The notes below the pieces were generated by a model that saw only the letters and a list, made by a program, of their open reading frames with translations, had not been told where the DNA came from and ran no database searches. The translations under genes were made by a program, and so were the position numbers. 37,742 nucleotides of DNA from Herbinix sp. (lineage in GTDB: Bacteria; Bacillota; Clostridia; Lachnospirales; Lachnospiraceae), in NCBI GenBank assembly GCA_028701595.1, contig JAQVQL010000003.1, forward strand, positions 1 to 37,742, in the 5' to 3' direction. How positions within the stretch are numbered: position 1 is the first letter of the stretch; each line of letters opens with the position of its first letter. Positions 1 through 37,742 of the stretch are shown here, one piece after another.

Positions 1-2
1 GC

Positions 3-128
3 CTTAAGAAAGTAAAGGAAATAATTATCGGTGGAGAAGCGTTTCCAATCACGCTTCTTGACACATTAAGGAAGCATAAATCACTAAAAATCTATAATGT
101 GTATGGTCCAACAGAGACTACTATTTAG
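3..128 (+). pseudogene. 3' end of the upstream NRPS reading frame (adenylation domain), ended by an in-frame TAG
   Basis: The frame that continues into the large NRPS is open from the left edge of the window and encodes adenylation-domain core sequence: IIIGGEAFP, then IYNVYGPTETTI (core motif A5), then TAG at 126-128, then STFKDMT. The residue after GPTETTI is Trp in many A domains, so TGG to TAG (G to A at 127) is the simplest explanation. By alignment to GrsA the stop sits at pocket position 331. The frame is otherwise intact on both sides. Seen: the stop and the unbroken homology. Inferred: a recent nonsense mutation or a base-calling error rather than a real gene boundary, because the break is in the middle of a domain. 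Confidence 0.8.
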
Positions 129-143
129 TCTACATTCAAAGAT

Positions 144-3100
144 ATGACCAGAGATGATAGATTGAATATTGGTAAGCCAATCGCCAATACTCAGATTTAT
201 ATCCTTGACCAGGAAAGCAAGCTGCAGCCAATTGGTGTACCTGGTGAAATCTGTATCGGAGGTAAAGGACTCGCAAGAGGTTATCTCAATAATTCGGAAT
301 TGACAGCTGAGAAGTTTATTTCAAATCCTTATAATAAAGACGAATTAATATATAAGACTGGTGATTTAGCCGCTTGGCTTCCAGATGGCACGATTGATTT
401 CATTGGACGAAATGATAATCAAATCAAGTTAAGGGGTTTTCGAATTGAGCTAGGAGAGATAGAAAACGTCTTATTGAGTTATCCGTTAGTTAAGGAAGCA
501 GCAGTATGTGTATGCTATAAAAATGATGATCCTTTTATTTGTGCATATATTGTAGGCGATTTTGATGTAGATACAAAAAATGTTAGAGACTATCTATCAA
601 AATCGTTACCATTTTATATGATACCCGCATGTTTTGTTAAGCTAGACAGTATGCTGTTAAATGCAAACGGTAAGATTAATCGAAAAGCATTGCCGCAGCC
701 AGATTTTAATCAAAGTTATAATGATATGGAGTTTATAGAGCCACAGACAGATGTGGAAAAAAAATTATGTGACATTTGGAAAGAGACATTAGGAATTGAA
801 AAGGTTGGAATAAGCAATAGCTTTTTTGAATTAGGTGGTCATTCCATTTCAATGATGAATGTTATTGCGAAAATTGATAAAGCATTTAAAGTCGATATAA
901 GGTTTGATGATTTTATACAAAATAGTACGGTTGCTGCATTGGCATCAATTATTTCTGAAGGTGATACGACTTATTGCAATAAAGTCGTATATCCAGAGGC
1001 GACTCCTGACTTGGAACATATGCATAATCCATTCCCTTTGACTGATGTACAGATGGCTTATTTTATGGGAAGAAATGATCAATTTGAGATGGGGGGGATC
1101 TCTACCCATGTATATGTTGAAATTGAAACTGAAATGGAGATTGAGAGATTAAATAGAAGTTTAAATCAAGTCATTGCTCGACATCCAATGATGCGAGCAA
1201 TTTTATTGCCAAATGGGCAACAACAAATTTTAGAAAGAACTGCAGACTATAAGATTATTGAAACAGACTTAATGGAATTTAGTACGATCGAACAGAAACA
1301 ATATATTGAAAAAAATCGAGAAATAATGTCACATTATATATTTCAAACAGACATATGGCCTTTATTTGATTTCAAATCTTTCAAATTGAATGATCACAAG
1401 AATTATCTTTGTATAGGTCTAGACCTGATAATAGCGGATGCTTTTAGCTATCAGATTATTTTTCATGAATTAGTTACTTTCTATAATAATCCTGAGATTG
1501 TGCTTCCTGAGCTGAAGTTTAGTTTCAGAGATTATATTATGTCATATATGAACTTTAAAGGTTCTGATACTTATGCAAGAGATAAAGAATATTGGTTAAG
1601 TAAGCTCCCTGATTTTCCAAATGCTCCTGCAGTGCCATTGAAAGCTGATCCAAGCAAGATTACAAAGCCTCATTTTAAGCGTCACAGCAAAGTGATTTAC
1701 AAGAATGAGTGGGAAATCATTAAGCAAAAAGGACGTTTACATGGTGTCACACCATCTACTATTTTATGTACTTTATACGCTCAGGTATTATCATTCTGGA
1801 GTAACCAGCCTCATATGGCAATCAATCTGACTGTATTCAATCGTTATCCATTCCATGCTGATGTACAAAAAATCGTAGGAGATTTCACTTCTGTAATACT
1901 TTTGGATATTGATCTATCTGTTGGATCTTTTTGGGAATGTGCAAAGCAGGTTCAGAGCATATTAGTAAATGCATTAGAACATAGACACTATGATGGTATC
2001 GAATTCATCAGAGAAATTGCTAAATATCGTAATGAAGGAACAAAAGCATCTATGCCATTCGTGTTCACCAGTGCTTTATTCGGAAACTCGGACAGTCTTG
2101 ATTCGTGCTTAAATGAGATGGGTAAATTTAAAATGGGAATCAATCAGACTTCCCAAGTTTATATAGATCATCAGGTTACTGAAGTGAATGGAAATCTAAA
2201 CATTGTTTTTGATTATGTTGATGAATTATTTGAATCAAATGTAATAGATACAATGTTTAGCCAATACATCACTGTGTTGGATGGTTTGATGAATGATACC
2301 ATAAAAATTGAGATTAGGAAAAAAGATAGTAATACGATTGAAAAATATGATGATACAACTGGATATAATGAACCATCCACATTAAATGGGTTATTTAAAG
2401 AACAAGTGAAAAAGAATCCTGATAACATTGCAGTTATATTCCAGGAGGATAACATTACATATAAGGAACTTGATAAAAAATCGAATCAAGTTGCATGTTA
2501 TCTAATGAATCAGGGAGTGGTGCGAGGAGATTATGTAGGTGTATTAGGGCATAGATGTATAGATACGATTGTTACTATATTAGGTATACTGAAAGCAGGC
2601 GCTGCGTATGTTCCAGTAGATCCTAGCTATCCGGATGATAGAAAGAAGTATATCCTTGATCATAGTAACTGTAAGCTAATGCTTACACCTGATCTATATC
2701 TAGATCAAGAATTAGATTCTTATGAGTCAAATGAGGTAGGTATCTACAACAATTATCAAGATTCAGCGTATGTAATTTATACATCAGGAAGTACGGGTAA
2801 ACCGAAGGGAGTAGTCATATCCCATGCAGCAGCAGCAAATACGATTATCGATATAAATAATAAGTTCATGGTGAATGAGTCGGATCGAATTATAGGTCTA
2901 TCCTCTATGTGTTTTGATCTTTCGGTATATGACATCTTTGGAACACTAGTATCAGGAGCTACTCTTGTAATGGTGGTAGATCAGAGAGATATATTGAATT
3001 TAGCTCATATTGTAGAAGATAATAACATAACGATATGGAATTCTGTGCCAGCGATAATGGATATGATGGTAGAAAACCTAGAGAGCGGATATAGTTATAC

Positions 3101-6100
3101 TAGTCTCAGACTTGTGTTGCTAAGTGGTGATTGGATACCTCTAAAATTACCTAATAAAGTACGCAGCAGTTTTGTAAATGCACAGGTTATTAGCCTTGGA
3201 GGAGCGACAGAAGCATCTATATGGTCAATCTATTATCCAATCAAAGAGGTCAAAGACGAGTGGAGAAGCATTCCTTATGGAAGACCTCTGGAAAATCAGA
3301 AATTCTATGTACTAAACTATAATAAGGAATTATGTCCGATAGGAGTTCCAGGCGAATTATATATTGGCGGCGTTGGTGTAGCAAAAGGTTACATTAATGA
3401 TGAAGGAAAGACAAAGGCATCCTTTATCATGCATCCACAATTCGGATATCTTTATAAGACAGGTGATTATGGAGTGCTACATGCTTGTGAAGATGAGGAT
3501 ACTGCATTTATTGAATTCTTGGGTAGAAAAGACCAACAGGTGAAAATCAGGGGCTATAGAGTTGAGCTTGGTGAAATTGAAAGTAGACTTCTGGAACATG
3601 AGTTTATAAAAAATGCAGTTGTAATAGATAATGTGGATACAACAGGACATAAATATCTCTGTGCTTATTATGTGGCTGAAGATGACATAACCTCAGAAGA
3701 AATAAAGATATATCTACGGAGGCAGCTGCCAGATTATATGGTACCACAGTATTTTGTTGAAATGGATGAAATTCCTCTTACAGCAAATGGAAAGATTAAT
3801 CGTAGTGCACTTCCTGCTTTGGAGATTTGTGCAAATGTTGACAATGATCAATATGTCGCGCCAAGAGACGAACTAGAGTGTAGACTCGTTGATATTTGGA
3901 GAGAAGTCTTAGACATAGAAAGAATTAGTGTTAAGGATAACTTCTTTGAACTTGGCGGTAATTCAATTTTGATGGTACAGATAGTGACCAAGATCAATAG
4001 GGAATTCGATGTTAATATCAGCTTTAAGTTATTTGTCGAAAAAAACAATATCGAAAATGTTGCTGAACTAATAAGAAATAGCAGTGCTAAGTGTAAAAAT
4101 GTGACTTATCCTTTGGTAGAACCAGATCCTGCTAATATGCATGTACCATTTCCATTGACTGAAGTACAGACCGCGTATCTTCTTGGTAGAGAGAATCTGT
4201 TTGAGATCGGTGATGTAGCAACACATGCCTATATGGAGATGGAGTCACAACTCGATATAGAGAGGTTCAATTATGCTCTTCAAATGGTGATTGATTACAA
4301 TCCTATGATGAGAGCAGTGATCTATCCAAATGGTACGCAACAGATTCTTGAGGTTGTACCAGAATATAAGATAAATATTGTCGATTTATCGAATGCGACA
4401 AGTGAGGAAAAGGACAAGCATATTATTAAAGAAAGAGAGCGTATGTCCCATTATGTATTTAAGACGGATGTATGGCCGTTGTTTGAATTCAAAGCGTTTA
4501 AGCTTTCAGCAGATAGTTATTATCTGTGTATGGGTTTTGATATGTTGATTGCCGATGGTGCGAGTATACAGCTCATAAATAGGATGCTTGTTAAATTCTA
4601 TAATAATAGTAATGCTATCATACCAAAAGTGGATTTTACTTTCAGAGATTATATGCTTGCCTATAATAAATTCAAACAATCTGAAATCTATCAAGAAGAC
4701 AAGAAATATTGGCTTGATAAGTTAGAAGAATTTCCACAAGCACCTGCATTGCCTTTAAGAATGGATACGGCTGATGTTAAAAAACCTCATTTTAAACGTT
4801 TTAGAAAAGAATTCACCAGTGAGAGATGGGATTGTTTAAAGAAAAAGGCAATGGAAAACAGTATTACCCCTTCCGCGCTGTTAAGTACAGTTTATGCTGA
4901 AGTATTGGCATTTTGGAGCAATCAGCCGCATTTAGCAATTAATCTTACAGTATTTAATCGTTATCCATTCCACGAAGATGTATATAGCGTTGTGGGTGAT
5001 TTTACTTCAGTCATGCTGCTTGATATTGATCTTTTACCAAATACTACATTCTGGGATAGGGCAAAACGAATACAAGATACGCTTGTTGCTTCATTAGAGC
5101 ATCGCCATTATGACGGTATCGAGTTTATCAGAGAAATTACCAAATATCATGAACTGGGTACGAAAGCTGCTATGCCTATTGTATTTACAAGTATGCTATT
5201 TGGAAATAAGAACAGCAATAGTGAAAGCCTCAGTGGAATGGGCAATGTGAAAATGGGAGCGGGGCAGACTTCTCAAGTTTATATCGACTATCAAGCCAAT
5301 GAAATAGATGGGCAATTGACTGTTACATGGGATTATGTAGAAGACATATTCAATCCTGAAGTTATCAGTACAATGTTTGATCAATATATTAAGATATTGG
5401 ATTTTCTAATGGATGAATCTGTTGAATATAGGCCAGAGGTCGATGCTTCCGTAAAAGCTTTGTATGAAAAATACAATGATACAAAAGAAGATATTCCACA
5501 ATGTACTCTTCACGGAATGTTTGAATCTCAAGTGCAAAGAGTCCCTGACCATACAGCAGTTGTTTTTGAGGATGATAGCATTACTTATAGAGAACTTAGC
5601 GAAAAATCAAATCAGATTGCTCACTATCTAAGGGAACAGGGAGTAGAGTCAGGAAGTTTAGTTGGAGTATTAGGTCAACGTTGTATTGAAACGATTATTA
5701 ATATATTAGGAATCATAAAAGCTAGTGCTGCTTATGTTCCTATTGATCCAGGATATCCTGAAGAAAGAAAAGAATATATTTTTAAGAATAGTGAGTGTAA
5801 GTTTTTCATTACTCCAGATTTATATCAAGAGAAGCGTATCAATGAATATCCAATCAGCGAACTAGATATTAATGTAAGCTGTGATGATATGGCATATGTG
5901 ATCTATACATCGGGAAGCACAGGAAGACCAAAAGGTGTGACTATTTCTCATGGAGCAGCTGCCAACACGATTCACGATATTAATCGAAAATTTAGCGTCA
6001 ATGAGAATGATCGGATCATAGGACTTTCATCTATGTGCTTCGACCTCTCCGTTTACGATATATTTGGATCATTAGGTTCTGGAGCTACGCTAGTTATGGT

Positions 6101-9100
6101 AGAAGATCAAAGAGATGTTGTCAAATTGATGGATACATTACAGGAAAAAGAAATCACAGTATGGAATTCTGTACCAGCTATTATGGATATGCTGATAGAA
6201 AACCTAGATATGAATAACACAAATAGTAGCCTACGATTAGTGATGTTAAGCGGAGATTGGATTCCATTGAGACTTCCTGAAAAAGTAAAGCATAGTTTTG
6301 AAAATGCTACTTTGATCAGCTTAGGCGGAGCAACAGAGGCATCCATTTGGTCGATTTACTATCCGATTATGGAAGTAGATGAAAATTGGAAGAGTATACC
6401 TTATGGCATCCCGCTTGCAAACCAGAAATTCTATGTATTGAATTATGAAATGAATTTATGCCCAATTGGTGTTCAAGGCGAATTGTATATTGGCGGAGTT
6501 GGTTTATCTAAAGGTTACATAAACGAGGAAGAAAAAACAAAAGGAGCATTCATTCATCATCCGATTTATGGAGACTTGTACAGAACTGGGGACTATGGTG
6601 TATTACAACATCATAATGAGAACCAAACGTATATTGAGTTTTTAGGCAGAAAGGATCAGCAGGTAAAGATCAGGGGTTACCGTGTAGAGCTTGGTGAGAT
6701 TGAAAGTCAATTAATGGAGCATGATTTTGTTAGAAACGCGGTTGTGTTGGACAGAGTCAACTCTCGAGGTCAAAAATATCTGTGTGCATATTATATTCCA
6801 GAAGAAGAAGTATCACCCGAAGAGTTAAAAATATATTTGTTAAGAAGACTTTCAGATTATATGGTTCCTATGCAATTTGTGGAGGTTGAAGATATTCCAT
6901 TAACTGCAAATGGAAAGGTGAATCGTAAAGCTTTGTTGGAATGTGCAAATACATTAAACGAAAGCGAAGATAATTATATTTCACCAAGAAATGAAACGGA
7001 AGCTAGATTAGCTGAGATATGGAGTGAAGTGCTAGGAGTTGAACACATAGGAATCAGAGACAGTTTCTTTGAACTTGGAGGAAACTCCATATTAATGGTA
7101 CAAGCAAGGATTCTAATCAGTAAAGAGTATAAAGTTGATATTAGCTTGAGGGATTTCTTCGAGAATAATACTCTTGAAAAGCTTGTAATATTAATGAGTA
7201 CAAAGAAGGGCACCAGTCAAGATGTTATTTATCCTGAAGTAGAGCCCACTCCTGAACATATGTATGAAAGATTTCCACTGACCGCTGTTCAGACTGCATA
7301 CCTTATGGGACGTGACAGCCAATTTGAGATGGGTGGAGTATCAACACATGTCTACATGGAGTTTGAGACTACATTAGATATGGAACGTTTCAAAAAGAGT
7401 CTTCAAAAAGTTATTGATAGACATCCGATGTTAAGAACAGTTATTTTCAGTGATGGAAGTCAACAGGTTCTTGATAGTGTCCCTGAATATGAGATAAAAA
7501 TTAGTGATATTTCTAATTTATCGGATGAAGAAAAAAATCAAAAAATTATTGTTGAAAGAAATAGAAAATCGCACCATATATTTAAAACCGATGTATGGCC
7601 GTTATTTGATATATCTGCATTTAAACTGAATGATAACACAAATTACTTATTTATGGAATTGGATATGTTAATCGCTGATGGTGCAAGTATGCAGATTATT
7701 TCAAAAGAGTTAATGGATTATTATCAGAATATGAATGTAAATCTCCCTGCAATTAACTTCACTTACAGAGATTACATTCTTGCTTTGAATGATTTTAAGA
7801 CTTCACCAGTTTATTTTAGTGATAAAGATTATTGGATGAGTAAGCTTGAGGATTTCCCGAATGCGCCAGCACTTCCTCTGAAACAGGAACCATCTTTGAT
7901 TACAAAACCAACATTCCGACGCTTAAGTAGAGTGTTTGATAAGAATGATTGGAATGTAATGAAGAAAGTTGCACAGGAAAAAGGAATCACACCTTCTGCA
8001 TTATTATGTACTGCATACGCACAAGTGCTCGCATATTGGAGTAATCAGCCTCATATGGCTATTAATCTGACCGTGTTTAACCGCTATCCATTTCATAAGG
8101 ATGTGAATAAAATAGTAGGTGATTTTACATCTGTCATGTTGCTTGACATTCAACTTACTGAATCTGTATCATTTTGGGAAAATGCTGTTAATATACAAAA
8201 AACATTATTTGATGCTTTGGAACACAGACATTATGATGGCATTGAATTTATCAGAGAGCTTACAAGATATAGAAACTATGGTACGAAAGCTATCATGCCG
8301 ATTGTATTTACCAGTATGCTTTTTGATTCAAATAGTGATAGTGCTGATGAAGAACAAGACTTAGGTGAAGTTAAAATGTCGGTTAGCCAGACTTCACAGG
8401 TTTACGTTGATTATCAGGTTATGGAACGAAATGGAAGACTTTCGGTTACATGGGACTGCGTGGATGGACTATTTGAGGATGAAGTAATCAATTCAATGTT
8501 CTCCCAATATGTAAGTATTTTGGAGAAGCTGATTGTAGATACAAAAGAATATTGTATCGAGCTCGATGAGAAAAATGTACAATTACTAGAAAAGTATAAT
8601 TCTTCTGAATCAGAGATAGAATTACATACTTTGCATGAAATGTTTACCGAGCGATCAAAAAAACAACCTGATCAAATAGCCATAGAATACGGTGAGGATT
8701 ATATTACATATCAGCAATTAGATAAGGAGTCCAATAGGGTAGCAAATTATTTGAGAACTATCGGTATTGAAAGAAATGATTATGTGGGAGTCCTATGTAA
8801 ACGTAGGATTCATACCTTGATTAACATTATAGGAATCTTAAAGGCAGGAGCTGCTTATGTACCAATCGATCCAGATTATCCAGAAGAACGTAAGAACTAC
8901 ATTCTAGATCATAGTAATTGTAAATGTATTTTGTCAGTGGATATGGAAGATATTTATTCTGATAGTTCTGTTGAAAACATAAATACATTGAATGATGTAG
9001 CATACGTAATATATACGTCTGGAAGCACAGGGAAGCCAAAGGGAGTCATAATCACCCATGGTGCGGCTGCGAACACAATACTTGATATCAATAAAAAGTT

Positions 9101-11084
9101 CAATGTATGTGAAAAGGATAGGCTAATTGGGATATCATCAATGTGTTTTGACTTATCTGTTTATGATATTTTTGGAGCATTGTGTTGTGGAGCGACATTG
9201 GTTCTAATTAATGACCAAAGAGATGTGAGCAATATATACGATATAATAGAAAAGAAGAAAATCACGATATGGAATTCAGTACCTGCAATCATGGAGTTAA
9301 TGCTAGACAATATTGAAAGTGAAGAGGAAGAAGTGGACCTCTGGATTAGCAGAAAGACAGCGAGTAAGCAGAATCTCATTAAGAGAAATGATAATTTGAG
9401 ATTAGTTCTTTTAAGTGGAGATTGGATACCTTTGAATCTTCCTAAAAAGATATCCAACATATTCATCAATGCTGAAGTTATCAGTCTTGGTGGTGCTACA
9501 GAAGCTTCCATTTGGTCCATTTACTATCCGATTGAGGAAGTGGAGGAAGCGTGGAATAGTATTCCTTATGGTTATCCTTTAGCTAACCAAAATTTCTATA
9601 TCTTAAATTATGAAGGTAAGCAATGCCCAGTAGACGTAAAAGGAGAACTATATATTGGCGGGACTGGATTGGCGAATGGATATCTAAATGATATAGAAAA
9701 AACAAATAGCGCATTTATTGAGTCAAAACAGTATGGAAGATTATACAAAACTGGAGATTATGGAGTTATGAGAGAGGAGGGATATATAGAATTCCTTGGA
9801 AGAAAAGATCATCAGGTGAAGTTAGGTGGTTATAGAGTGGAGTTAGGGGAAATCGAGAATTGCTTAAATGAATATAAAAAGATAAAAGCTTCTGCAGTAA
9901 TTGATTTGACCGATGATTCAAATAAGAAGTTTTTGTGTGCTTATTATGTTTCATCTCAAGAAATCGATGTAAGTGATCTACGTAGGCAGCTTTCTCTAAA
10001 ACTTCCAGAATATATGATACCTCAGTATTATATGCGAATAGAAGAAATTCCTCTTACGCCTAATGGAAAGAGAAACTTAAAAGTTTTTCCAAAGCCAGAT
10101 GGTAATCATGTCGAGAGAAAAGAATATGTTGCACCATCAAACGAGATGGAACAGAAGTTTGTGGAATTATGGAAAGATATTTTAAATATTGAATGTATCG
10201 GTGTAACTGACAATCTTATTGAATTAGGTGCAAGTTCAATTAATATCATGAGATTTATATCTGGAGTGATGAAAGAATATGGAGTAGAACTGTCAATTAG
10301 CAATTTACTACACACACCAACAATACAACAATGCACGTTACAAGTAATTCAATCAAGTATTGATGCGAGAGACTATTCCAGTGAGCTCAGTCTGTTAATA
10401 CCTGATGGTATAAAGACAAAGAATATTTTTTGCTTTCCTCCAATTGGCTCTGTCGGCATTGTTTATCGAAGGATGGCTGAGGTTCTGGAATCCTACGCAT
10501 TTTATAGTTTTAATTTTATAGAAAGTGATAACCGAATTGATGAATATATAAAGACGATTCAGTCCATTCAGCAAGAAGGACCATATATCTTATTTGGATA
10601 TTCTGCTGGAGGAAATCTGGCATTCGAAGTAGCAAAAGAACTAATCAATCATGGTTATGAGGTATCACATCTCATTCTATGGGATTCATACTTCATTGAC
10701 GAAATCAATAAGAATCGCATGACTGAAGAAGAAGGCAGGGATGCCGCAGATACAATGATAGAAGAATTTGTTAAAGAGAATGTTGAACTAATGCCTAATC
10801 TAAAGATATTAAAAGATTATTTCAGAAAGAAAATAATCAAATATATTGAATATCTTGATTATCTAGTTACTTCTGGTGAGGTTGATTCAAATATTCATTT
10901 GGTGAAAGCAGAGGAGGAGACGGAAGAAGCATTCGAAGGCAAGCAAATGAAATGGAAGGATTCTACAATGAAGCGTTTTTTCTTCTATAAAGGATATGGT
11001 ATACATAGTGAGATGTTAAAACTAGGATTCATTGAAAGAAACGCCGAAATTATGAGAAGTATACTAGAAGATGACGAACGCTAG
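144..11084 (+). CDS. Nonribosomal peptide synthetase, (A)-PCP-[Cy-A(Cys)-PCP]x3-TE, predicted to make a tris-thiazoline chain terminus
   Basis: This is the last part of a giant assembly-line enzyme; 144 is only the first ATG after an in-frame TAG, has no convincing ribosome site, and the true protein probably starts left of the window. Order by residue from that ATG: C-terminal part of an A domain (1-185; YKTGD, GRNDNQIKLRG, NGKINR), PCP1 (LGGHS, Ser234), Cy1 (from 297; D427-x4-D432), A (from about 740; FDLSVYD at 924-930), PCP2 (Ser1274), Cy2 (from 1336; D1466/D1471), A (D1967), PCP3 (Ser2315), Cy3 (from 2377; D2507/D2512), A (D3003), PCP4 (LGASS, Ser3365), thioesterase (GYSAGG Ser3487, Asp3514, His3621). 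The condensation-type domains have DxxxxD, NLTVFNRYPFH, GDFTS and QTSQV motifs, diagnostic of cyclisation rather than peptide-only condensation. Pocket codes read DLYNLSLIWK, DLYNMSLIWK and DLYNLSLIWK, i.e. cysteine. Each module would add Cys and close a thiazoline; TE releases the chain. No oxidase, methyltransferase, reductase or epimerase domain is seen. Confidence 0.95.
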   Translation: MTRDDRLNIGKPIANTQIYILDQESKLQPIGVPGEICIGGKGLARGYLNNSELTAEKFISNPYNKDELIYKTGDLAAWLPDGTIDFIGRNDNQIKLRGFRIELGEIENVLLSYPLVKEAAVCVCYKNDDPFICAYIVGDFDVDTKNVRDYLSKSLPFYMIPACFVKLDSMLLNANGKINRKALPQPDFNQSYNDMEFIEPQTDVEKKLCDIWKETLGIEKVGISNSFFELGGHSISMMNVIAKIDKAFKVDIRFDDFIQNSTVAALASIISEGDTTYCNKVVYPEATPDLEHMHNPFPLTDVQMAYFMGRNDQFEMGGISTHVYVEIETEMEIERLNRSLNQVIARHPMMRAILLPNGQQQILERTADYKIIETDLMEFSTIEQKQYIEKNREIMSHYIFQTDIWPLFDFKSFKLNDHKNYLCIGLDLIIADAFSYQIIFHELVTFYNNPEIVLPELKFSFRDYIMSYMNFKGSDTYARDKEYWLSKLPDFPNAPAVPLKADPSKITKPHFKRHSKVIYKNEWEIIKQKGRLHGVTPSTILCTLYAQVLSFWSNQPHMAINLTVFNRYPFHADVQKIVGDFTSVILLDIDLSVGSFWECAKQVQSILVNALEHRHYDGIEFIREIAKYRNEGTKASMPFVFTSALFGNSDSLDSCLNEMGKFKMGINQTSQVYIDHQVTEVNGNLNIVFDYVDELFESNVIDTMFSQYITVLDGLMNDTIKIEIRKKDSNTIEKYDDTTGYNEPSTLNGLFKEQVKKNPDNIAVIFQEDNITYKELDKKSNQVACYLMNQGVVRGDYVGVLGHRCIDTIVTILGILKAGAAYVPVDPSYPDDRKKYILDHSNCKLMLTPDLYLDQELDSYESNEVGIYNNYQDSAYVIYTSGSTGKPKGVVISHAAAANTIIDINNKFMVNESDRIIGLSSMCFDLSVYDIFGTLVSGATLVMVVDQRDILNLAHIVEDNNITIWNSVPAIMDMMVENLESGYSYTSLRLVLLSGDWIPLKLPNKVRSSFVNAQVISLGGATEASIWSIYYPIKEVKDEWRSIPYGRPLENQKFYVLNYNKELCPIGVPGELYIGGVGVAKGYINDEGKTKASFIMHPQFGYLYKTGDYGVLHACEDEDTAFIEFLGRKDQQVKIRGYRVELGEIESRLLEHEFIKNAVVIDNVDTTGHKYLCAYYVAEDDITSEEIKIYLRRQLPDYMVPQYFVEMDEIPLTANGKINRSALPALEICANVDNDQYVAPRDELECRLVDIWREVLDIERISVKDNFFELGGNSILMVQIVTKINREFDVNISFKLFVEKNNIENVAELIRNSSAKCKNVTYPLVEPDPANMHVPFPLTEVQTAYLLGRENLFEIGDVATHAYMEMESQLDIERFNYALQMVIDYNPMMRAVIYPNGTQQILEVVPEYKINIVDLSNATSEEKDKHIIKERERMSHYVFKTDVWPLFEFKAFKLSADSYYLCMGFDMLIADGASIQLINRMLVKFYNNSNAIIPKVDFTFRDYMLAYNKFKQSEIYQEDKKYWLDKLEEFPQAPALPLRMDTADVKKPHFKRFRKEFTSERWDCLKKKAMENSITPSALLSTVYAEVLAFWSNQPHLAINLTVFNRYPFHEDVYSVVGDFTSVMLLDIDLLPNTTFWDRAKRIQDTLVASLEHRHYDGIEFIREITKYHELGTKAAMPIVFTSMLFGNKNSNSESLSGMGNVKMGAGQTSQVYIDYQANEIDGQLTVTWDYVEDIFNPEVISTMFDQYIKILDFLMDESVEYRPEVDASVKALYEKYNDTKEDIPQCTLHGMFESQVQRVPDHTAVVFEDDSITYRELSEKSNQIAHYLREQGVESGSLVGVLGQRCIETIINILGIIKASAAYVPIDPGYPEERKEYIFKNSECKFFITPDLYQEKRINEYPISELDINVSCDDMAYVIYTSGSTGRPKGVTISHGAAANTIHDINRKFSVNENDRIIGLSSMCFDLSVYDIFGSLGSGATLVMVEDQRDVVKLMDTLQEKEITVWNSVPAIMDMLIENLDMNNTNSSLRLVMLSGDWIPLRLPEKVKHSFENATLISLGGATEASIWSIYYPIMEVDENWKSIPYGIPLANQKFYVLNYEMNLCPIGVQGELYIGGVGLSKGYINEEEKTKGAFIHHPIYGDLYRTGDYGVLQHHNENQTYIEFLGRKDQQVKIRGYRVELGEIESQLMEHDFVRNAVVLDRVNSRGQKYLCAYYIPEEEVSPEELKIYLLRRLSDYMVPMQFVEVEDIPLTANGKVNRKALLECANTLNESEDNYISPRNETEARLAEIWSEVLGVEHIGIRDSFFELGGNSILMVQARILISKEYKVDISLRDFFENNTLEKLVILMSTKKGTSQDVIYPEVEPTPEHMYERFPLTAVQTAYLMGRDSQFEMGGVSTHVYMEFETTLDMERFKKSLQKVIDRHPMLRTVIFSDGSQQVLDSVPEYEIKISDISNLSDEEKNQKIIVERNRKSHHIFKTDVWPLFDISAFKLNDNTNYLFMELDMLIADGASMQIISKELMDYYQNMNVNLPAINFTYRDYILALNDFKTSPVYFSDKDYWMSKLEDFPNAPALPLKQEPSLITKPTFRRLSRVFDKNDWNVMKKVAQEKGITPSALLCTAYAQVLAYWSNQPHMAINLTVFNRYPFHKDVNKIVGDFTSVMLLDIQLTESVSFWENAVNIQKTLFDALEHRHYDGIEFIRELTRYRNYGTKAIMPIVFTSMLFDSNSDSADEEQDLGEVKMSVSQTSQVYVDYQVMERNGRLSVTWDCVDGLFEDEVINSMFSQYVSILEKLIVDTKEYCIELDEKNVQLLEKYNSSESEIELHTLHEMFTERSKKQPDQIAIEYGEDYITYQQLDKESNRVANYLRTIGIERNDYVGVLCKRRIHTLINIIGILKAGAAYVPIDPDYPEERKNYILDHSNCKCILSVDMEDIYSDSSVENINTLNDVAYVIYTSGSTGKPKGVIITHGAAANTILDINKKFNVCEKDRLIGISSMCFDLSVYDIFGALCCGATLVLINDQRDVSNIYDIIEKKKITIWNSVPAIMELMLDNIESEEEEVDLWISRKTASKQNLIKRNDNLRLVLLSGDWIPLNLPKKISNIFINAEVISLGGATEASIWSIYYPIEEVEEAWNSIPYGYPLANQNFYILNYEGKQCPVDVKGELYIGGTGLANGYLNDIEKTNSAFIESKQYGRLYKTGDYGVMREEGYIEFLGRKDHQVKLGGYRVELGEIENCLNEYKKIKASAVIDLTDDSNKKFLCAYYVSSQEIDVSDLRRQLSLKLPEYMIPQYYMRIEEIPLTPNGKRNLKVFPKPDGNHVERKEYVAPSNEMEQKFVELWKDILNIECIGVTDNLIELGASSINIMRFISGVMKEYGVELSISNLLHTPTIQQCTLQVIQSSIDARDYSSELSLLIPDGIKTKNIFCFPPIGSVGIVYRRMAEVLESYAFYSFNFIESDNRIDEYIKTIQSIQQEGPYILFGYSAGGNLAFEVAKELINHGYEVSHLILWDSYFIDEINKNRMTEEEGRDAADTMIEEFVKENVELMPNLKILKDYFRKKIIKYIEYLDYLVTSGEVDSNIHLVKAEEETEEAFEGKQMKWKDSTMKRFFFYKGYGIHSEMLKLGFIERNAEIMRSILEDDER
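1032..10350 (+). repeat. Three tandem Cy-A-PCP modules, about 3.1 kb each, inside the NRPS
   Basis: The repeat units start at the FPLT motif of each Cy domain at 1032, 4149 and 7272, giving periods of 3117 and 3123 bp (1039 and 1041 residues). The three copies share domain order, most core motifs and long stretches of near-identical protein (for example the WNSVPAIM, LSGDWIPL and GGATEASIWSIYYP blocks), so they probably arose by module duplication. The third unit is the most diverged and carries an extra charged loop. Confidence 0.85.
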
Positions 11085-11107
11085 TTGTATGCGAAGAAAA
11101 GAAAGTT

Positions 11108-11119
11108 AAGGTGGATTGT
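11108..11119 (+). promoter_or_regulatory. Ribosome binding site deciding the start of the type II thioesterase
   Basis: AAGGTGG (11108-11114) lies 5 nt before ATG 11120. An in-frame GTG at 11111 falls inside this Shine-Dalgarno sequence, so the ATG is the better start. Confidence 0.6.
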
Positions 11120-11827
11120 ATGATGAAGATAAAGTTATATTGTTTCCCCTATGCAGGGGGATCTGCAGCAGCATATATAAAATGGAAGGATTATTTGAAT
11201 GATGTAATCGAGCTCAGACCAGTAGAATTATCCGGAAAAGGATCGAGGTGCAATGACTCTTTATATACAAATATGTCGGATATGGTTGATGATGTTTATA
11301 ATGAAATCCATCATGAACTTGATAGTATGTCATATGCGTTTTTTGGACATAGTATGGGAAGTTTAATCGCATATGAAACGTATTACAGAATCAAGGAAGA
11401 AAAACAAAGTCTTCCTATGCACATATTTTTTTCAGGACATAGACCTCCAGATAAACCTAATAATGCTAAAAAGTTATCACAATTAAGTGATGATAATTTT
11501 AAAAAGGAAATATTAAAGATAGGAGGGACTCCGAAAGAGCTATTTGATTATCCTGAACTTGTAGACTTTTATATTCCGATACTGAGAGCTGATTATGAGG
11601 TTGTCGAGAGTTATTCTTATCGTGAAAGAGTGGAAAAGTTAAAGTGCAGTATTTCTGTCCTGAATGGTAAGTACGATATAGAAGAGATATGTGATATTGG
11701 TGAGTGGAGAAAACATACATCGGATGACTGCAAGGAATATATCTTTGATGGAGGGCATTTTTATATCAATGATTATGGGAATGAGATTGGAAGTATAATC
11801 AAATCTACATTGATAGGAACTTATTGA
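11120..11827 (+). CDS. Type II (editing) thioesterase
   Basis: A 235-residue stand-alone alpha/beta-hydrolase of the NRPS/PKS type II thioesterase family. It has the opening FPYAGGSA block, the nucleophile elbow GHSMGS (Ser78), Asp186 (NGKYD) and His213 (GGHF), which form a complete triad, and the family's SGHRPPD segment. Such enzymes remove wrongly primed or stalled acyl groups from carrier proteins. The gene begins 35 nt after the NRPS stop and is almost certainly co-transcribed with it. The stop codon TGA overlaps the -35 box of the next promoter. Confidence 0.93.
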   Translation: MMKIKLYCFPYAGGSAAAYIKWKDYLNDVIELRPVELSGKGSRCNDSLYTNMSDMVDDVYNEIHHELDSMSYAFFGHSMGSLIAYETYYRIKEEKQSLPMHIFFSGHRPPDKPNNAKKLSQLSDDNFKKEILKIGGTPKELFDYPELVDFYIPILRADYEVVESYSYRERVEKLKCSISVLNGKYDIEEICDIGEWRKHTSDDCKEYIFDGGHFYINDYGNEIGSIIKSTLIGTY

Positions 11828-11852
11828 CAAAATAGAATAGAAGATTCATAAT
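11824..11852 (+). promoter_or_regulatory. Sigma-A type promoter for the ABC exporter operon
   Basis: TTGACA at 11824-11829, a 17-nt spacer and CATAAT at 11847-11852. The -35 box overlaps the stop codon of the thioesterase gene. It lies about 110 nt before the exporter ATPase start, so the exporter can be expressed separately from the synthetase. Confidence 0.55.
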
Positions 11853-11959
11853 ATACACAAAAGAGTATTAGAAATATATTATAAATAATTACAGAGAATA
11901 CCATATGTACTTTATTTCACTTATGAATTGTAAATATAATTATAGGAAGGAGAAATAGG

Positions 11960-12658
11960 ATGCAAACATTATTAGATGTTAATCAGCTATCATTAACTTT
12001 TGGCAATAAGAAAATATTGAAAAACATTAATATATCGGTTGTAAAACCTGAACTAATTTACATAGTGGGAACGAATGGATCTGGTAAGTCAAGCTTGTTC
12101 AATTGTATTACTGGTAGATATAAACCAAGTTCTGGTGAAATATGCATTAATGGTTCAATAGGCTACCATGAGCAGAAACCAGTTTTCATTCTAGATATGA
12201 CTGTTGAGGAAAACATCTGTTGTTTTAATATTGTGTTTAAATGTGGTCTTACGAAAAGTCAATTGATGGATTTAATTCTAAAAGTAAATTTAGATCATTG
12301 TTTTAAACAGAATACTAAAAAATTATCTGGCGGTGAAAAACAACGTCTTTCACTAGCAATAACACTTATGCGTCAAAGGGATATATATTTGTTTGATGAA
12401 GCTGAATCTGCAATGGACCCAATAGGTAGAAAGATGTTTTTTGATTCATTAATGGATTTAAAACAATATAGTAAAACAGTATTTTGGATCAGTCATCATA
12501 TCAAGGAGAGCCTTGCAGTTGCAGACAGAGGATGTTATTTATCAGATGGTCTGATATATGAATTTGATGTTAAGGAGTATGCCCAGATTGCATCTGAGTA
12601 TACAGAAGATGCCTTTGCAAGACTCTGTGAGGAAAGGTTGGTGAAGAATATATGTTAG
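11960..12658 (+). CDS. ABC transporter ATP-binding protein (ABC-2 type exporter)
   Basis: A 232-residue nucleotide-binding domain with Walker A GTNGSGKS (37-44), signature LSGGE (122-126), Walker B IYLFDE (142-147) and switch His in ISHH (179/180). AGGAAGGAG precedes the ATG. It overlaps the following membrane gene by 7 nt (ATGTTAG), so the two are translationally coupled and form one exporter. Placed straight after the NRPS and its thioesterase, it probably exports the product or gives self-protection; this role is inferred from position only. Confidence 0.9.
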   Translation: MQTLLDVNQLSLTFGNKKILKNINISVVKPELIYIVGTNGSGKSSLFNCITGRYKPSSGEICINGSIGYHEQKPVFILDMTVEENICCFNIVFKCGLTKSQLMDLILKVNLDHCFKQNTKKLSGGEKQRLSLAITLMRQRDIYLFDEAESAMDPIGRKMFFDSLMDLKQYSKTVFWISHHIKESLAVADRGCYLSDGLIYEFDVKEYAQIASEYTEDAFARLCEERLVKNIC

Positions 12659-13395
12659 CATTGATAAAATACTTTTTTAAAGCTTCGTTTCGCGATAAAA
12701 CATTTTTATTTTTTGATTGGATTTTTCCTGTAGCTCTTATCACTGCGATTGCGATTTTTACTAGAGGTAAGAGTTATTCTACATTTTTTCTGCCAAGCTT
12801 AATGGCTTTTCTGCTTTTACAGAACTTAATTTATGCAATCCCTTATAGAATAGCGCAATTTAGAGAGAATAGTGTGTTACATATCATAGCTGAAGAGGGT
12901 AATATCACTCTTTTTACTATGGCTTTTTTGATAACAAGAGTTATCCTGGTCGCTTTACAGGGAGCATTATTCTTACCGATTGGTATATTAATATTAAAAC
13001 CAGCGATAGAGATAAAGCCTGAATGGGTATTCTTTGCATTTGTCTTCAGTTTATTTGCAATTGGTGGATTCTCCATGTTGATTGCAGTATTTGCAAAGAA
13101 TGCGAATAGCGCTTATGGATTAGCTCAACTTTTCTATATCTCATTATCTGCTTTATCGGGTATATTTTACCCTCTAGAAAGTTATCCGAAAATTTTAAGA
13201 GTAATTGGTGAGATACTGCCTTTGTCAAGTTCGAGAAGCTTAATGGAGTATGCGTTGTTATCTGGAGGAGAAGTCCCATTAAAAGAATGCATCTATTTAT
13301 TTGTTTTTGGAATCGTAACGTTGTTCATTGGTGCAATACTTTTTAAAAGAGTACTTAATTCGCGGTATAAAGTAGTTGATGTAATTCCTAATTAA
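12652..13395 (+). CDS. ABC-2 type transporter permease
   Basis: A 247-residue integral membrane protein with about six hydrophobic segments and the ABC-2 layout: paired helices near residues 15-60, helices around 95-150, and a last helix near 215-235. The SALSGIFYPLESYP-like stretch before the last loop is typical of ABC-2 permeases. Its start overlaps the end of the ATPase gene. Together they would form a two-subunit exporter dimer. Substrate unknown, but the setting suggests the cluster's peptide. Confidence 0.85.
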   Translation: MLALIKYFFKASFRDKTFLFFDWIFPVALITAIAIFTRGKSYSTFFLPSLMAFLLLQNLIYAIPYRIAQFRENSVLHIIAEEGNITLFTMAFLITRVILVALQGALFLPIGILILKPAIEIKPEWVFFAFVFSLFAIGGFSMLIAVFAKNANSAYGLAQLFYISLSALSGIFYPLESYPKILRVIGEILPLSSSRSLMEYALLSGGEVPLKECIYLFVFGIVTLFIGAILFKRVLNSRYKVVDVIPN

Positions 13396-13424
13396 ACTTG
13401 ACTCATTTATGTGTAGCCAGGAGT

Positions 13425-13449
13425 AAATAAGCAAATGTAGCTTATTTTT
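13425..13449 (+). terminator. Possible weak terminator after the ABC-2 exporter
   Basis: AAATAAGC (13425-13432) and GCTTATTT (13440-13447) are perfect 8-bp arms around a 7-nt loop, with two more T after the stem. The stem is AT-rich, so termination would be partial at best. Confidence 0.35.
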
Positions 13450-13475
13450 GATAAGACGTAGAAAGGGATGCAGAT

Positions 13476-13525
13476 GAGGCTATTACTTTTAAAAAACATG
13501 GATGATTTTTATGAGCAATAGCCTC
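13476..13525. repeat. Inverted repeat between the two transporter operons
   Basis: GAGGCTATT (13476-13484) and AATAGCCTC (13517-13525) are perfect 9-bp arms with a 32-nt loop. There is no following T-run. It may be a regulatory hairpin in the leader of the FtsX-type permease gene, or chance. Confidence 0.3.
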
Positions 13526-13611
13526 TGCAATTAGAATGAGTGATTGATAATTTAGCCGATTTCAGTATGGATTAAACAAAGCAGCATTAGCTAAAAGAAA
13601 GGAATAATAAT

Positions 13612-15993
13612 ATGTTTATAAATATATTGAAGAGGGACATAAAAAGAAAGAAAGCAATGAACTTGATCCTATTTCTATTTATGATTGCCTCTAGCTTACT
13701 GATTTCTGAAAGCATCAGTATGTTATATACTACCTCCAATGCAATTAGTCAATTTGAGAAGGATTCCAACATGGCAGATAATATTGTCATATCATTATCA
13801 GACGATGATTATTTTACACGGATGAATGATTGGGCAACAAATAATTCATTGATCAATAACATAGATTCTGAAAATGTATTGTTAGTATCTGCTGGTGATA
13901 TAGCAGTCCCTTCCGATAAGGATAAGCTTGATAATCAAACTGTTTATTTAATGTCGGAAGTACCAGATAATTATAATCTCGTATTTAGTCATAAAAATAA
14001 ACGATTTGATCTAAAAGACGGTGAGATTGCATTACCAGTATCGATAAATGAAAAGACTGGCATAGATCTGGAAGATAAGATCAGCATATCTAAGGGAGAT
14101 TTTACAAAAGATTTTACAGTCAAATATATTGTTAAGGATGTTGTATTTGGATCTTCAATGATGTCTATGAAAAGAATATTTCTTAATGATAATGATTTTG
14201 ATTATTTTAATCGAAGCTCAGCTTTTACAGATAAAGAAATATGGTCCATTAAAAAAAATAAAGATGTTGATTATAGTGATATAGATAAAGCTCTAAGTGC
14301 TGCTTCTTTGAATCAAGGAACACCTATCAATGGTGATACCATTTCTCTTACTTACTTAATGGAATTACTTACTGCAGTTATTATGATTGTTGTAAGCATT
14401 CTCCTTATATTTATTTCATTCTTAATTCTCCGATTTACTATAGTATTTACGATTGAAGAGGATTGTAAAGAAATTGGAATAATGAAAGCAATAGGCTTGA
14501 AAAACAGAACAATAAAGAGTATATATATGACGAAATATTTCGCTTTGTCAGTGATAGGCGGAATTATTGGTTTTTTACTCAGCGTATTGTTTAGTGATTC
14601 TTTGTTAAACAATTTATCGAAGTATCTAATTATGAAAACTGATATAGTTAATTATGCAATGTCGACTATAAGCGTAGCATTTATTGTTGCACTTACAGTT
14701 GGGTACTGCTTTTTATGTACAAGAAAAATTAATAAATTAACAGCAATAAGCGCTATCCGGCAGGGAAATACGAGTGGTAGAATGTCTATATCTAGAAAGC
14801 TTAAGCTTCATAAAACAAATCATTTATCGACTCCAGCCTTTTTTGCTTTTAATGATCTTGTTGTTAGTTTTCGAAAATTTATCATATTGTTTATAACATT
14901 TATTTTAGGAACAATATTAATAATTATTCCAGTAAATATTATCAATACCTTAGGCTCAGATGAAGTAATTCAATTCTTTGGATTAAGTGTGACGGATTTT
15001 AATATTGGTGATATCAATGTTACTCAAAACTATATTGGTGGAGGAAACATAAGCGATTTGATAACTGATCTACTAACGATAGAAGAACGGGCAAAAGAAA
15101 AGAATGTCGATATAACGTTGTTCCCTGAGATAAATGAAAATATTAGTATCTATACAGATAATGTAGATGAAAGTTTAAGCATAATTAGCTTTCAGGGTTA
15201 TGATTATGCAGCTGATAATTATACATATTTAAATGGTAAAGCTCCACAGGAGGAAGATGAAATAGCTATCACCTCAATCTTAGCAGATTATTTTGATGTT
15301 GGAATTGGTGATCACGTGAACTGTACGATTGGAGATAAAACTTATAGTTATAAGGTTACAGCATTATTTCAATCGATGATCAATGCTGGAAATTCGATAA
15401 GGCTATCATCGAAACATAAGGTAGATTTAAAGAACTGTTGTACGATTTCTATATTTGGGCTTATCAATGATACGAATGTTAATAAAAATGATGAAATTGA
15501 GATATTAAAGAGGGAATTTCCTGAGTATGGAATTGAAGATAATAAGGAATATCTAGAAAGTTATATAGGAAATTCAATCGATCAATTGGGGGCCATAAAA
15601 AACATGGTATTAATACTTGTTATGGCAATTAATTTCCTCATTACTAGTTTGCTAGTTCAAATGCTGCTTACAAAAGAGATTCATGAAGTAGGTGTATTAA
15701 AATCTATTGGATATAAGAATCGATATATTCGAAAATGGCAGGTTTTAAGAATAGCTATAATATTAATTATTTCAACAATAAGCGGAACATTAGTCGCGAA
15801 TTTTGCAGGTGGATTCTTAACATCAGGAATATTCAGAATGATGGGTGCAACAGAAATAAATCTTAGAATACAGCCGCTAGAAGTATTCGTAATTTATCCA
15901 ATCATAATTTTAGTTGTTACTTTAATAGCAGTTTTGGTATCTCTCGGGCAGATTAATAGGATTACTATACGGGATATAAACGGACAGGAGTAG
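13612..15993 (+). CDS. FtsX/MacB-type ABC transporter permease, two-repeat form
   Basis: A 793-residue membrane protein. It has an N-terminal helix (about 17-36), a soluble extracytoplasmic region, three helices around 250-375 with the FtsX signature region (EEDCKEIGIMKAIGLKNR), a further helix near 420-440, a second soluble region, and a closing set of helices (about 665-790) with the matching KEIHEVGVLKSIGYKN loop. The duplicated FtsX core in one chain is typical of Gram-positive antimicrobial-peptide and lipoprotein-type exporters. AAAGGAA precedes the ATG. Its ATPase partner is the next gene but one regulatory gap away (about 85 nt). Likely role: self-resistance or efflux, inferred from context. 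Confidence 0.88.
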   Translation: MFINILKRDIKRKKAMNLILFLFMIASSLLISESISMLYTTSNAISQFEKDSNMADNIVISLSDDDYFTRMNDWATNNSLINNIDSENVLLVSAGDIAVPSDKDKLDNQTVYLMSEVPDNYNLVFSHKNKRFDLKDGEIALPVSINEKTGIDLEDKISISKGDFTKDFTVKYIVKDVVFGSSMMSMKRIFLNDNDFDYFNRSSAFTDKEIWSIKKNKDVDYSDIDKALSAASLNQGTPINGDTISLTYLMELLTAVIMIVVSILLIFISFLILRFTIVFTIEEDCKEIGIMKAIGLKNRTIKSIYMTKYFALSVIGGIIGFLLSVLFSDSLLNNLSKYLIMKTDIVNYAMSTISVAFIVALTVGYCFLCTRKINKLTAISAIRQGNTSGRMSISRKLKLHKTNHLSTPAFFAFNDLVVSFRKFIILFITFILGTILIIIPVNIINTLGSDEVIQFFGLSVTDFNIGDINVTQNYIGGGNISDLITDLLTIEERAKEKNVDITLFPEINENISIYTDNVDESLSIISFQGYDYAADNYTYLNGKAPQEEDEIAITSILADYFDVGIGDHVNCTIGDKTYSYKVTALFQSMINAGNSIRLSSKHKVDLKNCCTISIFGLINDTNVNKNDEIEILKREFPEYGIEDNKEYLESYIGNSIDQLGAIKNMVLILVMAINFLITSLLVQMLLTKEIHEVGVLKSIGYKNRYIRKWQVLRIAIILIISTISGTLVANFAGGFLTSGIFRMMGATEINLRIQPLEVFVIYPIIILVVTLIAVLVSLGQINRITIRDINGQE

Positions 15994-16078
15994 AAGAAAT
16001 TTTTATAAAATGACTTAAGATGTACTTGGTTAAATCTAAATTATTATTAGAAATGAGAGAACGATGGGAGAGGATACT

Positions 16079-16852
16079 ATGAGTAAAATTTTAAGTGTTA
16101 ATAATTTATGTAAGACTTATATCATAAATAAGAGACAGATTAATGTACTTAAAAATATAGATTTTGATATGGAAGAAGGAGAGTTTGTCTCAATTATGGG
16201 ACCATCAGGGTCAGGTAAGTCAACTTTGCTTTATGCTGTAAGTGGTATGGATCATATGACTTCTGGTAAAGCCGTCTTTGCAGGAAAGGACATAAGCAAT
16301 TTATCTGATAATAAAATGGCAGATTTGCGATTGGATGAAATGGGCTTTGTATTTCAACAAATGCATCTTTTAAAAAATCTTTCGGTTTTTGATAATGTAA
16401 TTGTATCAGCTTACTATTCTTCCAACGGTAAGAAAAAATATCAAAGAAAAATGATAAATGAGTATGCGAAAGAGCTTATGAGGAAACTTGAAGTAATAGA
16501 TATTGCAGATAATGATATTACAGAGGTATCAGGAGGTCAGCTACAAAGGGTATGTATATGTCGAGCTATGATTAACAAGCCTAAAATGATTTTTGCTGAC
16601 GAACCGACAGGAGCATTGAATTCTAAAGCATCAAAAGAGGTAATGGAAGAGTTGAACAGAATTAATGCAGAAGGCACCTCAATCTTACTTGTAACTCATG
16701 ATGTAAAGGTGGCAGCCTCTACTGATAAGGTATTGTATTTAGTCGATGGAAACATACAAGGTGAGTTATCTTTGGAAAAATACACAGATAAATCCACAAG
16801 TCAAGAACGTGAGAGAAAGTTAAATGCTTGGCTGATGGAAATGGGCTGGTAA
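16079..16852 (+). CDS. ABC transporter ATP-binding protein, MacB/LolD/BceA type
   Basis: A 257-residue ATPase with Walker A GPSGSGKST (41-49), the FVFQQMHLL Q-loop (91-98), signature SGGQLQR (151-157), Walker B MIFADE (170-175) and the family hallmark EPTGALNSK. An in-frame ATG at 16064 exists, but GGGAGAGG (16066-16073) sits 5 nt before ATG 16079, which is the better start. It pairs with the FtsX-type permease upstream. A PadR-controlled promoter begins about 70 nt after its end. Confidence 0.9.
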   Translation: MSKILSVNNLCKTYIINKRQINVLKNIDFDMEEGEFVSIMGPSGSGKSTLLYAVSGMDHMTSGKAVFAGKDISNLSDNKMADLRLDEMGFVFQQMHLLKNLSVFDNVIVSAYYSSNGKKKYQRKMINEYAKELMRKLEVIDIADNDITEVSGGQLQRVCICRAMINKPKMIFADEPTGALNSKASKEVMEELNRINAEGTSILLVTHDVKVAASTDKVLYLVDGNIQGELSLEKYTDKSTSQERERKLNAWLMEMGW

Positions 16853-16924
16853 AATATACTGCTACCTGATCTAGAATGATCAAATATATTCGAATTTTTA
16901 TAGATGATTATATTCGAGTAAATG

Positions 16925-16973
16925 TTGACAATTCGACTACTGAGTGATACTATATACTAGTATGAGTGATACT
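16925..16973 (+). promoter_or_regulatory. Promoter with likely PadR operator
   Basis: TTGACA (16925-16930), 17 nt, TACTAT (16948-16953). The 10-bp palindrome ATACTAGTAT (16954-16963) starts directly after the -10 box and is flanked by two direct copies of GAGTGATACT (16942-16951 and 16964-16973) set 22 bp apart, two helical turns. This is the layout expected for autorepression by the PadR protein encoded next. Sequence elements are seen; binding is inferred. Confidence 0.7.
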
Positions 16974-16990
16974 TAGTAGAGAGGAGAAGA

Positions 16991-17311
16991 ATGGAAAATT
17001 TAACTGAAATGCTAAGGGGTGTGCTAGAAGGATGTGTCCTTGAAATTATTAGTAGAGAGCAAAACTACGGATATGAGATTACAAAAAAAATAAATGAAAT
17101 GGGGTTTAAAGATGTAGTTGAAGGGACAATTTATACGATACTTGTTCGTCTAGAAAAGAACGGGCTTGTAACAGTAGAAAAAAAACCTTCGGAGTTTGGA
17201 CCACAGAGGAAGTTTTATAAACTAAATGATAATGGTATAGCGCAGCATGAACTCTTTTGGGAAAAATGGAATTATATTTCGGAAAAAATAAATCAGATGA
17301 AGGAGAAATAG
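16991..17311 (+). CDS. PadR-family transcriptional regulator
   Basis: A 106-residue winged-helix protein: LRGVLEGCVLEIISREQNYGYEI opening helix-turn, DVVEGTIYTILVRLEKNGLV recognition helix and wing (GPQRKFYKLNDNG), and a short C-terminal dimerisation helix, all typical of PadR subfamily 2. GAGGAG precedes the ATG. It is coupled to a DUF1048 gene 2 nt downstream and sits next to two exporters. PadR proteins of this kind often repress drug exporters and are released by ligand, so it may sense the cluster's product. The operator-like repeats in its own promoter support autoregulation. Confidence 0.92.
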   Translation: MENLTEMLRGVLEGCVLEIISREQNYGYEITKKINEMGFKDVVEGTIYTILVRLEKNGLVTVEKKPSEFGPQRKFYKLNDNGIAQHELFWEKWNYISEKINQMKEK

Positions 17312-17313
17312 GG

Positions 17314-17673
17314 ATGTCAGATTTTTTTAATGATTACTTTAATGTAAAACGAATGATAAAAGAAACGAGAGAATATAAACAACTAACGGCGCACGTTGAT
17401 TCAATGCCAGAAGACTATAAATTTGTGTTCAAGAAAATCCAGAGTTATATTTGGATGTTCACCTCGGGCGCTGGCTATGATATGATGGAAGTACAACAGG
17501 GATTAGTTGAACTATTTGATTCTGGAATATCAAATGGGAAAAACGTTCTGGAATTAACTGGAGATGATGTTGCAGCATTCTGTGAAGAATTATTAAGCAA
17601 CTGTAAAACTTATACTGGAAACTGGAAAGATAAGCTTAATCGTGAAATCCAGGAAGGAATAGTTAATAAATAA
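17314..17673 (+). CDS. DUF1048 family protein, PadR partner
   Basis: A 119-residue soluble protein starting MSDFFNDYFNVKRMI, with the helical DUF1048 pattern (MPEDYKFVFKKIQSYIW, FCEELLSN). A longer frame from 17257 exists, but AAGGAG (17300-17305) points to ATG 17314, which follows the PadR stop by 2 nt. DUF1048 genes are commonly paired with PadR genes in Firmicutes; the molecular function is not established. Probably helical and cytoplasmic, no membrane segments. Confidence 0.85.
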   Translation: MSDFFNDYFNVKRMIKETREYKQLTAHVDSMPEDYKFVFKKIQSYIWMFTSGAGYDMMEVQQGLVELFDSGISNGKNVLELTGDDVAAFCEELLSNCKTYTGNWKDKLNREIQEGIVNK

Positions 17674-17768
17674 AAAATTATATGATAATTCGCAGTTACC
17701 ATCAAAGATAGAAATCAAGAAAAAATTTCATTTGCCAACGGATGAATATTAGTAGATTAGGGAAAAAT

Positions 17769-17804
17769 AGTTTGACACAACTAAATAAAAAGTTGTGTCA
17801 AACT
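17769..17804 (-). terminator. Perfect 14-bp inverted repeat, probable terminator read leftward
   Basis: AGTTTGACACAACT (17769-17782) and AGTTGTGTCAAACT (17791-17804) are perfect complements around an 8-nt A-rich loop. On the minus strand the stem is followed by ATTTTTCC, a terminator-like tail; on the plus strand no T-run follows. It lies exactly at the 3' end of the decayed recombinase and about 95 nt past the DUF1048 gene, and may block transcription from both sides. Confidence 0.55.
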
Positions 17805-18290
17805 GAATCTGTAAGTTCCTGTGACAGATACAACAAGCGCCTGTCACAGTGAGCTTCGGATTGAATGATATCAACAAAACCGTTATCAATATGTACGTTT
17901 TCGCAACGAAGATGTTAGCGCTTCACCGCATCGTAAGCCCAACAATAAAGGAAACGATACAGTGCAGGTAATACATATGCCCTGCCCAAGTAATTCTTCC
18001 GGAGAACATGAATCACACTTATTGAAGAAAGCCAGTATCTCAGTTTCACTCATTAGGAAAACTTCGACGTGGTATCGCTGGTTCTGTACTTGTCATCCAG
18101 TACGTATGCATCGGGAAAGCCGATACTATGTATATATCGTCCGAATTCTCTTATAGGAGATATCCACCTCCGATCGGTGTTGTTGATTTACAACTTATGG
18201 ATGTAGTCCATCTTTCAACAGTTTCTTTATTCAAACTGCTTGAGTTGCCGTTTTAAAAGTTATACTCATCCAGGCTCCTAAACATAATTT
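17800..18290 (-). pseudogene. Decayed tyrosine recombinase (integrase) gene
   Basis: The minus strand encodes recognisable integrase segments in shifting frames. From 5' to 3' these are an N-terminal core-binding piece (ETVERWT; IREFGRYIHSIGFPDAYVL), a linker (QRYHVEVFLMSETEILAFF), and the start of the catalytic domain. There, removing two or three single-base shifts gives GLRCGEALTLRCENVH, box I with the catalytic Arg, followed by IDNGFVDIIQSEAHCDRR and LYLSQELTDSV. The later HxxR and Tyr motifs are absent. Several frameshifts and stops make it non-functional. It is a remnant of an integrative element or transposon next to the biosynthetic cluster. Confidence 0.75.
17819..17849. repeat. Inverted repeat inside the integrase remnant
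   Basis: CTGTGACAG (17819-17827) and CTGTCACAG (17841-17849) are perfect 9-bp arms, only 14 bp from the larger palindrome. It falls within the coding remnant (region DRRLLYLSQ), so it may be incidental. Confidence 0.4.
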
Positions 18291-18759
18291 ACGTTTGGAT
18301 TTTCATTCAAGGCCAAATAAAATAGAATAAAATTAATAAAAAATTAATAATTACGTAAATAAGCAAAAATACTTGACAAAACAAACCATTATTATGTAAT
18401 ATAATAGTAATAAATGTAAAAACACAGGACTGCAAAACTTAAGACTAAGAAAATATGAGTATATTTTTATTATAGTTCAGATATCGAAATTAAATTTCTG
18501 TAGCTCTTTATTTACAAATGATGCGATAAACATTTGAAATGATAGCGGATTGATAGTAAGAAAGATGAGTGAAAAACATTACAAATAATCATTACACATA
18601 GCGATTTTTACCATGGATTTATGTTATTTATATGATATGTCTATCTTAGAAGCCTATTATAAAATAATGTATTTAATCCCAATATGACAATTTAGAGTAC
18701 AATATAAGCAGCAATTGGATTCTATATGTCTTATGAGATAACACGTATGAGGAGAAGTT
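18291..18759 (+). promoter_or_regulatory. Promoter and long untranslated leader of the carboxyltransferase gene
   Basis: TTGACA (18373-18378), 18-nt spacer, TAATAT (18397-18402), with a TATAAT offset 3 nt further on. Transcription from here would give an untranslated leader of about 350 nt before ATG 18760. I recognise no riboswitch, T-box or terminator in that leader and no convincing small gene. GAGGAG lies 5 nt before the ATG. The rest of the stretch is AT-rich and featureless to me. Confidence 0.6.
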
Positions 18760-20385
18760 ATGTGCGCACGGATGAATTATAGGATATGTAAAGAATGTGG
18801 TTCGGAAATTGATCGAGAAGTACTTGATGAATATTACTCAATATGTCCTACATGTGGAAATTATTTGCGAGTTCATGCAAAAAAAAGAATTGAAATGTTG
18901 GCAGATGCAAAAAGCTTTCATGAATGGGATACTAGTGTTGAATTGAATATTTCTGATTTGGATGAAAATTATTTAAAAAAATTAAAAGATAATTTTCAAA
19001 AACATAAATTACATGAGGCGGTGCTCATAGGCGAGATAGAGATAAATGGGATTAGAACTGCAATTGGTGTAATGGATACGAGATTCATGATGGCAACTAT
19101 GGGACATGCAGAAGGAGAAAAAGTTACTTGCTTATTTGAAAAAGCAACAAAAAAGAAATTATCAGTTATAATGTTTTGCTGTTCTGGTGGAGCACGTATG
19201 CAAGAGGGAATAATCTCTCTGATGCAAATGAGTAAAACAGCTGCAGCAGTGAAAAAACATAGTAAAGCGGGATTACTATATTTATCTGTATTGACAAACC
19301 CGACAATGGGAGGAGTAACAGCTAGCTTTGCTATGTTAGCAGATATTATTTTGGCTGAAAAAGAAGCATTAATTGGATTTGCAGGTCGCAGAGTGATAGA
19401 ACAGAACATAGGTGAAGTATTGCCAGATGGATTTCAGTCAGCTGAGTTTCAACTCGAACATGGTTTTATTGATATGATTGTGGAACGGTATGAGCTAAAA
19501 GACAATTTGTATAATCTTTTAAAGTTACATACTTCAAAAAAAAGTGGTAAGTATTTGAGAAGAGATGTGGAGCAAGCAGAGAATAGATTATTTACTTCAA
19601 GGATACAAGCATGGGAGAGGGTGAAAATCGCTCGGGCACATGATAGACCAACAAGTAAAAATTATATTGAACATATCTTTGAGAATTTTGTTGAGCTACG
19701 AGGTGATAGAGTATCAGAAGATGATCATGCAGTAATTGCAGGAATTGCTAAAATTCATGGACAGAACATAACGGTAATTGGACAAGAAAAAGGAAAAAAG
19801 AATCTAGATGATGCTATTTACAGAAATTGGGGAATGACATCGCCGAGTGGATATAGAAAGATTATGCGAATGATGATACAGGCAGAAAAGTTTGGACGCC
19901 CTATATTATGTTTTGTCGATACAATTGGTGCTGCTTGCGGAAAAAAGGCCGAAGGGGAGGGACAAGGGCTAGTAATTGCTAAAGTTCTAGAATTAGTATC
20001 GGATATGAATGTTCCAATAGTCTCTATTATTATAGGAGAAGCATGTAGTGGAGGCGCACTTGCACTTAGCATGGGCAATGAGGTATGGATGCTAGAGAAT
20101 TCTGTATACTCAATATTATCTCCTGAGGGATATGCAAGCATATTATGGAGGGATAATACAAGAGCAGAAGAAGCAGCGAAGCAAATGAAGTTGGAAGCTA
20201 AGGACTTATATCGTTGTAAGGTAATAGATAAGATTATTAGTGAAAAAGTTCCAGTAACAGTTAACAATATGGGTGATACTTGCAAACAAATTAGTGATGA
20301 GATTGCACGTTTCCTTAAAGACTATAAAAATAAGAGCGAATTATATATAAAAAAGGAACGATATGAGAAATACAGAAAATTTTAA
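18760..20385 (+). CDS. accDA: Fused acetyl-CoA carboxylase carboxyltransferase, beta-alpha (AccD-AccA)
   Basis: A 541-residue protein that joins the two carboxyltransferase subunits. The N-terminal half is AccD-like: a four-Cys zinc ribbon (C10, C13, C29, C32), then CCSGGARMQEG and NPTMGGVTASFAM. The C-terminal half (from about 270) is AccA-like: HDRPTSKNYIEHIFENF, ELRGDR, FVDTIGAACGKKAEGEGQG, GEACSGGALAL, SPEGYASILW. It transfers carboxyl from biotin to acetyl-CoA, making malonyl-CoA. No biotin carboxylase (AccC) or biotin carrier (AccB) is near, so it must use partners from elsewhere. Lying between the exporter block and the phosphopantetheinyl transferase, it looks like a cluster-dedicated supply of malonyl-CoA, implying a polyketide step. 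A primary fatty-acid role is the alternative. Confidence 0.88.
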   Translation: MCARMNYRICKECGSEIDREVLDEYYSICPTCGNYLRVHAKKRIEMLADAKSFHEWDTSVELNISDLDENYLKKLKDNFQKHKLHEAVLIGEIEINGIRTAIGVMDTRFMMATMGHAEGEKVTCLFEKATKKKLSVIMFCCSGGARMQEGIISLMQMSKTAAAVKKHSKAGLLYLSVLTNPTMGGVTASFAMLADIILAEKEALIGFAGRRVIEQNIGEVLPDGFQSAEFQLEHGFIDMIVERYELKDNLYNLLKLHTSKKSGKYLRRDVEQAENRLFTSRIQAWERVKIARAHDRPTSKNYIEHIFENFVELRGDRVSEDDHAVIAGIAKIHGQNITVIGQEKGKKNLDDAIYRNWGMTSPSGYRKIMRMMIQAEKFGRPILCFVDTIGAACGKKAEGEGQGLVIAKVLELVSDMNVPIVSIIIGEACSGGALALSMGNEVWMLENSVYSILSPEGYASILWRDNTRAEEAAKQMKLEAKDLYRCKVIDKIISEKVPVTVNNMGDTCKQISDEIARFLKDYKNKSELYIKKERYEKYRKF

Positions 20386-20486
20386 CTACAATTAGTATTT
20401 AGAAATAGATTTGTAAATGTGTTTTTAGATGAAAATAATCAGACTCTAAGTGTTACATAAGGATTAATTTTGAGATTAGAGGAGAT

Positions 20487-21188
20487 ATGATCTATTTAAA
20501 CTATTATAATGTGTCAAATATAAAAAATTATGAATATACTCAATTGAAAGAATTGGTTTCAAAAGAGAGAAGAGAGAGAGCAGAAAGATGCTATCGTATG
20601 GAAGACGCTATAAGGTGTATCTTTGCTGAATTATTACTGAGGTATAGCTTTCATAACCATTATACAAGAATGCTGAATATGGATATTTATTATAATAAAC
20701 ATGGGAAACCATACATTTGTTCCAATGAAAAATTCTATTATAATCTTTCACATTCAGGAGATTGGGTAGTGATAGTTTATGGTGATGTCGAAGTCGGTGT
20801 AGACGTAGAAAAGACGAATGAGAATTACAATCTTATATATGATAGTTGTTTTACGAATGTTGAAATGCAATGGATAGATAAAGCAGATAAAGCTAGTAAG
20901 GCTCAAAGGATGGCAATGGTGTGGACCATGAAAGAAGCTTACTTGAAATATATTGGTACAGGATTATTCAAGTCCATGCACTCATTTTCAATGGACATGG
21001 AAAATGGTGCTATTCTAGATGATACGGGGGAAATAGTTAGAAACGTATATACACATTGTTTTAGCATAAGCAAGAATTATGTATGTTCAGTGTGTAGTAG
21101 TGAGGTACAAGTTTGTGAGAGTGAGGTATCAGAGATGGAAATGCAATCATTTCTAAAGAAAGGTAATATGGTTTTTGGAACTCCATGA
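20487..21188 (+). CDS. 4'-phosphopantetheinyl transferase, Sfp type
   Basis: A 233-residue enzyme that moves phosphopantetheine from CoA to the carrier-protein serine. Family motifs are in order: GKPY (73-76), NLSHSGDW (86-93), GVDVE (104-108, with Mg-binding Asp106 and Glu108) and WTMKEAYLK (146-154, with Lys149 and Glu150). Its length fits Sfp/Gsp enzymes, not the short AcpS type. GAGGAG lies just before the ATG. It would activate the four visible PCPs of the NRPS at the left of the window and any PKS carrier proteins. It is about 100 nt after the carboxyltransferase gene, in the same direction, probably in one transcript. Confidence 0.95.
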   Translation: MIYLNYYNVSNIKNYEYTQLKELVSKERRERAERCYRMEDAIRCIFAELLLRYSFHNHYTRMLNMDIYYNKHGKPYICSNEKFYYNLSHSGDWVVIVYGDVEVGVDVEKTNENYNLIYDSCFTNVEMQWIDKADKASKAQRMAMVWTMKEAYLKYIGTGLFKSMHSFSMDMENGAILDDTGEIVRNVYTHCFSISKNYVCSVCSSEVQVCESEVSEMEMQSFLKKGNMVFGTP

Positions 21189-21269
21189 ATAATGAGCCTA
21201 AGGTGGTTTATTGGAGGTATGTTTGGATGAAAAAAGTTTCAATAAATAATAGATAAAGAGAAAAACATT

Positions 21270-22642
21270 GGGACTATCCCAAAGTTTGTGTAAACCTTCA
21301 AACTGATGAAAAATAATATTGCTCAGTTTGGAGGTTTTATTTTATGGCGAAAAGAAGAAGGGATGAGTCTCCCGAAAGACAAGCTCTACGTGAAAAGATC
21401 GGTGGATATCTCAAAGAAAATCCGGTCAAAGATGGAAAGGACATCAATGCCATGATGAGGGACATGATGTCGGTCATACTTGAAGAAAGCTTAGATGGTG
21501 AAATGGACGAAGATCTTGGTTATTCCATATACGACTATCATAATAAGCAGACAGATAATAGCAGAAACGGATATACCACAAAAACCATGCATACCAGCTA
21601 TGGAGATATGGATCTCGATGTTCCGAGAGATCGTAAGGGGGAGTTTGGACCACAGATTGTAAAAAAATATCAAAATACCATCTGTCAGGACATGGAGGAA
21701 AAGATTATATCCATGTATGCGAAAGGTATGACAACTGGTGATATCGAAAGTCATATGCAAGAACTATACGGAGTAGACATCTCTGACAGTACCATAAGTC
21801 ATATTACGGATAAGATACTACCAATTGTTAAAGAATGGCAGGAACGACCATTGGAAGAGATCTATGCAGTAGTTTTCATGGATGCGATACATTTTCATGT
21901 CAGAAGCGAAGGACGTATAGTGAAACGTGCAGTATATATTGCTATTGGCATTGACATGACTGGCAGAAAAGATGTTCTCGGTATGTATGTAGGTGAAAAT
22001 GAAAGTGCTAAGTTCTGGCTCTCCATTATGAACGGCTTGAAGAATCGCGGCGTAAGGGATGTCTTAATTGCCTGTGTAGACGGACTCACTGGCTTCCCTC
22101 AGGCAATAGATGCTGTATTCCCCAAGACGGAAATACAGTGGTGTATCATTCACCAAATTCGTAACACTACGAAGTTTGTTTCCTACAAGGATATCAAAGT
22201 TCTTATGGCTGATTTAAAACGTGTTTATGCTGCTCCGTCAGAAGAGATTGACCTGAAGTAGATTGATTCATTCGAAGGGAAATGGCCTCAAAAATATCCA
22301 AAGATATCAAAGACTTGGAGAGACAACTGGGTAAATCTTTCAACGTATTTTAAGTATCTAGAAGCCATCTGAAGAATTATATACATCACCAATGCCATCG
22401 AGGGATTTAACCGACAGCTTCGAAAAGTAACAAAAAGTAAGACAACATTTCCGTCCGATGACAGCCTTTTAAAAATGCTCTACCTTGCAACGATGGACAT
22501 TACAAAGAAATGGATTGGGCACAGCCAGGATTGGGGCCAGATTCACTCACAATTAGAGATTTATTTTGAAGAGCGGTTATCCTAGTAAATGAATATATCA
22601 TGGTATTTCTGGCTGCCAGAGGGGAGTTTTACTTGACATCCC
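21270..22642 (+). mobile_element. IS256-family insertion sequence, inactive
   Basis: A transposase reading frame with two in-frame stops lies between a left end starting GGGACTATCCCAAAG (from 21270) and a possible degenerate right end near 22621-22642 (on the minus strand GGGGATGTCAAGTAAAAC). The two ends match only loosely, so the borders are approximate and I could not identify a target-site duplication. The element separates the biosynthetic cluster from the genes to its right. Confidence 0.6.
21344..22585 (+). pseudogene. IS256-family transposase with two in-frame stops
   Basis: The first 305 codons encode a typical mutator-type transposase with the catalytic Asp180 (VVFMDAIHFH) and Asp246 (IACVDGLTGF), and a CIIHQIRN segment. 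A TAG follows at 22259-22261. The same frame then continues with clear family sequence (SFEGKWPQKYPKI, KTWRDNWVNLSTYF), meets a TGA at 22370-22372 where Arg (CGA) is usual, and goes on with TNAIEGFNRQLRK, which carries the catalytic Glu, to a natural TAG at 22583-22585. The catalytic Glu is therefore lost from the translated product. There is no frameshift, only nonsense changes. Confidence 0.9.
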
Positions 22643-22666
22643 CAAATACAGCTTTTTAATACAATC

Positions 22667-22701
22667 AAGGGCAAGAACCACTAATAAATGGCCTTGCCCT
22701 T
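22667..22701. terminator. Strong hairpin between the IS element and the membrane-protein gene
   Basis: AAGGGCAAG (22667-22675) and CTTGCCCTT (22693-22701) form a perfect 9-bp stem, extended inside by CCA/TGG. It lies about 70 nt beyond the stop of the minus-strand membrane gene, so it is a plausible terminator for it, but neither side has a good T-run. Confidence 0.45.
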
Positions 22702-22772
22702 ATGCAACTATTAAGATTTTATATCAGTTTTTTGAGTTACCGCTTTTGTGTGCTTATGAAAAACAGGATAAT

Positions 22773-23348
22773 TTATACTTTACTCTTTTTTCGATGAATA
22801 ACATAGGATAGGCTGAAGAGTATGATGGCGGCGGCAAACGGAATTAGAGCATTTATGATAGAGAGTGTATTAAACCATATTTGTCCTTGCCCCTGCGTTA
22901 CATCTAGAAAAAGGTTTATCAAAAAGGTTATTGGGCTGAGAAGTAACACTAAAACAGCACTGTACAGCAACTTTCTTGCCCTCAATTTTTTAAAAAGGAA
23001 AAAAGCAACCCATATAAACACTATCAGAAGGGGCGCTATACTAATACCCATGGAAAAAATCGGCACATGATAATCCGTTAAACTATTTATCGCGTGATCG
23101 AGCATATACAAAAAGGGTACAAGAAAGATGCTTATATTGATAAGCGAACCAATGATTCCTTTCATACCAAACTTTATCGCTGGAAAAAATACAAGCCATG
23201 CAAAAGCGCTCGCACTAATCGGTACGAGAGACCATGTAAATGTACCGGAAACCATTAAATTGATAATGGATACAACAATGATACCCAATAGAAGAAAAAA
23301 GGAAAAAACAGCAGCCCAGATATTTTGGGTCATTTTAATTTTATCCAT
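22773..23348 (-). CDS. Membrane protein, probably the C-terminal half of a split XRE-membrane protein
   Basis: A 191-residue hydrophobic protein with about five transmembrane segments (first near 10-33, then 40-60, 65-85, 97-118, 125-150 and 160-180) and a basic tail (HRKKSKV). It lies in the same frame as the XRE gene upstream and is separated from it only by TAG ACA ACA. The ATG has no ribosome site. HTH proteins with a C-terminal membrane domain of this type are common in clostridia, so I think the two pieces were one protein (HTH, linker, membrane domain). If made separately, it would depend on translational coupling. Function unknown. Confidence 0.65.
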   Translation of the reverse strand: MDKIKMTQNIWAAVFSFFLLLGIIVVSIINLMVSGTFTWSLVPISASAFAWLVFFPAIKFGMKGIIGSLINISIFLVPFLYMLDHAINSLTDYHVPIFSMGISIAPLLIVFIWVAFFLFKKLRARKLLYSAVLVLLLSPITFLINLFLDVTQGQGQIWFNTLSIINALIPFAAAIILFSLSYVIHRKKSKV

Positions 23349-23354
23349 TGTTGT

Positions 23355-23624
23355 CTATACGACATATTCCAAAGCATTGTTGATACCTGTTTTCATGTTT
23401 ACCACCTCCGAATAATTTTTTTCGCCATTTAGCAATTCCACTATTGTGATACCAAGAATGTCTGAAAGAGGCAATAACAATGAAATGTCAGGGCAACTTA
23501 GCCCACGTTCCCATTTCGATACTGCCTTATCGCTGACGTGCAGTTTTGCCGCCAAATCTTTTTGTGTCATTTGATTCGATTTTCGTAACTCTGATATTAA
23601 CTGTCCCATCTTTTCATTTTCCAT
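23355..23624 (-). CDS. XRE-family helix-turn-helix regulator, probably truncated
   Basis: An 89-residue protein, nearly all HTH_3 domain: ISELRKSNQMTQKDLAAKL, VSDKAVSKWERGLSCPD, then LLPLSDILGITIVELLNGE. The start has a good site, GGAGGTG (complement of 23632-23638), 7 nt before the ATG. It ends at TAG (complement of 23355-23357) shortly after a linker (NALEYVV); the same frame then runs straight into the membrane gene. Either a free repressor or the DNA-binding half of a membrane-anchored regulator interrupted by a nonsense mutation. Confidence 0.8.
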   Translation of the reverse strand: MENEKMGQLISELRKSNQMTQKDLAAKLHVSDKAVSKWERGLSCPDISLLLPLSDILGITIVELLNGEKNYSEVVNMKTGINNALEYVV

Positions 23625-23930
23625 ACATAAGCACCTCCATATATTTACATGTTAATTTTACTATTAAAAAAGCATTCACACAAGAAAAACACAGTAGAAT
23701 TACGCAGAAATGAAGTAAACCAATAGTAGAAATTAGCAAATGTCATTTGCACCATTATTTTTTTATGTTTCGAACTGGAATTGCTGCTTCCTAAGGCAAT
23801 TCACCCGCTCCGACTATTCGGACCATCAAGGGGCGTGTCGTATTTTTCGTAAAGGGCGCAAAAATTTGACTTTAAGCCCGTTCTACCAGATTGTTGTCTT
23901 TTCATTTCATCATCGAAAACAGGGAACAAG

Positions 23931-24277
23931 AATATTTCTGAAAGGAATTATGTACCGGATTATCTGGAACAAAAGAAAATACGTAACTATGCTCAGGTGC
24001 AAAAGGCTGAAGTCCAAGGGAAACATCAGCCAATCGTTACTGAAACAGAGTACCTACGAGTTCAGAAGATGCTGGATAGTAAGAAAGCAAGCCAGGTAGC
24101 GATCGAAAGAGCTAGATGCTAATGAATCCTTCACGATACCTGATAAAAGGAGTTGTCTGCGGTGTCAGGGTAGAAGATATTGGAGAACCATTAATGCGTG
24201 AGATTAGATATTTGGATAAACTAATCGATGAGTTAGCTGAAGGAAAATCAATGGATAAGATTCTAAGGAAAGAATAA
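23931..24277 (+). pseudogene. Remnant of a large serine recombinase
   Basis: In one frame (23931-24122) the sequence encodes YVPDYLEQKKIRNYAQVQK, then EVQGKHQPIVTETEYLRVQK and MLDSKKA, which match the 'recombinase' domain of large serine integrases. The frame stops at TAA 24120-24122. In another frame (from ATG 24122) [14 protein letters not shown] follows, resembling the start of the zinc-ribbon domain, then [23 protein letters not shown] and TAA. The catalytic resolvase domain is missing. At least one frameshift and large deletions make this a fossil. The stretch 23640-23930 before it holds nothing I can identify. Confidence 0.6.
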
Positions 24278-24302
24278 TTGGAATCAAAAGGAAGTCAAGA
24301 CT

Positions 24303-25517
24303 TTACTCGTCTTGAAAAAATGCATCAAGGCCATCTGCAATTCCTTGGACAATTCTATCCTGATAGCTATCCGTTGCTAAAAGCTCGTCCTCTTTTTTAT
24401 TTGACATATAACCCATCTCAACAATTGTTACCGGTACACTACACCAGTTGATACCACTCATGGAATCCGTCTCCCAGACACCCTTATTAGTTGCTCCTGT
24501 ATGTAGCACGATATTTTCCACAATACGATCGGATAGCTTGCGATTCACCTTATACAAGCTACTATTATAGGGATTAGATTTCGTCTGGCTGATTGTCATT
24601 ACTCCGTTCACATTAGTATTATCGCTACCGTTGGCATGGATTCGCAGGAAAGCATCTGCTTCTGCCTCATTGGCTATGGCAGCCCTCTCGGAATTGGGTA
24701 TATCCACATCATGGGTTTCTCGAATCATTAGTACGTCATATCCTCTTTTTAGTAGCTCTTCTTTAAGCTTAAGAGACACAGTTAGATTCAGTTTATATTC
24801 TTCTAGGCCTGTACTGACTCCTGTAGTTCCTGCTGAAACCTTAGGCTTAGTGTCTTTAGCACCTGGTCCTATGGGTTCCTGCTCATAGTTACCCTTAGCC
24901 TGGTGGCCAGCATCTATAACAATAAGCTGACCTTCGGCTTGCTCTGAAGTAGACTCCTCAGTCTTTTCGGTAACGAGATAAGAAGCTATATAGCAGGTTG
25001 TTCCCTGATATTCTACCCTGGTCCAATCCTCGTGAAAGCCAGTTCGTTTAAGGGGAGTGATTTCTTGTAAGGTGGTGATAATCTCAGTATCTGTCCCGGC
25101 ACCCTTTCTTAAGTTGACTCCCGACTTTGATATAACTACGTCGTCCTTATCTTCATATATGAGCTCCATGATGGGCTCAAAAGAGCGAGCTTCGTTAGTG
25201 TCATCTGACTGTGTGGGCGCCTCATCTCCTTGCGCCATATCATCATAAGCGGAGTTTTCATCATTTTTAGGTGCAGGGTTTATAGCATCCCCCTTATCTA
25301 CTACTGTATTTGCATTATCTTTAGTCTCTTTGGTTATATTCTCAGCCGCGCCAGTATCTTCGAACTCTACATTACCGAGCCTTAGGTTTGAATTCTCATC
25401 TAATCTATCCCTTTGCTTATCAAGCTTTGGAAGGGCAATCATAAGGATTACCGCAAGAACAGCCATAATGCCTATAATAATAAACCTGTTTTTATACTTT
25501 TTATACTGTATTTTCAT
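24303..25517 (-). CDS. N-acetylmuramoyl-L-alanine amidase with SH3b domain, membrane anchored
   Basis: A 404-residue cell-wall hydrolase that cuts the amide between muramic acid and the stem peptide. It has a basic N-terminus and one membrane helix (11-30), an acidic low-complexity linker (35-115), an SH3b wall-binding domain (about 126-183; GVNLRKGAGTDTEII, WTRVEYQGTTCYIAS) and an Amidase_3 catalytic domain (198-400). Zinc ligands are His205 (IDAGH), Glu239 or Glu240 and His294 (RIHANG); the catalytic Glu is 367 (IVEMGYMSN). AAAGG precedes the ATG. It acts outside the cell, tethered to the membrane. It is monocistronic and unrelated to the biosynthetic cluster. Confidence 0.92.
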   Translation of the reverse strand: MKIQYKKYKNRFIIIGIMAVLAVILMIALPKLDKQRDRLDENSNLRLGNVEFEDTGAAENITKETKDNANTVVDKGDAINPAPKNDENSAYDDMAQGDEAPTQSDDTNEARSFEPIMELIYEDKDDVVISKSGVNLRKGAGTDTEIITTLQEITPLKRTGFHEDWTRVEYQGTTCYIASYLVTEKTEESTSEQAEGQLIVIDAGHQAKGNYEQEPIGPGAKDTKPKVSAGTTGVSTGLEEYKLNLTVSLKLKEELLKRGYDVLMIRETHDVDIPNSERAAIANEAEADAFLRIHANGSDNTNVNGVMTISQTKSNPYNSSLYKVNRKLSDRIVENIVLHTGATNKGVWETDSMSGINWCSVPVTIVEMGYMSNKKEDELLATDSYQDRIVQGIADGLDAFFQDE

Positions 25518-25691
25518 ATCCTTTAATATTCTCCCATATGTTCTCTGACATCTATATCTGATTTCTGACTAGATAGAAATAGGTTGTTTATATTGATAAT
25601 AACATATTATCACATTTTATAGGGTAAAAGTGACAAACTTGTGTTGATTTATATTGGATTGTAATTTAATATACAAATAAGTGAATTGCAT

Positions 25692-25716
25692 ATCAGTGGT
25701 TGCATAAATGCAACTG
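25692..25716. promoter_or_regulatory. Dyad operator candidate upstream of the XRE-DUF5680 gene
   Basis: GTTGCAT (25699-25705) and ATGCAAC (25708-25714) are perfect arms around AA. The symmetry extends outward through ATCAG and CTGAT with a 3-nt bulge on the left. It lies about 35 nt before the likely -10 box and is a natural binding site for the HTH protein encoded just downstream. Confidence 0.5.
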
Positions 25717-25744
25717 ATAGATAATGGTATGGTATATATAGGCC

Positions 25745-25753
25745 TGATATAAT
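25745..25753 (+). promoter_or_regulatory. Extended -10 promoter
   Basis: TGATATAAT contains a consensus TATAAT (25748-25753) preceded by TG at the extended -10 position. No good -35 box is seen. The start codon of the XRE-DUF5680 gene follows about 30 nt later with GGGAGG as ribosome site. Confidence 0.5.
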
Positions 25754-25784
25754 TATAGATATAATCGTCAGGGAGGTAGTAATT

Positions 25785-26459
25785 ATGATTTTTTCAGAAA
25801 AACTTGTACTTATTAGGAAAAACAAAGGCTATTCACAGGAGGAGCTGGCAGAAGCGCTTGATGTATCACGTCAGGCTATTGCAAAATGGGAAAGCGGACA
25901 AAGCTATCCGGAGATTTTTAACCTTATTGCGCTTAGTAGCTTGTTTAATGTAACAATCGATTATCTGGTTAAGGATAAGGATGGTTGTATGCTAAAGCCA
26001 ATTGAACAGAATTCTTATGTTATCGATGAACTGAGAGAATTTCTGTTAAAGGCTAAGAATAAAACCTATGCTGGAAAGGGTGCCGAGAGCTCGCCCTCAA
26101 GACCGCTTTCACATGACTTCAGATATGAGGAGAATGACTTGCTTTATATTGACACTTATCTCGGGGGAGAGTGTTTCTCGGGAGAAGAGGCCGTATGGAA
26201 AGATAGTGTTCCAATCTGGGCAATGAATTACAGTGGAAGAGTTATAGGAGAGAATTTTAGCGGAGATTTTCTAAAGTCAGCATTAAGAGAGGTTCCATAT
26301 GACAAACCATATCGAGGTCCTTCATATTTTCAGGATGGAGATTATGTGTATGTTTGTAAGGTTGATGGCACGTTTGAGTGGTATCAGGGATATGAAGAGA
26401 TAATGTATCAGGATGTAAAAATCTATGAGTGTTTTTTCCATGGTGGAAAAATAAAATAG
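25785..26459 (+). CDS. XRE-family regulator with C-terminal DUF5680 domain
   Basis: A 224-residue protein with an N-terminal HTH_3 domain (LVLIRKNKGYSQEELAEAL, VSRQAIAKWESGQSYPE, FNVTIDYLV) and a C-terminal DUF5680 domain (about 82-224; FLLKAKNKTYAGKG, RPLSHDFRYEEND, LYIDTYLGGECFSGEEA, WAMNYSGRV, GPSYFQDGDYVY, WYQGYEEI, CFFHGG). The C-terminal domain is a conserved sensor-like module of unknown ligand. The DNA-binding part probably acts on the dyad in front of the gene. The next gene, a small membrane protein, starts 32 nt later on the same strand and is likely its operon partner. Confidence 0.9.
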   Translation: MIFSEKLVLIRKNKGYSQEELAEALDVSRQAIAKWESGQSYPEIFNLIALSSLFNVTIDYLVKDKDGCMLKPIEQNSYVIDELREFLLKAKNKTYAGKGAESSPSRPLSHDFRYEENDLLYIDTYLGGECFSGEEAVWKDSVPIWAMNYSGRVIGENFSGDFLKSALREVPYDKPYRGPSYFQDGDYVYVCKVDGTFEWYQGYEEIMYQDVKIYECFFHGGKIK

Positions 26460-26491
26460 GCAATAGAGCCTATAGCTGAAGGGAGCTTTTA

Positions 26492-26797
26492 ATGGTGTCA
26501 AAAAGACATAGGAAAATAATTGTTGCATTAACGATTATTACAACTATAATTACAATAGTTAGTGCCTCATGGGAATTTATAATGCGTATCTATATACAAT
26601 ATAGATTTCAAATTAGTAGAGACAATTATAACAGTTCAAGCTCAATAGGAATTATCGGTGGAGCAGATGGACCTACAGCTATATTTCTTAGTGGCAAACA
26701 ATATTCAAGCATAGTAACTTTAGTATTTGCGCTTTTATCAGCCCTAGGTATTATATATCTAATTCTTACAAGTAAGAGGAACTGTAGGCAAAAATGA
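26492..26797 (+). CDS. Small membrane protein with the GGADGPT motif of Na+-pump decarboxylase beta subunits
   Basis: A 101-residue protein with two hydrophobic helices (about 9-30 and 73-93), a basic N-terminus, and between them SIGIIGGADGPTAIFLSG (51-68). The same GIIGGADGPT block is a hallmark of oxaloacetate, methylmalonyl-CoA and glutaconyl-CoA decarboxylase beta subunits, where its Asp lies in the Na+ path, but those proteins are about 370-430 residues with nine or more helices. Here only the motif and its flanks are present. GGGAG precedes the ATG. It follows the XRE-DUF5680 gene. It cannot be a decarboxylase subunit as such; function unknown. It is intact and has its own start, so it is not simply a fragment. 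Confidence 0.8.
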   Translation: MVSKRHRKIIVALTIITTIITIVSASWEFIMRIYIQYRFQISRDNYNSSSSIGIIGGADGPTAIFLSGKQYSSIVTLVFALLSALGIIYLILTSKRNCRQK

Positions 26798-26857
26798 TAA
26801 AGAAGCGCGTTTAAAATGGTAATATATAATTGTTTATATTCTTATTGACGTGCTGCA

Positions 26858-26906
26858 AATTAACACGTTAATTAGCCTTGATATTTATAGCGTGATAATC
26901 TATAAT
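26858..26906 (+). promoter_or_regulatory. Promoter and operator of the toxin-antitoxin pair
   Basis: TTGATA (26878-26883), 17 nt, TATAAT (26901-26906). Just upstream is a perfect dyad, AATTAAC (26858-26864) and GTTAATT (26867-26873) around AC, a likely binding site for the antitoxin. A weaker second promoter (TTGACG at 26845-26850) would be covered by the same dyad. Confidence 0.65.
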
Positions 26907-26929
26907 TATGGTATAAGGAGATGATGATT

Positions 26930-27175
26930 ATGCCAAATATTAAGCCTGTTTCAGATTTAAGGAATTATACAGATGTACTCAATGAAGTTAGAGAAGATAG
27001 TCCGGTTTATTTAACCAGAAATGGCAGAGGCGAATATGCAATTATCAAATTAAAGGAACTTGATAGATTGAAGGCGACAATACGCTTGCTTTCCAATCTG
27101 GAAGAGGGCGAGAAATCTGCTAGAGAAAAAGGGTGGCTTTCTGCACAGGATGTTGAAGCTAAACTGGGATTATAA
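26930..27175 (+). CDS. Phd/YefM-family antitoxin
   Basis: An 81-residue protein, MPNIKPVSDLRNYTDVL, with the Phd/YefM N-terminal DNA-binding fold (SPVYLTRNGRGEYAIIKLKEL) and a charged C-terminal toxin-binding tail. Upstream in-frame ATGs exist at 26921 and 26924, but AAGGAG ends at 26920, directly against them; ATG 26930 has the proper 9-nt spacing. The toxin gene starts 2 nt after its stop. It should repress its own promoter through the dyad at 26858-26873. Confidence 0.88.
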   Translation: MPNIKPVSDLRNYTDVLNEVREDSPVYLTRNGRGEYAIIKLKELDRLKATIRLLSNLEEGEKSAREKGWLSAQDVEAKLGL

Positions 27176-27177
27176 AT

Positions 27178-27496
27178 ATGGCAAACATTGAATATTCACC
27201 TAAAGCACTAGAGGATTTACAATCTTTACGTGATTATATTACTGAAAATTGGGGAGAGTCTGTCTCGGAGAGAATATTAAGAAAGATTATTTTGGATATT
27301 AGAAGATTGGAGAAGTATCCGTTATTAAGGGTGAATTTATCTAAGCAAATAGATACCCCAACAGATTATCACTATATATATAGAAAAGAATTATGTTTTC
27401 TACCATTTAGAACTTGATAAAATTAGGATTGTACGTATTCTAAATGAGCAGCAGGATTATATGATGCAATTATTTGGAATAAATTCAGAATCTTAA
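27178..27496 (+). pseudogene. RelE/ParE-family toxin gene with a frameshift
   Basis: The first 79 codons encode a RelE/ParE-type toxin (IEYSPKALEDLQSLRDYI, RLEKYPLLRVNL, TDYHYIYRKE) but the frame ends early at 27415-27417. From about 27385 the +1 frame supplies the missing end: YVFYHLELDKIRIVRILNEQ then DYMMQLFG and TAA at 27494-27496, a normal RelE/ParE C-terminus. One extra base in AGAAAAGAATTATG accounts for the shift. The truncated product lacks the last beta strands and catalytic end, so it is probably inactive unless the extra base is a sequencing error. Confidence 0.85.
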
Positions 27497-27515
27497 GAAT
27501 AATAAAAACTTTAGT

Positions 27516-27559
27516 AAAGACCATTGTGAAGCAAAGGACGATTACAAGGGTCTTTTTTT
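27516..27559 (+). terminator. Intrinsic terminator of the toxin-antitoxin operon
   Basis: AAAGACC (27516-27522) and GGTCTTT (27549-27555) pair, extended inside by TTGT/ACAA after one mismatch, and four further T follow. It starts about 20 nt after the restored toxin stop. The group II intron piece begins 2 nt after the T-run. Confidence 0.7.
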
Positions 27560-27560
27560 C

Positions 27561-27735
27561 GTGCGCCCGGCATGGGCGCAATCTAACGGGTGAAAGTCCC
27601 GAAACCGCGCGGTAGTGAGAAGGTTATAGTTGAACACCAAGGGTGTCGTCGGTGACGGTGAATCGAAGGTACGGGCAAACCTCTGGGCTGACAAACATAG
27701 TCTCAGTAGGAGGCTAGTAGGCTTTCTATGTAAAA
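27561..27735 (+). ncRNA. Truncated 5' part of a group II intron
   Basis: GTGCGCCCGGCATGGGCGC at 27561 is the classic 5' end of a bacterial group II intron, followed by the domain I pieces GGGTGAAAGTCCCGA, CCAAGGGTGTC and GGTGACGGTGAATC and GGGCAAACCTCTGGGCTGA. No reverse transcriptase gene and no domain V hairpin follow before the MATE gene, so it is a fragment of well under 200 nt. The position, directly after a terminator T-run, fits the insertion preference of class C introns. The right end is not sharp; 27736-27915 is AT-rich with no gene. Confidence 0.75.
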
Positions 27736-27915
27736 CTCTATTAGAAACCTATAATAACAAGTAATGGTACTGTATTATTATGTATATATTTTATTCTTGT
27801 TGAGTTTAAATCTAATTCATAGTAGAATGATAGGGTATCTTTTTGTTGATATTATTATTTGTATACTTTGTATTTTGTAAAGCTAATCATAAGAACATAA
27901 AGCGAGGGAAAAATA

Positions 27916-29265
27916 TTGAATCTGGGAACTGAAAGGATATCAAAGCTTCTATGGCAGCTTAGTATACCGGCAATCCTTGGGATGCTCAGCAGTGCGATTT
28001 TTAATATTGTAGACAGAATCTATGTAGGTAGAATCAGCTCCTATGCCTTAACCGCAGTGGGAATTACCATGCCTGTTCAAATCATACAGATGGCCTTTAT
28101 ATTATTAGTGGGGGTTGGAACCTCTGCTCTGATTTCTATAAGGCTCGGCGAAGGTAAGAAGGATGAAGCTGAGGATATTTTATTTCTTGCATTAAAATAT
28201 ATAATAATTTTTTTAATTTCCTTTACTATATTATTTATAATATTTTTAGACCCAATACTGAGTGTTCTGTCTATATCTGATAATGTATTACCCTATGCAA
28301 AGGAATATATAGTAATCATAATTGTGGGTTCCATAATAGGTATTCCAGGATATTGCTTAAACAATTCCTTACGCTCTATAGGCAAAGCGGGAGTATCCAT
28401 GAAGATTATTATCATTACATCTGTAATGAACATAATATTGGATCCACTGTTTATATTTGTTTTTAAGATGGGAATAGCGGGTGCGGCTATTGCTACAGTT
28501 ATCTCCCAGACCACTTTGACAGTATATGTGATTTATGCATTTATTAAGAGAAGGGATTTTGTAATTAATTTAAAGCTAAGGAAAATTAGCAGTGAGTTAA
28601 GCTTACTTGGTAAAAGCCTAAAGCTGGGTATGCCATCCTTTTATATTCAGATATTAGCTGCTGCTGTAAATCTCTTTATAAATAGGAATTTACTTAAGTA
28701 TGGTACTGATCTTGATATTGCGTCTATAACGATAATGGCTTCCATATATAGCTTTTATCATATGATAGTCATAGGGATTGTTCAGGGCAATAATTCCATA
28801 TGCGGCTATAATTGGGGATCAAAACAATATGATAGGGTACGAAAGTCCCTGGAGCTAGCCTTGTTTTATTCTTTTTTGCTATCAGTATTATTGTTTATAA
28901 TAATATTACTGTTTCCACAGTTATTGGTATCTATATTCACAGATGATAAAGCTCTGATAGAGATTACATCGGCAGGTATTAGATTTCATCTGTGTATGCT
29001 TCCGATTGTAGGACCTCTGACTGTAAGCTCGCAATACTTCCAGGTTGTTGATAAGACTAAGCTTAGCAGTATATTGGCTTTCTTAAGATATGGAATAATA
29101 ATTGTTCCTGCAATACTTATATTGGCCCCAAGACTGGGAATAAGGGGAATATATATAAGTAATGCTCTATCTGATGGTATTACGGGTCTAGTTTCAATTA
29201 TTTATATTATTTTAGAGCTTAATATATTAAAGAGAATGGGTTCGGTTATAACGTACAATAAGTAA
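27916..29265 (+). CDS. MATE-family multidrug/organic cation exporter
   Basis: A 449-residue protein with twelve hydrophobic segments in two six-helix halves. Family features include the start LLWQLSIPAILGMLSSAIFNIVDRIYVGR-like block (early IP..L, NxxD at helix 1-2), NNSLRSIGKAG, MASIYSFYHMIVIG, GNNSICGYNWGSKQYDRV (second-half signature) and the C-terminal RYGIIIVPAILIL. The start is TTG with CGAGGG about 9 nt upstream. It exports drugs or metabolites using a Na+ or H+ gradient. A weak promoter, TTGATA-N17-TGTATT at 27846-27874, may drive it. Substrate unknown. Confidence 0.92.
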   Translation: MNLGTERISKLLWQLSIPAILGMLSSAIFNIVDRIYVGRISSYALTAVGITMPVQIIQMAFILLVGVGTSALISIRLGEGKKDEAEDILFLALKYIIIFLISFTILFIIFLDPILSVLSISDNVLPYAKEYIVIIIVGSIIGIPGYCLNNSLRSIGKAGVSMKIIIITSVMNIILDPLFIFVFKMGIAGAAIATVISQTTLTVYVIYAFIKRRDFVINLKLRKISSELSLLGKSLKLGMPSFYIQILAAAVNLFINRNLLKYGTDLDIASITIMASIYSFYHMIVIGIVQGNNSICGYNWGSKQYDRVRKSLELALFYSFLLSVLLFIIILLFPQLLVSIFTDDKALIEITSAGIRFHLCMLPIVGPLTVSSQYFQVVDKTKLSSILAFLRYGIIIVPAILILAPRLGIRGIYISNALSDGITGLVSIIYIILELNILKRMGSVITYNK

Positions 29266-29351
29266 GAAAGAATTAAATTGGATATTTGCGTATTGCAATT
29301 AATTAGTGTAGAATACTAATACTCATATTAGCATAATTAAGGAGACAAAGA

Positions 29352-29837
29352 GTGGAGATAAGACAGACTATAATAGAGGATTTGGATAAGGTCATGGAGA
29401 TATATGATGATGCCAGAAACCATATGAGAGAGAATGGTAACCCCAACCAATGGGGAGGCGGTTATCCGAACATTGAATTAATTAAGCAAGACATATATGA
29501 TGAAAAAAGTTATGTATGTGTGGAAGATAATCAGATTCTAGCTGTTTTCTATTTTAATATTGGATCTGATCCTACTTATCTTAATATATACCAAGGCAGT
29601 TGGATTAATGATGATCCATATGGTGTGGTTCATAGGATAGCATCCGGCAACCGTAAGAAGGGTGTTGCCTCATTTTGTCTGAGTTGGTGCCTTGATAAGT
29701 GGCCTAATATCCGAATTGATACTCACGAGGATAATATAATCATGCAAAACTTCCTTACTAAGAACGGATTTAATAAATGCGGGATTATTTATCTTGAGGA
29801 CGGTGCAGAGAGAATAGCTTATCAAAAAGTTAAATAG
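29352..29837 (+). CDS. GNAT-family N-acetyltransferase
   Basis: A 161-residue acetyltransferase. It opens with IRQTIIEDLDKVMEIYDDAR and has the NGNPNQWGGGYP segment common in this GNAT subgroup, then the acetyl-CoA region around HRIASGNRKKGVASFCL and the C-terminal NFLTKNGFNKCGIIYL strand. The start is GTG with GGAG 7 nt before it. The substrate cannot be told from sequence. It stands alone between the MATE exporter and the peptide importer. Confidence 0.88.
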   Translation: MEIRQTIIEDLDKVMEIYDDARNHMRENGNPNQWGGGYPNIELIKQDIYDEKSYVCVEDNQILAVFYFNIGSDPTYLNIYQGSWINDDPYGVVHRIASGNRKKGVASFCLSWCLDKWPNIRIDTHEDNIIMQNFLTKNGFNKCGIIYLEDGAERIAYQKVK

Positions 29838-29914
29838 TTATTAGTAATCAATTGACAAATGTTATTAGTAACTATATTATAGTATGCATATCAAAATAGT
29901 ATGGAAACATACTA
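29837..29914 (+). promoter_or_regulatory. Promoter, direct repeats and leader hairpin of the peptide importer operon
   Basis: TTGACA (29852-29857), 17 nt, TATTAT (29875-29880). Two identical copies of GTTATTAGTAA (29837-29847 and 29861-29871) flank the -35 box, 24 bp apart, as expected for an operator. Downstream in the leader, TAGTATG and CATACTA (29897-29914) form a perfect 7-bp stem capped by GAAA. Confidence 0.6.
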
Positions 29915-29992
29915 AAAACAGAGATGCTAAAGATATTTCAATATATAGTAATAAACATTATAATTAACAAATAGAAAAGGAACGGTGATTTT

Positions 29993-31663
29993 ATGAAAAA
30001 GACAGGAAAGCTTATATTAGTTATGCTATTTACATTAATAATCTCGGCATCATTAATCGCATGCTCTAAAGATGACACGAATAATGACACGAATAATGAT
30101 ACGAATAATTCTTCCGATAAAGATATAACAGAAGGGAATAAGGACAAAAGCTCGAATGATATTGTTAACGTCGGTGTTACAGATTCACTTAGCTCTGTAA
30201 ATCCTCTTTTGCAGGATGGTACAGAGGTAGTTAAATATACTACATCATTAGCGTTTTTACCACTAATGGAGCTTAACCATGACTTAGAATTCGTAAGTCA
30301 GCTAGCAAAAGAGATAACTACAGAGGATAATAAGACATTTACCATTCATTTAGATGAGAATGCAGTTTGGTCCGATGGTGAGCCAGTTACCTCAGAGGAT
30401 GTAGTTTTTACTTATTTACTTTGGACCAGCCCTGAAATAGGAAGCGTAGGAATGTCTATGGAGAAGATAGTAGGAACCGGAGATGACGGATATGCCGAGC
30501 AGGGTGCAACATCAGTCAGCGGAGTTGTTGCTGTTGATGAGCATACAGTACAGATAAGCACAAAGACCGAGATGGCATTACATTCCTTCACGAATATCTT
30601 TGGTCGTTATATTCTCACATTGCCTGAGCATGTTCTTAGGGATGTACCTAGGTCAGACCTTTTATCCTATGACTGGTTTAATGCTCCAACTGTAATAAGC
30701 GGACCATATTTTATTAAGGATGTGGATTTAAATCATTATGTTACACTTGAAGCTAATGAGAACTTCTTTATGGGAGCGCCCAAAATTAAGAATCTAAATA
30801 TAAAGGTTGTTACGGCGAGCCAGCTGCTTGCTGGACTTAGATCGGGTGAAATTGATCTTGTACAGCAGACTACCGGTGCAGTTTTACAGGAGGATTATGA
30901 TTCTGTAAGAGCGCTTGATGGAATCACTGTCTATGACGGAACACCGGTAACAAATCAGTCTATTTTCTTTAATACTGAGCGGGTTACTGATGCAAGAATT
31001 CGACAAGCGATTTTATACGGAATTGATCGTCAAACGATACTGAAGGATTTAATGAAAGGACAGGGAGAGGTAGTAGAAGCCTTCTTAGCCAGTGCAGGTC
31101 CCTTCTATGATGATGTGACCCCAATAGCTTATAATCCAGATAGGGCTATAGAGCTTCTTAATGAGGCAGAGGCAGACGGCTGGGATAAAACGACACAGTA
31201 TACCTTCTATGTGAATAGCGGTGATACAACATTTGTACAGATAGCTAGCTTTATTGCAGCAAAGCTTGGAGAAATTGGACTTAATATCAAGATCAATACA
31301 GTAGACATTGCATCTTTGCTCTCAATAGCAGGAACAGGTGAATTTGATTTATTGGCGGTACAATATACCTATACTCCTGTGGATCCTTATACGGATATTA
31401 GTTGGTTACTATCAAAGGGTGGTTGGACCAGATATTATAATGATGATATCGTACAAGCTCTTGATATGACACAGAAAATAACTAACATGGATGAAATTAT
31501 AAAGCAATACCGCATAATTACTGACATAACTCAACAAGAGGTTCCTATGATATCTGCATATATTATCAGTGCCATCGGAGCGGTTAATAACCGTCTTGGG
31601 AACGCTGTGCCTGATGTATATGGAACATTTATAAATGTCCATGAATGGGAAGTTGCAAAATAG
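29993..31663 (+). CDS. Peptide/oligopeptide ABC transporter substrate-binding lipoprotein (SBP family 5)
   Basis: A 556-residue exported lipoprotein: basic start, hydrophobic core and lipobox SLIAC with Cys24 as the lipidated residue, then an acidic-polar linker with three DTNN repeats. The SBP_5 domain follows (PLMELNHDLEFVSQLAKEI, FTIHLDENAVWSDGEPVTSEDVVF, IRQAILYGIDRQTIL, PDRAIELLNEAE). It captures peptides or similar ligands outside the cell and hands them to the permeases encoded downstream. AAAGGAA precedes the ATG. First gene of a five-gene operon. The exact ligand cannot be told. Confidence 0.93.
   Translation: MKKTGKLILVMLFTLIISASLIACSKDDTNNDTNNDTNNSSDKDITEGNKDKSSNDIVNVGVTDSLSSVNPLLQDGTEVVKYTTSLAFLPLMELNHDLEFVSQLAKEITTEDNKTFTIHLDENAVWSDGEPVTSEDVVFTYLLWTSPEIGSVGMSMEKIVGTGDDGYAEQGATSVSGVVAVDEHTVQISTKTEMALHSFTNIFGRYILTLPEHVLRDVPRSDLLSYDWFNAPTVISGPYFIKDVDLNHYVTLEANENFFMGAPKIKNLNIKVVTASQLLAGLRSGEIDLVQQTTGAVLQEDYDSVRALDGITVYDGTPVTNQSIFFNTERVTDARIRQAILYGIDRQTILKDLMKGQGEVVEAFLASAGPFYDDVTPIAYNPDRAIELLNEAEADGWDKTTQYTFYVNSGDTTFVQIASFIAAKLGEIGLNIKINTVDIASLLSIAGTGEFDLLAVQYTYTPVDPYTDISWLLSKGGWTRYYNDDIVQALDMTQKITNMDEIIKQYRIITDITQQEVPMISAYIISAIGAVNNRLGNAVPDVYGTFINVHEWEVAK
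30073..30108 (+). repeat. Three 12-bp tandem repeats in the lipoprotein linker
   Basis: Three copies of a 12-bp unit (TGACACGAATAA, the third with one change) encode DTNN repeats just after the lipobox. Copy number could vary between strains. Confidence 0.75.
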
Positions 31664-31751
31664 ATTAGAAAGTATAATGTTATAATTTTTGAGGAGGAAA
31701 AACCTCCGTTATATACAGTACAAAAGTAATAAGTTTTTTAGGAGGTTTAGG

Positions 31752-32735
31752 ATGGAGCCCTTATTACAGGTAGAGGATCTTACAATAGCTTTTGTAGAGG
31801 ATAATACACAGACAGTTGTGGTGGATAAGGCTGGATTCTCAGTAAAATCTGGAGAGGTTATATGTATTGTAGGGGAGTCCGGCTGCGGTAAAAGTGTTAC
31901 AGCCCTATCCTTACTTGGATTGTTGAGCCCTAATGCTCGCATTATAGATGGAAGTATAATATTTGAGGGAAAAGACCTTCTTAAAATGAATGAGAAGGAA
32001 CTTGATGGTATCAGGGGTAGTGAGGCTACTATGGTATTTCAAGATGTTATGAACAGCTTAAATCCTGTACTTACCATCGGCAATCAACTGACAGAGATTA
32101 TCCGTATTCATATGGGCTATGATAGAAAAAAGGCCAATGAATATGCTATAGAAATGATAAAAAAAGTTGGCTTACCAGATGCTAAGGCTGTTATGAAGAA
32201 GTATCCTCATATGCTTTCAGGTGGAATGCAGCAGAGAGTTATGATAGCCATAGCTTTGGCCTGCGGGCCAAAGCTTATAATAGCCGATGAGCCTACAACT
32301 GCTTTAGATGTTACTATACAGCTTCAGATTATGAAGCTTTTAGTGGAGCTGCAGAAGGAATTTCACATGTCAATTCTATTGATTACACATGATATCGGAC
32401 TTGTAGCAGAGCTTGCCGACAGAGTCATTATAATGTATGCGGGGCAGTTTATGGAGGAAGCTCCGGTGAATCAATTATTTGATCACCCATCACACCCATA
32501 TACAAGAGCACTTCTTGAATCGGTTCCTTGTATATATGATGATCCAGACAAAAAGCTATCCTCCATTCCTGGGACCGTTCCGGATAATTATCAGGATATT
32601 GAAGGCTGTAGGTTCTTTGGACGTTGTTCCTATGGGATTCCAGCTTGTAAGGAAAAGCAGGTTTATTCTGAACTTGAAGAGGGGCATTTTGTAAGATGTC
32701 ACCGAGCTGTAAAGGAGGAGATTCCTTTTGTATAA
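31752..32735 (+). CDS. Peptide ABC transporter ATP-binding protein, DppD/OppD type
   Basis: A 327-residue ATPase: Walker A GESGCGKS (41-48), signature LSGGMQQR (155-162), Walker B LIIADE (175-180), and the oligopeptide-transporter C-terminal region with clustered Cys (GCRFFGRCSYGIPACKE). A longer frame from 31689 exists, but AGGAGG (31740-31745) lies just before ATG 31752. It overlaps the next ATPase gene by 8 nt. It powers import of the ligand delivered by the lipoprotein. Confidence 0.93.
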   Translation: MEPLLQVEDLTIAFVEDNTQTVVVDKAGFSVKSGEVICIVGESGCGKSVTALSLLGLLSPNARIIDGSIIFEGKDLLKMNEKELDGIRGSEATMVFQDVMNSLNPVLTIGNQLTEIIRIHMGYDRKKANEYAIEMIKKVGLPDAKAVMKKYPHMLSGGMQQRVMIAIALACGPKLIIADEPTTALDVTIQLQIMKLLVELQKEFHMSILLITHDIGLVAELADRVIIMYAGQFMEEAPVNQLFDHPSHPYTRALLESVPCIYDDPDKKLSSIPGTVPDNYQDIEGCRFFGRCSYGIPACKEKQVYSELEEGHFVRCHRAVKEEIPFV

Positions 32736-33735
32736 TAAGGAAGATAGAAAGCCTCTGATGGTAACCCGCGGATTAAAAAAGTATTATCCTGTGAGGGGTA
32801 CGACCATAGGTAAGAATAGCCCCGTTACACACGCCGTTGATGGCGTAGATTTTGAGATATATGAAGGAGAAACACTTGGCATTGTTGGTGAATCCGGTTG
32901 TGGCAAGTCTACTATTGGACGGCAAATTGTAGCCCTGGAGAAGCCTACTTCGGGGCATGTTCTATATCAGGGAGAATCGATATCAGAAATGTCCACAAGG
33001 CAACTTCGTAAAATCAGAACTCAATTACAGATGGTGTTTCAGGATTCAACATCATCATTAAACCCAAGAAAGCAGGTCTATGATATTCTGGCTGCTCCCA
33101 TGCTTTATCATGGAATTACCACGGGTGATAATCTAGATGGAGAAATCAACAGACTTTTAGACCTAGTTGGTCTACCAAAGTCTATGAAGCATAGATATCC
33201 TCACGAGTTTTCGGGAGGACAAAGGCAAAGGATTGGCATTGCTAAGGCTCTATCTGTAAAGCCAAGACTTATAGTATGTGATGAGCCTGTAAGTGCACTT
33301 GATGTATCAGTGCAGGCGCAAATACTAAATCTACTAAAGCAGCTACAGGATGAGTTCAAATTAACATATGTGTTTATTGCTCATGGATTGGGTGCGGTTC
33401 GCTATGTAAGTAGTCGGATTGCTATAATGTATCTTGGAAGAATTGTAGAAATCGCCAATACACAGGAGCTTTTTGATGACCCCGTACATCCCTATACCAA
33501 GGCTTTGTTCGATGCTTCGCCCATACCTGCCCCCAAGCTTCGGGGAAGAGAGAGAATAGTACTCAAAGGAGAAATCCCCTCATCGGTGAATCCTCCTAAG
33601 GGTTGCAGATTTCATACCAGATGTCCATATGCTATCCCATCGTGTGAGATTAATGACCCTCCGCTTATACCTGTTAAGCCCGGAAGTAATCATATGGCTG
33701 CTTGTCCGGTACTTTTGGCAGAAAGAGAAAGGTGA
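32728..33735 (+). CDS. Peptide ABC transporter ATP-binding protein, DppF/OppF type
   Basis: A 335-residue ATPase with Walker A GESGCGKS (54-61), FSGGQRQR signature, Walker B LIVCDE followed by [12 protein letters not shown], and the C-terminal [15 protein letters not shown] region of this subfamily. The start is TTG, with AAAGGAGGAG (32711-32720) upstream, inside the end of the preceding gene. It forms a heterodimer with the DppD/OppD protein. Confidence 0.93.
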
Positions 33736-33792
33736 TAGAAAGCCACTTTCTACCATAAAGCACAAATAACATATGCAGGAATGAGGAAAACA

Positions 33793-34737
33793 ATGCTTAA
33801 ATATATCATAAAAAGAATATTAATCGCTATACCAGTACTTATCGGTATTACTATTCTGGATTATGCCATTATGAGTCTCGCTGGTAGTCCCTTGGAAATG
33901 ATGCTGGGGCCAAAGACTACTGAAGCGGCGTTAGAGGCTAAAGCGATACAGCTTGGACTGGATAAACCCTTTTATGTTCAATATTTTGTGTGGCTTAAGA
34001 ATATGTTACAGGGAAATCTGGGTTATTCGATAAAAAGCTATCAGCCTGTAAGGCAGATCATTAGTAGTCATCTGGGGCCAACGCTTTTGCTGATGGGAAC
34101 CTCAATGCTTGTGGGACTTGGATTTGCCATACCCATCGGTATTTATAGTGCGATTCATAGATACACAAAAAGAGACTATTCCTTGGTAACCATGTCATTT
34201 TTCGGGACAAGTATACCAAGCTTTTTTCTCTCGTTAATATTTATATATTTATTTACAGTAAGGGTAGGCTGGCTTCCCTCCAGTGGGATGCGAACCGCGG
34301 GAGGAGACGGAGGTTGGGGTGACCTAATCAGACATATGGTAATGCCTGTACTAGTTCTTGCCATCTCCATTGCCGGTTCAAATATCCGTTATGTAAGAAG
34401 TGCGGTTCTTGAGATATTACAAAAGGATTATGTTCGTACAGCAAAGTCTAAGGGTATCGGACGTTTTCTTACTATCAATAAGCATGCCCTTCGTAATGCT
34501 CTTATACCTATCATTACCGTAATTGGTATGCAGATTCCAACACTTTTTGGAGGAGCAGTTATTATTGAACAGGTTTTTAGCTGGCCGGGTCTTGGACTAA
34601 TCACTATGAATGCCATAATGAGTAGGGATTACCCTCTTGTTATGGGAGTAGCCCTCTTAACGGCGGTGGTGGTTCTGGTGGCTAATTTAATTACAGATAT
34701 CTTATATGCTTTGGTAGATCCAACCATAAAGTATTAG
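33793..34737 (+). CDS. Peptide ABC transporter permease, DppB/OppB type
   Basis: A 314-residue inner-membrane permease, about six helices. It opens LKYIIKRILIAIPVLIGITIL and holds the binding-protein-dependent permease signature (KDYVRTAKSKGI, then NKHALRNALIPI; the EAA loop). GAGGA lies 5 nt before ATG 33793, while ATG 33781 has no proper site. In this operon the ATPases precede the permeases, the reverse of many dpp operons. Confidence 0.92.
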   Translation: MLKYIIKRILIAIPVLIGITILDYAIMSLAGSPLEMMLGPKTTEAALEAKAIQLGLDKPFYVQYFVWLKNMLQGNLGYSIKSYQPVRQIISSHLGPTLLLMGTSMLVGLGFAIPIGIYSAIHRYTKRDYSLVTMSFFGTSIPSFFLSLIFIYLFTVRVGWLPSSGMRTAGGDGGWGDLIRHMVMPVLVLAISIAGSNIRYVRSAVLEILQKDYVRTAKSKGIGRFLTINKHALRNALIPIITVIGMQIPTLFGGAVIIEQVFSWPGLGLITMNAIMSRDYPLVMGVALLTAVVVLVANLITDILYALVDPTIKY

Positions 34738-34751
34738 AAACGGAGATAACT

Positions 34752-35624
34752 ATGAGTAATTCCGAAACATCAGATTATAAAAGCAGCACATTTAAGATGA
34801 TAATTAAGCGCTTTCGTAAACATAAGCTAGCAGTGGCAAGCTTGTATTTTCTGTGTATCATGACACTACTTGCATTACTTGCGCCTATTATTTCGCCCTA
34901 TAATCCTAATCAGGTAAGTACATCCTTCTCATCTCCTCCTTCTTTAGCGCACTGGCTTGGTACGGACCAGATAGGGAGGGATATGTTAAGTAGAATTTTA
35001 TATGCCACTAGAATATCTTTGTTTGTCGGGTTTGCTGCGACTGTCGTATCTACTGTAATCGGTGTAATACTGGGATTGATTGCGGGATATTTTGGTGGAG
35101 TGGTTGATATAATTATAATGCGTATAACGGATACTATTATGTCATTTCCTTATATTCTTCTTGTGCTTGTGGCAGCATCCATATTTGGAGCGGGATTATG
35201 GAATATTATTTTGATACTTGGCTTTGTGGATTGGCCAGGTGCGGCGAGATTGGTTCGCGGAAATGTTCTATCTCTTCGAGAAACCAATTTTGTGAAAGGA
35301 AATGTGGTTGCGGGAATGCCAAATAGATATATTCTATTTTCCGAGATTCTTCCAAATACTATAGGTCCCGTTCTGATATATGCTACTTCGGTATTTGCCA
35401 TATCCATACTTGATGAGGCAGCACTAAGCTTTCTTGGCATGGGTGTTCAGCCTCCAACCGCAAGTCTTGGAAATATATTAAACGGAGCAGAATCCATAAC
35501 AATACTCACCAGTAAGTTTTGGTTATGGATACCAGCAGGTGTTCTAATAATATTACTTGTTGTAAGCATAAACTTTGTCGGTGATGCACTTCGAGATGCA
35601 ATTGATCCGTCGGCAAAGGAATAA
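34752..35624 (+). CDS. Peptide ABC transporter permease, DppC/OppC type
   Basis: A 290-residue permease with the N-terminal OppC region (MIIKRFRKHKLAVASLYFL, LAPIISPYNPNQ), then HWLGTDQIGRDMLSRILY, and the EAA loop (RETNFVKGNVVAGMP). It partners the DppB-type protein. GGAG precedes the ATG; the gene starts 14 nt after the previous stop. Last gene of the operon. Confidence 0.93.
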   Translation: MSNSETSDYKSSTFKMIIKRFRKHKLAVASLYFLCIMTLLALLAPIISPYNPNQVSTSFSSPPSLAHWLGTDQIGRDMLSRILYATRISLFVGFAATVVSTVIGVILGLIAGYFGGVVDIIIMRITDTIMSFPYILLVLVAASIFGAGLWNIILILGFVDWPGAARLVRGNVLSLRETNFVKGNVVAGMPNRYILFSEILPNTIGPVLIYATSVFAISILDEAALSFLGMGVQPPTASLGNILNGAESITILTSKFWLWIPAGVLIILLVVSINFVGDALRDAIDPSAKE

Positions 35625-35669
35625 TATTATAGGTGGATATCTTATCAATAATTGGATAGAATAGTATAT

Positions 35670-35729
35670 AAAGGGGTTGCCTTAGAAGTACCAGTAAACA
35701 TTTGAAGGGTACATAGAGGTGGCCTTTTC
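35670..35729 (+). terminator. Possible terminator after the peptide importer operon
   Basis: An imperfect hairpin built on GTACC and GGTAC with outer GG/CC pairs, ending in CCTTTTC. It lies about 45 nt after the last permease stop. The rest of the gap to 36005 is AT-rich and contains only the promoter described next. Confidence 0.4.
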
Positions 35730-35909
35730 TGATTATTTAACCAAAATATGGTAATATATGTTGGCTAAATGCACTAATACATTGCCTAATAGCTTTATAA
35801 AAATTCCACAAAATTAACAAAAGTCCTTATTACCACTAACAAAAGAAGCCTATTTCTGTTATAATGTATTATAGAAGAGAATATTCTTTTCAAATCCATT
35901 GTTTTGTAA

Positions 35910-35941
35910 GTCGTTGACATCAAACGACTAACATATAGATT
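35910..35941 (+). promoter_or_regulatory. Promoter of the CarD-like gene
   Basis: TTGACA (35914-35919), 16 nt, TAGATT (35936-35941). The -35 box is overlapped by arms GTCGTT (35910-35915) and AACGAC (35923-35928), a possible operator. Confidence 0.5.
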
Positions 35942-36005
35942 TAAGGCTTAAAATTGTTTGATATGATACTTGTGTTGGCTTTTCAGAGAAGATAGGAGAG
36001 ATTAA

Positions 36006-36518
36006 ATGTATGAATTAGGAGACTATATTATCTACGGTAACCATGGTGTGTGTAAGGTGGAAGAGATAGGCAGCCTTAATATATCGGGTATGGATAAAAG
36101 TATAGAATGCTATACACTTCAACCAGTATTTTCAAAGGCGAGCACCTTATATACACCCGTAGATAATGATAAAGTATCTATGAGAAAAGTGATCTCTAAT
36201 GAAGAAGCAACCGAATTGCTAAAGCAAATTCCGGATGCTCCCTTACTTTGGATAGAGAATGATAAGCAAAGGGAAGAGGCTTATAAGGAAGCCCTAAGAG
36301 AACGCGACTGTTTGGACTGGGTGAAGATTATAAAGACTCTTTATGTAAGAAAGCAAGAGCGTTTGTCTCAGGGTAAGAAGCTGACATTTACAGATGAAAA
36401 GTATCTGGGTATTGCTCAGGATTTTCTCTATGGTGAGCTTTCCATTGCTATGGACATAGATAAGGATGAAGTAGAAAACTTAGTTATGGATTGCCTAGAG
36501 CAACTTAATGCTGTGTAA
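36006..36518 (+). CDS. CarD-like transcriptional regulator (CarD_TRCF domain)
   Basis: A 170-residue protein. The N-terminal RNA-polymerase-interacting Tudor-like domain is clear (YELGDYIIYGNHGVCKVEEI, YTLQPVFSKASTLYTPVDN), followed by an all-helical C-terminal domain (ERDCLDWVKIIKTLYVRKQ, FTDEKYLGIAQDFLYGEL). CarD-type proteins bind the polymerase beta subunit and tune promoter opening, often for stress or growth-rate control. GGAGAG precedes the ATG. It stands alone. Confidence 0.92.
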   Translation: MYELGDYIIYGNHGVCKVEEIGSLNISGMDKSIECYTLQPVFSKASTLYTPVDNDKVSMRKVISNEEATELLKQIPDAPLLWIENDKQREEAYKEALRERDCLDWVKIIKTLYVRKQERLSQGKKLTFTDEKYLGIAQDFLYGELSIAMDIDKDEVENLVMDCLEQLNAV

Positions 36519-36683
36519 TAGCATGTAATAAGCGGAGTTCATATTCTCTTATTATATAACCTATGACTTATATAACAAATAAATATATTCTATTTGCTCC
36601 AAGTGAAAGGATTTGTTAACATTAATTAAGGCTTGAATTTAGTTAATTCACAGCTTAATATGTTAATGATAAGAGGGGATTAT

Positions 36684-37505
36684 ATGAAGAAAACCAAGAT
36701 GTTCGGGGCAATTTTAATCATAATACTTCTTTTTACATCCTGTTCACAAAAGGAGACAGACACTATGAACAACGACAAGAATACAGATACTATACCCACA
36801 GAAGTACCGGCAGATCCTACATCTACACCTACACCAGAACCAACTCCCGAGCCTACACCGACAGAGGTACCTGAGATTGATTATTCTGATAAGAAGATTG
36901 TGGCATTGACCTTTGATGACGGTCCGAATTTGGAGATTACACCTCAGATTTTGGACATATTAGAGGAGAAAGAAGTAGTTGCTTCATTTTTTCTTATTGG
37001 TAAGTACGTTACGGAAGATACAAAGCCTATAATGGAAAGGCAATTGGAGCTTGATTGTGAAATCGCTAATCATTCCTGGAATCATAACTCAATGAATGCA
37101 TATACTGCCGAAGATAATATCGATGAGATACAAAGGACCAATGAAATCATCGAAGAGATGGTAGGTGTAACACCAAAGTTTTTCAGACCACCATTTATTT
37201 CTACAAGTCCGACCATGTTTGAAGCTATTGACCTTCCGTTTATAAATGGAATTAATTGTGAAGACTGGAGTGCCAATATAACTGCAGAGCAAAGAGTCGA
37301 AAGAATACTGACTAATGTTAAGGATGGGGATATTGTACTTCTTCATGATTTCAATGGTAATAAGAACACAGTGGACGCTTTAGGTGAAATGATTGATGGA
37401 CTGATAGAGGATGGATATGCTCTTGTTACTGTAAGTAAGCTTTTTGAATTAAAGGGTGTAGACCCTAACCAAGAAAATAAATTATGGACCAATCCAAGTT
37501 GGTAA
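36684..37505 (+). CDS. Polysaccharide deacetylase (NodB domain) lipoprotein
   Basis: A 273-residue exported enzyme of carbohydrate esterase family 4. It has a signal peptide with lipobox FTSC (Cys20), a Thr/Pro/Glu-rich spacer (34-66), then the NodB domain: TFDDGP (76-81; catalytic base and metal Asp), HSWNH (130-134; metal His), RPPF (168-171), DWSAN (194-198) and LLHD (219-222; catalytic His). All five motifs are present, so it should be active, removing acetyl groups from peptidoglycan or another glycan at the cell surface. AGAGGGG before ATG 36684 is a better start than the TTG at 36633. A strong terminator follows. Confidence 0.93.
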   Translation: MKKTKMFGAILIIILLFTSCSQKETDTMNNDKNTDTIPTEVPADPTSTPTPEPTPEPTPTEVPEIDYSDKKIVALTFDDGPNLEITPQILDILEEKEVVASFFLIGKYVTEDTKPIMERQLELDCEIANHSWNHNSMNAYTAEDNIDEIQRTNEIIEEMVGVTPKFFRPPFISTSPTMFEAIDLPFINGINCEDWSANITAEQRVERILTNVKDGDIVLLHDFNGNKNTVDALGEMIDGLIEDGYALVTVSKLFELKGVDPNQENKLWTNPSW

Positions 37506-37529
37506 TTTTGACATAAAACTTTCCTAAAT

Positions 37530-37578
37530 CAAGAACATGGCATAGAAGATAAACTTTTAGCCATGTTCTTGGTTTTTT
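37530..37578 (+). terminator. Strong intrinsic terminator after the deacetylase gene
   Basis: CAAGAACATGGC (37530-37541) and GCCATGTTCTTG (37560-37571) form a perfect 12-bp stem, followed by G and six T. Confidence 0.9.
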
Positions 37579-37601
37579 ATAGTATATTAATTAAAATATA
37601 G

Positions 37602-37630
37602 TTGACAAAACCTAAGGAATAATGTATATT
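37602..37630 (+). promoter_or_regulatory. Strong promoter reading out of the window
   Basis: TTGACA (37602-37607), 17 nt, TATATT (37625-37630). The gene it serves begins at or beyond the right edge; an ATG at 37731 is too close to the end to judge. Confidence 0.65.
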
Positions 37631-37742
37631 AATAAAATGCAATGAATAAATATACGAAATATAATGTATTTATTAACACAACTAAGAACACTCGTAACTA
37701 TATTAATAAGAGGTTCAAAGGATAATACGATATGAGGTGTAT

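Follow-up and report, generated by a model that had tools for sequence, protein, structure and literature searches.

The window, that is, the whole 37,742-nucleotide stretch of Herbinix sp. DNA that was analysed, carries at 26492-26797 (+) an open reading frame (ORF) that starts with ATG and encodes a 101-residue protein with two predicted membrane helices. By hydropathy, the first helix spans residues 9-27 (26516-26572, +) and the second residues 74-92 (26711-26767, +), and the AlphaFold model places helices at residues 4-46 and 72-100. Between these hydrophobic segments lies a GGADGPT-bearing peptide, called the module here, which profile and PDB matches and a comparison across hosts assign to residues 51-69 (SIGIIGGADGPTAIFLSGK; 26642-26698, +) and which begins with SIGIIGGADGPTAIF (residues 51-65). 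Because the N- and C-termini are both basic (net +4 each), both ends of the protein are predicted to lie inside, and the module would form an extracytoplasmic loop. In the AlphaFold model the module is non-helical and of low confidence, and a fold search of this model against the PDB returned no match.

A Shine-Dalgarno-like AGGGAG, read in the sequence at 26480-26485 (+), stands 6 nt before the ATG. Upstream, across an intergenic gap of 32 nt, Pfam identifies an XRE-DUF5680 transcriptional regulator at 25785-26459 (+), which has 224 residues and consists of XRE HTH_3 and DUF5680 (E 6.8e-34). The composite dyad TATCAGTgGTTGCATaaATGCAACTGATA (25691-25719, unstranded) precedes the regulator gene as its possible operator, and is only partly kept in G016, the closest syntenic species. 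The first-pass annotation had described a motif between two helices of a small protein, a ribosome site belonging to that protein's own gene, and a regulator with a dyad directly upstream, and each of these elements is borne out here.

The neighbours of the small gene are DUF5680, Phd/ParE, and MATE genes, and decarboxylase subunits are not among them. Within the Phd-ParE pair, the gene for the ParE-family toxin (27178-27417) is apparently frameshifted: the end of its homologue from G016, which is intact, is found in another frame in the window. Farther upstream, 144-21188 is predicted to be a peptide natural-product cluster, with an NRPS of 3646 residues accompanied by a thioesterase, ABC exporters, and a phosphopantetheinyl transferase; an AccD-AccA-like fused carboxyltransferase is located inside it (18760-20385). 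A transposase-like ORF (21344-22261), of IS256 type by eye and seemingly truncated, lies between the NRPS cluster and an amidase gene.

The first-pass annotation also paired the 101-residue protein with the DUF5680 regulator, and this pairing is not upheld. A DUF5680 gene scores over the cut-off in 16 of 34 genomes of the genus, and it is near the small gene in only two of those 16, the window species and G016. It is very improbable that the regulator controls the 101-residue protein as its effector: the two genes are adjacent on the same strand in the window and also close in G016, but an acetyltransferase gene intervenes in G016, the genes are not together in the 14 other DUF5680-bearing genomes, and most module proteins stand beside other neighbours. 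The downstream MATE gene, present in each of the four closest species, looks to be a matter of simple synteny.

Relationship to the decarboxylase sodium pump

In the decarboxylase beta subunits OadB, MmdB, and GcdB (PF03977, TIGR01109), a peptide identical to that of the 101-residue protein occurs at the tip of hairpin 1, including the Na+-binding Asp203 (PMC7274780). In Salmonella OadB, this tip belongs to a helical hairpin, and Na+ binding requires Asp203, which is essential, as well as Ser382 of hairpin 2 (PMC7274780). The 101-residue protein matches Pfam OAD_beta with an E-value of 8.5e-07, over profile positions 108-154 only, and OadB of PDB entry 6IVA with an E-value of 1.9e-05, in an alignment to 6IVA residues 192-235 that contains the hairpin 1 tip GGADGPT with Asp203. 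Given these E-values and the reversed-pattern control described below, the resemblance of the motif to OadB is not due to chance. Nevertheless, the protein falls below the family cut-offs, with 28.8 against 31.6 bits for PF03977 and 27.7 against 190.6 bits for TIGR01109. The pump subunits have about 380 residues, 10 TM helices, and two hairpins, whereas the small protein has about 100 residues, two predicted TM helices, and no hairpin 2. The small protein lacks the other half of the sodium site of OadB, namely hairpin 2 with Ser382, and Asn412. Since only the first half of the site is present, the predicted anatomy would exclude pumping by the 101-residue protein, and Na+ binding by this protein unaided is unlikely.

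Two full-length OadB genes are located on other contigs of the same genome. Profile comparison with the module masked detected no similarity to OadB outside the module, and an origin as an excised T4-H1-T5 unit of OadB was rejected on this comparison (probability 0.1%). Recent copying from the oadB of the same genome is not convincing either, as third-base identity is 32% to the genome's own OadB and 28% to other OadB.

The 101-residue protein is real and under selection. Twelve full-length relatives were aligned to it. Across 34 genomes of the genus, BLAST recovered relatives equal to it in length, one genome having three, and Defluviitalea (L099) and Geosporobacter (L298) possess members of the same subfamily of about 97 residues. 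When the window gene is compared with its nearest relatives, those of G016 and G014, dN/dS is about 0.3. These observations bear on whether the gene is a decaying oadB remnant or a functionless mobile coding repeat, for which it may be said that OAD_beta is the sole database similarity. However, the dN/dS value, the full-length relatives in two other genera, the conservation of the peptide between module copies whose third bases are scrambled, and the lack of OadB similarity beyond the module render decay or selfish insertion extremely improbable. The first-pass annotation had proposed a self-standing use of the motif outside the decarboxylase beta subunit and had named homologues that are mostly beta-subunit fragments as the finding that would speak against it. 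The homologues instead form a full-length family of about 100 residues, and the proposal gains support from the small membrane protein itself and from the non-OadB carriers described below.

A peptide module in clostridial proteins

The module has a consensus of about 18 residues, [IV]x[IV]IGGADGPT[SA][IV]F[LIV]AG[KR]. A degenerate DNA pattern run over public genomes retrieved 95 OadB and 26 other proteins with the same peptide. A further pattern, designed so as to miss most OadB and controlled by its reversed form, matched in 25 of 396 genomes of the family (reversed pattern, 0 of 396) and in 9 of 300 genomes of the phylum (reversed pattern, 1). Pattern scans, BLAST, and profile matches together gave 73 distinct non-OadB module proteins. 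With the module masked, these sort into 36 clusters, many of which contain one short protein each, its TM helices having diverged too far for grouping. Judged by sequence, the motif is an autonomous module of about 18 residues used in many unrelated proteins of Clostridia. Partial OAD_beta matches in small non-OadB frames all fall on the hairpin 1 region, barring contig-edge fragments and weak matches in proteins of about 330 residues. The latter match OAD_beta positions of approximately 170-270 in many genomes (e.g., G000:C317:11082-11279) and may be another transporter family.

Spread by phages or plasmids was considered and rejected, as the PHTL protein (see below) had no match in phages and a miniprotein had none in plasmids; four IMG/VR stretches that match the module may be host flanks. 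Weak holin- and LPXTG-like profile matches were likewise set aside, being due to the hydrophobic tail.

Pfam assigns names to hosts of the M56/BlaR1, HAAS, DUF6449/ABC-2, PlsY, Lgt, rhodanese, and DUF4825 families. Further hosts are a lipoprotein, secreted proteins, a multi-TM family with an N-terminal module, membrane miniproteins of 47-100 residues, and two soluble families, PHTL (a name given here) and a 333-residue family with a degenerate copy. The module lies outside complete host domains, which cover profile positions 2-240 of 240 in Lgt, 2-295 of 296 in M56, and 1-164 of 164 in PlsY. In the rhodaneses, 3 of 15 readable relatives, the three closest, carry the module and the distant ones are without it; the module is thus optional in at least one host family. 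The folded domain of the PHTL model is well predicted, with the module in a tail predicted to be disordered (pLDDT about 40), and a fold search of this model against the PDB gave nothing with E < 0.1.

Several individual hosts may be recorded here. The PHTL domain and module are fused behind Lgt in L096 (6264-7718) and behind an apparent glutamine amidotransferase in L317. The M56/BlaR1 proteins of four genomes (L211, L273, L274, L275) have the module immediately behind the final TM helix of the prediction and ahead of the extracytoplasmic region. The HAAS protein of L224 (1173-1913) contains a second, degenerate copy directly before the good one (AIIGGTDSATSISVIGGADGPTSIYLAG). In the soluble family of about 333 residues (L199-L204, L134, L195), the degenerate module is near the C-terminus, and two copies have lost the Asp.

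Conservation among the 73 proteins extends beyond the search core, with Ile before GG in 69, Phe or Tyr in 70, Gly in 58, and a terminal Lys or Arg in 46, whereas the invariance of the core itself is by construction, GxxDGPT being part of the search patterns. For this reason, PHTL relatives found without using the motif were checked, and all seven that are readable have an N-terminal module, with D-x-P-T-S kept and the IGG part varying. Between module copies, mean amino-acid identity is 76%, compared with 29% at the fourfold-degenerate third bases of identical residues, and selection therefore acts on the peptide and not on the DNA. The scrambled third bases also led to the rejection of a DNA- or RNA-level element, as did the family-level pattern matches, every one of which lies inside an ORF in the same frame. 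Rickettsia palindromic elements are coding repeats in unrelated genes. They likewise place the same peptide in many unrelated ORFs; the module differs from them in that its synonymous sites are randomised and its frame is constant, which again argues for selection on the peptide.

In 57 of the 73 proteins, the module is at most 35 residues from a predicted TM helix (median 6), and most of the remaining 16 are soluble PHTL or 333-residue proteins. The miniproteins with one TM helix have a neutral or acidic N-terminus and, in nearly all, a basic C-terminus, so that their module is predicted to be outside. Overall, the module is found mostly next to a membrane anchor, on what is predicted to be the outer face. 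The first-pass annotation had proposed tabulating neighbours as a check on the regulator link. The DUF5680 link is not conserved. The neighbour genes of module proteins differ almost everywhere, so that the proposed partner of the module is not encoded next door, and no receptor or partner candidate was found among the genes adjoining module genes.

Candidate roles of the module

The explanation we put forward, with somewhat less than even confidence, is that the module acts as a linear docking tag to which a single conserved partner binds in trans. The 101-residue protein would then be a minimal carrier of the autonomous peptide of about 18 residues. The partner would recognise the tag, usually sited beside a membrane anchor, and the two-TM protein would show it on the outer face of the membrane, where it may serve as an adaptor, an anchor, or a competitor for the partner. 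Identity with the hairpin 1 tip would mean either that OadB was the source of the tag or that OadB, too, is contacted by the partner. As in docking motifs, the peptide is conserved in unrelated hosts (36 clusters) and found in a disordered tail in PHTL. That the domains of the hosts are complete, with the module outside them, favours docking, as does the retention of the module by PHTL although its predicted position is a disordered tail beside a folded domain. On the other hand, two soluble host families place the module in the cytoplasm, where a single extracytoplasmic partner could not bind it, and the presence of the same peptide within the membrane-embedded ion site of OadB points to a structural role in preference to docking.

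This structural role leads to a second reading, in which the module folds back into the membrane as hairpin 1 does in OadB and takes up Na+ (or H+) through its Asp, perhaps as part of an oligomer, altering the host as an ion or potential sensor. Most hosts are membrane proteins, several of them sensors (M56/BlaR1, HAAS), the Asp is kept in 7/7 readable PHTL relatives that were found without using the motif, many basic residues flank the PHTL copies, as expected of a membrane-touching segment, and in OadB the same peptide bears the essential Asp203 at its hairpin 1 tip (PMC7274780). We consider this reading unlikely but a genuine contender, as Na+ binding in OadB needs Ser382 of hairpin 2, for which there is no counterpart, no fold resembling hairpin 1 is seen in the AlphaFold models, where the module has low confidence, and soluble proteins carry it too.

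It is improbable that module copies mimic OadB, inserting into or competing with the decarboxylase Na+ pump to assemble, tether, or regulate it. OadB is present in almost all module-bearing genomes, but it is in nearly all genomes of the family anyway, and module proteins occur without an OadB match in G057 (93% complete), G403 (83%), and G727, these genomes being incomplete. The peptide is near identical to hairpin 1 of the host OadB, including the Lachnospiraceae variant SIFLAGK; still, the match of the module to OadB is no closer within a genome than between genomes (13.7 vs 13.5 of 18). We think that a docking tag is most likely, followed by a membrane or ion-sensing segment and then by an OadB mimic.

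A membrane anchor or signal peptide adjoins many copies, and a conserved peptide in variable carriers has the look of a processed signal, so that the module might be cleaved, modified, or released as a shared extracellular signal. This too is a rather doubtful account, since the position ranges from the N-terminus to the middle, cytoplasmic hosts are included, and no conserved protease, exporter, or receptor gene is nearby. Sorting and anchor tags such as LPXTG-type signals, and short linear motifs in general, are likewise short conserved peptides in unrelated proteins, often beside a membrane anchor. In contrast to these, the module has no fixed terminal position and no known receptor or enzyme, and is predicted on both the outer and the cytoplasmic sides.

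Apart from OAD_beta-type models, which it matches below cut-off, Pfam and NCBIfam contain no model of the module, and its motif strings were not found in the open-access literature searched, subscription journals and preprints being outside the scope. Outside the proteins described here, the peptide is known only from bacterial sodium pumps, and the module points to an undescribed reusable protein tag in gut-type Clostridia. We would put at about even the broader statement that Clostridia own an undescribed promiscuous module, identical to the hairpin tip in the ion site of their decarboxylase sodium pump and carried by miniproteins standing alone as well as by envelope sensors, enzymes of lipid metabolism, lipoproteins, and soluble proteins, which is read by a common receptor or by sodium or membrane state. 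A peptide essential to a sodium pump stands, under strong selection at the peptide level, in dozens of unrelated proteins, including BlaR1-type sensors and core lipid enzymes of common gut bacteria, and its reader, once found, could bring to light a system for sorting, docking, or sodium sensing that is new.

Many miniproteins that are likely misnamed 'decarboxylase beta subunit' would also be corrected. Known bacterial membrane microproteins, with a single or hairpin TM, likewise have 47-101 residues, one or two TM helices, and basic tails inside, whereas module carriers are defined by a shared loop peptide that is found in large multidomain proteins too. In G002, two tandem copies of the two-TM protein occur (L049, 5851-6474), the first of which is without the IGG half and keeps DGPT.
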